A stretch of 64,000 bases of DNA from Parasutterella secunda (GTDB lineage Bacteria > Pseudomonadota > Gammaproteobacteria > Burkholderiales > Burkholderiaceae_F), in NCBI RefSeq assembly GCF_023336895.1, contig NZ_JAMBLT010000001.1:310001-374000 (forward strand), written 5' to 3'. Positions 1-64,000 of the stretch are shown in pieces (position 1 is the first letter of the stretch; every line of letters begins with the position of its first letter). Below the pieces are notes generated by a model. That model was not told the origin of the DNA, ran no database searches, and saw only the letters and a list, made by a program, of their open reading frames with translations. The translations under genes were made by a program, and so were the position numbers.

Positions 1-2
1 CC

Positions 3-926
3 ATCACGCGTGACATTATTAAAGTCCAGTCGGTGAAAATGAAGGAACTAAAGGATGGCATCGCCTACATCCGTATCTCACAATTCCAAGAACATACGGC
101 CGATGACCTTGCTAAATACCTTATTGATCTGAATAAAAAGAATCATCTTAAGGGGTTGGTTTTAGACCTAAGAAATGACCCCGGTGGCTTACTTAATGCC
201 GCTGTCGGTGTTGTATCAACTTTTATTGATAAAGATAAAGTTGTCGTTAGCACAAAAGGACGCACAGCCGAAGCAAACCGAAGCTTCCTCACCAGACCGT
301 CAGACTACCTTAATTTCGATCAAAGCCCCTCTAGTGACTGGGTTGCAAAAGTCCCCAAGGAAGCCAAGACCGTACCCATGGTGGTCCTGATTAACGCGGC
401 CAGCGCCAGTGCCAGCGAAATCGTCTCGGGCGCCTTGCAAGATCATAAGCGTGCCAAAATTATTGGCCAACAGTCTTTCGGCAAGGGTAGCGTTCAAACT
501 GTTTTACCTTTAAGACCCTTGGATGGAGGCGAAGCCACAACGGGCATCAAACTGACAACATCGCGTTACTACACCCCTAACGGTCGGTCAATTCAAGCTA
601 AGGGTATTACTCCCGATATTGAAATCGCTGATACCGCCGAAGGCAATTACGCGACTTTCAATATTCGAGAAGCTGATCTTGCACATCACCTAAAGAGTGA
701 AGAAGAGAAAAAAGCTTTCCAGAAAAAACAGAAAGAAGAAAGTGAAAAACAACTCGATGACGCCAAGCAACCGGAATTACGCTATTTCTTTGGTGATGAT
801 AAGGACTTCCAATTGCAGCAGGCTGTCAAGATTCTCAAAGGAGAAAAATACATTACCGGTTTTGAGAAAAAGCCAGAGGTAACGAAAGAAAATCCAAAAA
901 AAACGGAGGGACAAACTAAAAAGTAA
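3..926 (+). CDS. ctpA: C-terminal processing peptidase (S41 family), 5' end cut off
   Basis: Periplasmic serine protease of the CtpA/Prc family, which trims or degrades exported proteins from their C-termini. The reading frame is open from the window edge (ITRDIIKVQSV before the first GTG at 33), so the signal peptide and PDZ domain lie outside. What remains is the S41 catalytic core: LVLDLRNDPGG, then NAASASASEIVSG with the presumed nucleophile Ser, then QSFGKGSVQT with the presumed general-base Lys. The C-terminus is a highly charged Lys/Glu tail, common in CtpA proteins. The next gene starts 28 bp downstream and may be co-transcribed. Family assignment is firm; the exact substrate is unknown. 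Confidence 0.93.
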   Translation: MTRDIIKVQSVKMKELKDGIAYIRISQFQEHTADDLAKYLIDLNKKNHLKGLVLDLRNDPGGLLNAAVGVVSTFIDKDKVVVSTKGRTAEANRSFLTRPSDYLNFDQSPSSDWVAKVPKEAKTVPMVVLINAASASASEIVSGALQDHKRAKIIGQQSFGKGSVQTVLPLRPLDGGEATTGIKLTTSRYYTPNGRSIQAKGITPDIEIADTAEGNYATFNIREADLAHHLKSEEEKKAFQKKQKEESEKQLDDAKQPELRYFFGDDKDFQLQQAVKILKGEKYITGFEKKPEVTKENPKKTEGQTKK

Positions 927-954
927 CCGGCAATAAAAGAGGAAAAAGAACAAC

Positions 955-2082
955 ATGCAACAAGTACTCATTCATGTCATTCCGATTTTTTTCGCCTTAT
1001 ATATGTACGTGAGCTTGTTTCACAAGACTCGCCTGCATTGGGCAATTCGCGGAGTTTTGCTCTTTTTAATTCTTATTTCCTGCCAATATCCCGCGTTTTG
1101 TCGTTCTTTTTTTGTCGGCTATGATGACCGAGTTCCCCATTTAGGGATCGTTTTGTATTGTTGGTTATTTTCGACCCAGTTACTACTGGTTTTGGCTGCT
1201 TTTGCCAAAGACTTTGTGGGACTCATTTACCGTTTAGTCCGCAAAACTAAACTTCCCCACCCAACAACAACGGCGGTGAGTTTACTGAGCATAGCCATGT
1301 TAATCGCCGCATTTGGCAGTTACAGCGCCCTGTCTCAACCGCCGATTTACCGTTTAGACGTTCCGATTAAAAATCTGCCTGATTCGCTGGACGGTTTTAC
1401 GATTGCTCAATTATCCGACACTCACGCCAGTCCCCTGCTTGACCGAAGCCGGCTGGTTAAGGTTGTTGAAAGAACAAATGCTTTGAAACCGGATATGGTT
1501 GCTGTCACCGGTGACATTGTTGACGGTAAAACAGAAGCAAGACTGCAAGACGTTTCACCGCTTAAAGAACTTCACGCCCCATATGGTGTTTTCGCAGTTG
1601 AAGGCAACCATGAACACTATGTGGATTATGACGCCTGGATGGCCACTTATCCCACATTAAATATGACTGTACTGCATAACAGTCACCGAATTCTTGACGT
1701 TAATGGAGCCAAACTTGCCATTGTCGGTATTACCGACCCCATGGCCGCCCGCTATCACCGTGAGTATCCGGATATTAAAAAAGCCATGAGTGGGATACCC
1801 GAAGGAACCGTCTCCATTTTGCTGTCTCATCAAGTTAAATACAGCCGAGATTACGCCAAATACCCAATTGCACTGCAATTGGCCGGTCATACGCATGGCG
1901 GACAAATTTTCGGCATGCACTGGCTTGCTCAAATTATTAATAAAGGTTTTGTAAAAGATAAATATCAGATCGGCGATATGCTCCTTTATGTCAACCGCGG
2001 AACTGGACTTTGGTATGGCTTCCCCATCCGTTTAGGCATCCCCAGTGAAATTACGCTTGTGACATTAAAAAAGAAAAATTGA
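955..2082 (+). CDS. membrane-anchored metallophosphoesterase (YkuE/YaeI-like)
   Basis: Calcineurin-like phosphoesterase of 375 residues. About four hydrophobic segments fill the first 125 residues (for example HVIPIFFALYMYV), followed by the two-metal domain. The motifs appear in order: QLSDTHAS (D-x-H), TGDIVDG (GDxxD), GNHEHY (GNHE), LLSHQ, and AGHTHGGQ (GHxH). This architecture matches YkuE/YaeI-type proteins, some of which hydrolyse UDP-diacylglucosamine or other phosphoesters at the membrane. The substrate here cannot be told from sequence. An AGAGG stretch 12 bases before the ATG is a plausible, slightly long-spaced ribosome site. Confidence 0.88.
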   Translation: MQQVLIHVIPIFFALYMYVSLFHKTRLHWAIRGVLLFLILISCQYPAFCRSFFVGYDDRVPHLGIVLYCWLFSTQLLLVLAAFAKDFVGLIYRLVRKTKLPHPTTTAVSLLSIAMLIAAFGSYSALSQPPIYRLDVPIKNLPDSLDGFTIAQLSDTHASPLLDRSRLVKVVERTNALKPDMVAVTGDIVDGKTEARLQDVSPLKELHAPYGVFAVEGNHEHYVDYDAWMATYPTLNMTVLHNSHRILDVNGAKLAIVGITDPMAARYHREYPDIKKAMSGIPEGTVSILLSHQVKYSRDYAKYPIALQLAGHTHGGQIFGMHWLAQIINKGFVKDKYQIGDMLLYVNRGTGLWYGFPIRLGIPSEITLVTLKKKN

Positions 2083-2155
2083 TTTATGAAACGTTTCTCT
2101 GCCTCAAAAGTGATTAATATAAGTACAGAGGTATCCGTTTTTTAAGGATCAATGT

Positions 2156-3079
2156 ATGCTTAATAAAAACAGTTTTCGTTATTCCGCCGCCATTGAGGCA
2201 TTAATCGAAAAGCACGCCAATGAAGGCAGTGACAGTATGTGGAGTGTCTGGCGTGAACGTCAGGTCAATCGTAATGCCTATGGTGGAAACTATTCTTTTG
2301 TATTGGGCCGCACTGCTGATAAAGACGAGCCATTTTACCTCAACTTTGAATCTGCTTTTGAAGGATTTGCTGCCCACGCCCCTTACACCTTAGTGACAGG
2401 GATGACTGGCAGTGGTAAAAGCTCTTTCCTGCGAAACTTGATTTTAGACATTGCCATTACCAACACTCCTGACTTGGCCGCCATTAAAGTGTTCGATCCC
2501 AATGGTGGTTGGGCTTTTGAAAGCCTGAAAGGTCTGCACCGCATGCGTGTGGAAACCAACATTGAAACGGCGAAAAGCTATCTAGATGGCATTACCAAAT
2601 CCATTGAGGCCCACGAACGGCTTTTCGAGACCTTGGGAGTCAAAACTCTGGAAGAGTGCAATAAAGTATTGGGACTCAAAAAGCGTCTTTTACGCACTTT
2701 TGTCATCATTGATGAAGTGGCTGTCTGGATGATTGATGATGACTTCAAAGAAAAACTTTTGAGAGCCTTGAACGCGATTTCCAATAAAGGTTGGAGCACG
2801 GGTTATCACCTCATTTTGGCGACCCAGTGGCCGGATCCTCGTGTCTTGCCTAAAGAAGTTCGGGATCATTTCGGCAATCGTATTTCCCTGAAATTGCCGA
2901 CGGCTGAAATGTCCGAGTATGCATTAGGCATTAAAGGGGCGGAATCGTTAACGGATTTAGGTCATATGCTGGCTGTTTTGGCTGGTGAACCATCTCCGAT
3001 CTACTGCTGGGTTCCTTGGCTGTCTGATGAAGACGCCGAACGAATGGTGACCGCAATCCGGGTTGCCGAAGACCGCTAA
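2156..3079 (+). CDS. small stand-alone FtsK/SpoIIIE-like DNA-pump ATPase
   Basis: A 307-residue P-loop ATPase of the FtsK/HerA group. Walker A is GMTGSGKSS (near residue 85) and Walker B is TFVIIDEVAVWM (near 184). The stretch ILATQWPDPRVLP followed by FGNRISLKL is the typical FtsK sensor/arginine-finger region. It has no membrane domain, no linker and no winged-helix gamma domain, so it is far shorter than chromosomal FtsK (normally 700-1300 residues). Start ATG with AAGGA seven bases upstream. FtsK-like proteins of this size occur in plasmid or conjugative modules, but no relaxase or integrase is near. The fold is clear; the role is unknown. Confidence 0.8.
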   Translation: MLNKNSFRYSAAIEALIEKHANEGSDSMWSVWRERQVNRNAYGGNYSFVLGRTADKDEPFYLNFESAFEGFAAHAPYTLVTGMTGSGKSSFLRNLILDIAITNTPDLAAIKVFDPNGGWAFESLKGLHRMRVETNIETAKSYLDGITKSIEAHERLFETLGVKTLEECNKVLGLKKRLLRTFVIIDEVAVWMIDDDFKEKLLRALNAISNKGWSTGYHLILATQWPDPRVLPKEVRDHFGNRISLKLPTAEMSEYALGIKGAESLTDLGHMLAVLAGEPSPIYCWVPWLSDEDAERMVTAIRVAEDR

Positions 3080-3086
3080 CTTTAAC

Positions 3087-3109
3087 AGAGCGCCAACAGG
3101 CGCTCTTTT
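3087..3109 (+). terminator. rho-independent terminator after the FtsK-like gene
   Basis: Perfect 8-bp stem (AGAGCGCC / GGCGCTCT) with an ACAA loop and a short run of four T. It lies eight bases after the FtsK-like stop codon and only five bases before the next start codon, so the downstream HAD gene would rely on read-through or a promoter inside this gap. Confidence 0.7.
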
Positions 3110-3114
3110 CGACG

Positions 3115-3870
3115 ATGAGCATATTCAAGTTTTGTCCCTCCGGTGGAAAGATCACAAAGCCGAAACTTTGGCTTCTGGACATGGACGACACCCTCTACTC
3201 AGCCTCTGCCGGTATGTTTCATGACATCCATGTTCTGATGGATGCCTACATTGTTGAAAGACTCGGACTAACATCGGAACAAGCCAACGAGTTGCGAAAG
3301 TATTATTGGCGAAAATACGGAGTAACCTACTACGGCCTTTGGCTGCATCATGGAATTGATCCCCACGATTTTTTGACTGCAACACATAAAGTTGATACCT
3401 CAAGCATTCACACTCAAGGCAGAATGCGCGAAGCCATTATGTCTTTAAAGGGGCAACGAATCCTCTTTACCAACGCCCCTAACTCTTTTGTTGATCAAGT
3501 GTTAGAACGGCTTAATTTAAGTAGTTGTTTCGTCGATCAATACCGAGCCGAAGACATGAAAGTCTTTGGACACTGGCGTCCCAAACCCTCTGCGAAAATG
3601 CTCAAAAATGTATTGGCTTGCCACCATGTAAAACCTCATGAGTGCTGCCTAGTAGACGATAATCTGAACAATCTTAAAGTCGCGAAAACCGTAGGAATTC
3701 AAACGGTTCTTTGCAAAGGTTGGCATCATCATGGACTCGAAGTCATTCGACCTATTCCTTATGTTGATGCCTTTATCTCTCATATTCGTGATATCAAAAA
3801 AATCTTGGTTTCACCAACACCTAAAAAGCAAAAACATAGGCGACCAATTTTTTTGAATCCCTATAATTAG
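3115..3870 (+). CDS. HAD-family pyrimidine 5'-nucleotidase (SDT1/YjjG-like)
   Basis: Haloacid dehalogenase hydrolase of 251 residues. Motif I is LLDMDDTLYSAS (nucleophile Asp and acid/base Asp, with the DTLY signature of the pyrimidine 5'-nucleotidase branch), motif II is LFTNAP, the motif III lysine lies around RPKPSAKM, and motif IV is CLVDDNLNNL. Family members dephosphorylate UMP/CMP or related phosphates. The first 18 residues before motif I and the basic C-terminal tail (about 20 residues) are extra. No good ribosome site precedes ATG 3115 because the upstream terminator occupies the space, so a slightly later start is possible. Confidence 0.82.
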   Translation: MSIFKFCPSGGKITKPKLWLLDMDDTLYSASAGMFHDIHVLMDAYIVERLGLTSEQANELRKYYWRKYGVTYYGLWLHHGIDPHDFLTATHKVDTSSIHTQGRMREAIMSLKGQRILFTNAPNSFVDQVLERLNLSSCFVDQYRAEDMKVFGHWRPKPSAKMLKNVLACHHVKPHECCLVDDNLNNLKVAKTVGIQTVLCKGWHHHGLEVIRPIPYVDAFISHIRDIKKILVSPTPKKQKHRRPIFLNPYN

Positions 3871-3896
3871 CCATCACTCTATTATTCGAGGTTATT

Positions 3897-5702
3897 TTGT
3901 TTATCTTTCGCTGGATTGGCAAAGCTTTTCACTTCGTTGCTACTTGCCTGAAATATTTCAACAAAACCCTGCTCTATGTTTTGGAGCTGATTGTCATTGT
4001 TGTTCTTGTCGCAGGACTTTTTTCCTTTTTCCACACCCCCCAAATTCAACCTAATTCAATCTTACTGTTGGATTTGCAAGGAACAGTGAAAGAGTCGCCA
4101 ACCAATGAAGCTGCGTTGCCGCTAGCACTGGCTCCGGCCAATTCCTCCGTGTCTCTGCACGAATTATTGGCCACGATTGATAAAGCGGCAAAAGATCCTT
4201 TAGTTTCCGGTGTGTTATTAAAGCTTGATGGTCTGGATAAAGTGGGATTAGCCTCCACTATTGAAATTGGTAAAGCTTTGGATCGCTACAAGGTAAGCGG
4301 TAAACCAATCTGGGCTTGGGGAACCAACTTTTCACAAGCACAATACGCTATTGTTGCCCACGCCAATGAAATCTATATGCACCCGATGGGAGAAGTTTTT
4401 GTAAAAGGCCTCGCCTCCAATCGTCTGTACTATGGTGATCTTTTAAAAGCGCTGGGAGTGAATGTTCACGTATTCAAGGCTGGCGCTTACAAGAGTTTCC
4501 CTGAAAGTTTCATTGCCAACAAACCTTCCAAAGAATGGATCGAAAGCGAGCGCTTTTGGCTTGATGATGTCTGGAAAACGCTTGCAAGAGAGATTGAAAA
4601 TTCTCGGGGTCTGATGCCCGGTTCAATAACACAGTACATTGAAACACTACCGACAAGACTGCAAAATGCTAACGGTGATTTAGCGACGACGGCATTAAAT
4701 GCCAATCTCATCGACGGCACGCAGACCTTCGATCAAATGATCAAAACCATCGAAAATAAACTGGGACTGAAGCAAAAAGGGGAAGCTAATCTTGTCAGTT
4801 ACGCCGATTATGCCGCTCGGCTCAACACCCAAAGCGGTGAAATTGCCGTTGTCATTGCCGAGGGAGAAATTCAGGAAGGCGAATCACAAGCCGGCGTCAT
4901 GGGGGCGGAGTCACTGGTTAAACTTATTGATCGGGCCAGAGAGAATAAAAACATTAAGGCACTTGTCTTGCGAGTCAATTCTCCGGGAGGTTCCGCTGTA
5001 GCCAGTGAACTGATTCGACACGCTCTGGAAAGAACCAAAGCTGTTAAACCTGTTGTCGTAAGCATGGGGGATATGGCCGCATCGGGTGGCTATTGGATCA
5101 GCATGGGAGGCTCTCGTGTGTTGGCCTCTGAGGCCACGGTAACCGGATCAATCGGTGTTTTTGGGCTGGCACCTACTTTTGAGCGCACTTTGCAACTGGC
5201 AAAAATCGGCCAAGCAGCGGTGACAACCACATGGCTAGCTAATGCTGAACGGCTAAGTCAACCGATGGATCCTCGTATGGAAAGTATTTTGACTCAGTCG
5301 GTGGCAAGAACTTATTCCAATTTCATCAACGTTGTTGCTCAATCAAGAAAATTGTCCACTCAATACGTGCAATCGGTTGCACAAGGACGAGTGTGGACCG
5401 GAACACAGGCTCAATCTCGTCAATTAGTGGATCAAATCGGAAACTTCGGGGATGCTCTTTCCTTAGCGCGCTCATTAGCGAAAATGGATACTAATGCTGG
5501 CGCCGTTTATTTAATTGACTCCAAGCCCGATTTTGGATCAATGATTCGTGAAAATTTTGGAGATTGGTTCAATCCTTTGGGATTGGTTGGTGTACCTGAA
5601 TCCGTTCAAAAGGAACTGAAGCAAGGACACTCTTTGCTACAAAAAGCTGAAGGACGCTCCCAGCTAATTTTCGTGCATAGTTTGCTACAGCCCCTTCAGT
5701 AA
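3897..5702 (+). CDS. sppA: signal peptide peptidase SppA, 67-kDa type
   Basis: Inner-membrane serine protease that digests cleaved signal peptides. At 601 residues it has the duplicated E. coli-type (67K) layout. One N-terminal membrane helix (about residues 20-45) is followed by two S49 domains. The N-terminal domain carries the catalytic lysine region VFKAGAYKSFPE, and the C-terminal domain carries the serine in MAASGGYWIS. The chosen start is TTG 3897, because CGAGG sits five bases upstream and the hydrophobic anchor follows at once. A strong terminator follows the gene. Confidence 0.93.
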   Translation: MFIFRWIGKAFHFVATCLKYFNKTLLYVLELIVIVVLVAGLFSFFHTPQIQPNSILLLDLQGTVKESPTNEAALPLALAPANSSVSLHELLATIDKAAKDPLVSGVLLKLDGLDKVGLASTIEIGKALDRYKVSGKPIWAWGTNFSQAQYAIVAHANEIYMHPMGEVFVKGLASNRLYYGDLLKALGVNVHVFKAGAYKSFPESFIANKPSKEWIESERFWLDDVWKTLAREIENSRGLMPGSITQYIETLPTRLQNANGDLATTALNANLIDGTQTFDQMIKTIENKLGLKQKGEANLVSYADYAARLNTQSGEIAVVIAEGEIQEGESQAGVMGAESLVKLIDRARENKNIKALVLRVNSPGGSAVASELIRHALERTKAVKPVVVSMGDMAASGGYWISMGGSRVLASEATVTGSIGVFGLAPTFERTLQLAKIGQAAVTTTWLANAERLSQPMDPRMESILTQSVARTYSNFINVVAQSRKLSTQYVQSVAQGRVWTGTQAQSRQLVDQIGNFGDALSLARSLAKMDTNAGAVYLIDSKPDFGSMIRENFGDWFNPLGLVGVPESVQKELKQGHSLLQKAEGRSQLIFVHSLLQPLQ

Positions 5703-5709
5703 TAGAAAA

Positions 5710-5737
5710 CGCGGGCGCAAAACGCCCGCGATTTTTA
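5710..5737. terminator. bidirectional terminator between sppA and dksA
   Basis: Perfect 8-bp GC-rich stem (CGCGGGCG / CGCCCGCG) with a CAAAA loop. Five T follow on the plus strand, and a T-rich run (GTTTTCT) follows on the minus strand. It sits between convergent sppA and dksA and can serve both. Confidence 0.85.
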
Positions 5738-5775
5738 ATAGCTAAAGACTTAGACGATAAAGTCGACTTTAAATA

Positions 5776-6198
5776 TCAATCGCCGTACATTTTTTGGCGA
5801 ATTTCTCGACGCATTTGAGCTTCCAAGGAAAGCGTCGCCGTCGGACGAGCCAACAAACGGGCTACACCGATCGGTTCACCGGTTTCTTCACACCAACCGT
5901 ATTCACCATTATCAATTCGCTGAATAGCTGCTTGGACTTTCTTTAAGAGCTTGCGTTCACGATCTCGTGTACGTAATTCCAAAGCATGCTCTTCTTCAAT
6001 TGTTGCTCGATCTGCGGGATCAGGCACGACTGTCGTTTCCCGTAAATGTTCAGTCGTCTGACCGGCATTGCTGCGCAATTCTTTTTCCATTTCCTCCAAA
6101 CGATGACGGAAGAACGCCAATTGACGATCATTCATGTAATCATCTTCGGACATCGCGAGCAATTCTTGCTCTGTCAACAACTTCTTTTTCGTGGCCAT
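5776..6198 (-). CDS. dksA: RNA polymerase-binding transcription factor DksA
   Basis: DksA binds the RNA polymerase secondary channel and, with ppGpp, adjusts rRNA, ribosomal and amino-acid promoters. At 140 residues it has the coiled-coil tip motif DPADRAT and the C-terminal CEETGEPIG ... RPTATLSLEA segment. Of the four zinc-finger cysteines of E. coli DksA only the first is kept; the others are Thr, Ser and Ala. That pattern is normal for alpha- and many betaproteobacterial DksA proteins, some of which work without zinc. It is convergent with sppA. The roughly 190-bp upstream gap holds the terminator of the preceding minus-strand gene and presumably the dksA promoter. Confidence 0.95.
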   Translation of the reverse strand: MATKKKLLTEQELLAMSEDDYMNDRQLAFFRHRLEEMEKELRSNAGQTTEHLRETTVVPDPADRATIEEEHALELRTRDRERKLLKKVQAAIQRIDNGEYGWCEETGEPIGVARLLARPTATLSLEAQMRREIRQKMYGD

Positions 6199-6321
6199 AT
6201 ATCTTCAATCACAGTACTGAACTTTCACCCAGCACCGTCTTTGTTACATCAAAAAACTCTTCGGAGTATAAACGAAATTATGACCCAAAACTTGTTGTTA
6301 AAACTCAAAAGTCTGGGCAAT

Positions 6322-6345
6322 AAAACGCCCTCCAAGAAGGAGGGC
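6322..6345 (-). terminator. terminator of the COG0523 GTPase gene
   Basis: A 7-bp stem (GCCCTCC / GGAGGGC) with a five-base loop. Read on the minus strand it is followed by GTTTTA, making it a modest rho-independent terminator 45 bases past the stop codon at 6390. Confidence 0.6.
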
Positions 6346-6389
6346 AAATTGTGTCTTAATTCTGATAATTTGTCAAATTTTTCATAAAC

Positions 6390-7394
6390 CTACGGAGCAT
6401 CAACTAGACACGTTTCCAAACCCGTAATAATGGCTTGCTCCGGTAGATTTCGTCCGATGAAAACAATTTTGCTCATCGGCTTTTCATCAGCAGCCCATTT
6501 GGGACCCAAGTCTGCCGCTACTAGCATATGAACCCCTTGAGTGATCATTTTGTGATCAGTCCCCTCTAGATAAAGAACTCCCTTGTAGCGCAAAAGATCA
6601 GGACCATACACCTGTGTAATGGTTCCCCAAAAACGCTCCAGACGGAACGGATCAAAAGCAGTGTATGAAGTAAAGACAAACGAGCCAATTTCGTCACCAT
6701 GGTGATGATGGTGACCGGTGTCCGTTAAGAATTCAGGATCAATATCCAACACCGTATTGAGATTAAATCCTTCAATGTCCAGAACTTCACTGATAGCCAC
6801 CTCGCCCATGTGAGCCTCTTTAATCGGAGCACGCGGGTTCATCGCACGAAGTCTGGCTCTGATCGCTTTTGTCTCTTCGGGAGTCACCAAATCAGTCTTT
6901 GTCAAAAATATCCTATCGGCAAATCCGACCTGAGCCTGAGCTTCTAACTCCTTATCCAAGGTGTCGTTACCGTGCTTGGCATCCACAACCGTAACAACCC
7001 CGTCCAAACGGTAAAACGCAGCAACCGCATCATCCATAAAGAATGTTTGAGCAACAGGACCTGGGTTGGCCACCCCCGTTGTTTCAATAATCACACGGTC
7101 GAATGCAATTTCCCCTTTATCCCGACGGTGACGAAGATTTGTTAAAACCCGAGATAAATCGCCTCTGATTGTGCAGCAGATACAACCGTTACTCATCTGA
7201 ACAATTTGTTCTTTATCCGTTTGCACTAGCAGCGTGCTGTCAACATCTTCCTCACCGAATTCGTTTTCAATCACAGCAATCTTGTGCCCATGATCTTCAC
7301 GCAAAATACGGTTCAACAATGTTGTTTTACCCGCCCCAAGAAAACCCGTGAGAATTGTCACCGGAATTTGAGGAACCATATCCATTACATCCAT
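6390..7394 (-). CDS. COG0523 (CobW/ZNG1-like) metal-chaperone GTPase
   Basis: G3E-family GTPase of 334 residues. Walker A is GFLGAGKTTLLN (near residue 17), the switch-region motif is ENEFGE, the signature metal site is GCICCTI (CxCC), and the guanine-specificity motif is LTKTDL; a CobW C-terminal domain follows. A short run of five histidines (TGHHHHHGD) precedes the C-terminal domain, a feature of members handling zinc or another transition metal. Relatives load metal into client enzymes; CobW itself serves cobalamin synthesis, but no cobalamin genes are near. GAGG six bases before the ATG supports the start. The client is unknown. Confidence 0.85.
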   Translation of the reverse strand: MDVMDMVPQIPVTILTGFLGAGKTTLLNRILREDHGHKIAVIENEFGEEDVDSTLLVQTDKEQIVQMSNGCICCTIRGDLSRVLTNLRHRRDKGEIAFDRVIIETTGVANPGPVAQTFFMDDAVAAFYRLDGVVTVVDAKHGNDTLDKELEAQAQVGFADRIFLTKTDLVTPEETKAIRARLRAMNPRAPIKEAHMGEVAISEVLDIEGFNLNTVLDIDPEFLTDTGHHHHHGDEIGSFVFTSYTAFDPFRLERFWGTITQVYGPDLLRYKGVLYLEGTDHKMITQGVHMLVAADLGPKWAADEKPMSKIVFIGRNLPEQAIITGLETCLVDAP

Positions 7395-7442
7395 TTTCAG
7401 CCTCTAACTCATTTTTCAAAGTGCGGCTTTTCGGTCGCTTAA

Positions 7443-8648
7443 TTAACGAAGCGTTAATTGTAGTCCTTTCAAATATTCGCCTTCAGGACAAGTCATCATT
7501 AAGGGGTGATCCGCTCCTGCCCCCAGTCTGGCAATCATCCAGGCTTCGCGTTTTGAATCGATAACCGCTCCAGCAATGACTTTCTGGAATAAATCCACGT
7601 CCATTGCTCCAGAACAGGAAAACGTCAACAAGTCTCCCCCGGGCGTAACTAACCGAAGTCCATTGAGGTTAATGTCCTTGTAGGCTCTGGCGGCACGATC
7701 AATATGCCTATGACTTGATGCGAACTTCGGTGGATCAAGAATAACTAAATCAAACGTTTCACCAGCCTCGCGAGCCTTTCTCAGATATTCAAATACATCG
7801 GCCTGTACCCACTTTGCTTTGCTGTCATCGAAACCATTTCGAGCAGCATTACGAGCAGCCATCGCGAGTGCCTCCGCAGAAGAATCCACTGATATCACTT
7901 CATCGGCTCCTCCAGCCAATAATGCAAGCGAAAAACCACCGGTGTAGCAGAAACAGTTCAAAGCCCTCATGCCTCGCCCCGTACGAGCTTTAAACTCACG
8001 AGCCAAGCGCTGGGCCAAAAAACGATTTTCTCGTTGATCAATATAAAAACCTGTCTTGTGCCCTTTCCGAACGTCAACACCATATCGGACGCCGTCTTCA
8101 ACCACTTCAATTTCTTGAGGTGGTTCTTGTCCACGTAGAAGTTCTACTCGTTCAGCCAATCCCTCTCTGTGTCGGGTGGCAGCATCAGAGCGATCAAAAA
8201 TTCCCTTTATTCCCGGAACACTCATCAAGACATCAGCAATAACATCTCGAAATGCCTCAACGCCTGCTGCCTGAAATTGCGTCACAAACCAATCTCCGTA
8301 ACGGTCAACGACCAATCCCGGCAATTGATCTGCCTCTCCAAATATCACCCGCACCGCGCTTGTTCTTGCAAAAAGGGATTGTCTTGCGATCAACGCTTTT
8401 TTTATTTTCTTCTCTATCCACAAAGCATCAATCTGCTCACTTTCGTCAAATGACCAGCAACGAGCTCTCAGAGTGGAATCCTTAGAGTACGCAGCCCAGG
8501 CCAAAAAACGCCCGTCATAAGAACAGACTCGAACCGTGTCTCCGCTAACCGCTTTTCCCGTCAACTTTTGAACCGCGGTATCGTAAACCCACGGATGACG
8601 ACGCAAAAGCGAACGCTCCTTTCCCTTTTTTAAAATTAAATCTGTCAT
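7443..8648 (-). CDS. rlmI: 23S rRNA m5C1962 methyltransferase RlmI-like
   Basis: SAM-dependent rRNA large-subunit methyltransferase of 401 residues. It has an N-terminal PUA-like RNA-binding segment (LRRHPWVYDTAV, GDTVRVCSYDG), a middle domain, and a Rossmann methyltransferase with the SAM loop LNCFCYTGGFSLAL and catalytic motif LDPPKFA. Length and motif order match RlmI/YccW. It is the last gene of a minus-strand run with two acyltransferase genes (gaps of about 10 bases), so it is probably co-transcribed with lipid A assembly genes. The ribosome site is weak (CGAG). Confidence 0.88.
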   Translation of the reverse strand: MTDLILKKGKERSLLRRHPWVYDTAVQKLTGKAVSGDTVRVCSYDGRFLAWAAYSKDSTLRARCWSFDESEQIDALWIEKKIKKALIARQSLFARTSAVRVIFGEADQLPGLVVDRYGDWFVTQFQAAGVEAFRDVIADVLMSVPGIKGIFDRSDAATRHREGLAERVELLRGQEPPQEIEVVEDGVRYGVDVRKGHKTGFYIDQRENRFLAQRLAREFKARTGRGMRALNCFCYTGGFSLALLAGGADEVISVDSSAEALAMAARNAARNGFDDSKAKWVQADVFEYLRKAREAGETFDLVILDPPKFASSHRHIDRAARAYKDINLNGLRLVTPGGDLLTFSCSGAMDVDLFQKVIAGAVIDSKREAWMIARLGAGADHPLMMTCPEGEYLKGLQLTLR

Positions 8649-8658
8649 TTCAATCTCG

Positions 8659-9555
8659 TTATTGATATAAAGAACCTTCCCCCTCCGGGCGAGTTTTAAA
8701 GCGCCTATGAGTCCACATATACTGATCCGGATATTTTCTAATCCACTCTTGCAGTACTTGTGTCACTCTCAATGTATCGGCTTCATAATCTTCCGTCGGA
8801 AAATTATCCCAAAGATCTGTTGAATGCACCTGATAGCCTGTTTCTGTCATTTCGGCCACAAGCATGATGACCTTTGCTTTAGTGAGTTTGGCCAATCTTG
8901 AAGCCATCGGAAGCGTGGCCGCAGGAATACCGAAAAAAGGAACAAAAATGCTATTTCGCTTGCCGTGATCCATATCCGGCAAGTAGTAAAACGGGAAACC
9001 ATCTCGCATCGCGCGAATAATCGGACGCAAATCGTGATGAGTTCCCTTGGCAATCAAAATAGGATTACTGAAACGTTTTCTACCGTCAAAAGCCGCCTTA
9101 TCCCAAACAGGATTGGTCTGACGCTGATATAAGGAAACACCTCTAACGTAAAGGTTAAGAGCAATCCCGCTCGCATCAAGTCCGGCAAAATGCGGGGCGA
9201 TTACGATTAAAGGACGATTTTCTGTATTCGTAATTCTTTCAATGACACCATCATCAAAGCGAACAAATTGCCGAACCTGCTCGGCACTTCCTTTCCACAA
9301 AACGCTATGATCCAAAGCCGCTCTGGCTAATCTGAAAAAACATTGCTTAGCGACCTGTTCCCGTTTACTTTCACTCCAATCCGGGAAACACAATTTCAGA
9401 TTGGTCAATGCCACCTTTCTTCGCTTAGGCACAACATGCCAAAAAAGCCAAGCCACAACCCTTGCTGCCTTTGCTCTGGAAGAAGGTGACCAATTGGCCA
9501 TCATGTCAACGACGGCTAACCAAATGTGAGTAAAAAAATTCAAAATCGGCTGCAT
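8659..9555 (-). CDS. LpxL/HtrB-type lipid A acyltransferase (second of tandem pair)
   Basis: Membrane-associated acyltransferase of the LpxL/LpxM (HtrB) family, 298 residues, which adds secondary acyl chains to lipid A on the inner-membrane face. The catalytic H-x4-D motif is APHFAGLDAS. The substrate-binding block is LPDMDHGKRNSIFVPFFG, close to the DQ..G...FFG block of LpxL. AGAGAAG before the ATG supports the start. The neighbouring gene encodes a paralogue ten bases upstream. Which acyl position each uses (LpxL- or LpxM-like) cannot be told here. Confidence 0.85.
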   Translation of the reverse strand: MQPILNFFTHIWLAVVDMMANWSPSSRAKAARVVAWLFWHVVPKRRKVALTNLKLCFPDWSESKREQVAKQCFFRLARAALDHSVLWKGSAEQVRQFVRFDDGVIERITNTENRPLIVIAPHFAGLDASGIALNLYVRGVSLYQRQTNPVWDKAAFDGRKRFSNPILIAKGTHHDLRPIIRAMRDGFPFYYLPDMDHGKRNSIFVPFFGIPAATLPMASRLAKLTKAKVIMLVAEMTETGYQVHSTDLWDNFPTEDYEADTLRVTQVLQEWIRKYPDQYMWTHRRFKTRPEGEGSLYQ

Positions 9556-9564
9556 TCTTCTCTC

Positions 9565-10422
9565 TTATTGTTCACGTTGGACTCCACGGGGACATTTATA
9601 ACGCTTATATGACCATAAATACTGTTCTGGACAAGATAATATCGTCTTTTCAATCAAACAATTCATCGCTGCAGCATCCTGCTTTTCATCTCCGGTGAGA
9701 GAATAATCCCAATTTTCAACGTGCATACTCCAACCTTCGCTCTCTCTTTGCATCCTCGCCATGATCACTTGTGCTTTGAACTGTTTTGCCAACTTCAAAG
9801 GAAAAGTCATGGTATAAGCCTTTTCACCAAATACTGGAACCCAGACGCCTTCGCCGTGAGAAGGCACCTGGTCGGGCAATACACCGGCAATTCCCCCAGA
9901 TTTCATGATTCTAAGAATTTGACGAACACCCTTGAGATCTGCGCTAGCGGGGACAATATTTTCCGAGACGCGCCCCTGTCCAACAATATTGCGCAAGTAG
10001 CTTTTCCTAGGAACTCGATAAAGAATTGCGAACTGACGATCTGTGCCTTTAAGCCAGCGCTCGGCAATCATCATGGGTCCTACTTCGTAGCAACCAATAT
10101 GAGGAGTCAAAAAGACAATAGGACGCCCGCTTCCCAGTGCTTCCTCTAAAAGTGGAATAGATTCATCATCTATTGTGCATTTAGCAAGGACCTCTTGACG
10201 GCTTCTCCCCCACACCCAAGGCGCTTCTACAGCCTGAGCGCCCTGTTCACGTGCCACAACTCGAGCCATTTCGGGAGAATAAATCCCGGCTCTTGACAGA
10301 TTACGGCGAATTTCCTCTCGGTAAGCGCTATCAAACCGATAAATAAGCGTACCGACCAACCGCCCGACAGAACGTAAAAAGTTAAGGGGCAAACGTGAGA
10401 TTAAATAGATTAAGAATTCCAT
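9565..10422 (-). CDS. LpxL/HtrB-type lipid A acyltransferase (first of tandem pair)
   Basis: Second member of the lauroyl/myristoyl acyltransferase family, about 285 residues from the chosen start. Motifs: TPHIGCYEVGP (H-x4-E catalytic site) and LPDQVPSHGEGVWVPVFG (DQ...G....FG block). The frame is open to 10485, but the family normally begins close to the segment FLIYLISRLPLNFL, so ATG 10422 is preferred; no candidate start has a clear ribosome site. It diverges from metK. With the downstream paralogue it likely supplies the two late acylations of lipid A. Confidence 0.82.
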   Translation of the reverse strand: MEFLIYLISRLPLNFLRSVGRLVGTLIYRFDSAYREEIRRNLSRAGIYSPEMARVVAREQGAQAVEAPWVWGRSRQEVLAKCTIDDESIPLLEEALGSGRPIVFLTPHIGCYEVGPMMIAERWLKGTDRQFAILYRVPRKSYLRNIVGQGRVSENIVPASADLKGVRQILRIMKSGGIAGVLPDQVPSHGEGVWVPVFGEKAYTMTFPLKLAKQFKAQVIMARMQRESEGWSMHVENWDYSLTGDEKQDAAAMNCLIEKTILSCPEQYLWSYKRYKCPRGVQREQ

Positions 10423-10514
10423 GAGAAGGATTTTGCCAAACTTTTCGGGAAACAGACTTGATTTTTCCATCAGCGAGAGTAGCATATCGGATCACGCCGA
10501 GTTAAGGACAACTT

Positions 10515-10587
10515 GCGGGGCGTGTCACAAATACCGCTAAAGCGTCAGCCGCATTCCGGATCTCTCCGCGGTGGACGCTCGTTCCAC
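10515..10587 (+). promoter_or_regulatory. possible structured leader of metK (class not recognised)
   Basis: Within the 195-bp gap before metK several short inverted repeats overlap: GCGG 10515 with CCGC 10534; CGCT 10535 with AGCG 10541; AGCGTC 10541 with GACGCT 10574; GTGGA 10571 with TCCAC 10583. Several of these pairings exclude each other, as in a switching leader. It does not match any SAM or SAH riboswitch consensus that I recognise. The pairings are short, so chance is a real alternative. Confidence 0.3.
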
Positions 10588-10617
10588 AGGATCTCACTTC
10601 AAAAGGAATGTAGCACC

Positions 10618-11790
10618 ATGGATTCTTATTTATTTACTTCCGAATCGGTCTCTGAAGGCCATCCGGATAAGGTTGCAGACCAAATTTCCGATGCCATTCT
10701 TGATGCCATTTTGGCTCAAGACCCTTATAGTCGTGTGGCTGCTGAGACACTTTGCAACACCGGCTTGGTCGTTTTGGCCGGTGAAATTACCACTCAAGCC
10801 AATGTGGACTATATCGACATTGCTCGTGAAACATTAAAACGCATTGGCTATGACAACTCGGAATACGGCATTGATCACAAGGGTTGCTCAGTTTTAGTCG
10901 GTTACGACAAACAATCCAACGACATTGCTCAAGGTGTTGATCGTGCAAGCGACGATTACCTTGAACAAGGCGCCGGAGACCAAGGCTTAATGTTCGGTTA
11001 TGCCTGCGATGAAACGCCGACTTTGATGCCTGCAGCTATTTACTACGCTCATCGCTTGGTTCAACAACAATCTATCGTCCGCCGCAACGGCACACTTGAC
11101 TTCTTGCGCCCGGATGCAAAGAGCCAAGTAACGCTTCGCTATGAAAACGGCAAACCTGTTGCCATTGACACCGTCGTTTTGTCCACCCAGCATCATCCTC
11201 GTATGAGCGACGGCAACAAAATGAAGCCCGAATTCATCGAAGCCGTTATCGAACACATTATTAAGCCTGTTCTGCCTCAAGAGTGGCTTAAAAACACTCG
11301 CTTTTTAATCAACCCGACGGGACGCTTTGTCGTAGGCGGTCCTCAAGGCGACTGCGGCTTAACCGGTCGAAAGATTATTGTGGACACATACGGCGGTGCT
11401 TGCCCGCACGGCGGCGGCGCTTTCTCAGGCAAGGATCCCTCCAAGGTGGACCGCTCTGCCGCTTATGCATGCCGTTACGTGGCTAAAAATATTGTCGCAG
11501 CCGGCCTTGCGTCACGCTGCCAAGTACAAGTATCTTATGCAATCGGCGTGGCTCAACCTATCAATGTGACGGTTCGTACATTCGGTACCGGTAAGATCGC
11601 TGATGATAAGATCGCTGAATTAGTCCGTCGTCACTTTGACTTACGCCCGCGCGGCATTATCCAAATGTTAGATTTGCTTCGTCCTATCTATTCCAAGACG
11701 GCCGCCTACGGTCACTTCGGTCGAGAAGAACCCGAATTTACCTGGGAACGTACCGACAAAGCCGAACTACTAAAGGCTGAAGCCTTCTAA
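10618..11790 (+). CDS. metK: S-adenosylmethionine synthetase
   Basis: Makes S-adenosylmethionine from methionine and ATP in the cytoplasm. From ATG 10618 the protein is 390 residues, the usual length, and starts with the family N-terminus [18 protein letters not shown]. The frame runs open further upstream to 10513, but those residues do not fit the family. Motifs: [25 protein letters not shown] and [22 protein letters not shown] lies about eight to ten bases before the ATG. With ahcY 2.4 kb downstream it forms the activated-methyl cycle module. Confidence 0.97.
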
Positions 11791-11810
11791 TCATTTCACA
11801 CACTAATGAA

Positions 11811-11848
11811 AATTGCCTCAATCCAATAACAGATTGAGGCAATTTTTT
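11811..11848. terminator. strong bidirectional terminator between metK and nitroreductase gene
   Basis: Perfect 13-bp stem (AATTGCCTCAATC / GATTGAGGCAATT) around an eight-base loop. Six T follow on the plus strand; a short T run follows on the minus strand. It overlaps the last codon of the convergent nitroreductase gene. Confidence 0.9.
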
Positions 11849-12500
11849 AAATCTCTTCAAATAGATCTTCTTTGCTTAAACGTGATTTGGGTCGTTTGGC
11901 ATTGCTGTCATCTTCAGATCTATACCCGAGACTCACAGCCACAACACTTCTCAGACCGCGTTTGCGTAAACCTAATATCTCATCGAGCTTGTCAAAATCA
12001 GCCCCTTCCAAAGCTGTCGAATCAATTCCCATACCAGCAGAAGCAAAAAGGATAAATCCCAAGGCAATGTAGGCTTGAGCTGTTTCCCAAGCTAAAGTAT
12101 CTGAGACAGAATGACTGTGCAGCCCTACAAAATGCCGGCGCCCTGCATCCAAGCCCTCAATTACAGACTCTTTTGCATAACGACCATCGGCAATCTCTTT
12201 ATTAAGTACCTTTTGCAAGTGCTCTTCTGAAACTTTTTCAGGAACAGCGAAAACAATAATGTCGCTGGCCTTCGCTATTCTTTCCCGGTTAAAGTCTAAA
12301 AAGCCTTCCATAATCCTATCCTTGGCTTCTTTACTGCTGGCAACAATAAATTTCCAGGATTGAGCATTCACCGATGAAGGAGCTAAGCGTAGGATCTCTA
12401 ACAATTCATTGAATTGTTCCCGTGGAATTTGTTTTCCACTGTAATGTTTTGTCGTGTAGCGCTCCTGAGCGATTTGGAGCATTTTGTTTTCCATTGACAT
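11847..12500 (-). CDS. NAD(P)H-dependent nitroreductase family flavoprotein (NfsB-like)
   Basis: FMN-binding reductase of the nitroreductase superfamily, 217 residues. The N-terminal FMN-phosphate site is RYTTKHYSGKQI (R-x-S/T-x-R-like), followed by LRLAPSSVNAQSWKFIV. The middle AYIALGFILFASAGMGIDSTALEG segment and the C-terminal SLGYRSEDD...RLSKEDLF close the fold as in E. coli NfsB/YdgI proteins. Members reduce nitroaromatics, quinones or flavins; the physiological substrate is not predictable. It diverges from trpS. Confidence 0.87.
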   Translation of the reverse strand: MSMENKMLQIAQERYTTKHYSGKQIPREQFNELLEILRLAPSSVNAQSWKFIVASSKEAKDRIMEGFLDFNRERIAKASDIIVFAVPEKVSEEHLQKVLNKEIADGRYAKESVIEGLDAGRRHFVGLHSHSVSDTLAWETAQAYIALGFILFASAGMGIDSTALEGADFDKLDEILGLRKRGLRSVVAVSLGYRSEDDSNAKRPKSRLSKEDLFEEI

Positions 12501-12654
12501 TGTTCAGTCCTCCCAATAGCGTACTGATTTCAGTTTAACTTTCGTTAAACGTTTTGGGAACTCTTTTTTCTTTTGCTTATTGATGGCTTTTGACCTTTGC
12601 CAAACAGAGCCATACAATCTAGAGATTTTAAATTTCTCTGTATTTGGGATAAAA

Positions 12655-14028
12655 ATGACCACTCGAGTATTAACAGGAATCAATACGACCGGCACGTTAC
12701 ACATCGGCAACTACGTCGGTGCTATACGTCCGGCCATTCAAGCTAGTCACAATAAGGACGTTCAAAGCTTTTTCTTCATGGCAGACCTGCACGCGCTCAT
12801 CAAGTGCCAGGATCCGGATCGAATTGAACGCTCCCGTCTTCAGATTGCCGCGACTTGGTTGGCCGCTGGTTTAGATCCTTCACACGTCATTTTTTATCGC
12901 CAAAGTGACATTCCTGAAATCCCGCAACTGAGTTGGATGCTCACCTGTGTTACGTCCAAAGGTCAAATGAACCGAGCTCATGCATACAAAGCTGCATTGG
13001 AAGCCAATGTAGAAAATGCAGAAGACCCTGACGCCGGTATTTCTATGGGACTTTACAGCTACCCCATTTTGATGGCAGCCGATATTTTGATGTTCAATGC
13101 TCACAAAGTTCCCGTCGGCAAGGATCAAATCCAACACTTGGAAATGGCTCGTGACGTTGCAACGCGCTTTAATTATCTGTACGCCACAGAAGATCACCCC
13201 TTCTTCGTTATGCCGGAAGCTGTCGTAGATGAAACGCACGAAGTACTCCCCGGGCTTGACGGTCGGAAAATGAGTAAGAGCTATAACAACGTTATTCCTC
13301 TCTTTGAAGGCGGCAGCAAAGCGTTGAAAGAAGCCATTGCAGGAATTAAAACAGACTCAAAACTTCCCGGCGAGCCGAAGGATCCGGCGTCAACATCCTT
13401 GACCGCCATCTATGAAGCCTTCTCCACACCTGAAGAATACGAAGAATTCTGCTCACGCCTTAAAGAAGGTCTCGGGTGGGGCGAGGCCAAGCAAGAACTT
13501 TTTGAAAAAATAGAATCCGAAATTGGCCCGATGCGCACCAAATATGAAGAGCTAATGAAGCATCCGGAACAAATCGAAGCCATTTTGCAGGAAGGTGCTC
13601 GTAAAGCCCGTGAAATTGCGGTTCCCTTTATGCAGAAGGTTCGGCAAGCCGTCGGACTCAGAAATTTCGCTCATTTTGGTGAAATGCAGCGTAAAACCAC
13701 CGAAAAGAAAAAAGTTTCTTTACCTGTTTTTAAACAATATCGCGAGAAAGACGGCAAGTTCTACTTTAAGCTGACGAGTGCCTCGGGTAAAGAACTTTTG
13801 CAGAGTGTCGCTTTCGATAGCGGTAAAGACTGCGGTCGCGTGGTTGCCTCTCTGAAATGCTCGGGTCTTTGTGATGACTCTTCTGTCATAGCGGTTATCA
13901 AAGATGGTGAAAGCGTTACGGTGAAATGCGTGCAGCTTTGCCCCGGTGTGAGCCGTGAAGAAATTCAAACCGCCTTATGTGCCATTCGATCCGCTGAAGA
14001 AGAAAAACAAAAAAAGAATGCACAGTAA
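12655..14028 (+). CDS. trpS: tryptophanyl-tRNA synthetase with extra C-terminal domain
   Basis: Class I synthetase charging tRNA-Trp. Motifs are TLHIGNYVG (HIGH-like) and GRKMSKSYNN (KMSKS). The ATG at 12655 gives 457 residues and fits the family N-terminus MTTRVLTGINTTGTLHIG; GGGA lies five bases upstream. The core ends near residue 345. Beyond it are about 110 residues absent from E. coli TrpS, including YREKDGKFYFKLTSASGKE and a matching Gly-rich second half, which resembles the DUF1508/YegP-type small domain. I believe similar tails occur in other Burkholderiales TrpS proteins. The terminator at 14035 follows. Confidence 0.93.
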   Translation: MTTRVLTGINTTGTLHIGNYVGAIRPAIQASHNKDVQSFFFMADLHALIKCQDPDRIERSRLQIAATWLAAGLDPSHVIFYRQSDIPEIPQLSWMLTCVTSKGQMNRAHAYKAALEANVENAEDPDAGISMGLYSYPILMAADILMFNAHKVPVGKDQIQHLEMARDVATRFNYLYATEDHPFFVMPEAVVDETHEVLPGLDGRKMSKSYNNVIPLFEGGSKALKEAIAGIKTDSKLPGEPKDPASTSLTAIYEAFSTPEEYEEFCSRLKEGLGWGEAKQELFEKIESEIGPMRTKYEELMKHPEQIEAILQEGARKAREIAVPFMQKVRQAVGLRNFAHFGEMQRKTTEKKKVSLPVFKQYREKDGKFYFKLTSASGKELLQSVAFDSGKDCGRVVASLKCSGLCDDSSVIAVIKDGESVTVKCVQLCPGVSREEIQTALCAIRSAEEEKQKKNAQ

Positions 14029-14034
14029 CAATTA

Positions 14035-14072
14035 AGGGAGAAGGCCTTTAAAAGGCTTTCCCTGTTGTTTTT
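14035..14072 (+). terminator. terminator after trpS
   Basis: Imperfect hairpin from AGGGAGAAGGCC to GGCTTTCCCT with two bulged bases, followed by GTTGTTTTT. It ends right where the SAH riboswitch begins, separating trpS from ahcY transcription. I cannot exclude that the T run also forms part of the ahcY leader. Confidence 0.6.
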
Positions 14073-14146
14073 CTCAAGGAGCGTTGCGAGACTATCAACA
14101 CTGATAGCTCCCAGGCTTGAGACAAATCCTAACGGCGCTCACACAA
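14073..14146 (+). promoter_or_regulatory. SAH riboswitch (ahcY leader)
   Basis: Matches the S-adenosylhomocysteine riboswitch consensus in order: AGGAGCGTTGC, a hairpin, CCCAGGCTTGAG, then AACGGCGCTCAC. P1 pairs CTCAAG 14073-14078 with CTTGAG 14116-14121 (6 bp). P2 pairs GAG+CTATC with GATAG+CTC over 14088-14110 with one bulged A. The pseudoknot pairs GAGCG 14079-14083 with CGCTC 14136-14140. Known members switch ahcY on when SAH accumulates, which fits the gene starting 30 bases downstream. The expression platform was not resolved; the aptamer sits close enough to affect the ribosome site GGAG at 14165. Confidence 0.93.
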
Positions 14147-14176
14147 CGTAAATACTTTAAAGTTGGAGACTTTTTG

Positions 14177-15571
14177 ATGAGTACGCCTTACATTATTGCC
14201 GACATCGGCTTGGCCGACTGGGGCAGAAAAGAAATTCAAATCGCTGAAACGGAAATGCCCGGATTGATGGCTATTCGTGAAGAATATGCAGCCGCCCAAC
14301 CCTTAAAAGGAGCGCGCATTTCCGGTTCCCTTCACATGACGATCCAAACCGCCGTTTTAATTGAAACACTGGTGGCATTGGGTGCTCAAGTTCGTTGGGC
14401 CAGTTGCAACATTTTCTCAACTCAAGATCATGCTGCCGCTGCTATTGCAGCCGATGGCGTTCCTGTTTTTGCCGTTAAAGGTGAGAGCGTAAACGATTAT
14501 TGGGAATACACCCATAAGATCATGGAATGGGATGACGGCGGTTACTCCAATATGATTTTAGACGATGGTGGTGATGCCACATTGCTTTTGCACTTAGGCG
14601 CTCAAGCAGAAGAGGATCATTCTGTCATTGAACATCCGAAGAGTGATGAAGAAACCGCTCTTTTTGCCGCTATCGATCGCCATCTAAAAGAGGATCCGCA
14701 TTGGTATTCCAAACGTATTGTCCACATTAAAGGTGTGAGCGAAGAAACGACCACCGGCGTGCACCGTTTGTATCAAATGGCTGCCAAAGGCACGTTGCGT
14801 TTTCCCGCTATGAACGTCAATGATTCTGTTACGAAATCCAAGTTCGACAACCTCTACGGTTGCCGTGAATCACTCGTTGATGGCATTAAGCGTGCAACAG
14901 ACGTCATGATCGCCGGCAAAGTGGCAGTCGTTGTCGGCTACGGCGATGTGGGCAAGGGTTGTGCTCAAGCACTTCGCGCACTGGCTGCCCAAGTTTGGGT
15001 CGTTGAAGTTGATCCTATCTGTGCACTTCAAGCGGCCATGGAAGGCTATCGTGTTGTAACGATGGATTGGGCTGCTGATAAGGCCGATATTTTCGTAACA
15101 GCCACCGGCAATATCAACGTGATCACGCACGATCACATGATCCGAATGAAAAACGAAGCCATCGTTTGTAATATCGGACACTTCGACAGTGAAATTGATG
15201 TCGCCAGCATGCGCCAATACAAGTGGGAAAATATCAAACCACAAGTTGATCACATTGTTCTGCCCTCCGGTAACAAGATTATTTTGTTAGCAGAAGGCCG
15301 CCTCGTGAACCTAGGTTGCGCCACAGGTCACCCGAGTTATGTGATGTCGAGCTCTTTTGCCAATCAAACGTTGGCTCAAATTGAGCTCTTTACCAACACA
15401 GATAAATATCCGGTGGGCGTTTATGTTTTGCCGAAGATTTTGGATGAAAAAGTGGCTCGTCTGCAACTTAAAAACTTCAACGCTCAATTGTCTGAGCTGA
15501 CCGATGAACAAGCCGCCTATATCGGCGTTCCGAAGGAAGGTCCTTATAAGAGCGATGCATACCGCTACTAA
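14177..15571 (+). CDS. ahcY: adenosylhomocysteinase
   Basis: Splits S-adenosylhomocysteine into homocysteine and adenosine, relieving product inhibition of methyltransferases. From ATG 14177 (GGAG eight bases upstream) it has 464 residues. The NAD site is [16 protein letters not shown], substrate residues lie in [13 protein letters not shown], and the C-terminus [10 protein letters not shown] is the family's conserved tail. The frame is open back to 14117, but that stretch is the riboswitch. Regulated by the SAH riboswitch directly upstream. Confidence 0.97.
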
Positions 15572-15579
15572 CTAGCTCT

Positions 15580-16140
15580 CTATCTGCAAGACGGCTTCAC
15601 CACCCACGTGAAGCCGTTTTCACATACCCAACCGGATAACGCTCTGTCATGGGTTTCGTGCACAAAAGTCTTACAAATAAAGGAAGCCGGCACAACCCCT
15701 ATGGTTAATTCAAAATGCTGACTGCTGAGCATCCGATCGTACCATCCCCCACCGTATCCCAATCTGTACCCATCGAGGTCGACAGCAACACAAGGAATTA
15801 ACAAACACTGAGGACAAACAACCTCAGAGGCTAAAGGGGCAGGGATTCCGTATTGATCCGGAGATAAACTTTGACCAAACCGCCAAGATGCAAAGGTCAT
15901 GTCATTATTTAAAATCCTGGGGAGCGCCAATGTTTTAATCGCGCCTTCACTTTGCAACTCAAGCAGAACCGACCGGATATCAATTTCATTCTTAATTGGA
16001 TAATACAGCCCTACACAGTCGTAACGGTTTTGTTTGAAAAAAGAGTAAAGATAAACGCTGATTTTCTCAGTTTCATCCCTTAAATCCATGTCACGACGCT
16101 TTCTTAGACACTCTTTTCTGAAAAAAGATTTTTCAAACAT
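15580..16140 (-). CDS. 5-formyltetrahydrofolate cyclo-ligase
   Basis: Converts 5-formyl-THF to 5,10-methenyl-THF with ATP (YgfA/Fau/MTHFS family). At 186 residues it has the N-terminal basic ATP-site region RKECLRKRRDMDLRDE, the middle YYPIKNEIDI block, and the signature LGYGGGWYDRML near the C-terminus. It diverges from the slt gene with 35 bases between starts. No obvious ribosome site precedes the ATG. It fits the local one-carbon theme (metK, ahcY, folB). Confidence 0.9.
   Translation of the reverse strand: MFEKSFFRKECLRKRRDMDLRDETEKISVYLYSFFKQNRYDCVGLYYPIKNEIDIRSVLLELQSEGAIKTLALPRILNNDMTFASWRFGQSLSPDQYGIPAPLASEVVCPQCLLIPCVAVDLDGYRLGYGGGWYDRMLSSQHFELTIGVVPASFICKTFVHETHDRALSGWVCENGFTWVVKPSCR
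15591..15620 (+). terminator. terminator of ahcY
   Basis: Perfect 10-bp stem ACGGCTTCAC / GTGAAGCCGT with a seven-base loop and a TTTT tail, 20 bases after the ahcY stop. It lies inside the 3' end of the convergent cyclo-ligase gene. Confidence 0.8.
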
Positions 16141-16175
16141 GACTGATCAGTTCGTTTTTGATTAAAGTATCGTTT

Positions 16176-18299
16176 ATGCAGTTTAAAACAATTTTGACCC
16201 GTTACCTGACAGTCATCCGACACTCAATATTTTTATTGGGTAGTCTTTTTGTGTGCCAATCAGCAGTTCTTGCCCAACCGGTTGATTCCATTGACAGTGC
16301 AAAAATTTTAAAGTCACCAAAACCGGAAAATAACGTTGAACTTATTTCGTTCTTACAAGAAGCTAACGACTCGGAAAAGTTTCTTTTTTTCCGTGAAGCT
16401 TTTGAAAAACAAAAAATTCATCTTTTTAAAAATCCAACACAGTATTTTGACGAAGAGTTTCCCCTTATTGACTATGTTCAGGCATGGTTTTTATTGTCTC
16501 AAGCTCGACAGCAGCCAAAGGACCTAAACACCCAAAACGAGATTCAAAATTTCCTCATCAAACACAAAAATGACTACATTGCCGAGCAGCTTAGAACCGA
16601 TTGGTTACTGGTCATGGCCTCTTATTGGAACGAGCACAACCAATGGAAAACATTTAATTCCGAGCGCAAGCAATTGCTATGGAACAAATCCGACCCCAAT
16701 ATTGTCTGTTGGGATCTGTATCACACCATTTCAAGCAGAAAAACTATTTCGAAAAATTTGGCTAATGAAGCGCTTTCAATTATCAACGCTCCCCAATACA
16801 AGGGCAATAATATTTGCCGAAAGGTTTCAAGTGCCTTAATTAAGAAAGTTCCTTCTACCGCTTTTACACGTCTCGTAATCCTAATCCAGCAAGGCCGAAT
16901 CTCAGAGGCAAGAAGTGTTTTAAACACACTTATTCAGAAAAAACGTCTGCCGGCACGAGCTTCGCGATTAGCGTTTAATAGCCCCGCCAAATGGTATCGA
17001 ACCTACCGTAACAAATTGGCTACTCAAAACAAACATGTTCGGCTGATTGCCGCCTATCGTCTAACATCCGTTGACATCGATCAGTCAGTTCGCGTAGCCA
17101 ATTCCCTAAACGGTAAGCTCAATAAGGCAGAAAAAAGCGCTTTATGGGGACGATTAGGCTACGTGGGAGCCATCAATCACAACCCGAACGCACTTCAGTG
17201 GTACGCCAAAGGCGGACAATCCGTTTGTTCAGGTCCATACAGTGCGTTGCCCAGTGACTGCATTCAATGGCAAGCCAGAGCGGCACTGAGAATTAGGGAC
17301 TGGAAAAAACTCAATCACTTTATTGCAAACATGCCGGCCAATATGGCCAAACAAGAAAATTGGGCCTATTGGCGAGGACGCGCGTTAGTTGAAATCGGTC
17401 ACCCGGAACAGGCTCCACAATATTGGCAAAGCATTTCTACCAAGAGAACCTTTTACGGTAAATTGGCTTCAGAAGCACTGGGGCAATCCTTTTACTACTC
17501 AGGCAACGAAACGGTTGAGGCTACACCTGAAGCAATCGATTCCATGGGTAAAAATCCCAGCCTGCAGAGAGCAAAATACTTTTATGACATAGGACTTTTT
17601 GTCGAAGGAAATAGAGAGTGGCAATGGGGAATCCGTACAATGAACGCTCCAGAACTATTGGCTGCCGCACAATGGGCTGAAAAGCATTCTCTTTTGCACC
17701 GCGCTATTAATACCGCCATTAAAGTCGCAGAGCATTATCCGCTCGAACACGAGTTGCTTTACCCTCGCCCCTTTGAAGATGAAATCGAGGAATTCGCGGA
17801 AAAAGCCGAAATTGATGATAACTGGGTATACGGGCTCATGCGTCAAGAATCTCGCTTTATCGCTGCGGCCAAATCCAATGTCGGCGCCAACGGCCTGATG
17901 CAAATCATGCCCGCTACAGCAAAATGGATCGCCAAACAATTGGAAATCGAGGACTTCAAGCCTGAAAAAATTTACGAGATTGAAACCAACATCTATTTTG
18001 GAACTTCGTACCTTCGTTCTTTGCTAAATCGCTTGGACAATAAGCTTATTCTTGCTACAGCCGGATACAATGCGGGGCCCAATCGAGCCAGCCGCTGGCA
18101 ACAATCTTTACTGCAAGTCTCCGAAGGGGCCATCTTTATCGAAACCATCCCCTTTACGGAAACACGCTACTACGTGCAAAATGTACTGGCCAATACGGTT
18201 GAATACGCCTATGAACAAGATCAAAAAATCACCTCATTTAGACGATGGCTTGGTGAAATAGATCCCAAGGCAGACACTACCACTGAAGAAAAAATTTAG
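16176..18299 (+). CDS. slt: soluble lytic murein transglycosylase (Slt70 family)
   Basis: Periplasmic muramidase-like enzyme that cleaves peptidoglycan to 1,6-anhydro-muropeptides. It has a signal peptide ([18 protein letters not shown]), a long alpha-superhelical middle of about 450 residues, and a C-terminal SLT lysozyme-like domain with catalytic Glu in [14 protein letters not shown], followed by [13 protein letters not shown] and the AGYNAGPNR motif. ATG 16176 gives a sensible signal peptide; a TTG at 16158 is the other candidate and neither has a clear ribosome site. The AmpG-like permease at 60.7-62.1 kb could import its products. It lies three bases upstream of cca. Confidence 0.93.
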
Positions 18300-18301
18300 T
18301 T

Positions 18302-19378
18302 ATGCATATTTATCTTGTTGGCGGTTATGTCCGCGATTTGTATTTGACTCAGGAACTCGGTTATCCCGAAACGAAAGGAGATCGAGATTGGGTTGTTGTC
18401 GGCGCTACCGCTCAGGATTTATTGGATAGAGGCTTTCTGCCGGTCGGAAAAGATTTCCCAGTATTTTTACATCCCCAGACACACGAAGAATACGCGCTGG
18501 CCCGCACAGAAAGAAAAGTAGCTCCGGGATATCACGGCTTTACGTTTCACGCATCCAAGGACGTCACGCTTGAAGAGGATCTTAAGAGAAGAGATCTGAC
18601 GATTAATGCCATGGCGCTTGATGGTAAAACATTGATAGATCCTTACGGTGGCCTTACCGACATCCGGACAAAAACATTGCGGCATGTGTCCGAGGCTTTT
18701 AAAGAAGATCCCGTCCGCATATTGCGGATCGCTCGCTTCAAGGCTAAGTTGCCGGAGTTCAGTATCGCTACAGAAACACAACAATTGCTCAATGAAATGG
18801 TAGCCAATGGTGAGGCTGACAGCTTGGTTGCAGAACGAGTGTTTCTTGAAATGCGAAAAACATTAAAAGAAAAATCACCATCTCAATTCGTGACTGTTTT
18901 ACGTTCCTGTGGATTATGGAAACGTTTTTTCTTCGATTTACCTATCAGCCAAAATATTTTGGATCGTTTGGATCAAAACGCTGATATTCCGGAATCGGAA
19001 AAATTTGCATTACTGACCCATTGCGAAGACAATCCCGCACAGATAAAAGCTTTTATCACTCGATTGAAACCACCGGCCGAACTCATTGATTTGATTAACC
19101 TTTGGAATAAACTCAAAGGTTGTTTCGCTAAGACAGATTCTGAAAGTGTTTTGAAACTCATTGAAATGTGCGATGCGGTGAGAAGACCGGAAAGATTAAA
19201 TCACGTTTTGCATTTGGCTCAAATTGTCTATGACTTAAAAATTGATGTTTGGCAAAACGCCTTTGATCGAATCAAGCATATAGACTACGCACAAATTGCG
19301 GCCTCCTGTTCGGATAAATCCAAGATAGGAGAGGCTATACATCAAGCACGATTACTTGCAATTGAGGAGTGCAACTGA
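18302..19378 (+). CDS. cca: CCA-adding tRNA nucleotidyltransferase
   Basis: Adds or repairs the 3' CCA of tRNAs. Class II nucleotidyltransferase with [13 protein letters not shown] (GGxVRD) and the catalytic pair in [10 protein letters not shown] (DxD), then [16 protein letters not shown] and [15 protein letters not shown]. At 358 residues it is shorter than the E. coli enzyme and shows no HD phosphohydrolase motif, so it is the plain nucleotidyltransferase version. It follows slt by two bases, and the next gene folB starts one base after its stop, indicating an operon slt-cca-folB-ttcA. Confidence 0.93.
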
Positions 19379-19379
19379 G

Positions 19380-19763
19380 ATGTGTTGGTACACAGATCCA
19401 TTGCTTAAAACTTGTCGTCATATCGTCATCAAAGATATTCAAAAAAATATCTCGATAGGGGCGTATGAACATGAAATGCATGGCAAACAACCCGTCATTA
19501 TCAATGTCGAAGTGTTTGTGCAGACAGAAAACGAAAAAGATCAGTTGGACAATGCATACAACTATGATGAAGTGATTCAGACCATTGACGCGGTTCTGCA
19601 AAACGGTCACATTTGTCTACAAGAAACTCTAATTGACAAGATTGCAAATAAACTTTTAAATAACCCGCTTGTGTTGGCCGTTCTCGTTAGAAGTGAGAAA
19701 ACCCAAGCCTATCCCGATGTAAAAAGTGCTGCAGTAGAAATCTTCAGGACTCGACATGACTGA
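19380..19763 (+). CDS. folB: dihydroneopterin aldolase family protein (FolB-like)
   Basis: Small FolB-type enzyme of about 127 residues converting 7,8-dihydroneopterin to hydroxymethyl-dihydropterin in folate synthesis. Conserved points: [18 protein letters not shown] at the start, [19 protein letters not shown], the [13 protein letters not shown] segment with the substrate-anchoring Glu, and a C-terminal [22 protein letters not shown] 19380 comes directly after the cca stop with GAGGAG upstream. The end overlaps the ttcA start by eight bases. FolB and FolX cannot be separated with certainty. Confidence 0.82.
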
Positions 19764-20658
19764 TAAAAAAATTATCCCCATCATCGAAGACAATGCCATT
19801 GTCATTGAAAATGACTTGAATACGTTTGTCGATGAAGAAAAAAAGACCAAAAAATCTGTCGCTGAAAAAAAGAATGAAAAACGCATCATGCGCTTGGCCG
19901 GAAAAGCTATCGCAGAATTTGGCATGATTGAAGGCGGCGACAAAGTCATGGTTTGCATGTCCGGCGGCAAAGACAGTTACGTGTTGCTTGACGTTTTGAT
20001 GAAACTTCAAAAAAGGGCTCCTGTTCCTTTTGAATTAATCGCCCTAAATGTTGATCAACATCTGCCGAACTTTCCCAAAGAGGTTATTCCCAACTATCTG
20101 GAAAAGATTGGTGTGCCCTACCATATCGAAGATCAAGACACGTGGTCAATTGTCAAGCGCGTCATACCGGAAGGAAGAAATGTCTGTTCAGTCTGTTCAC
20201 GCCTTCGTCGGGGGATTATTTATCGAGTTGCTAAAGAACTTGGGGTTACAAAAATCGCACTGGGTCACCACATGGATGACATCGTCAGCACATTGCTGCT
20301 AAACATGTTTTACGGTGGAAGACTCAAAGGAATGCCTCCCATTTTAAGAAGTGATGACGGCCAAAATGTCATCATTCGACCGCTAGCCTATGTTCGGGAA
20401 TATGAAATCGAACGTTGGATCAAGTACCGTGACTACCCGATTATTTCTAAAGAAATTTGTCGGAAAATTGAAAATAAAAAACGGGCAGAAATCAAGGCTC
20501 TGATGCGTGAATGGGATCAAAAATACGACAGCAGAATCTACAACATTCTTATGAGTATGACTCGCGTAGCCCCTTCTCATTTGATGGATAAATCCATCTA
20601 CGACTTCAAAGCACTGATCCCGGATGCTTTGAAAGACAAATCTGTTGAGGAACTCTAG
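19756..20658 (+). CDS. ttcA: tRNA 2-thiocytidine(32) synthetase TtcA
   Basis: PP-loop ATPase thiolating cytidine 32 of some tRNAs through a [4Fe-4S] cluster. It shows [15 protein letters not shown] (PP loop), [14 protein letters not shown] (two cluster cysteines), and [20 protein letters not shown]. The usual third block (IIPCNLCGSQ in E. coli) is altered to [10 protein letters not shown]: the likely third ligand Cys survives but the PC and GSQ around it do not. The C-terminus [15 protein letters not shown] is standard. The N-terminal 45 residues are Lys/Glu rich. It overlaps folB by eight bases and the convergent rsmI by four. Confidence 0.92.
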
Positions 20659-21563
20659 GCATTTTCCTTTTCGGACAAAAGCCAGCGATAGATTTCATCA
20701 CGTGTGCTGCCGACGATTTTGGCCGCTGTTGCAGCGGCTTTGGATGCTGACATTGCCGAAGCCAGCGCACGGATCCATTTTTTATCCTTTTCGTTAAGTT
20801 GAAAGGCTTCGGACTGAGGCGCGACATCAACCAAAATCACATATTCGCCCCTCGGTTCATGATGTTGCGACCATGCACAAAGTTCTTTGGCTGGCATCAC
20901 AGAGAAGGTTTCAAATTTTTTAGTCAACTCTCTTGCCACAACAATACGCCTTTCAGGTTGTGCCAGTTCTCCTAAATCATTGAGAACATCTTTAATTCGG
21001 TGAGGCGCTTCATATAAAACAAAACTATCCGATTGTCCGACAAGAGAACTCAATGCCTCATGTCTGGCCTTGGTTTGTGGTGGCAAGAAACCCACAAAAT
21101 GGAAACCTGCAGGCTCTAAACCTGCCGCTGACAAAGCAGTAATAACAGCGCTTGCTCCGGGAATCGGAATGACGCGGAACCCATGTTTAATCACTTCTCG
21201 AACGAGTCTGGCTCCCGGATCTGAAACCGCCGGTGTTCCCGCATCCGTCACCATAGCTACTTTTTCGCCCTTTTGCAGTCGTTCAATTATCATATGGGAC
21301 TGAGCAATTTCATTGTGTTCCCGAACACTTACAGTCGGAACAGAAATAGAAAATCGCTCTAAAAGTTTTTTGGTTTCTCGTGTATCTTCGGCTGCGATAA
21401 TATCTGCGCCAGCGAGTACCCACAGTGCCCTGAGAGTAATATCGGCGGCATTTCCTATCGGAAGACCCACAACATACAATGTGGAGTCAGGAAGGGTCTG
21501 TGACTCGAGACCAGCCATTTGCATTAATAATTGTTCCGACCATTGATTAGATTTGGATTGCAT
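20655..21563 (-). CDS. rsmI: 16S rRNA 2'-O-ribose C1402 methyltransferase RsmI
   Basis: Tetrapyrrole-methylase-fold enzyme that methylates the ribose of C1402 in 16S rRNA. At 302 residues it has the SAM-site sequence [48 protein letters not shown] and [13 protein letters not shown]. The C-terminal helical region ends in the RsmI-type [19 protein letters not shown]. It diverges from the LpoA-like gene with start codons about one base apart, so both promoters must lie inside the opposite gene. This pairing is a common Proteobacterial arrangement. Confidence 0.95.
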
Positions 21564-21564
21564 C

Positions 21565-22848
21565 GTGAGAACTCGTTCTATTATCCGTTTTCTTTGTTTG
21601 GCTATTGTAGCGAGCTTTAGTTCGCTGAGCTCAGCTCAACAAGCTGTCTCTTTTGCTGTTTCTGAATCAGGCTTTGTGCCCACAACCTCAGAACAAAAGT
21701 TGAAGATTGCCGTATTAATGCCGCAAGTTGATAATCCTCTAACCGTCTTTGCCAATTCAATTGTCAACGGTATCAAGGCCGAGAATTCGCAACAATCCTC
21801 TCCGTATGAAATCATCCTGTTGCCGAGAAAAGCGGGGCAAAGCGCCTTATCTCACTTGCAGGATGCCGCTTTGATGGGTGCAGTAGCAGCGATAGGACCA
21901 GTGAGTCGCGATGATGTCAATGAAATTTCTCTTTTGCCGTTTTTGCCGCTTCCGGTCGTTTCATTAAATTTGCCGCAAAATGGCGTCTCTTCACCGGAAT
22001 TGATGATGAATTACTCTCTTTCACAAGAAGAAGAGGCTAAACAAATCACATCCATCGCCATTAAAGCTCTTCCCATCGGTACCGATGGCGTCATTCCCAG
22101 TGTCGCTATTTTTGAAGCAGACTCTCCGCTGGAGCACCGAATCGCCGATACGTATGCCAAACAATTACAGGCAGCCAATATCCCCTTTACTCGGCAGACA
22201 CTAACTGAAGAGCTCATGGCTCAATCCAAGTTTTACAGCATCGAAAACAGCTCTATTCCCAAACCGACTCTAGAAAAGTTGCCGGATGCGACTGAAGATC
22301 CTTATGGCTATCAACGCGTAAAGTTGCGCAATGAACGTTTGATGTCACAATACAGAGCAAAAGTCGAATTTGAAGAAGCCCCTTATCAGGCCGCTTTTTT
22401 GGTCATGGACGCTCGAACAGCGGCTCTCGTAAAGCCCCGCCTTCCACGAACAACACGAGTATGGGGCACAAGCATGATTAATCCCGGCAATCCGGAGCAA
22501 AGCGTTACAGCTTCGCTGACCTATGACCTTCAAAACGCCGGTTTTGTCGACTCACCTTTGATTGTTCGTTACAACGACGCTGATTTCAAGGCTAGTTTTG
22601 GTGTTAATCCGCCCGCCTCTTTACTTGAACGCAGACTTTTTGCTTTTGGTGTTGATGCCTATCGTTTAGCTTGCGTTTGGATGAAATGGCAACCGGACAT
22701 CCATATGGATGGAACGACGGGCACGTTATCGTTCAGACAAGGACTAACAGCCAATGTTGAACGTATTGCCCAGCCTGCCATGATTTTAAATGGGAAAATT
22801 GAAACGCTAACTGCTGAGCAACTTGCCCAACCTCTACAACGCCCATAA
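21565..22848 (+). CDS. LpoA/LppC-like penicillin-binding protein activator
   Basis: Periplasmic protein with a type-1 binding-protein fold, equivalent to the C-terminal half of E. coli LpoA (YraM), the outer-membrane activator of PBP1A. The signal peptide covers about 25 residues (IIRFLCLAIVASFSSLSSAQ), then KIAVLMPQVDNPLTVFANSI, AIGPVSRDDVNEI and the C-terminal GTSMINPGNPEQS to FGVDAYRLA. No lipobox Cys is evident, so it may be soluble rather than a lipoprotein. GTG 21565 is preferred to TTG 21553, because the latter would overlap the rsmI start. The position beside rsmI matches lpoA in other Proteobacteria. Confidence 0.75.
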   Translation: MRTRSIIRFLCLAIVASFSSLSSAQQAVSFAVSESGFVPTTSEQKLKIAVLMPQVDNPLTVFANSIVNGIKAENSQQSSPYEIILLPRKAGQSALSHLQDAALMGAVAAIGPVSRDDVNEISLLPFLPLPVVSLNLPQNGVSSPELMMNYSLSQEEEAKQITSIAIKALPIGTDGVIPSVAIFEADSPLEHRIADTYAKQLQAANIPFTRQTLTEELMAQSKFYSIENSSIPKPTLEKLPDATEDPYGYQRVKLRNERLMSQYRAKVEFEEAPYQAAFLVMDARTAALVKPRLPRTTRVWGTSMINPGNPEQSVTASLTYDLQNAGFVDSPLIVRYNDADFKASFGVNPPASLLERRLFAFGVDAYRLACVWMKWQPDIHMDGTTGTLSFRQGLTANVERIAQPAMILNGKIETLTAEQLAQPLQRP

Positions 22849-22855
22849 ATCATTT

Positions 22856-24688
22856 ATGACTACCTTGTTGACACTTCAGGACGCCGAATTAGCTTTCGGC
22901 GATCAGCCTCTTTTGGATCACGCCAACCTCACCGTGATGGACGGTGAGAGAATTGGTGTCATCGGACGCAATGGCACGGGAAAAAGCTCTCTTTTGCGCG
23001 TTATCGCCGGAGCAGACAAACTTGATGATGGCTCTAAAACGGTCATGGATGGACTGGGAATTGCCTATGTTGAGCAGGAACCCTTTTTACCTGAAGCCAA
23101 TACACTCAGAGAATCTCTCATTTTGCGTGGAAAACTTAACGAAGAAAATGATGAGCAGATAAAGTGGCGACAAATTGCACGGCTTGATGAGTACTTACAT
23201 CGTTTTGAACTTGACGGTGACAGACCCCTGCAGGGAGCCAGCGGAGGAGAGAAAAAACGCGCCGCTTTAGCACTCGCTTTTACCCAAAACAAAGATCTCC
23301 TTCTTTTGGATGAACCGACCAATCATTTGGATATTGATGCCATTTTGATTCTGGAAGAATTAATTAAATCAGAATATCGAGGCTCTAAATCTTTAATGGT
23401 GATCACCCATGACAGAGCATTCTTGGACTCTGTCAGCACCCGCATTATTGAGTTGGATCGAGGGGTTCTCAGAAGTTACCCTGGAAATTTTGAAGCGTAT
23501 GAAAACCGAAAAGAACAGGAACTGGCAGCTGAAGATATTGCTCGCAGAAAATTTGATAAGTTTTGGGCTCAGGAAGAAGTCTGGATACGAAAAGGGATTG
23601 AAGCGCGAAGAACCAGAAACGAAGGTCGGGTAAGGCGACTGGAGCGCTTGCGTGAAGAACGTGCCGCCAGACGAGATCGTTTGGGACAAATCAATCTCAA
23701 TATTGATGCCGGCATGAAAAGCGGCAAGATTGTGGCTGAGTTGGAAAAGGTCAGCTTGGCTTTTGGCGATAAAGTCATTGTCAAAGATTTGAATTTCAGG
23801 TTATTGAGAGGAGACCGTTTAGGTTTAGTCGGTCACAACGGCGTTGGTAAAAGTACTTTGATTTCTCTTATTTTGGGGAAACGTCAGCCTGACAGCGGAA
23901 CAATCAAACTGGGAACCAACCTGCAAATCGCTTATTTTGACCAACTGCGAGCCCAATTAGATCCCAATAAAACCGTGGCTGAAACCATTTCACCGGGTAG
24001 TGAGTGGATTGAAGTGGGCGGCTCAAAGAAACACATCATGGCCTACCTTGGCGATTTTCTCTTTCCGCCAAGAAGAGCCAATGTTCCGGTTTCCAATTTA
24101 TCCGGAGGCGAACGCAACCGTCTGCTTCTCGCTCGATTATTCGCTCTGCCAGCCAATTTGCTTGTGTTAGACGAACCGACTAACGATCTGGATATCGATT
24201 CCTTGGAGTTACTTGAGCAAACACTCCAAAACTATCCCGGCACTCTGATTCTTGTCAGTCATGATCGAAGATTTCTGGACAATGTTGTAACGGAAGTTTT
24301 AGCTCCCGAAGGCAATGGTCTTTGGCGAGAATATGTTGGCGGCTACTCGGATTGGCAACACTACAAACCCAAAATAGAGTCAGTAGTTAAAAAGGCTGAG
24401 ACCGTTGACAAAGTTGTATCGAAAAAGCCTAAACAGACCAAAATCAAATTAAGCTACAAAGAAAATAAGGAATTGGAGACCTTGCCTGAACACCTGATGC
24501 AGTTGGAAGCCGAGCGAGACGAGTTAATTTCGTCAATGAACGCTCCTGACTATTACACCAACCATAACGCCCAAGAGATTAAAGAACAAACGGAGCTCCT
24601 TCAAAACTTAGAAGCGCAAATTAATCAGGGCTACCAACGTTGGGAAGAACTTGAAAATAAAAGAACTTTTATCGAAAGTACTAAGTAA
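22856..24688 (+). CDS. uup: ABC-F ATPase Uup
   Basis: Cytosolic ABC-F protein with two ATPase domains and no membrane segment. Domain 1: GRNGTGKSSLL, ASGGEKKRAALA, LLLLDEPTNHLD. Domain 2: GHNGVGKSTLI, LSGGERNRLLLA, LLVLDEPTNDLD. Between them is the Arg/Glu-rich linker (RRTRNEGRVRRLERL), and a Lys-rich coiled-coil C-terminus (about residues 515-610) binds DNA or ribosomes in Uup. ATG 22856 starts the family N-terminus MTTLLTLQDAELAFG; the frame is open to 22823. It starts seven bases after the LpoA-like stop. Confidence 0.93.
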   Translation: MTTLLTLQDAELAFGDQPLLDHANLTVMDGERIGVIGRNGTGKSSLLRVIAGADKLDDGSKTVMDGLGIAYVEQEPFLPEANTLRESLILRGKLNEENDEQIKWRQIARLDEYLHRFELDGDRPLQGASGGEKKRAALALAFTQNKDLLLLDEPTNHLDIDAILILEELIKSEYRGSKSLMVITHDRAFLDSVSTRIIELDRGVLRSYPGNFEAYENRKEQELAAEDIARRKFDKFWAQEEVWIRKGIEARRTRNEGRVRRLERLREERAARRDRLGQINLNIDAGMKSGKIVAELEKVSLAFGDKVIVKDLNFRLLRGDRLGLVGHNGVGKSTLISLILGKRQPDSGTIKLGTNLQIAYFDQLRAQLDPNKTVAETISPGSEWIEVGGSKKHIMAYLGDFLFPPRRANVPVSNLSGGERNRLLLARLFALPANLLVLDEPTNDLDIDSLELLEQTLQNYPGTLILVSHDRRFLDNVVTEVLAPEGNGLWREYVGGYSDWQHYKPKIESVVKKAETVDKVVSKKPKQTKIKLSYKENKELETLPEHLMQLEAERDELISSMNAPDYYTNHNAQEIKEQTELLQNLEAQINQGYQRWEELENKRTFIESTK

Positions 24689-24715
24689 TAACCTATCTCA
24701 TTTATAAAAAATATC

Positions 24716-25065
24716 TAAGTTTATTTTTGATAGTTTATCTCTGACAAATAATGAAGATTTATTGAACAGTCTTTAGCTGAGCGAAAAGAGACAGGCTCCG
24801 TGCCGCCTATTTTCCGGCGGCATGAAAAGACGTGACATGGCGCACAAGCATTTGTACAAAAAGCGCCGTTATCGTACTTGAGGTGCCTACTGCTGGTATT
24901 GATGTTCAATTGAGAAAGCCATTTGGCAATTTATTGGGAAGCCGCATTTAAAGGGACATACCTTTATGCTCTCCATTCACTGTTTGAAAGAGAGGCAAAA
25001 TCTGTGCTCTGAAATTGCCGCCACTAATCACGAACAGATTGTCACAACTGGTACTACAGATTAAT
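24716..25065 (+). pseudogene. relic of an ABC-2 exporter ATPase (YadG-like), 3' half, broken
   Basis: Homology to YadG-type drug/polysaccharide exporter ATPases is spread over three plus-strand frames. Frame A: NEDLLNSL, a TAG at 24774 where relatives have Trp, then SEKRQAPCRLFSGGMKRR (ABC signature, 24813-24833). Frame B from 24868: VIVLEVPTAGIDVQLRKPF, a Walker B in which the catalytic DE has become EV. Frame C from 24950: KGTYLYALHSLFEREA. Frame A again from 24966: HCLKERQNLCSEIAATNHEQI, ending VTTGTTD. The Walker A half is absent because uup ends just upstream, and no partner permease is left. The alignment was made by eye from memory of YadG. Confidence 0.8.
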
Positions 25066-25395
25066 CATTAGATTCTGTTGAGCAAAATAGTCTTCGTTTT
25101 CGTCTGATTAAGGATCAAATTCCAAAAAACGACCTCCTCGTGTTCTGTATTCTGGAATTCAAAGTTTTGTGATCGTTTTCTTTTGATGCTATGGATCTCG
25201 GAACTATCCTCGAAGTGTTTCAAATAACCCTCTGCAAAATTGAAAATCTCCAAACATCCCTGGTTACATAGGAAGTGTTTGGCTTTAAAAAGCCTACAAA
25301 ATCAAAAACTGATTGCTCTAAATCGAAGGCCCCTAAAAAAGGGCTTTCGTCTTACAATAAGCGGGTTAAGAAACTTATTGTTTTTGAGGTCAATC
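25066..25395 (+). other. non-coding gap; possible tail of the relic and one hairpin
   Basis: No convincing gene. In the same frame as the relic, SLRFRLIKDQIP and later ILEVFQITLCKIENLQ may be the eroded C-terminal domain of the exporter ATPase, but the likeness is weak. A 9-bp hairpin with one G-T pair lies at 25324-25349 (CGAAGGCCC / GGGCTTTCG, A-rich loop) without a T run on either strand. Promoter and ribosome site (GAGG 25386) of the acyl-CoA ligase are at the end. Confidence 0.5.
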
Positions 25396-27237
25396 GTGGC
25401 TATTGATTCCACTGAAATTCGATTTAAATCTCTCTGTCAACTCAAGACACTTGATCAATTTGTTCCGGCGCGAGCAAAAATTGCGCCTCATACAGAAGCG
25501 CTCAGGCAATTTGACCGTCGTTCAAATACGTGGGAACGGATTTCCTATCGAGATTTAGACGAACGTATTCAACAGTGGCGCCGAGCTTTTAGCAAAATGG
25601 GACTAAAACACGGTGATCGAGTAGCCATATTATTGCCCAATGGTGTGGACGCTATTTGCTGCGACCAGGCGGTACTTGCCAACGGTTACGTCCCTGTTCC
25701 TTTGCACGCGATTGACACCGCAGGATCCAGTGCATTCATCATTGCCGATAGTCAAGCCTCCGTTTTGGTGACTAATCGTCAGAGCCGTTGGGATGCCATT
25801 TATCTCACTCATACGGTCATGCCTGATCTGCGCAATGTGATTTTCACTGAAGAGTCTGCACCTGATATTCGTCAAGATGGGGTGCAACACTGGGATTTGG
25901 AATCATGGCTTGCGACCGGGCATGGTGTTGAGCAATTGCCGGAACCCCCGACCGAAGATGACCTAGCGGCCATTGTTTATACGTCTGGCACAACCGGTCG
26001 CCCGAAAGGCGTGATGCTGACACACAAAAATGTCGTCAGCAACGTCATTAACACACTCAAAACCGTTTCTCCCAAACCCGGAGATGTGTTTTTATCCTTT
26101 TTACCGCTTTCGCATACTTTCGAGCGCATGGCTGGCTACTACCTTGCGTTGGGCATGGGTTGCACGATTGTATTTACACGGTCGATTCAACAGTTAGCGG
26201 AAGATTTCCGCATCATTCGTCCGAATGTCATCATCTCGGTTCCCCGAATTTATGAACGTATTTTTGCAAAAGTACAAGCTAAATTAGCTCGTGAATCCGG
26301 CTTTGTTCGATTCTTATTTAATTGGGCAGTTGATGTCGGATGGAGACGTTTTTGTAAGAAATACGGACTGCCCGCTCAAAAAGGCGGCATAACCGTACTT
26401 GATCCCATCATTTGGCCGATTCTTGAACGATTGGTTTCAAAGACACTTTTGAATCAATTCGGAGGACAACTTCGAATCGCCATCAGTGGTGGTGCTGCAC
26501 TCAACGCTAAAGTCGCCAAGGCCTTCTGCGGATTAGGTCTGCCTATCATTCAGGGCTACGGAATGACAGAATCCAGCCCCATCATCGCTGGTAATTCTCT
26601 TACCTACAATCACCCAAGCACAGTCGGCAAACCGTTACCCGAAACGAATGTTCGCTTGGGTGAAGAAAACGAAATTCAGGTTAAATCACCTTCTATCATG
26701 AAGGGATACTGGAATCGTCCACAAGCCACTCGCGAGGCCTTCACCGATGACGGTTGGTTAAAGACCGGAGACGTCGGAGAATTTGACCATGAGGGCTTTT
26801 TGCGAATCGTTGGTCGAATCAAGGAAATTATTGTTACAAGCACTGGCGAAAAAGTGCCACCTGCCGATTTGGAATTGGCGATTGAAATTGATCCTCTTTT
26901 TGACCAAGCTTACGTAATCGGTGAAAATCGTCCCTTTATTTCAACTATTGTTGTCTTGAATAAAGAGGAATGGGGCAAACTGGCGGCCACTTTGGATTTA
27001 GACCCGAATGATCCGGAAAGTCTCCTGGCTACTGTGACCCGCAATGCGGTGCTCAAACGCATTAAGACCGCAGTGAAAGATTTCCCGCAGTACGCTTTGC
27101 CTCGAAATGTTCATATGACGCTGGAGCCCTGGACGATTGAAAACGGCCTTATGACCCCGACGCTCAAACTCAAACGAAAGGTATTAGCGGAAAAATTTGC
27201 TCCGCAAATTCAAGCACTTTACGCAGGTCATCGCTAA
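25396..27237 (+). CDS. long-chain acyl-CoA synthetase (AMP-dependent ligase)
   Basis: Adenylate-forming enzyme that activates fatty acids with ATP and CoA. From GTG 25396 (GAGG six bases upstream) it has 613 residues, in keeping with FAA1/FadD15-type ligases. The AMP-binding P-loop is VYTSGTTGRPKGVML; the adenine motif is IQGYGMTESSP; then LKTGDVGEFDHEGFLRIVGRIKEIIVTSTGEKVPP, which carries the hinge and C-terminal lysine region. An N-terminal extension in frame back to 25240 is unlike the family. Expected role is phospholipid recycling or fatty-acid uptake; no beta-oxidation genes are near. Confidence 0.88.
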   Translation: MAIDSTEIRFKSLCQLKTLDQFVPARAKIAPHTEALRQFDRRSNTWERISYRDLDERIQQWRRAFSKMGLKHGDRVAILLPNGVDAICCDQAVLANGYVPVPLHAIDTAGSSAFIIADSQASVLVTNRQSRWDAIYLTHTVMPDLRNVIFTEESAPDIRQDGVQHWDLESWLATGHGVEQLPEPPTEDDLAAIVYTSGTTGRPKGVMLTHKNVVSNVINTLKTVSPKPGDVFLSFLPLSHTFERMAGYYLALGMGCTIVFTRSIQQLAEDFRIIRPNVIISVPRIYERIFAKVQAKLARESGFVRFLFNWAVDVGWRRFCKKYGLPAQKGGITVLDPIIWPILERLVSKTLLNQFGGQLRIAISGGAALNAKVAKAFCGLGLPIIQGYGMTESSPIIAGNSLTYNHPSTVGKPLPETNVRLGEENEIQVKSPSIMKGYWNRPQATREAFTDDGWLKTGDVGEFDHEGFLRIVGRIKEIIVTSTGEKVPPADLELAIEIDPLFDQAYVIGENRPFISTIVVLNKEEWGKLAATLDLDPNDPESLLATVTRNAVLKRIKTAVKDFPQYALPRNVHMTLEPWTIENGLMTPTLKLKRKVLAEKFAPQIQALYAGHR

Positions 27238-27276
27238 AATACGACCTTTCGCACTTGATATTAGAAGAACAACACT

Positions 27277-28572
27277 ATGGCTGAACACGACAAATTATTA
27301 CCGGATTGGATGATCGGATTAACCGACCGCATCATGAAGTACTACATTGACCGAGAACTCAATGTGGAGCCGACCATATTGGATCGGCATCCTGCTCCGC
27401 AGGAAGGTCATCAGTACATGATGTATGCCCATATTCCGTTTTGCCATACGTTGTGTTCTTATTGCACTTTTCACCGCTTTATTTTTAAAGAATACAAAGC
27501 TCGTGAGTATTTTGTAAGTCTGCGCAAAGAAATGCAGATGGCCCGTGATATGGGGTATGACTTCACGTCTATGTATATCGGCGGCGGTACAACAACCATT
27601 CTCGAGGATGAGCTCATTAAAACTATTGAACTGGCGCGCAAGCTCTTTCCGTCCATGAAAGAAGTTTCCTGCGAAACAGATCCTGCACACCTTGCCACTG
27701 AAAGCTTCAAACATTTGAAGGGACTTGTGGACCGTATGTCGGTCGGCGTTCAAAGTTTTGATGACAATATCCTTAAAATGATCGACCGCTACGAAAAGTT
27801 TGGCAGCGGTGAACAAATTTTCGAACGCATTCAGGCCGCTCAGGAACTCTTCCCGATCATGAATGTTGACATGATTTTCGGGTTCAGAGGACAAACCGAG
27901 GAAATTCTTCAGCGCGATGTGGACTTGCTGATGAAGTTAAATCCTCGTCAAATTACGACCTATCCTTTGATGGTTACCACGCAAACCAAAGCCAGCGTCC
28001 GCAACACCATCGCTGCTCCGAGCGCCGATCTTGCTGCACAGTACCGCATCATCCTGGATACGTTAGGCAAAAACTACAATCAGCTGACATCCTGGACCTT
28101 CGGCCGCTCTCACGATGAAGGTTTCGATGAGTATGTCGTTGACCATGATGAATATCTGGGTTTAGGTTCCGGCGCCTTTAGCTTCCTTGGAGACTCTTTA
28201 TACGTCAACACATTCAGCCTTCGCCGCTACAACGAAAGAATCAGCCAAGGCAAAATGGGCGTAGAAAGACGAAAACGCTTCGATAAGCACTCTGTTTTAC
28301 AGTATCGCCTGTTGCTGGGACTTTTTGCAGCGCGTCTGTCCCGCAAATATTTCCGTGATGTGCACGGCGTTGATTTGGATAAGGCGCTCTTTAAGGAAAT
28401 GCTGGGGCTTAAACTGGCAGGCGCCATCAAAGAAAATCCGAGCAATCCGGACAATCTTATCGTGACCGATGCCGGCAAGTTCTTAGGGCTTGTAATGATG
28501 AAAGCTTTTTACTCCGGTATGGATAACGTACGCGCTGAATTGCGCAAACCTCTGTCAAGCATCGACATGTAA
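27277..28572 (+). CDS. HemN/HemW-like radical SAM protein beside the hydrogenase genes
   Basis: Radical SAM enzyme of 431 residues with the cluster motif HIPFCHTLCSYCTFH (CxxxCxxC) near residue 50, then MYIGGGTTTIL, CETDPAHL, RMSVGVQSFDDNILKMIDR and NVDMIFGFRGQT. This is the layout of the coproporphyrinogen oxidase/HemW/HutW group. The C-terminal part (SVLQYRLLLGLFAARLSRKYF) is the HemN-C winged-helix type. It is not HydG or HydE: length and flanks differ. It could act in haem supply for the cytochrome b of the neighbouring hydrogenase, or in another radical reaction; the substrate is unknown. It starts 39 bases after the acyl-CoA ligase. Confidence 0.75.
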   Translation: MAEHDKLLPDWMIGLTDRIMKYYIDRELNVEPTILDRHPAPQEGHQYMMYAHIPFCHTLCSYCTFHRFIFKEYKAREYFVSLRKEMQMARDMGYDFTSMYIGGGTTTILEDELIKTIELARKLFPSMKEVSCETDPAHLATESFKHLKGLVDRMSVGVQSFDDNILKMIDRYEKFGSGEQIFERIQAAQELFPIMNVDMIFGFRGQTEEILQRDVDLLMKLNPRQITTYPLMVTTQTKASVRNTIAAPSADLAAQYRIILDTLGKNYNQLTSWTFGRSHDEGFDEYVVDHDEYLGLGSGAFSFLGDSLYVNTFSLRRYNERISQGKMGVERRKRFDKHSVLQYRLLLGLFAARLSRKYFRDVHGVDLDKALFKEMLGLKLAGAIKENPSNPDNLIVTDAGKFLGLVMMKAFYSGMDNVRAELRKPLSSIDM

Positions 28573-28697
28573 TAAGAGATTTCTACCTCTTATGGGGTAG
28601 TAATTTTTTACCTATTTTTTTATTATTTTTTGTAAAAATTCTTTATAGTTCCACCGTTGTCGGATGGTATGCCGGGACCAAGGCGTGCCTATGACGA

Positions 28698-28761
28698 CAG
28701 GAATTGTACGTACAATCCCTGAGTTTCAAGAGGACCTGTGCACAAGGCACTTGCCACTCAG
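28698..28761 (+). promoter_or_regulatory. palindrome and competing stem in the hydA leader
   Basis: The 227-bp gap before hydA holds a 24-base near-perfect inverted repeat at 28698-28721 whose 14-base core ATTGTACGTACAAT is a perfect palindrome. Its right edge (CTG at 28719) also belongs to CTGAGT 28719-28724, which pairs perfectly with ACTCAG 28756-28761. The palindrome could be an operator for a dimeric regulator, or the two stems could be alternative RNA folds. Upstream lies an AT-rich promoter-like stretch (TATAGT at 28644). No FNR-type TTGAT-N4-ATCAA site is visible. Confidence 0.5.
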
Positions 28762-28799
28762 AGATTCCATTTTTAGTAAATCTTGGGAGAGATTTAAAC

Positions 28800-30155
28800 A
28801 TGTCCAAAACGATTATGGTCAATACGTTTACTCCGCCGCCCAATGCGCACGGAGAAAACGGACCTGAATACGTTGGCAACCTCCGTCGCGGTGAATTGCG
28901 CGGTGTGATCAAGATCAACAAGGACAACTGCGTTGGTTGCGACACATGCCGTAAAGTTTGCCCGGTGCACGCCATCTCCGGTGGTCTGGGTGTTGTCCAC
29001 TCCATCCGTGAAGACGCTTGCTTGGCCTGCGGCCAATGCTTGATCGCTTGCCCCTTCAACGCGATCGAACAAATGAGCTTTGTTGATGAAGTCATGAAGA
29101 TGCTCGATGACCCCAACAAGCTCGTAGTTGCTCACCCGTCTCCTGCCGTTCGTGTTTCCGTCGGTGAAGAATTCGGCGCTAAGGCCGGTGAATTGGTCAC
29201 CGAACAATTCGTGAACGCTTTGGAAAAGGCCGGCTTCACCACCTATGACGTGAACCAATCGGCTGACCAAACCATCATGGAAGAAGGTTTTGAGTTCATC
29301 AACAAGATCCGTTATTGGGTCTTGGGCGAACGCGGCCCTGAACTCGAAGAAGCTGCCAAGCACCCCTTCCCGCATTTCACGAGCTGCTGCCCTGCTTGGG
29401 TTAAGAACGTTGAAACGTTCCACCCGGGCTTGCTGCCCCACTTGTCTACGGCTAAGAGCCCGATTCAGATGGGTGGTCCGGTTGCTAAGACCTGGGCTGC
29501 TGAATACGTTTGGAAGAAAGATCCCCGCGACATTTATGTCGTAGCTGTGACACCTTGCACCGCCAAGATCTTTGAAGCTGCCCGTCCGGAAATGAATGCC
29601 GCCTGGCATCACTTGGTTGAAACCGGCAAGATCCCGGCTAACACCCCCTCTTTCCAAGACGTCGATGCTGTTGTGACGGCTCGCGAAATTGCTGAAATTT
29701 TCCGTCGTAAAGGCATCAATCCGTTGGAAATGCCGAAGACTCGTGAACGCAGCACGATGGAAATCTACACCGGTGCCGGTACCATCTTCGGTGCCTCCGG
29801 CGGTGTGATGGAAGCTGCTTTGCGTACGGCTTACTTTGTGTTGGCTGGCGAAGAATTGAAGGATCCGGATATTAAGATCGTCCGTGGTCATACCGATGCA
29901 GTTGTGGAAGCAACGATTCCTGTGCCCATCAAGAAATTGGGCGGCAAGGTGTTCGAAGTCCGCGTTTGCGTCGTCAATGGTGCTTTGCAAGGCCTCGAAG
30001 GTGTTTTGCGTCGCATCAAGGAAGACAAGAACCGTTATCACTTCATCGAAGTGATGAACTGCCCTGGCGGCTGCGTCAATGGCGGTGGTCAACCGGTTCG
30101 CACTGACAGTGCAACATGGCTAAACCCCACGTTGCCCGTTCCTGTGCAAATTTAA
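28800..30155 (+). CDS. hydA: periplasmic-type [FeFe] hydrogenase large subunit
   Basis: Catalytic subunit that interconverts H2 with protons and electrons. The 451 residues hold an N-terminal 2[4Fe-4S] ferredoxin domain (Cys 44/47/50/54 and 74/77/80/84), then the H-cluster domain. L1 is TSCCPAW (194-200), L2 is TPCTAKIFE (251-259) and L3 is EVMNCPGGCVNGGGQP near 417-432. L2 normally begins MPC, so Thr251 replaces a Met that touches the H-cluster. Proton-path residues Glu161 and Ser220 look kept. There is no signal peptide; export would rely on HydB, as in Desulfovibrio. ATG 28800 follows GGAGAG; the open frame to 28704 is leader. Confidence 0.95.
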   Translation: MSKTIMVNTFTPPPNAHGENGPEYVGNLRRGELRGVIKINKDNCVGCDTCRKVCPVHAISGGLGVVHSIREDACLACGQCLIACPFNAIEQMSFVDEVMKMLDDPNKLVVAHPSPAVRVSVGEEFGAKAGELVTEQFVNALEKAGFTTYDVNQSADQTIMEEGFEFINKIRYWVLGERGPELEEAAKHPFPHFTSCCPAWVKNVETFHPGLLPHLSTAKSPIQMGGPVAKTWAAEYVWKKDPRDIYVVAVTPCTAKIFEAARPEMNAAWHHLVETGKIPANTPSFQDVDAVVTAREIAEIFRRKGINPLEMPKTRERSTMEIYTGAGTIFGASGGVMEAALRTAYFVLAGEELKDPDIKIVRGHTDAVVEATIPVPIKKLGGKVFEVRVCVVNGALQGLEGVLRRIKEDKNRYHFIEVMNCPGGCVNGGGQPVRTDSATWLNPTLPVPVQI

Positions 30156-30172
30156 TTGGATGGAGACAATAA

Positions 30173-30520
30173 ATGCGCAAGTATGAATATACCGAACGAC
30201 AAACCGTTGCTATGCTCGGTCGCCGCGGCTTTTTGAAAGTTGTCGGTGTGACGGCTTTGGCAATTGGTGTCACGGGCTACGCCGTTGTTGACCTCATCCA
30301 ACGTCGCTCTGACGTTATTAAAGCTCGTCAAGCCGGCTTGTACCGTGATGACAAGATTTGCCAAGAAAATGGCCTTACCTGTTCTCACCAGAACAAGTCT
30401 GTGTTGCGTTTTTATGCTGACATGCACACGCAACCGGCCACCGGTGAATTGGCTCACCACCTGTTGCATACCCGCTACTATCCGCGTACGCAATTAGCGG
30501 CTTTGGGAGGTAAACACTAA
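30173..30520 (+). CDS. hydB: [FeFe] hydrogenase small subunit with Tat signal
   Basis: A 115-residue protein resembling the small subunit of Desulfovibrio periplasmic [FeFe] hydrogenase. It carries a twin-arginine signal GRRGFLKV (residues 16-23) followed by a hydrophobic stretch (VTALAIGVTGYAVVDLI), then a short mature part with YADMHTQPATGELAHHLLHTRYY, matching the LHTH/W-F segment near the end of the Desulfovibrio protein. The Tat signal probably carries the folded HydA across the membrane. GGAGA nine bases before the ATG; the stop overlaps the next start by one base. Confidence 0.88.
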   Translation: MRKYEYTERQTVAMLGRRGFLKVVGVTALAIGVTGYAVVDLIQRRSDVIKARQAGLYRDDKICQENGLTCSHQNKSVLRFYADMHTQPATGELAHHLLHTRYYPRTQLAALGGKH

Positions 30521-31185
30521 TGGCTGAACGTATCTTACGATTCCACCCCGCTGACAAAGTATTCCACGCTGTTAATGCGGTGACGTGGTTTGCATTGCTG
30601 TTCACCGGCGCGGCTGTCTATTTCTGCAACCTCTCCGATGAAACCGCTAACAATTTGATGATTTGGCACATCTGGATTGCCGTTGTGTATACCTTTAACT
30701 TGATCGGTTACTTGGTGTTCGCTCCGCATCGTTTCGCTGCGACGTTGAATGCCTTGTTGACTTGGGATATGGATACGATCAAGTGGTTCCGCAATTTCGG
30801 CGGTTACCCGCGTCGTTTCTTCAAGATCCCGTTCGGTCCGGTTGAAGTTCCGCCGCAAGGTCGTTACAACGGCGGCCAAAAGATGAGCTATCTCATTTTC
30901 TTCTTCATGATGTATGGCCTCGCCGTTACCGGTTGGATGCTTTTCTACTTCGCTCCTGCGATTCCGAAAGGCGCCTTCTGGTGGATGTATATCTTCCATG
31001 TTTGGGGTTCCATCATCTGCTCGTTGATGGTTGTGTGTGCCCACATCCCCTTGGCTTTGCTCTCTTGGGAACATTTCAAGGGCATTTGGGGTCCGGGCGA
31101 AGGCACGATCTCTTACGAAGCTGCCGAACACCACTCTCCGAAGTGGCTTGAAAAGGACGTTATTCGTACAAATCTCGAAAAATAA
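30520..31185 (+). CDS. cytochrome b subunit of the hydrogenase (FdnI-like)
   Basis: Four-helix di-haem cytochrome b of 221 residues, in the family of formate dehydrogenase gamma subunits. Likely haem ligand histidines sit in KVFHAVN (helix 1), MIWHIWIAV (helix 2), and IFHVWGS plus VCAHIPLAL (helix 4). A GPVEVPPQGRYNGGQKMSY loop typical of FdnI-like proteins lies between helices 2 and 3. It would pass electrons between the periplasmic HydAB and membrane quinones, giving an energy-conserving H2:quinone link. The one-base overlap with hydB implies tight co-translation. Confidence 0.9.
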   Translation: MAERILRFHPADKVFHAVNAVTWFALLFTGAAVYFCNLSDETANNLMIWHIWIAVVYTFNLIGYLVFAPHRFAATLNALLTWDMDTIKWFRNFGGYPRRFFKIPFGPVEVPPQGRYNGGQKMSYLIFFFMMYGLAVTGWMLFYFAPAIPKGAFWWMYIFHVWGSIICSLMVVCAHIPLALLSWEHFKGIWGPGEGTISYEAAEHHSPKWLEKDVIRTNLEK

Positions 31186-31221
31186 TTTGTACAAAAGTAT
31201 CTTTTTGATACACGTCTGATT

Positions 31222-31257
31222 AAAAGGGATTCGCTATCATTAGGCGAGTCCCTTTTT
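31222..31257 (+). terminator. terminator between hydC and hydF
   Basis: A 13-bp stem (AAAAGGGATTCGC / GCGAGTCCCTTTT, one G-T pair), nine-base loop, and a T run. It separates the three structural hydrogenase genes from the two maturase genes and should lower maturase expression relative to hydABC. Confidence 0.88.
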
Positions 31258-31277
31258 GCTTATTAGGAATCAATATC

Positions 31278-32522
31278 ATGGCAACCAGCCGCATGGAAAC
31301 CCCGAAAGGCCTTCGCCTGCACTTTGGCTTATTTGGAAAACGAAATGCCGGGAAATCCTCCCTTATTAACGCCCTAGCCAACCAAAATATTTCTATTGTG
31401 AGCAGCGTTGCTGGAACAACAACCGATCCGGTTGAAAAAGCCTTTGAATTGTCTCCCATTGGGCCAGTTGTTTTCATGGACACGGCCGGTATCGATGATG
31501 AGGGGGATCTGGGACTGGCTCGCGTGGAGAAAAGTCTGTCTGTTTTGGAATGGATGGATATCGCCATTGTTGTTTGCGAAGCGGGAACTTGGGGAAGTCA
31601 CGAAGAAAATATTCTGAAAAAAACTTTAAATAACGGCACTCCCACCATTGTTGTTTTTAATAAGACCGATCTGTGCAAACCCACTAAAGAACACGTACAG
31701 GCTCTTCGCTCTCGAGGTTATAAAGTCATAGAAACCAGCGCCGCCAATCGTGAAGGTATTTCCGATTTGCGTGATGCCATCATTCAGACAGTATTGGAAA
31801 AAACCGAACCGGACCGCCCCCTAATGGGAGAATTGGCAAAGGCAGGAGACACGGTTTTACTGGTTACACCGATTGACACCGGAGCTCCGAAAGGACGTTT
31901 AATCCTGCCTCAAGTACAAGCCATTCGCGAGTTGCTTGATGCCGGCGCCAAATGCTTTGTCATCAAGGAAGATCGAATTACCGAAACGCTTAACGAGCTT
32001 AAGCAGCCTCCTCAGCTAGTTGTCACAGACAGCCAAGTTGTTTTACGTGTTGTAAAGGAAGTTCCCGAACCTATTCCCGTTACAACTTTTTCTATCCAAA
32101 TGGCTTATTCAAAAAGTGATCTTTTAGAAATGGCCATTGGTGCCGCGGCACTGACAAAGTTGAAACCGGGGGACAAAGTTTTAATTGCTGAAACATGCTC
32201 GCATCATCCGTTAAAAGATGATATCGGTCGGGTAAAAATCCCCAATTGGTTAAGAAAAACTTTTGGCGATTTAAATATTGACATTGCTGTTGGTAAGGAT
32301 TTTCCCACGGATTTGACGCCTTACAAAGTCATCATTCAGTGTGGAGGCTGCATTGTTACGCGCCGGCACATGTTAGCTCGTTTGCGCCAAGCCAAAGCGC
32401 AAGGTGTTCCCATGACAAACTATGGAGTCACGATTTCCTATTTACAAGGGGTGTTGCCGCGGGTGTTGGCTTGTCATCCCGATGCTAAAGCTGCCTTCGA
32501 CCAAGCATTGAAAACGCTCTAA
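31278..32522 (+). CDS. hydF: [FeFe] hydrogenase maturation GTPase/scaffold HydF
   Basis: Scaffold that assembles the 2Fe subcluster and delivers it to HydA. At 414 residues it has an N-terminal Ras-like GTPase domain (GKRNAGKSSL at 20-29, SSVAGTTTDPV, DTAGIDDEGDLG, NKTDL), a dimerisation domain, and a C-terminal cluster-binding domain with the ligand set ETCSHHPL ... QCGGCIVTRR (CxH and CGGC). AGGA lies nine bases before the ATG. It follows the hydC terminator and runs into hydE with an 11-base gap. Confidence 0.95.
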   Translation: MATSRMETPKGLRLHFGLFGKRNAGKSSLINALANQNISIVSSVAGTTTDPVEKAFELSPIGPVVFMDTAGIDDEGDLGLARVEKSLSVLEWMDIAIVVCEAGTWGSHEENILKKTLNNGTPTIVVFNKTDLCKPTKEHVQALRSRGYKVIETSAANREGISDLRDAIIQTVLEKTEPDRPLMGELAKAGDTVLLVTPIDTGAPKGRLILPQVQAIRELLDAGAKCFVIKEDRITETLNELKQPPQLVVTDSQVVLRVVKEVPEPIPVTTFSIQMAYSKSDLLEMAIGAAALTKLKPGDKVLIAETCSHHPLKDDIGRVKIPNWLRKTFGDLNIDIAVGKDFPTDLTPYKVIIQCGGCIVTRRHMLARLRQAKAQGVPMTNYGVTISYLQGVLPRVLACHPDAKAAFDQALKTL

Positions 32523-32533
32523 GGATCATATTC

Positions 32534-33646
32534 ATGAAAAGCATCACCGAGATCGTTAAACAAACTGAATTTTCCGACGAGGATATTGTTCGTTTACTGG
32601 CAATAACTGACCCAACGGAAGCGGAAATTTTGCGACAAGCCGCCTATGACAGAGCAACTCATACGGTTGGCAACAATGTTTACTATCGGGGACTTATTGA
32701 ATTTTCCAATATCTGTACGCTGGACTGCCGTTACTGTGGGATACGTAAATCCAATCATGCTGTCCCCCGTTATGAGCTAGATAAAGAGACGATTGTCAAT
32801 GCGGCTCTTTGGGCGGCCACCAACCACTACGGTTCAATCTGTCTGCAATCGGGCGAGCGTCGGGATCCCAAATTTATCGCTTTCGTCACAGATGTTTTAA
32901 AAACTATTCACGAGAAAACGGTTAGCCCTGAATTACCCAATGGTCTCGGAATTACTCTTTCTTTAGGTGAGCAGAGCTTTGAGGTTTACAAGCAATGGGC
33001 TCAAGCGAGTGGAAATCCTATTGGCTTACGTTATCTACTGCGATTTGAAACATCCAACCCCAAATTATTCGATCACCTGCATCACGCTCCGGGACGCGAA
33101 AAAGCGCTTCAGAGACGCTATCAAGCATTGGCAGATCTGCGCCGTGCAGGCTATCAAGTTGGCTCAGGTGTCATGATTGGCATCCCTGGGCAAACATTGC
33201 AAGACCTCTGTCAAGATATACGTACGTTCCAAAAATTAGACCTGGATATGATCGGAATGGGGCCCTATATCACTAGCGAAGGCGGTGATATGTTGGGCGA
33301 AGGTATGATGGAAGAAAAAGCATTAATGCGACTTTCTCTTAATATGATCGCTACTACACGGCTTGTTATTCCTGATATTAATATCGCAGCCGCTACGGCT
33401 TTGCACGCTCTAGAAGAAAACGGTCGAGAAAAAGGTATCTTACACGGCTGTAATGTCATCATGCCTAACATTACGCCTAGAATCGTTCGGAAAAATTACC
33501 AGCTCTATGCCAATAAGCCTTTTATTGAACAAGAGCCTAGCGATACCAATCTATACCTGCAGCAAAGCATTCAAAAAACCGGACGAACGGTCGCTTTGAA
33601 TGTCTTGGGAAGTTCTAAACATTGGAAGCTTAGAACGGGACTTTAA
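32534..33646 (+). CDS. hydE: [FeFe] hydrogenase maturation radical SAM enzyme HydE
   Basis: Radical SAM maturase contributing to the bridging dithiolate of the H-cluster. At 370 residues it has the cluster motif FSNICTLDCRYCGIR (CxxxCxxC near residue 60), ICLQSGERRD, GLRYLLRFETSNPKLF, GVMIGIPGQTLQDL and MGPYITSEGGDML, all HydE rather than HydG or BioB. The C-terminal cysteines that hold a second cluster in Thermotoga HydE are missing, as in some other active HydE proteins. AAGGA precedes the ATG. HydG, the third maturase, is not present on either side. Confidence 0.95.
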   Translation: MKSITEIVKQTEFSDEDIVRLLAITDPTEAEILRQAAYDRATHTVGNNVYYRGLIEFSNICTLDCRYCGIRKSNHAVPRYELDKETIVNAALWAATNHYGSICLQSGERRDPKFIAFVTDVLKTIHEKTVSPELPNGLGITLSLGEQSFEVYKQWAQASGNPIGLRYLLRFETSNPKLFDHLHHAPGREKALQRRYQALADLRRAGYQVGSGVMIGIPGQTLQDLCQDIRTFQKLDLDMIGMGPYITSEGGDMLGEGMMEEKALMRLSLNMIATTRLVIPDINIAAATALHALEENGREKGILHGCNVIMPNITPRIVRKNYQLYANKPFIEQEPSDTNLYLQQSIQKTGRTVALNVLGSSKHWKLRTGL

Positions 33647-33654
33647 TACTCCTA

Positions 33655-33690
33655 TTTTGACATCGGCCGCTAATGCGGCCGATATCAAAA
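33655..33690. terminator. strong hairpin between convergent hydE and prfC
   Basis: Near-perfect inverted repeat: TTTTGA, one mismatch, ATCGGCCGC, loop TAAT, then the complements. The stem is 16 bp and ends one base before the prfC stop codon. A true T run after the stem is lacking, so termination on either strand is likely but not certain. Confidence 0.6.
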
Positions 33691-35295
33691 TTAGGCGAAG
33701 GACTGATTCTTTTCCCGAGTCGTATGGAACTGAACTTGGGGCCAGTGCTTCTGAGTGGTTTGCAGGTTGTAAATAGATGTCGCTAAATACACCAAATTAC
33801 CGTCTGCATCACGAGCAAGCCTGGAGGCCTGTTCATCCATAAACTGTTTTTGCGTTAGTTCATCGGGAAATGACAACCATCGAGCGGTCGAGACGTCCGT
33901 ATTTTCATACAAAGCATCTACCTTGTATTCTGTTGCCAAACGCTGTGCAACAATTTCAAATTGCAAGAATCCAACCGCGCCAAGGAAAAGGTGTCCCAAG
34001 TCGTTTTCAAATACCTGAATAGCTCCCTCTTCGCCCAACTCTTTCAAGCCTTTATGCAGTTGCTTAGCCTTAAACGGATCCTTCGGTCTAGCCGAACGGA
34101 ACAATTCCGGAGCAAAATACGGGATACCCGTAAAGCCTAACTTTTCCCCTTCCGTCAGCGTATCCCCAATATGAAGCTGACCATGGTTATAGATCCCAAT
34201 AATGTCACCCGCCACCGCATCTGTCATGGTTACGCGGTCATTGGCCATAAAGGTCAAAGCATTGGGAATCTTCATTTCCCGATCTTCTCGCAAATGCTTA
34301 ACTTTCATGCCCGGCGTGTAGCGGCCTGAACATACTCGGAAAAAAGCAATGCGGTCTCGATGTTTCGGGTCCATGTTGGCCTGAATCTTGAAAACAAACC
34401 CCGTAAACGGTTTTTCTGTAGGTTCCACCAAGCGGACACCACCATCACGAGGTTGAGGCTCCGGAGCCCACTGAACCAAGGCTTCCAGAACATCTTTCAC
34501 ACCGAAGTTATTCACACCGGAACCGAAAAAGACGGGGCTTTGTTCACCCGCAAGAAACTTTTCAATATCAAACGGGTTGCTGACACCTTTGATCAACTCG
34601 ATGCTTTCACGCACATAACCCATTTCCATTGGGAAGAGCTCATCGAGTCTAGGATTATCCAACCCCTCGATAAGTTCCTCGTTACCAGACAAGCGGTCTT
34701 CACCGGGCGTAAAACGAACCAAGTGATCTTTTGTTAAAGAGAATACTCCACGGAATGTCTTTCCCATTCCAATAGGCCAAGTAATAGGAACACATTCGAG
34801 TTTGAGAATTTCCTCGATTTCACTGAGCAGATCAATCGGGTCTCTAACTTCTCGGTCCATCTTATTGATGAAGGTGATAATCGGGGTATTGCGCAGACGG
34901 CACACTTCCAGCAACTTGATTGTTTGAGCTTCTACGCCTTTGGCAGCATCAATAACCATCACAGCGGCATCCACCGCTGTCAGCACCCGATACGTATCTT
35001 CCGAAAAGTCTTCATGCCCCGGGGTATCCAGCAAATTAATGACATGACCGTCATACTCAAACTGCATTACAGAACTAGTCACAGAAATACCACGCTGCTG
35101 TTCGACCTCCATCCAGTCACTGGTGGCATGACGGGCTGCCTTTCTTCCTTTAACAGCACCAGCCATTTGAATAGCTCCGCCGAAAAGCAGTAACTTTTCA
35201 GTCAATGTCGTTTTACCCGCATCCGGGTGAGCAATAATGGCAAAAGTACGACGCTTTTTCACATCCCTTGCCAATTGGGTATCTAAAGTGGCCAT
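33691..35295 (-). CDS. prfC: peptide chain release factor 3
   Basis: Translational GTPase that removes RF1/RF2 from the ribosome after termination. At 534 residues, standard for RF3. G-domain motifs: [10 protein letters not shown] (G1), RGISVTSS (G2), LDTPGHEDF (G3), NKMDRE (G4); domains II and III follow ([10 protein letters not shown]). It is convergent with hydE and diverges from the pyrimidine permease gene. Confidence 0.97.
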
Positions 35296-35399
35296 TTTTT
35301 AAAATTCTTTCGACAATTCAACGAATAAAGTCAACAATTAAGGGGGTTATTGTACCTAATTTCATTAATTTTCCCTGGCCCAAACTATCTGGCGTTAAA

Positions 35400-35424
35400 A
35401 TGCTCGAAATAATTTCTGGAGCAT
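35400..35424 (+). promoter_or_regulatory. small hairpin covering the permease ribosome site
   Basis: ATGCTC 35400-35405 pairs with GAGCAT 35419-35424; the 3' arm contains most of the GGAG ribosome site in front of ATG 35430. If formed in the mRNA it would restrict initiation. The stem is only six base pairs with a 13-base loop, so this is tentative. Confidence 0.3.
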
Positions 35425-35429
35425 GAAAA

Positions 35430-36734
35430 ATGAGTTATTTCCCGCAATGGAAATTAAAAAAAGACGGCATTATCGCACCCGATGAACGATTACCCACCGG
35501 ACAAACGCTCGCGTTGGGTGCTCAGCACGTAGTAGCCATGTTCGGCTCAACCATCTTGGCCCCTTTGCTAATGGGTTTTGACCCAAATGTCGCCATTTTA
35601 ATGAGCGGTATCGGCACACTTATTTTCTTTTTCATTGTCGGCGGCCATGTTCCGAGTTATTTAGGCTCTAGTTTTGCCTTTATCGGTGTTGTCATTGCTG
35701 CAACAGGCTATACGGCAGGTTCGGGATTGAATGCAAACATTGGTGTCGCCTTAGGCGGGATTATTGCTTGCGGTCTCATTTATGCCCTTGTGGGGCTCAT
35801 TGTTATGTCAACCGGAGTTAAGTGGATTGAAAAACTGATGCCTCCGGTTGTCACTGGCGCTGTGGTAGCCGTCATCGGTTTAAATCTTGCTCCAACAGCC
35901 TGCAAGAGTGTGGGAACCGGTACGTTTAACGCTTGCATCGCTATCATCACCATGGTGTGCGTTGGAGCCGTCGCTGTTTATACGAGAGGACTCGTACAAA
36001 AATTATTGATTCTCGTCGGCATCGCACTCAGCTATGTTATTTACTTTGTCCTAGCGAATATTTTGCATTTTGGACCAGCCATCGATTTTTCTGTCATTGC
36101 CAACGCGGCTTGGTTCGGTTTGCCACATTTCTCCAGCCCAAGCTTTGATTTCAACGCCATCCTCTTGATTACTCCTGTCGTCATTATTCTGATTGGAGAA
36201 AATTTAGGCCACGTCAAAGCTGTAACCGCTATGACCGGCAGAAATTTAGATCCCTATATGGGCCGAGCTTTTTTAGGAGACGGTCTTGCAACGATGTTTG
36301 CGGCTAGTTTTGGTGGCACTGGTGTGACAACATACGGCGAAAATATCGGCGTGATGGCTGCTACACGCGTCTATTCGACTCTGATTTTTGTTGTTGCGGC
36401 TTGCTTTGCGATTGTCTTAGGTTTTTCACCAAAATTCGGGGCGATTATTCAGACTATTCCCCAACCGTTGCTGGGTGGTGTTTCTATCGTTGTTTTCGGT
36501 CTGATTGCCGTCGCTGGTGCTCGAATTTGGGTTGTCAATCAGGTTGATTTTGGCAATAACCGCAATTTGATTGTTGCTGCTGTGACCTTAATTTTAGGTG
36601 CAGGCGACTTCACGATTAATATCGCCGGTTTTACACTGGGTGGTATCGGTACGGCCACTTTTGGTGCCATCTTGTTAAATGCCCTAATGAATCAGGGTAG
36701 CGCTCGTGACGGAGAACCCCTAATCGAACGCTAA
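35430..36734 (+). CDS. NCS2-family pyrimidine (uracil) permease, UraA/RutG-like
   Basis: Proton-coupled nucleobase transporter of 434 residues with about 14 membrane segments. Characteristic points: TLALGAQHVVAMFGSTILAP, PSYLGSSFAFIG, the substrate-site Glu in LLGENLGHVK-type GENLGHVKAVT, and FGGTGVTTYGENIGVMAATRV. These match the uracil branch rather than the purine branch of NCS2. No rut or pyrimidine-degradation genes adjoin, but pyrE is found at the far end of the window. It diverges from prfC. Confidence 0.9.
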   Translation: MSYFPQWKLKKDGIIAPDERLPTGQTLALGAQHVVAMFGSTILAPLLMGFDPNVAILMSGIGTLIFFFIVGGHVPSYLGSSFAFIGVVIAATGYTAGSGLNANIGVALGGIIACGLIYALVGLIVMSTGVKWIEKLMPPVVTGAVVAVIGLNLAPTACKSVGTGTFNACIAIITMVCVGAVAVYTRGLVQKLLILVGIALSYVIYFVLANILHFGPAIDFSVIANAAWFGLPHFSSPSFDFNAILLITPVVIILIGENLGHVKAVTAMTGRNLDPYMGRAFLGDGLATMFAASFGGTGVTTYGENIGVMAATRVYSTLIFVVAACFAIVLGFSPKFGAIIQTIPQPLLGGVSIVVFGLIAVAGARIWVVNQVDFGNNRNLIVAAVTLILGAGDFTINIAGFTLGGIGTATFGAILLNALMNQGSARDGEPLIER

Positions 36735-36736
36735 AC

Positions 36737-36763
36737 AAAAAATCCCGCCTAAATTAGGCGGGA
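36737..36763 (-). terminator. terminator for the M20 peptidase gene
   Basis: A 9-bp stem TCCCGCCTA / TAGGCGGGA with a three-base loop. Read on the minus strand it is followed by six T, so it serves the minus-strand gene ending at 36812. It is the first of two facing hairpins. Confidence 0.8.
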
Positions 36764-36773
36764 CATATTACTG

Positions 36774-36804
36774 AAGGCGGAGTCCAAAAGATTCCGCCTT
36801 TTTT
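36774..36804 (+). terminator. terminator of the pyrimidine permease gene
   Basis: An 8-bp stem AAGGCGGA / TCCGCCTT with an 11-base loop and a run of six T on the plus strand, just before the 3' end of the convergent M20 peptidase gene. Confidence 0.85.
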
Positions 36805-36811
36805 CATGGAG

Positions 36812-38095
36812 TTAAGCGCGTTTTTCGAGTACAGGTTCGCTGACCCCTTCGACGCCAACCAAGACCAAGCTCGTCAACATAGCTAACTGAGGACCTTGGT
36901 AAGCATCAACCGGCTCGTACCATTCTTTAACATTATGGTTAAAGCCTTCTTTTCCGCCGCCACCCAACGTCGTGGCCGGAATACCCTTATTAACCGCCAC
37001 ATTGTGATCGGTAGAGGCAAAGGCATAAGAATAAAGCGGAATACCCAATGCAGCCATGGCACCGCGGGCAGCCTGCAAAACGCTGACCTCATCCTTCTGA
37101 CCGCCACCGGGACGATGACCGATCGGCTCAAGCGTAAGCTTCACGCCATCTTCATCCTTATAACCCCAGCGGGCATTTTCATCCTTAGCGGCCTGTTCAA
37201 AAATCGGCAGAATGCGGGCTTCAAGTTCGTCCAATTCCTTGGCACCGGCACTACGCATATCCAATTCCATTTCCACGTGAGCAGCGATGGAATTAACCGT
37301 TGTACCACCCTTGATCGTTCCGCAGGTGAAAGTCGTCTTCGGATCGCTAACCGTTTGCAAATCAGCAATCTTAGCGATGGCACGACCGATAGCATGAATG
37401 GCGCTCGGCGTACCGAAAGCGTTCCAAGAGTGTCCGCCAGGACCATCAAAATGAACGCGATAACGCTTAGAACCCGTTGCACCGCACAAAACGCGATTGA
37501 CATTCACACCATCAACGGAAATAAAGCCGTCAATGTGAATACCGCTCTTGTTGAAGAGATACTTCGAGCCACGCAAATCGCCGTTACCTTCTTCACCGAC
37601 ACTGCCAACAAAGAGGATATCGCCGATGGTTTGAATCTTAAATTCCTGCAACGTACGCAAAACTTGCAAGATAGCGGCCAAACCGCGAGCATCATCACTG
37701 ATACCAGGAGCTAAATAACGATTGCCTTCTTGACGAACCTTGGGATTTGTTCCAGCAGGGAACACCGTATCCAAGTGAGCAGCTAAAACAAGCGTCGGAC
37801 CATTACCTTTACCGGCTCGACGGGCAACCACGTTGCCTTCTTCATCAATAGATGCCTTCAAGCCCAGTTCTTCCAAACGACGAACAAAGTCTTTGGCACG
37901 AACTTCTTCATGGAAAGGAGGGGCTTCAACCTCAGTAATAGCAATTTGATCAGCAAGCGTTTTTTCGTCATCACGCTTAACGGCCTCAATAGCAGCCTTA
38001 ATCGTTTCGCAGGCAGCCAATTTATCCACAGCGGCCTGAACGTGTGCTAAAACAGGGGGCATTTCCAAAGGCTTGGCGTCCTTAGGGTTGTCCAT
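36812..38095 (-). CDS. M20-family zinc peptidase
   Basis: Cytoplasmic co-catalytic metallopeptidase, 427 residues from ATG 38095, which has a near-ideal AAGGAG six bases upstream (the frame is open to 38179). Metal and catalytic motifs: AAHLDTVFPAG (His and Asp), GISDDARGLA (bridging Asp), SVGEEGNGDLRG (catalytic and metal Glu), FASTDHNVA (Asp), and a late GFNHNVKEW. It has the M20 dimerisation insert (HFDGPGGHSWNAFG). Relatives include peptidase T, carboxypeptidase G2 and YgeY-type deacetylases; the substrate is unknown. Codon use looks biased, suggesting good expression. Confidence 0.85.
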   Translation of the reverse strand: MDNPKDAKPLEMPPVLAHVQAAVDKLAACETIKAAIEAVKRDDEKTLADQIAITEVEAPPFHEEVRAKDFVRRLEELGLKASIDEEGNVVARRAGKGNGPTLVLAAHLDTVFPAGTNPKVRQEGNRYLAPGISDDARGLAAILQVLRTLQEFKIQTIGDILFVGSVGEEGNGDLRGSKYLFNKSGIHIDGFISVDGVNVNRVLCGATGSKRYRVHFDGPGGHSWNAFGTPSAIHAIGRAIAKIADLQTVSDPKTTFTCGTIKGGTTVNSIAAHVEMELDMRSAGAKELDELEARILPIFEQAAKDENARWGYKDEDGVKLTLEPIGHRPGGGQKDEVSVLQAARGAMAALGIPLYSYAFASTDHNVAVNKGIPATTLGGGGKEGFNHNVKEWYEPVDAYQGPQLAMLTSLVLVGVEGVSEPVLEKRA

Positions 38096-38203
38096 ATTCA
38101 ACTCCTTATCAGTTAGAGAGAAAACCGAAAACTTTCGTTTTCGCATTCTTTTAATTTTAGCAGTTTCGGCTAAGTACAACGCCTTATTTTTCTCAATCTC
38201 TTA

Positions 38204-40486
38204 TCAGCGTTTTAATTTTGCAAAAGCACTAGCCATTGCTCCCATCGGTTTATTTCGTTGAGGCAAAGATTGCGTTGGTTTAACCCGATAATCTTTTTGC
38301 TTCCCACTTTTCATTGACAACGAGATACGGTTTCGAGCGATATCCACATCAATCACTCTTACCTTAACGATTTGTCCAACCTTTACGACTTCTCTGGGAT
38401 CTTTTACAAAATGATCTGCTAATTCGGAGACATGCACCAATCCGTCTTGATGTACGCCGATGTCCACGAATGCTCCAAAAGCGGCCACATTAGAGACAAC
38501 GCCTTCCAATTCCATATTCACTCTTAAGTCAGCGATTGTTTCGACACCTTCACGGAACACAGCGGTTTTAAATTCTGGGCGAGGATCTCGTCCCGGCTTT
38601 TCCAATTCAGACAAAATATCCTTCACAGTCGGAATGCCGAACCGGTCATCGGTAAATTCTGAGGCTTTTAATCCCTTTAAAACCTCATGGTTACCAATCA
38701 ATGTGCTTATATCACAGCCGGTTTTAGCCAAAATTTTCTCAACAACAGGATAAGCCTCCGGATGAACAGCAGAAGTATCTAACGGATTGTCTCCTCCGCT
38801 GATACGAAGGAAGCCTGCCGCTTGTTCAAAAGTTTTCTCACCCAAACGAGGCACGTTCATTAAATCTTTTCTGTTCTTAAAAGCACCGTGTGCATCGCGA
38901 TACGTCACAATGGACTGAGCAACGGTTTTTGTTAAGCCAGAAACTCTTGCTAGAAGCGGAACACTAGCTGTGTTGAGATCTACACCCACGGCATTCACAC
39001 AATCTTCAACGACAGCGTCTAACTTTTGTGCCAAATGAATCTGATTGACATCATGTTGATACTGTCCAACTCCGATCGCTTTGGGATCAATTTTCACCAA
39101 CTCTGCCAATGGATCCTGAAGTCTTCTGGCAATGGAAACCGCTCCACGATAACTGACATCCATATCGGGGAATTCTTTGGCCGCCAATTCACTTGCTGAA
39201 TAAACGCTAGCACCCGCTTCACTGACAACCACTTTTATTAAACCCAATTCCGGATAGCGAGCAATTAAATCTGCGGCTAAGCGATCTGTCTCGCGGCTAG
39301 CTGTACCGTTTCCAATACTGATAAGCTTAGAACCATGACGTTTGGCTAATGCGGCCAAAATCTCAATTGATCGATCCCATTCCTTTTTTGGTTCGTGAGG
39401 GTAAATCACGCCCGTTTCCAATACACTGCCCGTGGCAGAAATAACCGCCACTTTAACGCCAGTTCGTAAACCAGGATCCAAACCGATCACACCTTTTTGT
39501 CCCGCGGGAGCCGCTAAAAGTAAATCTTTCAAGTTAATACCGAACACTCGAATAGCTTCTTCTTCAGCCCTTTCCCGAATAGACTCAAATAGCTCTGTCT
39601 CCAAGGTTAGGTTGACTTTAACGCGCCATGTCCAACGACAAACTTCCTGCAACCACGAATCCGCTGCCCGCCCTAAATCTTTTATCCCAAAGTATTCAGC
39701 AATAAGACTCTGACAAGGATGAGGTTTTTGAGCTTCCTCCTCTTCACTCAATGCAATTTTGACTGACAGAACACCTTCTTGACGTCCCCGGAAAAGAGCA
39801 AGCGCTCGATGGGAGGGAATGGCCGTTAACTCTTCGTCAAAATCAAAATAGTCCTTAAATTTTGCGCCTTCTGTTTCCTTTCCCTCTATAAGTTCAGAAA
39901 CAACGAAGCCATGCTTAGTGAGGAAAGAACGCAACTGGGCCAAAAGTTCAGCATCTTCACTAAAACGTTCAGCCAAAATATCACGCGCGCCGTTTAAAGC
40001 ATCCTTAATACTCTTAATGCCTTTTTCTTCATTGAGGAATCGGGCTGCTTCTGTCTCAGGAGTAAGTGTCGGGTTCTCAAAAAGACTATTGGCTAGCGGC
40101 TCAAGCCCGGCCTCTTTAGCAATTTGTGCTCGAGTCCGACGCTTTGGCTTATAGGGAAGATACAAATCTTCAATGCGTTGCTTTGTTTCAGCTTGCAAAA
40201 GCGCCTGTTTTAACTCCTCTGTCAATTTCCCCTGTGCGGCGATGGATTCCATCACAACAGCGCGACGCTCTTCCATATCGCGCAGATAGACCAACCGCTC
40301 CTGTAACAGACGAAGTTGGGAATCGTCCAAGCCTCCCGTTACCTCTTTCCGGTAACGCGCAATGAAAGGAACCGTCGCTCCCGTATCAAGCAGATTAACG
40401 GCTGCCTCTACCTGCGTATCTTTAGCGTGAATTTCATTTGATAAAGTTAAAACAATCCGATTATTGGCTTCTTGAGTCAAAGTCAT
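38204..40486 (-). CDS. tex: Tex-family RNA-binding protein (YhgF)
   Basis: Conserved 760-residue S1-domain protein involved in RNA/transcription processes. The order of parts is typical: helical N-terminus ([19 protein letters not shown]), YqgF/RNase H-like domain ([15 protein letters not shown]), helix-hairpin-helix pair ([16 protein letters not shown]), and a C-terminal S1 domain ([19 protein letters not shown]). A Lys/Arg-rich tail follows. Located between the M20 peptidase and the Aap operon, with no clear shared promoter. Confidence 0.95.
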
Positions 40487-40526
40487 GGATAAATCTTTCT
40501 AAAAAAGAATGGGAAATAAAGAAAAC

Positions 40527-41012
40527 TTAGGATAAGGCTGATAAATCTCGAGCATGCTGCCTAATTTGCTCAACCATATCTTTATCTTTTTGCTCGTATG
40601 CTTTTCGTCTTAAAGATAGAAAAATATCTTCCGCCGGCGCTTCATCAGTATCTTCTTCATAAAGGAAACGCAAACGGATGGAGTCATTATTTTCTGATGT
40701 TTCAATTTTGACCGTAAAACGACTATCAGGATAATCTTCCGTGTGCTCTACTTCCGTTACCATCGTTTGAGAATCGGTAAAAACCACCTTATCTCTTACG
40801 ATCATCTGCCCAAAATGCAGAATTCTGTGTAAAACATGCTCTCCATTTTCAAATGACTCCTGTACTTCTGAGCGTTCAAGTGGTTCAAAGTACTTGTGAG
40901 GTTCTTTCGCATAGCGTTCAAGATGGCGAAGTAGATTGGACATCGTCAATTGTTCGAACAGCGGATCATTTTTATTGACCACTTCAACCGTGTGTTCATG
41001 CACTTTAATCAT
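40527..41012 (-). CDS. SRPBCC-fold protein, AtaL/DUF1857 type
   Basis: A 161-residue protein of the AtaL-like (DUF1857) group in the SRPBCC/START ligand-binding fold: VVNKNDPLF...LTMSNLLRHLERYAKEP at the start, then alternating strands (RILHFGQMIVRDKVVF, VTEVEHTEDYPDSRFTVKIE) and a long C-terminal helix. ATG 41012 is chosen because AAGGAAGG lies upstream; the frame is open to 41042. It overlaps the end of the upstream permease gene by eight bases, so it belongs to the amino-acid transporter operon, in the place where the ATPase gene would be expected. No enzymatic residues are recognised. Confidence 0.7.
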   Translation of the reverse strand: MIKVHEHTVEVVNKNDPLFEQLTMSNLLRHLERYAKEPHKYFEPLERSEVQESFENGEHVLHRILHFGQMIVRDKVVFTDSQTMVTEVEHTEDYPDSRFTVKIETSENNDSIRLRFLYEEDTDEAPAEDIFLSLRRKAYEQKDKDMVEQIRQHARDLSALS

Positions 41013-42072
41013 GACGACTGCCTTCCTTAATTCGATGCTCAAGCCAAATGCTGTAACGAGACATTATTAAGCTTGCAAAGAAGTAAATTGCTGCCACAAA
41101 GAGATAGCCTTCAACAAAGAATTGTCTCCATTGGGGATCACCCAAGGCCAAACGTAGCGCACCGGTCAAATCATACATGGAGACAACCGTAACCAAAGAC
41201 GTATCCATAAAAGTTGACAATAAACTATTGACCAGCGCAGGAATAACTGCCACTAATGCTTGAGGCAAAATGATGTAAAGATAAACCTGCCAAGACTTAA
41301 ATCCCAAGGAAGCCGCAGCATCAAACTGTCCCTTTGCGATTGTTTGCAGCCCCCCTCTTACCGTCTCGGCCATGTAAGCCGCCTGAAACAAAACAATACC
41401 AAACGCAATACGCCAAAAACCATCAATCACCCAACCAGAGGGTAACAACAAAGGGAAAATGTAGGTAGCGACAAATAACACCGTAATAAGCGGAACGCCT
41501 CGTACAAGTTCAATATAACTTGTTGATAAAACCTGCACGACAGGTAGGGAAGAGCGCCTCCCAATAGCCAACAAAATGCCTATCGGGGCAGAGAAAGTCA
41601 TTCCAATTAATGTCAGTATGACAGTCAACGGTAAACCACCCCAGGCATCAGAGTCCACCGAGACAAGGCCAAAAAGACCGCCAGCCATCAAAACAAAAAA
41701 GACAACAAAAGCAACCAGCCAACCGAGCGAGAGTATCTTGAAGCCCTTCTTTGTCCAAAGAACTGGCAATGAGGTAGCCACTAACATTAAAACAATCAAT
41801 GCCGTCGCCAGAGCCGGTCGCCACTGTTCTTCATAGGGATAGCGGCCAAACAAAATTAGACGCCACTTTTCAGCAACAAATCCCCAGCAGGCGCCATCGC
41901 TTGAGCGACATAGAGCAAGATCCGGCTGTGTAACCGCACTCAAAACGCCCCAATCCCAAAACAGAGCCGCACACCAAATAAGAACACCGGCAATAAGAAC
42001 CGTCAAAACAGAACGAACGGGCGATCCAAAATAATCTCTTCTCAATGTCCGATATAAGGAAGCATTCACCAT
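41005..42072 (-). CDS. aapM: general L-amino-acid ABC transporter permease (AapM-like)
   Basis: Inner-membrane permease of the polar amino-acid (HAAT/PAAT) family. The extended N-terminal half with extra membrane helices and a periplasmic part is typical of AapM. The C-terminal BPD_transp_1 domain has LVRGVPLITVLFVATYIFP, AYMAETVRGGLQTIAKGQFDAAASLGFKSW (EAA loop) and the IILPQALVAVIPAL segment. ATG 42072 is favoured: AAGGAGG is ten bases away and leaves only one base before ATG 42081. It lies 10-20 bases after aapQ. Confidence 0.88.
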   Translation of the reverse strand: MVNASLYRTLRRDYFGSPVRSVLTVLIAGVLIWCAALFWDWGVLSAVTQPDLALCRSSDGACWGFVAEKWRLILFGRYPYEEQWRPALATALIVLMLVATSLPVLWTKKGFKILSLGWLVAFVVFFVLMAGGLFGLVSVDSDAWGGLPLTVILTLIGMTFSAPIGILLAIGRRSSLPVVQVLSTSYIELVRGVPLITVLFVATYIFPLLLPSGWVIDGFWRIAFGIVLFQAAYMAETVRGGLQTIAKGQFDAAASLGFKSWQVYLYIILPQALVAVIPALVNSLLSTFMDTSLVTVVSMYDLTGALRLALGDPQWRQFFVEGYLFVAAIYFFASLIMSRYSIWLEHRIKEGSRHD

Positions 42073-42090
42073 TGACTTCATGCCTCCTTT

Positions 42091-43275
42091 TTAACGTGGA
42101 GCGGCGATTACGCCGGCATTCACACGATTCATAATCACAGCAATAATGAGATTCAGTAACAAATAAACCATCATGATAATCACGATAGCCTCTAAAGCCT
42201 GCCCCATAATCACAATGGATGTATTTCCAACACTAACGATATCGGGATAACCAATAATGACAGCCAAAGAAGAATTCTTTGTCAAATTCATATACTGGCT
42301 GGCCATTGGGGGGATCACCAAACGAAGAGACTGCGGCAAAATTACATAACTGACGGTTTGTAACCTCGTCATTCCTAGCGCTGAAGAAGCGCTCCATTGG
42401 TTGGAGGGGACGGCTAAAACACCGGCTCTAACAATTTCTGCGATAGAAGCCGAAGTAAATGTCGTCAATCCCACCCACAAAGCAATAAATTCAGGAGTCG
42501 CGCTGGCACCCCCCGTTACCAAAAAACCTTCCTGATGGGGCTGACTCCACCCTAACACTGCTCCGGCCGCCAACCATAAAACCAATGCCAGCAACACTGC
42601 CGACACAATCGCATTGCAGGTTGCAACAAGACTCGTTAAACGTTTGCGCCAATAACGCTTCAAAATAAAAAAAGCGATCAAACCGAACAATAAGCTGGCG
42701 GTATTAACTTGCCACAAGTGTTCCGGAACCGAAAACTGCAATCCCGCTTTCGACAGCATGGCCCAGGAACCGAAATGAATGGGATCGAAGGAATCCGGTA
42801 AAAATTCTGTAATAACCAAATAAATGGCGAAAAGCTGAATCAGCAGAGGAATATTGCGATAAACCTCTACGTGAGCCATTCCTAAAAAACGAACCAGAGG
42901 ATGTTGCGACAGCCTCATTAGTCCCACAATGACACCTAAGACAGTAGCGGTAATGATTGCCAAGACAGCGACTCGCACCGTATTGAGCATCCCCGCCAAA
43001 AACATTCGGGCGAAGCTGTCGTTCGATGATACGGCTATCATCGATTCACCAATTTCAAAGCTGGCTCTGTCTGATAAAAAAGCAAAACCCGAACGGATGT
43101 CTCTAGCTTGTAGATTTTCAAAAATGTTTTGACCAAAAAGGTAAAGCAAGCCTATGACAGCTGCAAAAACAATGCACTGCCAGAACCACTCCCGACGGCG
43201 ACGATAACTTTCACGCTTTCGCCACGCGGCATCGCCTTTTACAACAGAAGCCTGATTTTCGTTATTTGCCTGCAT
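42091..43275 (-). CDS. aapQ: general L-amino-acid ABC transporter permease (AapQ-like)
   Basis: Partner permease to the next gene, 394 residues from ATG 43275 (frame open to 43302). N-terminal helix IVFAAVIGLLYLFGQNIF, long periplasmic loop, then the transport domain with HVEVYRNIPLLIQLFAIYLVI, ASIAEIVRAGVLAVPSNQWSAS and LPQSLRLVIPPMASQYMNLTKNSSLA (EAA-type coupling region). The long insert between helices is a mark of AapQ. It forms the translocation pore together with AapM. Confidence 0.88.
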   Translation of the reverse strand: MQANNENQASVVKGDAAWRKRESYRRRREWFWQCIVFAAVIGLLYLFGQNIFENLQARDIRSGFAFLSDRASFEIGESMIAVSSNDSFARMFLAGMLNTVRVAVLAIITATVLGVIVGLMRLSQHPLVRFLGMAHVEVYRNIPLLIQLFAIYLVITEFLPDSFDPIHFGSWAMLSKAGLQFSVPEHLWQVNTASLLFGLIAFFILKRYWRKRLTSLVATCNAIVSAVLLALVLWLAAGAVLGWSQPHQEGFLVTGGASATPEFIALWVGLTTFTSASIAEIVRAGVLAVPSNQWSASSALGMTRLQTVSYVILPQSLRLVIPPMASQYMNLTKNSSLAVIIGYPDIVSVGNTSIVIMGQALEAIVIIMMVYLLLNLIIAVIMNRVNAGVIAAPR

Positions 43276-43284
43276 CTTTACCAA

Positions 43285-43310
43285 AATGGCGGTTGGAGAC
43301 AACCGCCATT
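43285..43310 (-). promoter_or_regulatory. intercistronic hairpin between aapJ and aapQ
   Basis: Perfect 11-bp stem AATGGCGGTTG / CAACCGCCATT with a four-base loop, 20 bases after the aapJ stop. In many ABC operons such a hairpin stabilises the binding-protein message or trims read-through so that the binding protein outnumbers the permeases. Only TTTTGG follows, so it is not a full terminator. Confidence 0.6.
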
Positions 43311-43329
43311 AATTCTTTATCGCTGATTA

Positions 43330-44355
43330 TTAGCGGATTGGCGGGGCGTACAACAAACCACCTTGAGTCCACAGATTGTTGTTTCCTCTGGGCAATCCCA
43401 ATTTCGAGTTGGGACCTAAGTTAGCCTCAAAGCTTTCGCCGTAATTACCCACTTGTTTGATAATTCGGTAGCTCCAGTCTTTATCTAACCCAAGCATTTT
43501 ACCCATATCTTCGGAAGCCCCCACCAAACGTTGGACATCCGGTCGCTTATCGGTCGTTTTCATTTGATCAATGTTGGCTTTCGTTAAACCTAATTCTTCA
43601 GCATTGATCATGGCAAAAATCGACCAGCGCACGATGGAATACCATTCATCGTCACCGCGGCGGACAGCCGGAGCCAACGGTTCCTTGGAAATGACTTCAG
43701 GCAAAATATCGTAGTCGGCGGGATTGGCAGAATTTGTACGCGCCCCAGCCAAGTCACTCATATCAGTTGTATAAGCCTGGCAACGACCGGAGAAGAAGGC
43801 GGCTTGAGTGGCTTCAGTCGTATCAAAAACCACCGTCTTAAACTTCATGTTGTTCGTTGTAAAGAAATCGGCCAAGCTCTTTTCGCTAGAAGTACCGGAT
43901 TGCACACAAATCGTTGCTCCATTGAGCTGTTTAGCGCTTTTCACATTCAAACGCTTCGGCACCATAAAACCTTGACCGTCATAGTAGGTCACAGCCGTAA
44001 AAAGAGCCCCAGTCGTCGTATCGCGGTTCATCGTCCAAGACGTGTTACGAGCCAACATATCAATTTCACCCGCTTGCAAAGCTGTAAAGCGCTGGGGTGA
44101 ACTCAACGGAACAAATTTCACTTTGCTAGCATCGCCCAAGGTAGCGGCAGCAACCGCACGGCAAACATCCACATCAAGACCAGTCCAGTTTCCCTTACTG
44201 TCGACAGAAGCAAAACCCGGTGCCGCTGTGTTGACGCCGCAAATTAATTGTCCTCTGGCCTTAACTGTCTCAAGAGTACTGGAAGCTGCCATCGATTGAG
44301 CGCTTAAGGTCATGCCTAAGCAGGCAACAGATAAGGCAATCAAAGTCTTATTCAT
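43330..44355 (-). CDS. aapJ: amino-acid ABC transporter substrate-binding protein (AapJ-like)
   Basis: Periplasmic binding protein, 341 residues from ATG 44355, with GAGGA upstream and a clear signal peptide (MNKTLIALSVACLGMTLSAQ, then SMAA). The mature part has the AapJ/BztA pattern: RGQLICGVNTAAPGFASVD, GLDVDVCRAVAAATLGD, GEIDMLARNTSWTMNRD, CVQSGTSSEKSLADFF and DEWYSIVRWSIFAMINAEE. First gene of the operon aapJ-aapQ-aapM-SRPBCC. Likely substrates are broad L-amino acids such as Glu/Asp. No aapP ATPase gene is in the window. Confidence 0.92.
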   Translation of the reverse strand: MNKTLIALSVACLGMTLSAQSMAASSTLETVKARGQLICGVNTAAPGFASVDSKGNWTGLDVDVCRAVAAATLGDASKVKFVPLSSPQRFTALQAGEIDMLARNTSWTMNRDTTTGALFTAVTYYDGQGFMVPKRLNVKSAKQLNGATICVQSGTSSEKSLADFFTTNNMKFKTVVFDTTEATQAAFFSGRCQAYTTDMSDLAGARTNSANPADYDILPEVISKEPLAPAVRRGDDEWYSIVRWSIFAMINAEELGLTKANIDQMKTTDKRPDVQRLVGASEDMGKMLGLDKDWSYRIIKQVGNYGESFEANLGPNSKLGLPRGNNNLWTQGGLLYAPPIR

Positions 44356-44545
44356 AAAATTCCTCACAGTTTTGTTTCTTCGGTAATGCCGTTTTCTGCA
44401 AAACAAAAAACCGTCTTCCACGCTCTCAAGATTGCAGAATCATAACTAACCCTTTCGGGATTATCGTATTGTTACCCAAATTGACTAAAACAACAATATT
44501 AAAGTGTGACTATTTCCTTCCATTTTAGGAAAAACTCCTTATTTT

Positions 44546-44554
44546 TGCTATACT
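44546..44554 (+). promoter_or_regulatory. extended -10 promoter candidate for the CorC/CNNM gene
   Basis: TGCTATACT (TGn plus TATACT) lies about 30 bases before the start codon at 44583. Upstream at -35 distance only a poor match (TTAGGA) is seen, as usual for extended -10 promoters. Confidence 0.5.
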
Positions 44555-44582
44555 TAGAGCCCATTCACTTTTTCTGTCTTTT

Positions 44583-45926
44583 ATGTCCTTTACTGTACTA
44601 TTCCTCTGTTTAATTGCTCTGATAATCACCAGCAGTTTTTTTTCTATTTCTGAAATTTCTTTGGCTGCCGCCAAAAAGATCCGTTTACGTGCCCTATCCG
44701 ACGAAGGCCATAAAAAAGCATCCCGAGTTCTCGCTCTTCAAGAACACCCGGGGCATTTTTTTACGGTTATTCAAATATGCGTTAATGCGCTGTCACTGGC
44801 CGGCGGTATTTTGGGTGAAAGACTCTTTACCCCCAATTTCACCTCTTTAGTTTCTTTGTTTATCCATGAACCGGCTTTAGCGCACAATGTTGGATTTTGG
44901 TGCGGCTTCATCACGTCAACAACCCTATTTATTTTATTTGCTGACTTAATCCCCAAAAGACTGGCTTTGGTTGCCCCCGAATCCATTGCAACGGCTGTTA
45001 TCGGGCCAATGAGTTTTCTCATCAAAATATTGAGACCCTTTGTTTGGTTTTTCAACGGGCTGGCCAATGTCATTATTCGCCGACTCGGTCTGCCGGAACG
45101 AACCAAGGACAAAATTACATCTGAGGATATCATCGCGACAGTTGATGCCGGTACCGCCGCCGGAGTTATTGCTGACGAAGAAAAAAATGCCATTGAAAAT
45201 ATTTTCGAGCTGGAAAGTCGAACGGTTCCCAGTTCAATGACCTCTCGTGAAAATATCATTTATTTTTTACTCAGCGACTCTGAAGAAGAAATCTGCAGAA
45301 AGGTTGTCAACTCTCCGCATAATCAATACATTGTTTGTAACGAAAACCTCGATAACGTTGTCGGTGTCATTGACTCTAAAGCCCTTTTGGGCCGAATCAT
45401 GAGTGATCACCCATTGTCTTTGAAAGATGATGGTTTGGTGCACCCTGTTCAATTGGTTCCAGACTCACTAACCCTTTCTGAGATTCTTGACACATTCAAA
45501 CGAACCAACAGTGATATTGCCGTTATCATCAACGAATATGCATTAGTTGTCGGAATCATCACGTTAAATGATGTGATGAGTACTGTGATGGGAGACTTGG
45601 TAACAACCGAAGAAGAGTCTCAGATTGTCGAACGTGAAGACGGCTCTTGGCTTGTAGATGGCTCCACCCCGGTAGACGACTTGGAGCGATTGCTCAATGT
45701 CGATAGTTTGCCGGAAGACTCCACCTACGAAACGGTTGCGGGATTTATGATGTATATGTTACGAAAAATCCCTAAACGAACAGACAAGGTTGTTTATGGC
45801 GGTTATCGCTTTGAAGTTATCGACACCGATAACAACAAAGTCGATCAGGTACTGGTATCGCTCATTAAACCTGAATCAGTTAAAAATAGTCCTCAAGATC
45901 CATTAACTGCTACGAAAACGATTTAA
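44583..45926 (+). CDS. CNNM/CorC-type membrane protein with CBS pair
   Basis: Hemolysin-family/CorC protein of 447 residues. An N-terminal DUF21 (CNNM) domain with about four membrane helices (SFFSISEISLAAAKKIRLRAL, PGHFFTVIQICVNALSLAGG, TLFILFADLIPKRLAL) is followed by two CBS domains (SMTSRENI and DIAVIINEYALVVGIITLNDVM) and a C-terminal CorC/HlyC domain (WLVDGSTPVDDLERLL). Homologues are linked to Mg2+/Co2+ or Na+-driven Mg2+ efflux. Single-gene unit bounded by a promoter candidate and a terminator. Confidence 0.9.
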   Translation: MSFTVLFLCLIALIITSSFFSISEISLAAAKKIRLRALSDEGHKKASRVLALQEHPGHFFTVIQICVNALSLAGGILGERLFTPNFTSLVSLFIHEPALAHNVGFWCGFITSTTLFILFADLIPKRLALVAPESIATAVIGPMSFLIKILRPFVWFFNGLANVIIRRLGLPERTKDKITSEDIIATVDAGTAAGVIADEEKNAIENIFELESRTVPSSMTSRENIIYFLLSDSEEEICRKVVNSPHNQYIVCNENLDNVVGVIDSKALLGRIMSDHPLSLKDDGLVHPVQLVPDSLTLSEILDTFKRTNSDIAVIINEYALVVGIITLNDVMSTVMGDLVTTEEESQIVEREDGSWLVDGSTPVDDLERLLNVDSLPEDSTYETVAGFMMYMLRKIPKRTDKVVYGGYRFEVIDTDNNKVDQVLVSLIKPESVKNSPQDPLTATKTI

Positions 45927-45934
45927 TTTCTAGA

Positions 45935-45961
45935 AAAACTGCCGCTTTTGCGGCAGTTTTA
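45935..45961. terminator. bidirectional terminator between CorC/CNNM gene and topB
   Basis: Perfect 11-bp stem AAAACTGCCGC / GCGGCAGTTTT with a TTTT loop; the T-rich arms supply short T runs on both strands. It lies between convergent genes. Confidence 0.85.
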
Positions 45962-45963
45962 GT

Positions 45964-48438
45964 TTATTTCTTTGCAGTTGTTTTTCGTCTGCTGGTTTTG
46001 CTTTTTTGCTGAGCAAACTCGAAACCGACCGTTCCGTCTTTCCCCAAAACTAGGTAAGCGGAAAAATTACGCTTCGTTCGATTCGAAACAAATCCCTGCA
46101 ATTCACTACTTTTTCCTTCAGTCAGTATTTTTGCAGCTTCTTCGGCAGAAATCGGTTGCTGCAGAATGGTCTTACCAATTCTGAAGTCACAGGCCTTTTC
46201 TAAAGTTTTTTCGCAGACATAACCTTTAGGACTGTCATAGACATTTGAGCCGCACTTCGGACATTTTCCAACCACAGATAATTTTGAAACATCTACGGGT
46301 TCGTCGCTTTCTTTTGCATCATTACCGAAATCAAATTCCAACTTGAATTCATCATTTAAACGAAGCTTGGAAGAAAATGGACGTCCCATTTTGCTGATAA
46401 AACCATCAAGAGGACCGATTTCCCCATCCTTGAGCAAAGCTTCTACTTCTGAAACTTCAAAAGTCCTCCCACCCGGATGTTTTGGAAGACTGAAATCACA
46501 CTTTGTACAAGCAAATCGACGGTAATTTTCAACAATCTCACCCCCACACTTCGGACAGGGATTACTAAGATGAGCAGGGTTTTCGATCGGTACAGTATCG
46601 CCCTCGTAGCGTTTGGCCGAGTCAACGATCTCAACGGTCATATCTCGAATTTCTTTCATGAAAATATCTCGAGATAATTTACCCTGTTCAATCTGTGCCA
46701 ATTTATATTCCCATTCCCCCGTCAATTCGGGTTCAGAAAGTTCTGAGACTCCCAATCCCTTAAGGAGAGCAAATAATTGTCTGGCTTTGAAGGTGGGAAT
46801 TAGTTCTCTGCCTTCTCTTCTTAAGTAATTTTGAAGCAATAACCCCTCAATGATGGCAGCACGGGTCGCCGGGGTTCCAAGCCCCTTTCCTGCCATAGCT
46901 TCCCGTAGTTCATCTTCCTCTACCAATTTACCAGCGCCTTCCATTGCTGAGAGCAAGGTCGCTTCCGTGTATCGCGGAGGAGCTTTTGTTGCTTTCTCTT
47001 CTACAGTAGATTGTTCTACTAACACTTGTTCTTTTTCCGAAACGGCAGGCAAGGTCGCCTCTGCCTCTACTTCTCGCCCATACACTGCAAGCCAGCCGGC
47101 TTTAACCAGAATCTTTCCTTCTGTTTTCAGTTTCTCATTTTTAACAGTCGTTATCCGTGTTGTCACGTCATACTCAGCCGCCGGGAAAAAGACAGCTAAG
47201 AAGCGTTTGACGACCAAATCGTAAATTTTTTCTTCAGCTTCCGATAATTTTTTTGGAGCCTGAAGCGTCGGAATAATGGCAAAGTGATCTGAAATCTTTG
47301 AATTATCAAAAATTCTTTTACTGGGTTTAACCCATTTATTTGAGAGAATTTCACTCACACTATTGGCATACTGAGGCAAATCTGAAAGCACGCCGAGTGT
47401 TTCACGCACCGTACCAAGATAGTCTTCCGGCAGCGCCCGTGCATCCGTTCTCGGATAAGTAAGAACTTTGTGCTTTTCGTATAAAGCCTGTGCCAGAGAT
47501 AACGTTGTTTTCGCAGAAAAACCAAAACGGTTATTGGCTTCACGCTGCAAACTGGTCAGGTCAAAAAGAAGGGGCGAAAGTTGCGTTGTTCTTTTTGAGC
47601 TGTCCTGAACCTGACCATAAGACTGATTTAGCTTCTGACAGATTGCCTGCGCTTGATCCTGTTGCCATATACGCTCGGCCTTCTCATGAGGACGATCCTC
47701 ACTTTTCTTAAACGCAGGATCAAACCAAACAGCATCATAATGACCAGCCTTGGCTTTGATTTGAGCATGAACTTCCCAATACTTTTGACTGACAAAAGAG
47801 TTAATTTTTTCTTCTCTTTCAACCACAATGGCCAAAGTAGGGGTCTGAACTCGACCAACTGTCGTAAGGAAAAAACCGCCATCTTTACTATTGAAGGCCG
47901 TCATCGCTCGAGTACCGTTGATTCCAACCAGCCAGTCAGCCTCGGAACGAGAACGTGCAGCATCTGACAAGTGCTGCATTTCCTCATCTGTTCTTAAATG
48001 ATCAAATGCTTCTCTGATAGCCGCCGGGGTCATTGACTGCAACCACAGGCGTTTAATTGTTTTTTTACACTTACTGGCTTGGATGATATAGCGGAAAATT
48101 AATTCACCTTCTCGTCCCGCATCGCAAGCATTAATAACGGTCGTAATATCTGAACGTTTTAACAGACGTTTGAGTAACTTTAAGCGATCTTCCGTCTTTT
48201 TAATTGGTTTTAAATCAAAAACCGGTGGTAAAACCGGCAAATTGGCAAAAGTCCACTTTCCTCTTTTTACATCGTATTTTTCGGGAACTACTAATTCCAA
48301 AAGGTGGCCAACGGCAGAACTGACTACGTAGTGTTCTCCCTCAAAATAGTCTTTTTCCCGCTTCAGTCCGCCAAGAGCCTTGGCAATATCTGATGCAACG
48401 GATGGTTTTTCTGCAATAACTAAAACTTTTTCGGTCAT
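45964..48438 (-). CDS. topB: DNA topoisomerase III
   Basis: Type IA topoisomerase that decatenates and relaxes DNA. From ATG 48438 it has 824 residues. TOPRIM domain VLVIAEKPSVASDIAKAL with DAGREGELI, then TVGRVQTPTLAIV and the active-site tyrosine in LTYPRTDARALP. After the core come two or three C-terminal zinc-ribbon-like units (CPKCGGEIVENYRRFACTKC, CPKCGSNVYDSPKGYVCE) and a basic tail. This long form resembles chromosomal TopB of Burkholderiales and also TopB of integrative elements. The frame is open to 48477, but the later ATG matches the family. Confidence 0.93.
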   Translation of the reverse strand: MTEKVLVIAEKPSVASDIAKALGGLKREKDYFEGEHYVVSSAVGHLLELVVPEKYDVKRGKWTFANLPVLPPVFDLKPIKKTEDRLKLLKRLLKRSDITTVINACDAGREGELIFRYIIQASKCKKTIKRLWLQSMTPAAIREAFDHLRTDEEMQHLSDAARSRSEADWLVGINGTRAMTAFNSKDGGFFLTTVGRVQTPTLAIVVEREEKINSFVSQKYWEVHAQIKAKAGHYDAVWFDPAFKKSEDRPHEKAERIWQQDQAQAICQKLNQSYGQVQDSSKRTTQLSPLLFDLTSLQREANNRFGFSAKTTLSLAQALYEKHKVLTYPRTDARALPEDYLGTVRETLGVLSDLPQYANSVSEILSNKWVKPSKRIFDNSKISDHFAIIPTLQAPKKLSEAEEKIYDLVVKRFLAVFFPAAEYDVTTRITTVKNEKLKTEGKILVKAGWLAVYGREVEAEATLPAVSEKEQVLVEQSTVEEKATKAPPRYTEATLLSAMEGAGKLVEEDELREAMAGKGLGTPATRAAIIEGLLLQNYLRREGRELIPTFKARQLFALLKGLGVSELSEPELTGEWEYKLAQIEQGKLSRDIFMKEIRDMTVEIVDSAKRYEGDTVPIENPAHLSNPCPKCGGEIVENYRRFACTKCDFSLPKHPGGRTFEVSEVEALLKDGEIGPLDGFISKMGRPFSSKLRLNDEFKLEFDFGNDAKESDEPVDVSKLSVVGKCPKCGSNVYDSPKGYVCEKTLEKACDFRIGKTILQQPISAEEAAKILTEGKSSELQGFVSNRTKRNFSAYLVLGKDGTVGFEFAQQKSKTSRRKTTAKK

Positions 48439-48548
48439 TTGAATTCTTAAAACAAAATTTCTGAGGCCATTCCTCAAATTGCTTTTTTAGAGTAGCACTA
48501 AAAGAGAAAAAATTAACAACTTTCTATCATTTGTTTGCTTTCGGAATG

Positions 48549-49412
48549 TTAATTACGCATTTCTACAACTATATCGTCCACCGATTCAACCAGTTTTGCC
48601 CCTTCACGGATCAACTTATGACATCCCTTGGATAACGGTGAATGAATCGACCCCGGAACAGCCATCACGTCTCTACCTTCATCGGCGGCTTCTCTAACCA
48701 ATGACAACACTTTAGAGCGAATACCGGCCTCAATGACGACAAAATGTTCAATACAAGCAATCATCAATTTTTGACGAGAAGCCCAGGGATTATCCTCATT
48801 CTCCAGTGAGCTAAGAAGCAGTCCATTTTCAGAGGCAAAACGAAGTTTCTTTTCACACAGAGGATCTGAAAGAATATTTTTTGTAACGATCACTAGCGAC
48901 TGAGCATCTTTTTGGATTGCTGACTTTAGTGCAATATTTTCAATTCCTTCACTGTCGCCCTGAATCAAACTGACCGGATTATTCAGAATGGCTTGAGCCC
49001 ACGACTTAGCAATGGCTTGCCCTTCTTTGCTCGGGTGAGAACTGCCCACAAAACCAACCGTCGGACGATTCAATAAAGCTAACTGACCAACGGATAACGT
49101 CACCAATGGAGGCCGAGCGATTGATAAAAACTTTTGAGGATAATCTTCATCACTCGGGACCACTAGTCTTGCAGTGGGAATAGTATCAAGCAGTTTAAGA
49201 ATTTCCGTTAGTCTTTGCTCTCGCGACTCACTCAATGAACCGCGAATTGAAAGAGCAATCGATTGTGGAACCACAGAGGATAAAGCCGAAAAAGTTTGGG
49301 AAAAAATATTCTCTGGCAAACCAAATGTTTTTAACAGCCTATAAAAGTTCTCAAAATCCATCTCCGGCACTAAAGCCAAATGCAACCATTTTCGTTGACT
49401 TTCCAGAGACAT
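48549..49412 (-). CDS. divergent DprA-like protein (DNA processing family)
   Basis: 287 residues with the DprA/Smf domain plan but many changed key positions. The Rossmann entry reads VGFVGSSHPSKEGQAIA where the family has G-S/T-R. The usual SGxAxGID motif is QGDSEGIEN and the RNR motif region is NPWASRQKLM. The tail AADEGRDVMAVPGSIHSPLSKGCHKLIREGAKLVESVDDI fits DprA well. The C-terminal winged-helix domain of longer DprA proteins is missing. DprA loads RecA on incoming DNA in transformation; here the DNA-binding core may be impaired. The position beside topB and def matches dprA in many Proteobacteria. Confidence 0.78.
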   Translation of the reverse strand: MSLESQRKWLHLALVPEMDFENFYRLLKTFGLPENIFSQTFSALSSVVPQSIALSIRGSLSESREQRLTEILKLLDTIPTARLVVPSDEDYPQKFLSIARPPLVTLSVGQLALLNRPTVGFVGSSHPSKEGQAIAKSWAQAILNNPVSLIQGDSEGIENIALKSAIQKDAQSLVIVTKNILSDPLCEKKLRFASENGLLLSSLENEDNPWASRQKLMIACIEHFVVIEAGIRSKVLSLVREAADEGRDVMAVPGSIHSPLSKGCHKLIREGAKLVESVDDIVVEMRN

Positions 49413-49489
49413 ACCTGCCCTATCCTCGAAATCTTATTAATTGCGTTAGAATTTCCAACTTCTGCTAAATCTCTTTTTGGAGACCGCTT

Positions 49490-50011
49490 GTGGCTATTTT
49501 ACCGATTGTGCAATTCCCCAATCCTGTTTTGGCGATGAAGTGTCAACCTGTCAGTGAGGTCAACGATACTATTCGCCGTCTTGCTGCAGACATGGGAGAA
49601 ACGATGTACAAAGCTCCCGGAGTCGGATTGGCGGCTCCGCAAGTTGGTGAACCCATTCGTATGGTCGTTATCGATGTCAGTGAAGAAAAAAATAATCTGC
49701 TGACATTAATTAACCCAGTCATTACCGAATATGGCGATGAAAAAGAAACCGGCGAGGAGGGATGCCTTTCTCTTCCCGGCATTTGGGAAAAAGTCACTCG
49801 CAGCACTGCAATAACAGTTCAATACACGGATTTAGACGGTCAATCTCAAGAAATTCATGCCGAGGGGCTGCTCGCCATCTGCATCCAGCATGAGCTTGAC
49901 CACTTGGACGGTACTGTATTTATCGATCATCTCAGTCGCCTGAAGTACGATCGTGCATGCTCCAAACTCAAAAAACGCCGTCAACAAGAAAAGCGAGATA
50001 AGAACGATTAA
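49490..50011 (+). CDS. def: peptide deformylase
   Basis: Removes the N-formyl group from new proteins; metal-dependent. At 173 residues it has all three motifs: GVGLAAPQVG, EEGCLSLPG and QHELDHLDG (Cys and two His bind the metal, Glu is catalytic). Start GTG 49490 has GGAGA seven bases upstream. It diverges from the dprA-like gene. Its usual partner fmt is 1 kb downstream, separated by a convergent alpha/beta hydrolase gene whose stop overlaps the def stop. Confidence 0.96.
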   Translation: MAILPIVQFPNPVLAMKCQPVSEVNDTIRRLAADMGETMYKAPGVGLAAPQVGEPIRMVVIDVSEEKNNLLTLINPVITEYGDEKETGEEGCLSLPGIWEKVTRSTAITVQYTDLDGQSQEIHAEGLLAICIQHELDHLDGTVFIDHLSRLKYDRACSKLKKRRQQEKRDKND

Positions 50012-50904
50012 TTTTTATAACGGTGGCAGTGCTTGGCTATTGCCGGAACGATTTGGTCAATCATCGCATCCGGCAAGTCATGTCCCATTGCTTTGACAAC
50101 CATCATTCTGGAATTTGGAATCAGGCGCGCAACTTCCTCTCCGGCCGCCAATGGCAACAACGGATCTTCTTGACCATGAATGACCAAAGCCGGCGCCATG
50201 ATACGCCTGAGATTTTTAGAGCGATCTCCCGATGCCAGAATCGCTAGTAATTGACGGTAACTCCAAGTCACATCAAAACCATTTTTCACCATTTCTTCGG
50301 CTACTTCCTTAATTTGTTCATCGGAATAGCTCTGCCCAGGCGAGCCAATAGCTTTGAATATTTTTCGAAGATAAGCCTGCATTGCGTGCGCTGAGTTGTC
50401 TGACGGCTTACTAAGCAATCCCCTGATAGCCCCCAGTTTTCCCAAGCCTGTGCGAGGATTACCGGAAGCACTCATAACTGAAATCAAGGAAGCCACTCTC
50501 TGCGGATACAAATAGGCAACCACCTGAGCAATCATCGCTCCCATGGAAATTCCCAGGATATGGGCTCGTTTAATATTCAACTTATCGAGAACAGCGATGG
50601 AATCTGCCGCCATGTCCTCAAGGGAATAACAACCGTTAATCGAACGTTTTAAAAGCGTTTTTACAATCGCCCCAAAGACTGTAAAAAAGCCTATAGGTCG
50701 ATCAATTTTGGTAGAAGAACCGCTATCTCTGTTATCAAAAACAACAACACGGAATCCCTGTCTAACCAATTGCTCAATTAACCGTCGTGGCCAAGCACAA
50801 GAAGGCATTCCCAAGCCCATTATCAGTAAAATCACAGGGGCTGAATCATCGCCGTAAACGTCATAGGCGATACGGATATTGTCAATTGTTTTAAACGTAT
50901 GCAT
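50008..50904 (-). CDS. alpha/beta hydrolase
   Basis: 298-residue alpha/beta-hydrolase-fold enzyme. Oxyanion region LLIMGLGMPSCAWP, strand FRVVVFDNRDSGSSTK, nucleophile elbow GISMGAMIA (Ser), acid VIHGQEDPLLP (Asp) and late His in KAMGHDLPDA. The LIMGLG/FDNRDxGxS pattern is that of the group annotated as esterases or lipolytic enzymes near polyketide/aclacinomycin esterase-like proteins. Substrate unknown. It sits on the opposite strand between def and fmt, which suggests later insertion into that pair. Confidence 0.82.
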   Translation of the reverse strand: MHTFKTIDNIRIAYDVYGDDSAPVILLIMGLGMPSCAWPRRLIEQLVRQGFRVVVFDNRDSGSSTKIDRPIGFFTVFGAIVKTLLKRSINGCYSLEDMAADSIAVLDKLNIKRAHILGISMGAMIAQVVAYLYPQRVASLISVMSASGNPRTGLGKLGAIRGLLSKPSDNSAHAMQAYLRKIFKAIGSPGQSYSDEQIKEVAEEMVKNGFDVTWSYRQLLAILASGDRSKNLRRIMAPALVIHGQEDPLLPLAAGEEVARLIPNSRMMVVKAMGHDLPDAMIDQIVPAIAKHCHRYKN

Positions 50905-51018
50905 AGCTTTCCTCGTGCGTCTAAAAAGTGTATCGCTTTACCAACAAGTTTTAAATAGGCGAAGAAAAAAGCCTCTAAATAGAGCGCACCCTAAATTGAA
51001 AACACTAAAATTAAAAAC

Positions 51019-51981
51019 ATGAGAATCGTATTTGCAGGAACACCCCCTTTTGCCGCACAAGCTCTTGATGCCTTAATTAAGGCCGGTCATGATGTCTGCC
51101 TGGTATTGTCGCAGCCTGACCGCCCCAGCGGCAGAGGCATGAAACTTACCCCGTCAGCAGTCAAAGCTTTGGCTGCCTCACAGGGTATTCCCGTTCAAAC
51201 TCCCAGAACTTTATCGCATAAAAAAGACCCTCTGGAAGCTTCGGCGATGCATGAGCTTTTGCTCGCCGCTAACGCTGACGTAATGATTGTTGCTGCCTAC
51301 GGTATGCTGTTGCCGCAATCCGTGTTGGATATCCCTAAGGGAATCGGTCCGGATAATTCCGTTAAATGCATCAACATTCACGCCAGTCTTTTGCCTCGTT
51401 GGCGAGGAGCCGCTCCCATTACGCGGGCTATAGAGGCCGGAGACTCTTCTTTTGGTGTAACACTCATGAAAATGGAGGCCGGACTAGATACGGGCCCCAT
51501 GCTTTTGCAAAAGAGCTTCCCCTTAAAAGGAGACGAAACGACTGCTTCTCTTACAGAAACTGTCGCTGAATTGGGAGCGGATATGTTGGTGCAATTATTG
51601 TCAGCCCCTCAAGACATCTCAATAACGCCTCAACCTGAGAAGGGCGTGACTTATGCTCATAAAGTTACTAAAGATGAGGGGCGTTTGAACTTTTCGCTGC
51701 CGGCTTCAGAAATCGAAAGAAAGATTAGAGCCTTTTCTCCTTTCCCGTCTTCTTTTGCCGAGCATAACGGAACGTTGATTAAATTCTGGCAAGCCCAGTT
51801 GTGTCCCGAGATCAGCGGACAACCGGGCGAAGTCGTTGAAGCTGATAAGAATGGTGTTACTGTTGCCTGCGGAAGTGGAGCCATTCGTGCAACCGTTCTA
51901 CAACGTCCCGGAAAACCCAAAATGCCTGCACAAAGTTTCCTGCAAGGCTATGCAATATCAGCTGGGGAGTACTTTAAATGA
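51019..51981 (+). CDS. fmt: methionyl-tRNA formyltransferase
   Basis: Formylates initiator Met-tRNA. At 320 residues it has the N-terminal Rossmann domain (MRIVFAGTPPFAAQALDAL), the folate site around CINIHASLLPRWRGAAPI with the conserved Asn, His and later Asp (AGLDTGPM), and the C-terminal OB-like domain (RIRAFSPFPSS). No ribosome site is visible before the ATG. It overlaps rsmB by four bases and heads the fmt-rsmB-DUF4390-ntrYX-trkAH run. Confidence 0.96.
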   Translation: MRIVFAGTPPFAAQALDALIKAGHDVCLVLSQPDRPSGRGMKLTPSAVKALAASQGIPVQTPRTLSHKKDPLEASAMHELLLAANADVMIVAAYGMLLPQSVLDIPKGIGPDNSVKCINIHASLLPRWRGAAPITRAIEAGDSSFGVTLMKMEAGLDTGPMLLQKSFPLKGDETTASLTETVAELGADMLVQLLSAPQDISITPQPEKGVTYAHKVTKDEGRLNFSLPASEIERKIRAFSPFPSSFAEHNGTLIKFWQAQLCPEISGQPGEVVEADKNGVTVACGSGAIRATVLQRPGKPKMPAQSFLQGYAISAGEYFK

Positions 51982-53285
51982 GTACTTCGCTCAGTAAAGC
52001 CATCGCTATTAGTGCCATCGGATGGCAGAAAATGCTGTTCGAGTCCTGCTCATTGGAAAAGGCGCTTGAAGTGTGTCTTGCCGGACAGCCAAACGAAATG
52101 AAAGGGGTAGTACAGAGTCTGCTCTATACGACCGTAAGACATCGGGCAAAAGTAGAACTGCTCTTAGGCAAACTCGTTAAAAAGCCGCCCCAAGAAAATA
52201 CAAAAGCTTTACTGTACATCGCGCTGGCGTTACTTCTTGAAGGAAAAGAAAAGGCATTTACAGTCGTCAATCAGGCTGTCGATGCCGCTAAGATGAACGC
52301 TGAGACAGCTTGGAGCAGCGGATTTATTAATGCGGTTCTGAGAAATTTTTTACGCAGTCGCTCTCAACTGACGACTGGTTTCAAAACAAATCTTTCGGCT
52401 CAATTCAATGCTCCTGGTTGGTGGATATCCAAGGTAAGAAAAGCATATCCGAACCAATGGAGAGGAATTCTGAGTACTCAAAATAAACAACCACCTTTAA
52501 CAGTCCGCGTCAATCGATCCCAAATCTCAGTGAGTGATTTTCTACTGAAATTAGAACAAAATGGATTGACTGGTAAACAGGTAGGTCCTTGGGCTGTCGT
52601 TATTGAGCCAGCTTGCCCTGTTAACAAGATTCCAGGATTTTTCGAGGGACTATGTTCCATTCAAGATGCCGGCAGTCAGCTGGTAACTGAATTGTTGACA
52701 CTCAAAGACGGAGATCGAGTGTTAGACGCCTGTGCTGCTCCGGGCGGAAAAAGCGCTCAGTTGCTCGAAACCTATAAGCTCGACCTCACGGCAATGGAAA
52801 TTGATCCGAAAAGAGCCCCCCGAATTAAGGACACTCTTTCACGGCTTAATCTCAACGCTAAAATTGTTGTTGGAGATGCCAGCGATGAGTCTTGCGTTGA
52901 AAAACTTGGCGATTTCGATGCAATTGTGTTGGATGCTCCGTGTACAGCTTCTGGCATCGTTCGCAGACATCCTGACATTGTCTGGTCTAGGAGACCGGAG
53001 GACGTTGCACTTCTGGCTCAAAGACAGAGGAAAATTTTGGAAACTCTCTGGAAGAGACTGCCATCTGGCAAAGATTTGTTGTATATCGTTTGTTCTGTTT
53101 TTCCAGAAGAAGGGCCTGAACAAATTAAGTGTTTCTTAGAAAAACACCCCGAAGCTCATTTAAAAGGAACGCCTCTAGCGCCAGATGGAGTATTAAGACT
53201 TCTCCCAACAGAGCAAGAGGCCGATAAGAACTTGCCAACCAACCATGACGGGTTCTTCTATGCACTACTCACAAAAAGAGGGTGA
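51978..53285 (+). CDS. rsmB: 16S rRNA m5C967 methyltransferase RsmB
   Basis: RNA m5C methyltransferase of 435 residues with an N-terminal NusB-like helical domain (LLYTTVRHRAKVELLLGKL, FTVVNQAVDAAK) and a C-terminal SAM domain. Motifs: DACAAPGGKSAQLLE, ALDIDP-type AMEIDPKRAPR, VLDAPCTASGIVRRHPDI (PC motif) and IVCSVFPEEG. The last is normally YxTCSxxxxE: the catalytic Cys sits in VCSVFPEE. Overlaps fmt by four bases; the DUF4390 gene starts eight bases after the stop. Confidence 0.94.
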   Translation: MSTSLSKAIAISAIGWQKMLFESCSLEKALEVCLAGQPNEMKGVVQSLLYTTVRHRAKVELLLGKLVKKPPQENTKALLYIALALLLEGKEKAFTVVNQAVDAAKMNAETAWSSGFINAVLRNFLRSRSQLTTGFKTNLSAQFNAPGWWISKVRKAYPNQWRGILSTQNKQPPLTVRVNRSQISVSDFLLKLEQNGLTGKQVGPWAVVIEPACPVNKIPGFFEGLCSIQDAGSQLVTELLTLKDGDRVLDACAAPGGKSAQLLETYKLDLTAMEIDPKRAPRIKDTLSRLNLNAKIVVGDASDESCVEKLGDFDAIVLDAPCTASGIVRRHPDIVWSRRPEDVALLAQRQRKILETLWKRLPSGKDLLYIVCSVFPEEGPEQIKCFLEKHPEAHLKGTPLAPDGVLRLLPTEQEADKNLPTNHDGFFYALLTKRG

Positions 53286-53293
53286 GGAAAGAG

Positions 53294-53893
53294 ATGCAAA
53301 TGGTTCGACACGTTATCAATCTGATGCTGCCCCTTATTTTAGGGTTGGGCGTTGTCGTGCCAGCCTGGGCCAATGACATTACGATTATGTCATCGTCCTT
53401 ATCCTCCCGCACCTCTCCTCCCGAGGGGTTGTACTTGGACGTTAACGTTGAATTTGATCTTCCTAGAAGTGTTCAAGACGCACTAAATAGGGGAATTCCT
53501 CTGTATTTCATCACAGAGTTTTCTATTGAACATCAACGTTGGTATTGGGTCAATAAGCCAATTATTGAGGCCTCATTAATGACCCGCCTTTCATACAGTC
53601 CACTGACACGACAATATCGCTTGTCTCGGGGTGGTCTCTCCCAATCTTTTGATTCTCTGTCTGAAACTCTGACCATTCTTAAATCACTGCACGGATGGCG
53701 TGTATCCGAGAATCCTTTTATTGATAGTCCTGAGGATTGTGTAGCCGAAGTCCAGGTCAGATTAGACACCGAACAACTCCCCCTGCCGATGCAAGTGACA
53801 ATTGGAGAAAACGATTGGGATCTGACTTCTGATTGGCATACGGTTGATTTTGACCAAAGTGTCACGAATCCCCAGAAGGATAACGAGCAATGA
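53294..53893 (+). CDS. DUF4390 periplasmic protein
   Basis: Secreted protein of 199 residues with a signal peptide (VINLMLPLILGLGVVVPAWA). The mature part fits DUF4390: YLDVNVEFDLPRSVQDALNRGIPLYF, WYWVNKPIIEASLMTRLSYSPLTRQYRLS and a C-terminal LPLPMQVTIGENDWDLTSDW. Its function is unknown; in Burkholderiales it lies directly before the ntrY-like kinase and may sense or modulate for it. GAGGA five bases before ATG 53294 decides the start (a GTG at 53282 is the alternative). It overlaps the kinase gene by four bases. Confidence 0.85.
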   Translation: MQMVRHVINLMLPLILGLGVVVPAWANDITIMSSSLSSRTSPPEGLYLDVNVEFDLPRSVQDALNRGIPLYFITEFSIEHQRWYWVNKPIIEASLMTRLSYSPLTRQYRLSRGGLSQSFDSLSETLTILKSLHGWRVSENPFIDSPEDCVAEVQVRLDTEQLPLPMQVTIGENDWDLTSDWHTVDFDQSVTNPQKDNEQ

Positions 53894-56043
53894 AATATCG
53901 CCTAAGATACGGTGCGAGTATCGGTCTCGCCATAGTGGTGGTTTTATTGTTCTTACTAACCTCCGCCGGTTCTACCTCCCACAAGCTTGAACCTTATTTC
54001 CCCTTGCTTTTGGTCATCAATGCTTTGGTTGTTTTCGGCTTATTGGTTGCCGTTATCTCATTAATTTCCAGACTCATTAAGCGGTTTCGCCAAAAACAAT
54101 TCGGCTCACGAATGTTGGCATCGCTTGTCTGCACCATTTCTCTGGTCGCCCTTTTACCGTCATTGCTGATTTACACCATTTCCACACACCTAATCTCGCA
54201 AGCTTTTGACTCTGGTGTTGATTCAAGAGTGGAAACCGCTTTGGATTCTGGCGTAGCTCTTGCACAAAATTCTTTATTGAGAATCCAAAATGATCAACTT
54301 GTCACCACCCGCACCATTGCGGATAGGCTCAGCACCATTTCATTTGAGGAGATGAGTGATGAGTTGATGCGTATGAGCGATCTGACGAATTCGGCCATTT
54401 TGTTTTTAATTGACGGCAACGGGCAAATCATTACTCAAACTTCTCCTTTGGGTTCTATTAATCTTGCTATATCAATAAGGGATCTTCAGACTGTACGGCA
54501 ACAGGGCTATTTTTCTAATCTGGAGGAGGACGCCGATTCAACTGATCTTCAACGAAACCTGCTCAGAATCAGAACAATTGTCCCCATTAATAATCACTCA
54601 TCTTCCGATGAACTTTTTCTGCAGGTTAGTATAGAAATTCCGGAATCCGTTGCCCATAACATTAACGCCGTCACAAATGGCCTTCGAGACTATCAACAGA
54701 TTATTTTCTCAAGAAGTGGGTTGCAAACTATCTACCACTGGTCGTTGATTTTAACGTTGATCCTAGCTGTTCTCTGCGCTGTTTTAGCGGCATTTTCCTT
54801 CGCCAGCCGAATGACTGCGCCGATTCGGCAACTGGCGGAAGGTACACGTCGAGTAACCGGTGGCCACTTCCAACCCATTAAAGAGTTCACCGGAGCCGAT
54901 GAAATTAATGAGTTAACACGTGCTTTCAATGTGATGGTTCGACGTGTTAATGATGCGATGGACACATTAGAAAGCAGAAGAGAGAGGTTGGAACAATCCA
55001 ATATTTTCCGGGAAAGAATTTTGGAAAATCTCTCCACAGGCATCATCGTACTGGATCATCTAAAACGTTTGCGTTCTGCCAATATGGGAGCCGTTCGAAT
55101 CCTAGGCAATAGTGTTTTACAAATTGGCGTTTCGCTCCAAGAGGCAAATCCCGATCTTGCGAATCTGATATTACCGATGCTTTCAGAAAACTCACGGACG
55201 GTTAAGCAGGAAAACGCTTCGCTATCGGTAGACAGCAAAAAAGAACCGCTCACGCTGATGCTTCGGACTTCGTCCGTTCCCCTTAATGACGGTCCCGGTT
55301 ACCTGATCGTGATTGATGATATGACACAAGCTGTTGCCGCCCAACGAGTTATTGCTTGGGGTGAGGTTGCTCGACGTATGGCTCATGAAATCAAAAACCC
55401 ATTGACCCCCATACAGTTGGCTGCCGAACGCATGCAAATAAAACTTTCCAAACATTTGCCCGAAGAAGACATCATTTTGTTAAATCGCTATACCAACACG
55501 ATCGTTGAGCAGGTTTCTTCCATAAAGCAGATGGTCAATGACTTCCGGGATTACGCAAAACTTCCCAAACCCACTTTAAGGCCTTTAAATTTAAACGCCG
55601 TACTCGATGATGTTGCATTACTTTATCGACAGGCTGGGGGTTTCGTGTCGTTATCTTTAGAGGATAATATTCCTGAAATTTTGGCGGACCGCGCCCAGTT
55701 ACTACAAGTTCTGCACAATCTTTTATCAAACGCCAAAGAAGCCTCTAAAAATGAAGCCGAATGCAAAATTTACCTATCCACGCATTTAGAACGTGATGGT
55801 AAGGAGAAAACTGTTATCCTCACAATTCGGGATAATGGTCCAGGCTTTAGCGAGCAAATACTGGAACACGCTTTTGAGCCGTACATCACCACCAAAGACA
55901 CTGGTACCGGCTTAGGTTTACCCATGGTGAAAAAAATTATTGAAGAACATGGAGGTTGGATCACGTTGGCTAATGGATCCGATTCCAATGAGCAGAAATC
56001 AAATGGTGCTATAGTTACAATTGGTTTTGTCAATTTAGCCTGA
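53890..56043 (+). CDS. ntrY: NtrY-like sensor histidine kinase
   Basis: Membrane sensor kinase of 717 residues. Three membrane helices near the N-terminus and a fourth near residue 285-305 enclose a periplasmic sensor part. HAMP domain (RMTAPIRQLAEGTRRVTGG), PAS-like region, HisKA with the phosphorylated His in RRMAHEIKNPLTP, and HATPase with NLLSNAKEAS, DNGPGF and TGTGLGLPMVKKI. This matches the NtrY branch (nitrogen, redox or envelope responses in different species). Partner regulator follows 29 bases downstream; the trk genes come next. Confidence 0.92.
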   Translation: MKYRLRYGASIGLAIVVVLLFLLTSAGSTSHKLEPYFPLLLVINALVVFGLLVAVISLISRLIKRFRQKQFGSRMLASLVCTISLVALLPSLLIYTISTHLISQAFDSGVDSRVETALDSGVALAQNSLLRIQNDQLVTTRTIADRLSTISFEEMSDELMRMSDLTNSAILFLIDGNGQIITQTSPLGSINLAISIRDLQTVRQQGYFSNLEEDADSTDLQRNLLRIRTIVPINNHSSSDELFLQVSIEIPESVAHNINAVTNGLRDYQQIIFSRSGLQTIYHWSLILTLILAVLCAVLAAFSFASRMTAPIRQLAEGTRRVTGGHFQPIKEFTGADEINELTRAFNVMVRRVNDAMDTLESRRERLEQSNIFRERILENLSTGIIVLDHLKRLRSANMGAVRILGNSVLQIGVSLQEANPDLANLILPMLSENSRTVKQENASLSVDSKKEPLTLMLRTSSVPLNDGPGYLIVIDDMTQAVAAQRVIAWGEVARRMAHEIKNPLTPIQLAAERMQIKLSKHLPEEDIILLNRYTNTIVEQVSSIKQMVNDFRDYAKLPKPTLRPLNLNAVLDDVALLYRQAGGFVSLSLEDNIPEILADRAQLLQVLHNLLSNAKEASKNEAECKIYLSTHLERDGKEKTVILTIRDNGPGFSEQILEHAFEPYITTKDTGTGLGLPMVKKIIEEHGGWITLANGSDSNEQKSNGAIVTIGFVNLA

Positions 56044-56072
56044 CCTTTTTTCTCAGACTCTTATTTATTTAA

Positions 56073-56720
56073 ATGGCAAACATTCTTGTTGTAGATGACG
56101 AAGTCGGAATCAGAGAACTTTTTAGTGAAATTCTCTCCGATGAGGGTTATACCGTTACTGTTGCTGCCAATAGTGCCGAAGCCCGACGAGCATTGCGCTC
56201 ATGTTCCCCCGATGTGATTTTGCTCGATATCTGGATGCCAGATACCGATGGCATGTCGTTGCTTAAAGAATGGGCTTCTCAAGGACCTCTTCCTTGCCCG
56301 GTCATCATGATGTCGGGACATGCCAACATCGACATGGCTGTAGAAGCTACGAAGTTCGGAGCTTATTCTTTTTTAGAGAAACCCACTTCCATAAAAACGT
56401 TGACGGAAGCCTTAAGGGCTGCGTTGGCCGCAAAGCAAACGATGGAAAGAACAGCCGCTTTAAAACAGGCTGCTTCGGACTCCGCTGAGAAAAAGGCTGC
56501 CAAAGAAAAAACGCTCTCTCACACTCTTGGAGAGTTAGTTGATTTTTCACTTCCCCTAAGAGAAGCAAGGGACCAATTTGAACGTGCTTATTTCGCACAC
56601 CTTCTCGAACAAGAAAATTACAGTATGACCCGCGTTGCTGCCAAAGCTCAACTTGAACGTACGCATCTCTACAGAAAGTTACGACAATTGGGCATTGAGT
56701 GGACAAAGGAAGAGTCTTGA
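56073..56720 (+). CDS. NtrX-like response regulator without AAA+ domain
   Basis: 215-residue regulator: receiver domain with acidic pocket VVDDE, phospho-acceptor Asp52 in ILLDIWMP, MMSGH and the Lys of FLEKPTS; an Ala/Lys-rich linker of about 40 residues; and a C-terminal Fis-type helix-turn-helix (YSMTRVAAKAQLERTHLYRKLRQLGI). The receiver and HTH resemble NtrX, but the sigma-54-activating AAA+ ATPase between them is absent, giving a RegA/PrrA-like layout. It therefore cannot open sigma-54 promoters. I believe this short form recurs in Burkholderiales next to ntrY. Confidence 0.88.
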   Translation: MANILVVDDEVGIRELFSEILSDEGYTVTVAANSAEARRALRSCSPDVILLDIWMPDTDGMSLLKEWASQGPLPCPVIMMSGHANIDMAVEATKFGAYSFLEKPTSIKTLTEALRAALAAKQTMERTAALKQAASDSAEKKAAKEKTLSHTLGELVDFSLPLREARDQFERAYFAHLLEQENYSMTRVAAKAQLERTHLYRKLRQLGIEWTKEES

Positions 56721-56761
56721 TTTTTTCCTGGGGATGCAGACTAAGCTTGTAACCATAACTT

Positions 56762-58159
56762 ATGAAAATTTTGATTTTGGGAGCCGGCCGCGTTGGCCGA
56801 TCCGTTGCTGAAACACTGGTCAGTGATGCCAACGATATTACGATCGTTGATGAATCTGCCGAGCGCATTGCTTTGATGCAGGAACGGTTCGACCTCAGAG
56901 GTATTGTCGGAGACGCCAGTTCACCGTCAGTATTAAGCAGTGCCGGCGCAATGGATGCTGACTTACTGATCGCCGTGACTGCCAACGACGAAACAAACCT
57001 CGTGGCCTGTACTTTGGCAGCGCAAATTTTTAACATTCCTATGCGCATTGCACGAGTCAGAGACAGCGAACTCAGACATTACCCCAGAATTTTAGGTGAT
57101 GAAGGTTTTCGGGCCACTAGTGTTATTTGGCCTGAACTAGCTCTCGTTACACAATTTTCAAAGCTCATTACCTTCCCTGCTGCCCAGCAGGTTCTTAACT
57201 TTGCCGATGACAAGTTAACCCTCTTTACAGTCAATTCCATCGAAAACGCTCCTCTTACCGGAAAAACTCTGGAAGAAGCTTTTCGTTTATTGCCTCAGGC
57301 GAAGATGCGTTTTATCTCCATATATCGCCGCAATAGAAGGCTGGAATGTCGAAATGACACTGTCATTGAAGCGGATGATGAGATCACTGTTTTGGTTTCT
57401 AGTGACTGTGCTGAAACAGTGATTGAAGCTTTTCATCCTTTCGAAAAAGCCGAGACAATCGTACTGATCAATGGAGGAGAGTTATCGGCGCTGTTAACCG
57501 ACAAACTCGAGCCCACCCGCTCAAAAAGAAGAGTCAAAATTTTTGAAGGGAAAAAAGAAATTGCTGAAGACCTCTCGCATCGTCTCACCAGCAACAGAGT
57601 CTCCGTATCTCTTGTCAAGCATGATGATACATTGACCTTGATGCAAGAAGGGATTGATCAGGCCGATGTCGTGGTTGCGTTATCGAACAATGACGAAACC
57701 AATATCATGGCTGCGCTACTGGCTAAGCGTCTGGGAGCAAAGCGCAGCATTGTTTTATTGGAAAATCAAGTCTATTCTGACTTGGTACGCGGAACCGAGG
57801 TTGATGTTACAGTGTCACCTACCCAGGCCTCACTCGGTGAATTGTTAAGACATATTCGTTACGGCGATGTTGTTAATGCTCAAGAGCTCTACCAAGACAA
57901 GGCTGAAGCTTTGGAAATTATTGCCCACGGCACCAAAAAGAGTTCAAAGGTTGTCGGCAAAGCATTAAAAGAAATTGCCTTTCCGAAAGGTGTCTCTGTG
58001 GGAGCAATTGTTCGGGGAGAAGGAGATGATGCCAACGTGCTCATGGCCGAACCCGATCTTACCGTTATGGACGATGATCACTTGATTTTGTTTGTTCCAA
58101 ACAAAAAAGTGATCCAACGCATTGAACACTTATTTGAAGTGGACGTTGGCTTCTTCTAA
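56762..58159 (+). CDS. trkA: Trk potassium uptake regulatory subunit TrkA
   Basis: Cytoplasmic NAD(H)-binding regulator of the Trk K+ channel. At 465 residues it has the duplicated RCK layout: MKILILGAGRVGRSVAETL (first Rossmann fold), a TrkA-C segment, then a second half whose nucleotide fold is looser (ETIVLINGGELSALLTDKL) and a final TrkA-C domain. The second dinucleotide-binding glycine motif is degraded, as often in TrkA. Eleven bases separate it from trkH. Confidence 0.94.
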   Translation: MKILILGAGRVGRSVAETLVSDANDITIVDESAERIALMQERFDLRGIVGDASSPSVLSSAGAMDADLLIAVTANDETNLVACTLAAQIFNIPMRIARVRDSELRHYPRILGDEGFRATSVIWPELALVTQFSKLITFPAAQQVLNFADDKLTLFTVNSIENAPLTGKTLEEAFRLLPQAKMRFISIYRRNRRLECRNDTVIEADDEITVLVSSDCAETVIEAFHPFEKAETIVLINGGELSALLTDKLEPTRSKRRVKIFEGKKEIAEDLSHRLTSNRVSVSLVKHDDTLTLMQEGIDQADVVVALSNNDETNIMAALLAKRLGAKRSIVLLENQVYSDLVRGTEVDVTVSPTQASLGELLRHIRYGDVVNAQELYQDKAEALEIIAHGTKKSSKVVGKALKEIAFPKGVSVGAIVRGEGDDANVLMAEPDLTVMDDDHLILFVPNKKVIQRIEHLFEVDVGFF

Positions 58160-58170
58160 GAGAGTTCACC

Positions 58171-59643
58171 ATGCTCCGAACGTTAAAACGCCTCCTCTTC
58201 CCAGTACTCAATGCATTAGGGCCTCTGCTCATCATATTAGCGGCCGCGCAACTGCTGCCCATTGCTATTGCCTATCGGGATGGAGAAAACGTCCTGTCGG
58301 AGTTTTTTACTTCTGCTGCCATCAGTTTATTTGTCGGCTTGCTGTTTCTTTTTTCGACCAAGCGCTTTAAGCGTGAACTCGAACCCAGAGACGGATTTTT
58401 ACTGGTGACGCTCTCGTGGTTCACAGCCGCCGTCTTCGGCTCCATTCCATTGGTTTTGTTGTTACCTGAAGTCCCCTATTACCGGTTATTTTTTGAAGCT
58501 GTTTCCTGTCTGACCACAACAGGAGCAACAGCTCTAACCAATCTAGCTGATTTACCCCTTTCTCTTAACTATTGGCGTTGTTTGCTCTCTTGGTTGGGAG
58601 GCATGGGGATCATCGTCTTAGCTGTCGCCATTTTGCCTCTGTTGGGTGTCGGCGGAGCTCAGTTATTTAAAGTCGAAAATTCCAATCTATTCAAAGACGA
58701 TCGACTCACACCCCGTATTGCAGATACAGCTAAGGCTCTCTACGGCATCTACATCCTTGCGTCGGCCGCTTGTGTAACGGCGTATCACTGGGCCGGTATG
58801 AATTGGGATGATGCGGTTATGTTCATGTTTACAACCATGAGCCTAAGCGGAATTACGCCTTACGATCAAAGCATTGGCTACTTTAATTCTCCGGCCATTG
58901 AAATGGTTGCCGTCGCTTTCATTGTTTTTTCCGGCTTTAACTTCTCTTTGCATTTCACCGCTTGGAGGCAACGTTCAATTTCCGCCTATTTCACTGATAT
59001 TGAAGCACGTTCTTGGCTTTTTGTTTTATTGATCGGTATTTCAATTGTTTTTGGCGTATTAACTTTTAATCACGTCTATCCAACGTGGCAAATTACACTA
59101 CGACACGCCGTATTCAATGTGGCTTCCCTTTTCTCAACGACAGGCTATACAACCGAAAACTATGAACTCTGGCCATCATCGTTGGGATTTTTACTCTTAA
59201 TTGGCAGTCTTTTTGCTTCTTGTTCCGGATCAACGGGCGGCGGTGTCAAAATGATTCGCATGCTCATTTTTGTAAAGCAAGCCATTCTCTGTCTTCACAC
59301 ATTACTTCGACCGCGAGATTTTCTGCCGTTAAGATTGGGGAAACACACCATCTCTAATAACTTAGCCGCTAACGTATCGGCCTTTTTTGCACTACATGTC
59401 TCCGTCGTTCTTATGTGCACCCTGCTGATTATGTTTTCCGGCGTCAATTTAACTGAAGCCTTCTCAACTGTTCTCGCCTGCATTGCCAACACCGGCCCTG
59501 GCCTTGGCTCAGTAGGCCCCGCCGGCAATTACGCATCGTGTAATCCCATGCATCTGTGGGTGGGATCATTTTGTATGTTTGTCGGCCGTTTGGAACTTTT
59601 CACTGTTTTTGTGATCTTTACGAGGTCTTTCTGGCGAAGTTAG
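58171..59643 (+). CDS. trkH: Trk potassium uptake membrane subunit TrkH
   Basis: K+-conducting membrane protein of 490 residues with four M1-P-M2 repeats. Filter regions are recognisable at SCLTTTGATALTNL, TTMSLSGITPYDQS, LFSTTGYTTENYE and ACIANTGPGLGSVGP. AGAGAG precedes the ATG. Last gene of the fmt-to-trkH run; its stop overlaps the end of the convergent DUF1840 gene by four bases. Confidence 0.95.
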   Translation: MLRTLKRLLFPVLNALGPLLIILAAAQLLPIAIAYRDGENVLSEFFTSAAISLFVGLLFLFSTKRFKRELEPRDGFLLVTLSWFTAAVFGSIPLVLLLPEVPYYRLFFEAVSCLTTTGATALTNLADLPLSLNYWRCLLSWLGGMGIIVLAVAILPLLGVGGAQLFKVENSNLFKDDRLTPRIADTAKALYGIYILASAACVTAYHWAGMNWDDAVMFMFTTMSLSGITPYDQSIGYFNSPAIEMVAVAFIVFSGFNFSLHFTAWRQRSISAYFTDIEARSWLFVLLIGISIVFGVLTFNHVYPTWQITLRHAVFNVASLFSTTGYTTENYELWPSSLGFLLLIGSLFASCSGSTGGGVKMIRMLIFVKQAILCLHTLLRPRDFLPLRLGKHTISNNLAANVSAFFALHVSVVLMCTLLIMFSGVNLTEAFSTVLACIANTGPGLGSVGPAGNYASCNPMHLWVGSFCMFVGRLELFTVFVIFTRSFWRS

Positions 59644-59966
59644 GTGAGCGGTTCCCAGTGAACGTTGACCCCCTTATCGGACGCCTTTCTTAATAGTTTC
59701 AAAAGTGCATAAAACCGTGTTTTGATGGCAACAGAAGCTAACATTGCGGGCTTTTCTTTGGCTTCATCCTCGTCTTCCGGCACTTCTGACTGAGCAATGG
59801 ATTCGATAACCTGTTCCAATGAGGCAATGATTGAAGGCAGATCTTGCGCTAAAAAGGCTCCTCTTTCGTGGAAAATAATCCCAGCTTCTTTAAACACTGG
59901 TTCAACATGATTTCGCATCATGATGACTTCGCCACTAACTTTAGAACGGAAAACAACAACCGCCAT
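59640..59966 (-). CDS. DUF1840 protein
   Basis: A 108-residue cytoplasmic protein of the DUF1840 family found mainly in betaproteobacteria: VVVFRSKVSGEVIMMRNHV, then IIFHERGAFLAQDLPSIIASLEQVI, an acidic middle (EVPEDEDEAKEKP), and RFYALLKLLRKASDKGVNVHW. No function is known. The acidic insert varies in the family. It is convergent with trkH and diverges from the YecA-like gene. Confidence 0.82.
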   Translation of the reverse strand: MAVVVFRSKVSGEVIMMRNHVEPVFKEAGIIFHERGAFLAQDLPSIIASLEQVIESIAQSEVPEDEDEAKEKPAMLASVAIKTRFYALLKLLRKASDKGVNVHWEPLT

Positions 59967-60032
59967 CTCACTCTCCTCTAGGAAATTAGCTTCACTATAA
60001 TGCTTCTAAACTCATTATTCTAAGTGATCCAC

Positions 60033-60704
60033 ATGACACGTCCTGCGTTTTCATCCCCCTTAAAAGAAGAAGAATTTGTTGAGCTTGACGAATTGCTTGC
60101 TCAACTCGACGAAGAGAGCATGCCAATGGATGCTTCTCAAGCCGATGGTTTCCTAACCGCTCTTTGTCTTTTACCAAAAGAAGTAAGCCCTGCAGTGTGG
60201 ATGCCCATGATTTTCTCCGCGCCATCGGCTAAAGCCTCTAAGTTGGATGAAAAACGACAGACTCGGCTCGAAGAACTCGTTTACAGACGCTATCGTGAAA
60301 TAAATCAGCGTCTTAGTCAATTAAAACCTATCGATCCGATCGTTTTCGAACCGGAAGATGAAAATGGTCAGCCTTTAGAAGGCGAAGACGAAATTATTGC
60401 CCTGCAACCGTTTGCTTCTGGTTTTTTAGCTGCCGCGCAAAATTGGAGTGGTCTATTGGACTCAGAGGACTCAACAATCAGCTCCTGTCTTGTTGGCATA
60501 TGGCGTCACCTGCCTGATGAGGAAATCGGAGATTTTGCCTCCGTAAGAGATGAACTTTTATCTGAATCACCCTTAGAAAATCTCGATGATGCGATTGAAG
60601 ATATTGCCGTTTGCATCAAACAAATAGCGGCCATTACCCGAGGCTTTTCTGAAAAAAGAACTCACAAAACCGAAAAACCATATCGTCGATCAAAACATCG
60701 ATAA
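60033..60704 (+). CDS. UPF0149/YecA-family protein
   Basis: 223-residue YgfB/YecA-like protein with the typical opening ELDELLAQLDEESMPMDASQADGFLTALC and the middle FASGFLAAAQNW. The C-terminal SEC-C zinc motif of YecA is absent; the end is basic (KRTHKTEKPYRRSKHR). Function is unclear; relatives have been tied to secretion or to ribosome-associated quality control. ATG 60033 or GTG 60024 could start it; neither has a strong ribosome site. Confidence 0.8.
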   Translation: MTRPAFSSPLKEEEFVELDELLAQLDEESMPMDASQADGFLTALCLLPKEVSPAVWMPMIFSAPSAKASKLDEKRQTRLEELVYRRYREINQRLSQLKPIDPIVFEPEDENGQPLEGEDEIIALQPFASGFLAAAQNWSGLLDSEDSTISSCLVGIWRHLPDEEIGDFASVRDELLSESPLENLDDAIEDIAVCIKQIAAITRGFSEKRTHKTEKPYRRSKHR

Positions 60705-60708
60705 TAAC

Positions 60709-62091
60709 TTACCTTTTATTGTTTATTCGACCGGCCCAAACGACCAATATTAAGACAGGGATACCGATAACAGCGGTTCCGATAAAAAATAAGTTATAGC
60801 CGACACTTTCTACAACAAAACCGGAAAAGCCAGCTAAAAACTTCGGCAACAACAACATGATTGAACTGAATAAAGCATACTGTGTGGCGGTGTAGGCTAC
60901 GTTGGTCAAACCCGACAGGTAGGCCAAAAAAGCCACTGATGCGATTCCCGCCGCCAGGTTATCAGCGCTTACTGTTAATACTAAATAGGGGAGATGATGC
61001 CCTTGGGTTGCCAACCATGAAAAGAGTAAATTGGTCAAAGCTGAGAGCAATCCGCCTAAAAATAAAGTTTTCATGACGCCCACACGGGCACTGATAAGTC
61101 CGCCCAGAAATGCGCCTACCAACGTCATCACAACACCAAACACTTTAGAAACCGCGGCGACCTCTTCTTTTGTAAATCCCAAATCCTGATAAAAAGGATT
61201 GGCCATTACACCCATTACAACATCTGAGATCCTGTACGTTGCAATCAAGCACAAAACAATAACAGCGTGCCAACGGAAACGAATGAAAAAATCCATAAAC
61301 GGCATACAAGCTGCTTCATAAAACCACACGTACAGATTAACCATCCGTTCAGACCAATGAGGATGCTTCTGTCGACATTCCAAGCGATGTTTAACGGTCT
61401 GCTCTGAGGTTGTTTCTCTTACATTGTTTGTTGGTTCCGGAGACAATACAACCGTCACAACACCGACAGCCATACTCAAAGCCATTACACAGTAGGCAGC
61501 CTTCCAGGCCTGCGGGTCGTAACCACTTTCCACAGTTGTAAAAAAGGCCGCTAAGGCTAGGGCTCCTGCTCCGGCCCATATCATGGCCAGTCGATAGCCA
61601 GTTTGATAAGTTGCCGCTAATGCAGCTTGCTCCGATAAGTCAGCACTTTCAATACGGTAGGCGTCCAAAGCAATATCTTGGGTAGCTGAAGCAAAGGCTG
61701 TCAGCGCTGTAAAACCAATCATTAACGACAGATTCTTCTGTGGATCTGTAAAGCCCATTGCCAATAGACTGCATAAAACCACACATTGGGAGAATAAAAG
61801 CCAGGAGCGTCTTCGCCCCATTAAAGTAGTCAAAAAAGGGATACGGAGCTTATCGACGAGGGGCGCCCACAGCCATTTAAATCCGTAAGCCAATCCCACC
61901 CAAGTGACCATACCGATTGTACTGAGTTCGATTCCAGCTTCTCTTAACCAAAACGACAGCGTTCCTAAAACCAAAAGCAATGGCAAACCAGAGGAAAAGC
62001 CCAGAAAAAACATCCTCAGGGCCGGTGCTTTGGTGTATACACGTAAAGCTGCCAACCAAGGATGTTGCGAGGCTTTAGAGAGTAAAAACAT
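60709..62091 (-). CDS. ampG: AmpG-like MFS permease
   Basis: Major facilitator with about 12-14 membrane segments, 460 residues from ATG 62091 (GAGGA upstream; the frame is open to 62127). FLGFSSGLPLLLVLGTLSFWLREAGI and VGLAYGFKWLWAPLVDKLR are AmpG hallmarks, as is TQDIALDAYRIE. AmpG imports anhydro-muropeptides released by lytic transglycosylases such as the Slt encoded at 16-18 kb. No other recycling genes (ampD, nagZ) are nearby. It is downstream of the pseudouridine synthase gene with almost no gap. Confidence 0.88.
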   Translation of the reverse strand: MFLLSKASQHPWLAALRVYTKAPALRMFFLGFSSGLPLLLVLGTLSFWLREAGIELSTIGMVTWVGLAYGFKWLWAPLVDKLRIPFLTTLMGRRRSWLLFSQCVVLCSLLAMGFTDPQKNLSLMIGFTALTAFASATQDIALDAYRIESADLSEQAALAATYQTGYRLAMIWAGAGALALAAFFTTVESGYDPQAWKAAYCVMALSMAVGVVTVVLSPEPTNNVRETTSEQTVKHRLECRQKHPHWSERMVNLYVWFYEAACMPFMDFFIRFRWHAVIVLCLIATYRISDVVMGVMANPFYQDLGFTKEEVAAVSKVFGVVMTLVGAFLGGLISARVGVMKTLFLGGLLSALTNLLFSWLATQGHHLPYLVLTVSADNLAAGIASVAFLAYLSGLTNVAYTATQYALFSSIMLLLPKFLAGFSGFVVESVGYNLFFIGTAVIGIPVLILVVWAGRINNKR

Positions 62092-62093
62092 CT

Positions 62094-62783
62094 TTAAATC
62101 AGTTCCTCTCGTCGAATAAAGCGCCATTTCGAAGCTGTGAGATCATCTGGCAAATGATAGTTACCCAAAGCTACTCGATGAAGGGCGCTGACACGATTGC
62201 CCACGGCCGCCACCATACGTTTAACCTGATGGTACTTCCCTTGAGTTATTTGCATTTCAAAAACATGATCATCAATTTGAACCAGATCATCCGCAGCTAC
62301 TTTCTCACGCTCACCATCGAGCATAACCCCTTCTAATAGACGCCTGAACATCTCTTGAGTCATCGCATGTTTAGCTGTCACCCGATAGATCTTGGAGACA
62401 TGCTTTTTAGGGTGTGTCAAGCGATGAATCAAGGCACCGTCATCTGTCAGTATTAAAAGACCAGTAGTATCTTCATCTAAACGTCCAACCGGTTGCACTC
62501 CCCGATTTCTTAAAGGAGCAGGCAGCAGTGATAAAACGGAAGGGTGATGCAATGGCTTTCGCGAGCATTCATAACCGGCTGGTTTATTCATTGCAATAAT
62601 CGCTTTTTCAACGTAAGGCCAATTCACTCCATCCACACTAAAAATCAGACCATTGACGTCAAAATCACTTTTGGGATCCTCAACAACCGTTTGATTAATC
62701 GTTACGTGACCGTTTACGATGAGTCCCTTGCATTCATGACGTGTGCCAAAACCTTGCGTAAAAAGAATCTGTTCGAGCCGCAT
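62094..62783 (-). CDS. rsuA: RsuA-family rRNA pseudouridine synthase
   Basis: Pseudouridine synthase of 229 residues with an N-terminal S4 RNA-binding domain (MRLEQILFTQGFGTRHECKGLI) and a catalytic domain with GRLDEDTTGLLILTDDG (catalytic Asp) and GKYHQVKRMVAAVGNRV. The family sequence fits RsuA (16S U516) best, though RluE/RluF relatives are close. ATG 62783 is preferred: GAGG seven bases upstream, directly after the xthA stop. Part of the minus-strand run xthA-rsuA-ampG. Confidence 0.88.
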   Translation of the reverse strand: MRLEQILFTQGFGTRHECKGLIVNGHVTINQTVVEDPKSDFDVNGLIFSVDGVNWPYVEKAIIAMNKPAGYECSRKPLHHPSVLSLLPAPLRNRGVQPVGRLDEDTTGLLILTDDGALIHRLTHPKKHVSKIYRVTAKHAMTQEMFRRLLEGVMLDGEREKVAADDLVQIDDHVFEMQITQGKYHQVKRMVAAVGNRVSALHRVALGNYHLPDDLTASKWRFIRREELI

Positions 62784-62785
62784 TC

Positions 62786-63553
62786 TCACACCTCATAGTC
62801 AACGATCAGAGGCGCGTGGTCAGAAAATTTCTCTTCACTATAAACCGACGTATGACGAGCTTTTTGAGCCAGAGCACTTGTTGCGATTTGATAATCGATT
62901 CGCCAACCAACATTCTTGGCACGAGCCTGTCCTCTCTGACTCCACCATGTGTATTGTTCTTTTGTTGGTTCCAACAATCGAAACACATCTACCCAGCCTT
63001 CTGAAAAAAGATTCGTCAGCCATTGTCTTTCTTCGGGCAAGAAACCCGAATGAGTTAAGTTGCCTTTCCAGTTCTTAAGATCGATCTCTTTGTGAGCGAT
63101 ATTGACATCACCGCAAAATACGATGTCTTTTTCACTGTTTTTCAATTCTTGGAGATGCGTCCAAAACGCGTCTAAGAAACGATATTTAGCCAACTGTCGT
63201 TCAGAAGAACTTGTGCCTGAGGGAAAGTAGACCGAAACAATTTTGTAATGATCAAACTCTGCACAGACATAGCGGCCTTCAGCATCAAATTCTTCATTTC
63301 CAAATCCAATCTGAACCGAGATAGGCTCCTGTTTGCAATAAAGCGCTACGCCGGAATACCCTCTTTTCTGTGCTGTATGCATATAGAGATGATAGCCCTG
63401 ATCATGCAACACCTCCGAACTAAAATCCGAGGTTTGTCCTTTGAGTTCTTGCACACACAATACATCGGCTTGTTGTTGATCGAACCATTGCCAAAAATTT
63501 TTCTTTGCCGCCGATCTCAAGCCATTTGCATTGAAGGTGATTATGCGTAACAT
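62786..63553 (-). CDS. xthA: exodeoxyribonuclease III
   Basis: AP endonuclease and 3'-5' exonuclease of base-excision repair, about 255 residues. Motifs in order: ITFNANGLRSA, VLCVQELKGQ (metal Glu), GYSGVALYCK, SVYFPSG, FCGDVNIAHKEID (Asp and Asn), TWWSQRG, WRIDYQIA and FSDHAPLIVDYEV (catalytic His). ATG 63553 matches the family start MLRIITFNANG; ATG 63565 is also possible. It diverges from pyrE. Confidence 0.94.
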   Translation of the reverse strand: MLRIITFNANGLRSAAKKNFWQWFDQQQADVLCVQELKGQTSDFSSEVLHDQGYHLYMHTAQKRGYSGVALYCKQEPISVQIGFGNEEFDAEGRYVCAEFDHYKIVSVYFPSGTSSSERQLAKYRFLDAFWTHLQELKNSEKDIVFCGDVNIAHKEIDLKNWKGNLTHSGFLPEERQWLTNLFSEGWVDVFRLLEPTKEQYTWWSQRGQARAKNVGWRIDYQIATSALAQKARHTSVYSEEKFSDHAPLIVDYEV

Positions 63554-63604
63554 GTTTTTTCTCATTAAAATTTGAACGTTGGGGTAATTATCCTTAATCG
63601 TTAG

Positions 63605-64000
<396 letters not shown>

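Follow-up and report, generated by a model that had tools for sequence, protein, structure and literature searches.

The 64-kb window analysed here, the whole stretch of DNA at its full length, contains the structural genes of an [FeFe] hydrogenase together with the maturase genes hydE and hydF. It raises the questions of what role this enzyme would serve and how its H-cluster would be built, given that HydG was not found within the window. The usual view is that the three maturases HydE, HydF and HydG are required together. The original prediction placed hydA, hydB, a cytochrome b gene, hydF and hydE in one direction, and all five do lie on the + strand, at 28800-33646. It also began the cluster at 27277, which is in fact the start of a HemN-like gene that it did not mention; hydA begins at 28800. 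The features are as follows.

27277..28572, + strand: HemN/HemW-like radical SAM protein, 431 aa (NF006385 'coproporphyrinogen III oxidase family', 658 bits, cut-off 355)
28583-28600: terminator-like hairpin in the gap between the HemN-like gene and hydA
28632..28799, + strand: hydA 5' leader, structured and conserved in the genus (MFE z = -4.2)
28800..30155, + strand: hydA, large subunit, with two [4Fe-4S] clusters and the H-cluster domain, its own signal peptide absent
30173..30520, + strand: hydB, small subunit (Fe_hyd_SSU, PF02256, E=1.7e-14), with twin-arginine signal GRRGFLKVVG
30520..31185, + strand: cytochrome b, FdnI-like, four-helix (Ni_hydr_CYTB, PF01292, E=3e-13)
31222..31256, + strand: terminator-like hairpin in the gap between the cytochrome b gene and hydF, a 14-pair stem and then a T run
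31278..32522, + strand: hydF, H-cluster maturation GTPase/scaffold (TIGR03918, 524 bits, cut-off 325.6)
32534..33646, + strand: hydE, radical SAM maturase (TIGR03956, 281 bits, cut-off 254.6)

The hydA start was placed at the ATG at 28800, which is preceded by GGGAGAG. HydA matches Fe_hyd_lg_C (PF02906) at E=3e-68 and scores 376 against TIGR02512, slightly below the cut-off of 406; its closest relative among solved structures is Desulfovibrio HydA (E=7e-89). Membership of group A was tested with the motifs TSCCPxW (L1), xPCxxK (L2) and CxxGCxxGGGQP (L3). The window HydA has TSCCPAW at L1, TPCTAK at L2 and, as a third motif, MNCPGGCVNGGGQP; L3 reads CPGGCVNGGGQP in the alignment, and the cysteine motifs at L1, L2 and L3 are those of group A. 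The Met of L2 (MPC), otherwise highly conserved among known [FeFe] enzymes, is absent from the window HydA, where T takes its place, as in most of the Sutterellaceae family; the family alignment has A in Mesosutterella and M in genome G012 only. This Met is counted here as a common residue and not as strictly defining for group A, since a second HydA of this genome, fused to rubrerythrin, likewise reads APC at L2. With TPC in place of MPC, the catalytic bias of the window HydA may differ. No viral relatives of hydA were found.

HydB, aligned across 17 genomes, matches 1hfe_S (E=2.7e-5) and carries the Tat motif RRGFLK (within RRGFLKVVG), while HydA has no signal, as in the Desulfovibrio-type dimer that had been predicted. 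The start codon of the cytochrome b gene shares one base with the hydB stop. Its product, the proposed quinone-reducing membrane subunit, matches 1kqf_C both by profile (E=1e-6) and by fold (TM about 0.72), in agreement with the FdnI-like assignment made originally. Four of its histidines are invariant in the family (His16, His50, His160 and His175). Three of them, His16, His160 and His175, align with FdnI His18, His155 and His169, while the invariant His50 is displaced by about one helical turn in the profile alignment to FdnI. We take the four histidines matched in this comparison to be the heme ligands of FdnI.

HydF has its dimer and tetramer domains, with cluster ligands CxH...CGGC in the alignment, and HydE carries the motif CTLDCRYC in an alignment with 22 relatives. 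The proposed search of the rest of the genome for HydG returned an intact copy on another contig (G000:C8:57659-59071, 850 bits), whose identity a further check bore out, with the radical SAM motif CVNTCTYC (tested as CxxxCxxC) and a C-terminal CxxC-x22-C, seen as CTACYRAGRTGDRFMSLAKTGEIATYC. That HydG lies outside the window and elsewhere in the genome was therefore correctly foreseen, and the oddity of a missing hydG falls away for this genome. HydE, HydF and HydG are all encoded, so that the maturation set is complete in trans.

The cluster probably encodes a membrane-linked respiratory [FeFe] hydrogenase, that is, an H2:quinone oxidoreductase representing a variant of Desulfovibrio-type HydAB with an FdnI-type cytochrome b; the predicted role is supported as the likely one. 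The Desulfovibrio enzyme uses a soluble cytochrome c, a partner that the FdnI-type cytochrome b would replace. HydE and HydF of the cluster, with the HydG encoded elsewhere, would assemble the [2Fe] portion of the H-cluster, and the Tat signal of HydB would export folded HydA together with HydB. In the predicted complex with cytochrome b, H2 would be oxidised in the periplasm, with electrons passing from the two [4Fe-4S] clusters of HydA through the cytochrome b hemes to the quinone pool, the presumed acceptor. These electrons would feed anaerobic respiration, and protons would be released outside.

Run in reverse, the same proteins would form a periplasmic H2-evolving valve, taking menaquinol or formate electrons through cytochrome b and making H2 when acceptors are exhausted. 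[FeFe] hydrogenases are generally biased to H2 evolution, but Desulfovibrio HydAB, which is structurally closest to the window enzyme, is classed with the uptake enzymes. The window genome also encodes a [NiFe] hydrogenase with Hyp genes, which is available for uptake, and Shewanella HydA has been described as H2-forming (PMC12410911); against this, the step from menaquinol to H2 is strongly uphill unless there is reverse electron flow, and we regard the valve as unlikely. Two more [FeFe] HydA are encoded besides that of the cluster, and with these and the [NiFe] enzyme present, H2 uptake in this genome could therefore rest on another enzyme. A non-functional hydrogenase or a sensor, incompletely matured, might be suspected from the unlinked hydG and from TPC in L2, but is highly improbable given the intact HydG, a hydA dN/dS of 0.03-0.04 in the genus of the window genome, and redox subunits that are intact alongside a HydA in which no sensor domain was found.

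The HemN-like protein perhaps serves in heme handling for cytochrome b. Its gene scores above cut-off in 40/41 HydF-bearing family genomes vs 1/26 other family genomes and adjoins hydA in every genus examined but Mesosutterella, where it is located elsewhere; it belongs to the hydrogenase neighbourhood. As a HydG substitute it was rejected, because it is found in genomes both with and without HydG. The hydA leader folds with z of -2.6 to -5.8 across seven species and holds the palindrome ATTGTACGTACAAT, which occurs at one site per genome. An Rfam search gave no credible match for the leader, which is a candidate cis-regulatory RNA or operator site. Of the two terminator-like hairpins, that at 31222-31256 is the stronger, and in the region as a whole such sites are no more numerous than in shuffled sequence. 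Given both hairpins, a single operon from the HemN-like gene to hydE stays putative, and co-expression of the structural and maturase genes is not certain since the hairpin between cytochrome b and hydF may be a terminator.

The set had been called unusual for a betaproteobacterium, but within Sutterellaceae it recurs in six genera: Sutterella, Duodenibacillus, Parasutterella, Turicimonas, Mesosutterella and Aphodousia. The suggested comparison of gene order across the family found hydA-hydB-cytochrome b kept in all genera examined and several sister genera without hydG. The layout is standard for gut Sutterellaceae. In every family genome having hydG it is unlinked to the cluster, at 0.6-1.0 Mb from hydF in single-contig relatives. 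HydG is rare in the class (5/369); that of the family forms a single clade (support 98/100), which fits one origin. A second HydG-like gene in genome G033 is ThiH and sits in a thiamine cluster. The idea that Hyp genes mark the genomes without HydG was rejected, because HypF is present in nearly all family genomes.

In Mesosutterella, Parasutterella and Turicimonas, 10/10 genomes (94-100% complete, including T. muris YL45) keep intact [FeFe] hydA, hydE and hydF, but nothing above cut-off was found in them for HydG, ThiH or any further protein with a BATS domain; the full HydEFG set was therefore not found in these genera. Assembly gaps were rejected as the cause because the absence holds in all ten genomes at this completeness, across three genera; the negatives are less certain in genomes G011, G012, G014, G034 and G058 (80-96% complete). 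The absence was rechecked in the named records of T. muris YL45, P. muris and M. porci, alongside three positive controls that were likewise named records. An overlooked divergent HydG was rejected, the BATS-domain search of these genera giving no HydG, ThiH or BioB, and so was a plasmid-borne hydG, plasmid matches being distant relatives only. The 31 radical SAM proteins listed for genomes G045 and G063 include no HydG-like member (one partial G045 match was left out); those unrecognisable by motif were scanned and comprise HutW, MoaA, an RlmN-like protein and four without a strong family match.

How these genera would mature their enzymes has two readings, both tentative. HydE and HydF may suffice in them for active [FeFe] hydrogenases, with CO and CN taken from another source, which is plausible though somewhat short of probable; the ligands would then be made by a maturase of a new kind or by the Hyp pathway, which serves the [NiFe] enzyme in these genomes, or else CO and cyanide would be scavenged. 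It is comparably conceivable that the enzymes are not assembled in active form, hydE and hydF being kept for another role or being lost. In favour of the latter, tyrosine supplies all five CO and CN ligands in cell-free work (PMC3105041), which is the HydG route; no candidate replacement was found, and in some of these genomes only one HydA is left. Against it, the active-site motifs of HydA are intact, and hydE and hydF, kept in all ten genomes, are under purifying selection where testable (dN/dS 0.12-0.35 where estimable). ProPhylo counts give HydF in 200 genomes, HydE in 189 and HydG in 179 (PMC3226654).

The window cluster adds a quinone-linked [FeFe] hydrogenase to gut Sutterellaceae, a possible route to H2 use in the gut. 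Mesosutterella, Parasutterella and Turicimonas are common gut bacteria, and with HydA, HydE and HydF present and neither HydG nor any other BATS-domain radical SAM protein detected they call into question a universal need for HydG in building this enzyme. They let its dispensability in nature be asked directly in cultured strains.

Among known systems, the periplasmic HydAB of Desulfovibrio (dimeric group A; PDB 1hfe, 8rtg) gives the top PDB match to the large subunit and one of the two best to the small subunit. It too is divided into a large subunit, bearing the H-cluster and two [4Fe-4S] clusters, and a small subunit that carries a Tat signal. It differs in that the window cluster encodes an FdnI-type cytochrome b directly after hydB, in the L2 of Sutterellaceae (TPC/APC vs MPC) and in the window HydA being longer between motifs. 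FdnI, formate dehydrogenase-N gamma (1kqf chain C), agrees with the window cytochrome b in its heme histidines and in the four-helix fold of a b-type cytochrome, but the two are only about 22% identical, and the window cytochrome b would pair with a hydrogenase that lacks a separate iron-sulfur beta subunit.

The Shewanella periplasmic [FeFe] locus likewise joins proteobacterial HydAB with nearby maturase genes, presumably in the order hydA, hydB, then hydG, hydE, hydF, with the cytochrome b gene fdhC between; hydG is inside the cluster there, whereas Sutterellaceae either have it away from the cluster or lack it. In Shewanella sp. MR-4 the large and small subunits, hydG, hydE and hydF are close by GI numbers (PMC3226654). 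Clostridium genomes with HydE and HydF in which HydG was not identified (PMC9431212) resemble the HydG-less Sutterellaceae; they still encode radical SAM proteins of an atypical HydG-like kind, however, whereas no HydG/ThiH-like protein was found in the HydG-less Sutterellaceae genera. The quinone-linked periplasmic [FeFe] hydrogenase with a C-tail iron-sulfur protein and a HybB-like subunit (PMC10924467) is also of group A and Tat-exported, and its electrons are likewise predicted to reach a quinone-reactive protein in the membrane; that protein is HybB-like, and there is one more iron-sulfur subunit, where the window cluster has an FdnI-like cytochrome b.

The original prediction that HydG lies elsewhere or is replaced was borne out in its first form by a search of the genome, which found an intact hydG on another contig (C8, 57659-59071; score 850 bits, cut-off 312). 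Its 472-aa product carries the radical SAM motif as well as the CxxC-x22-C site at the C terminus. The window's genome therefore has the full HydE, HydF and HydG set. No other hyd gene adjoins hydG on C8. The window's own contig, C1, has 310 kb ahead of the window and 182 kb beyond it, which puts hydG at a great distance from the hydrogenase cluster; the hydG-hydF distance is 0.6-1.0 Mb in single-contig relatives. The cluster in the window is as follows.

27277-28572, + strand, HemN-like radical SAM gene (family NF006385)
28800-30155, + strand, hydA
30173-30520, + strand, hydB
30520-31185, + strand, FdnI-like cytochrome b gene
31278-32522, + strand, hydF
32534-33646, + strand, hydE

Among 67 genomes of the family (gut Sutterellaceae), [FeFe] HydA was found in 43, HydF above cut-off in 41 and HydG above cut-off in only 28. 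Wherever present, hydG is unlinked, and its neighbour genes vary between species. The order hemN-like, hydA, hydB, cytochrome b, hydF is common to Aphodousia (the genus of the window, to which 'Parasutterella secunda' belongs), Duodenibacillus, Sutterella, Parasutterella and Turicimonas; in Mesosutterella the genes are the same, but the hemN-like one is located elsewhere. The HemN-like protein occurs in 40 of the 41 HydF-bearing genomes and 1 of the 26 others, an association confounded by shared ancestry; it may serve to insert heme into the cytochrome b of the hydrogenase. The window's HydE is unusually divergent: it is 34-38% identical to HydE from other phyla, compared with ~50% among the latter.

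HydG was absent from all ten genomes searched from Mesosutterella (n=5), Parasutterella (n=3) and Turicimonas (n=2), each of which has at least one [FeFe] HydA together with HydF and HydE. Completeness of these genomes is 94-100%; one is assembled in two contigs and another in three. The chance of all ten missing hydG through gaps is ~1e-19, if gaps are independent. No BATS-domain protein scored above cut-off in them, so they have neither ThiH nor BioB. Of 31 radical SAM proteins listed for Mesosutterella G045 and Turicimonas G063, 30 were read and none was HydG-like; likewise, no HydG was found in the named records for T. muris YL45, P. muris and M. porci, while full-length HydG was recovered from positive-control records of S. 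wadsworthensis, D. massiliensis and P. secunda. In four of the ten genomes (G044, G045, G048 and G050) periplasmic HydA was not found, but the NAD(P)-linked type is retained. Motifs are intact in HydA, HydB, cytochrome b, HydF and HydE of the HydG-less genera, and pairwise dN/dS is 0.08-0.24 for hydA (Mesosutterella pairs only), 0.12-0.35 for hydF and 0.13-0.27 for hydE, with synonymous sites saturated in several pairs. On this evidence, the hydrogenase and maturase genes are maintained.

Family HydG forms a single clade (support 98/100), with ~70% identity to its counterparts in gut Bacteroidota and Bacillota versus ~49% to other gammaproteobacterial HydG. Lateral transfer into the family is not required, and slow evolution explains much of the ~70% identity, since Monoglobus and Bacteroides HydG, likewise well conserved, share 77%. 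On the tree of structural genes HydG presence requires three changes; an ancestor of the three HydG-less genera may have lost it, or the other genera may have gained it late. The structural genes of one lineage (G033) fall with Parasutterella and Turicimonas and its HydG groups with that of Duodenibacillus (support 94/95), a placement that hints at regain.

The HydG-less genomes tested have a [NiFe] hydrogenase and HypF, and the Hyp pathway supplies the CN and CO ligands of the [NiFe] enzyme. As a stand-in for HydG this pathway is a lead and not a correlate, because HydG-positive genomes also carry the [NiFe] enzyme and HypF. No paper stating HydG-independent maturation in this family was found in an open-access library. 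PMC9431212 cites an experiment in which HydE and HydF alone gave ~1% activation, raised by free CO or cyanide, and describes several Clostridium without standard HydG; HydG-like proteins are still there, unlike among the 30 radical SAM proteins of G045 and G063.

Two more HydA are encoded in the window's own genome. One (L149:6024-8069, at 45 kb on C1; 682 aa) is fused to rubrerythrin and a rubredoxin-like domain, which suggests H2-driven peroxide reduction. The other (L150:3741-7599, at 87 kb on C5) has a NuoG-like N-terminus and adjoins a GltD-like NAD(P)-binding flavoprotein with a NuoF-type iron-sulfur cluster domain; together they probably form an NAD(P)-linked [FeFe] hydrogenase. The leader of the cluster hydA (28632-28799) folds strongly: in each of seven species it is more stable than its shuffled versions (z -2.6 to -5.8). 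Aphodousia species share the leader, whose first hairpin shows compensating changes and which also has a hairpin around the ribosome-binding site. It contains a palindrome, ATTGTACGTACAAT, with one site per genome. Rfam gave no credible match for the leader, and by eye it was not seen upstream of hydA in other genera.

The cytochrome b profile matches formate dehydrogenase-N gamma subunit FdnI (1kqf_C, E=1e-6), as does the predicted fold (TM ~0.72; model pLDDT 78). Three invariant histidines align with FdnI His18, His155 and His169, and a fourth, His50, is invariant across the family. Close relatives were found only in this family by a pattern scan of genome contigs, which distant relatives could escape. 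In HydA, all three H-cluster motifs are present along with two ferredoxin-type clusters; in L2, the Met of MPC is replaced by Thr in most family members and by Ala in Mesosutterella. Matured by HydE, HydF and HydG, this HydA would be exported with HydB by the Tat system and would oxidize H2 in the periplasm, passing electrons through cytochrome b to quinone. What we observe for this enzyme are sequence features, and from known families we infer export, complex, acceptor and direction. The closest solved structures to HydA are Desulfovibrio periplasmic enzymes (E=7e-89), and the placing of the twin-arginine signal (RRGFLK), on HydB and not on HydA, is the same arrangement as in Desulfovibrio.
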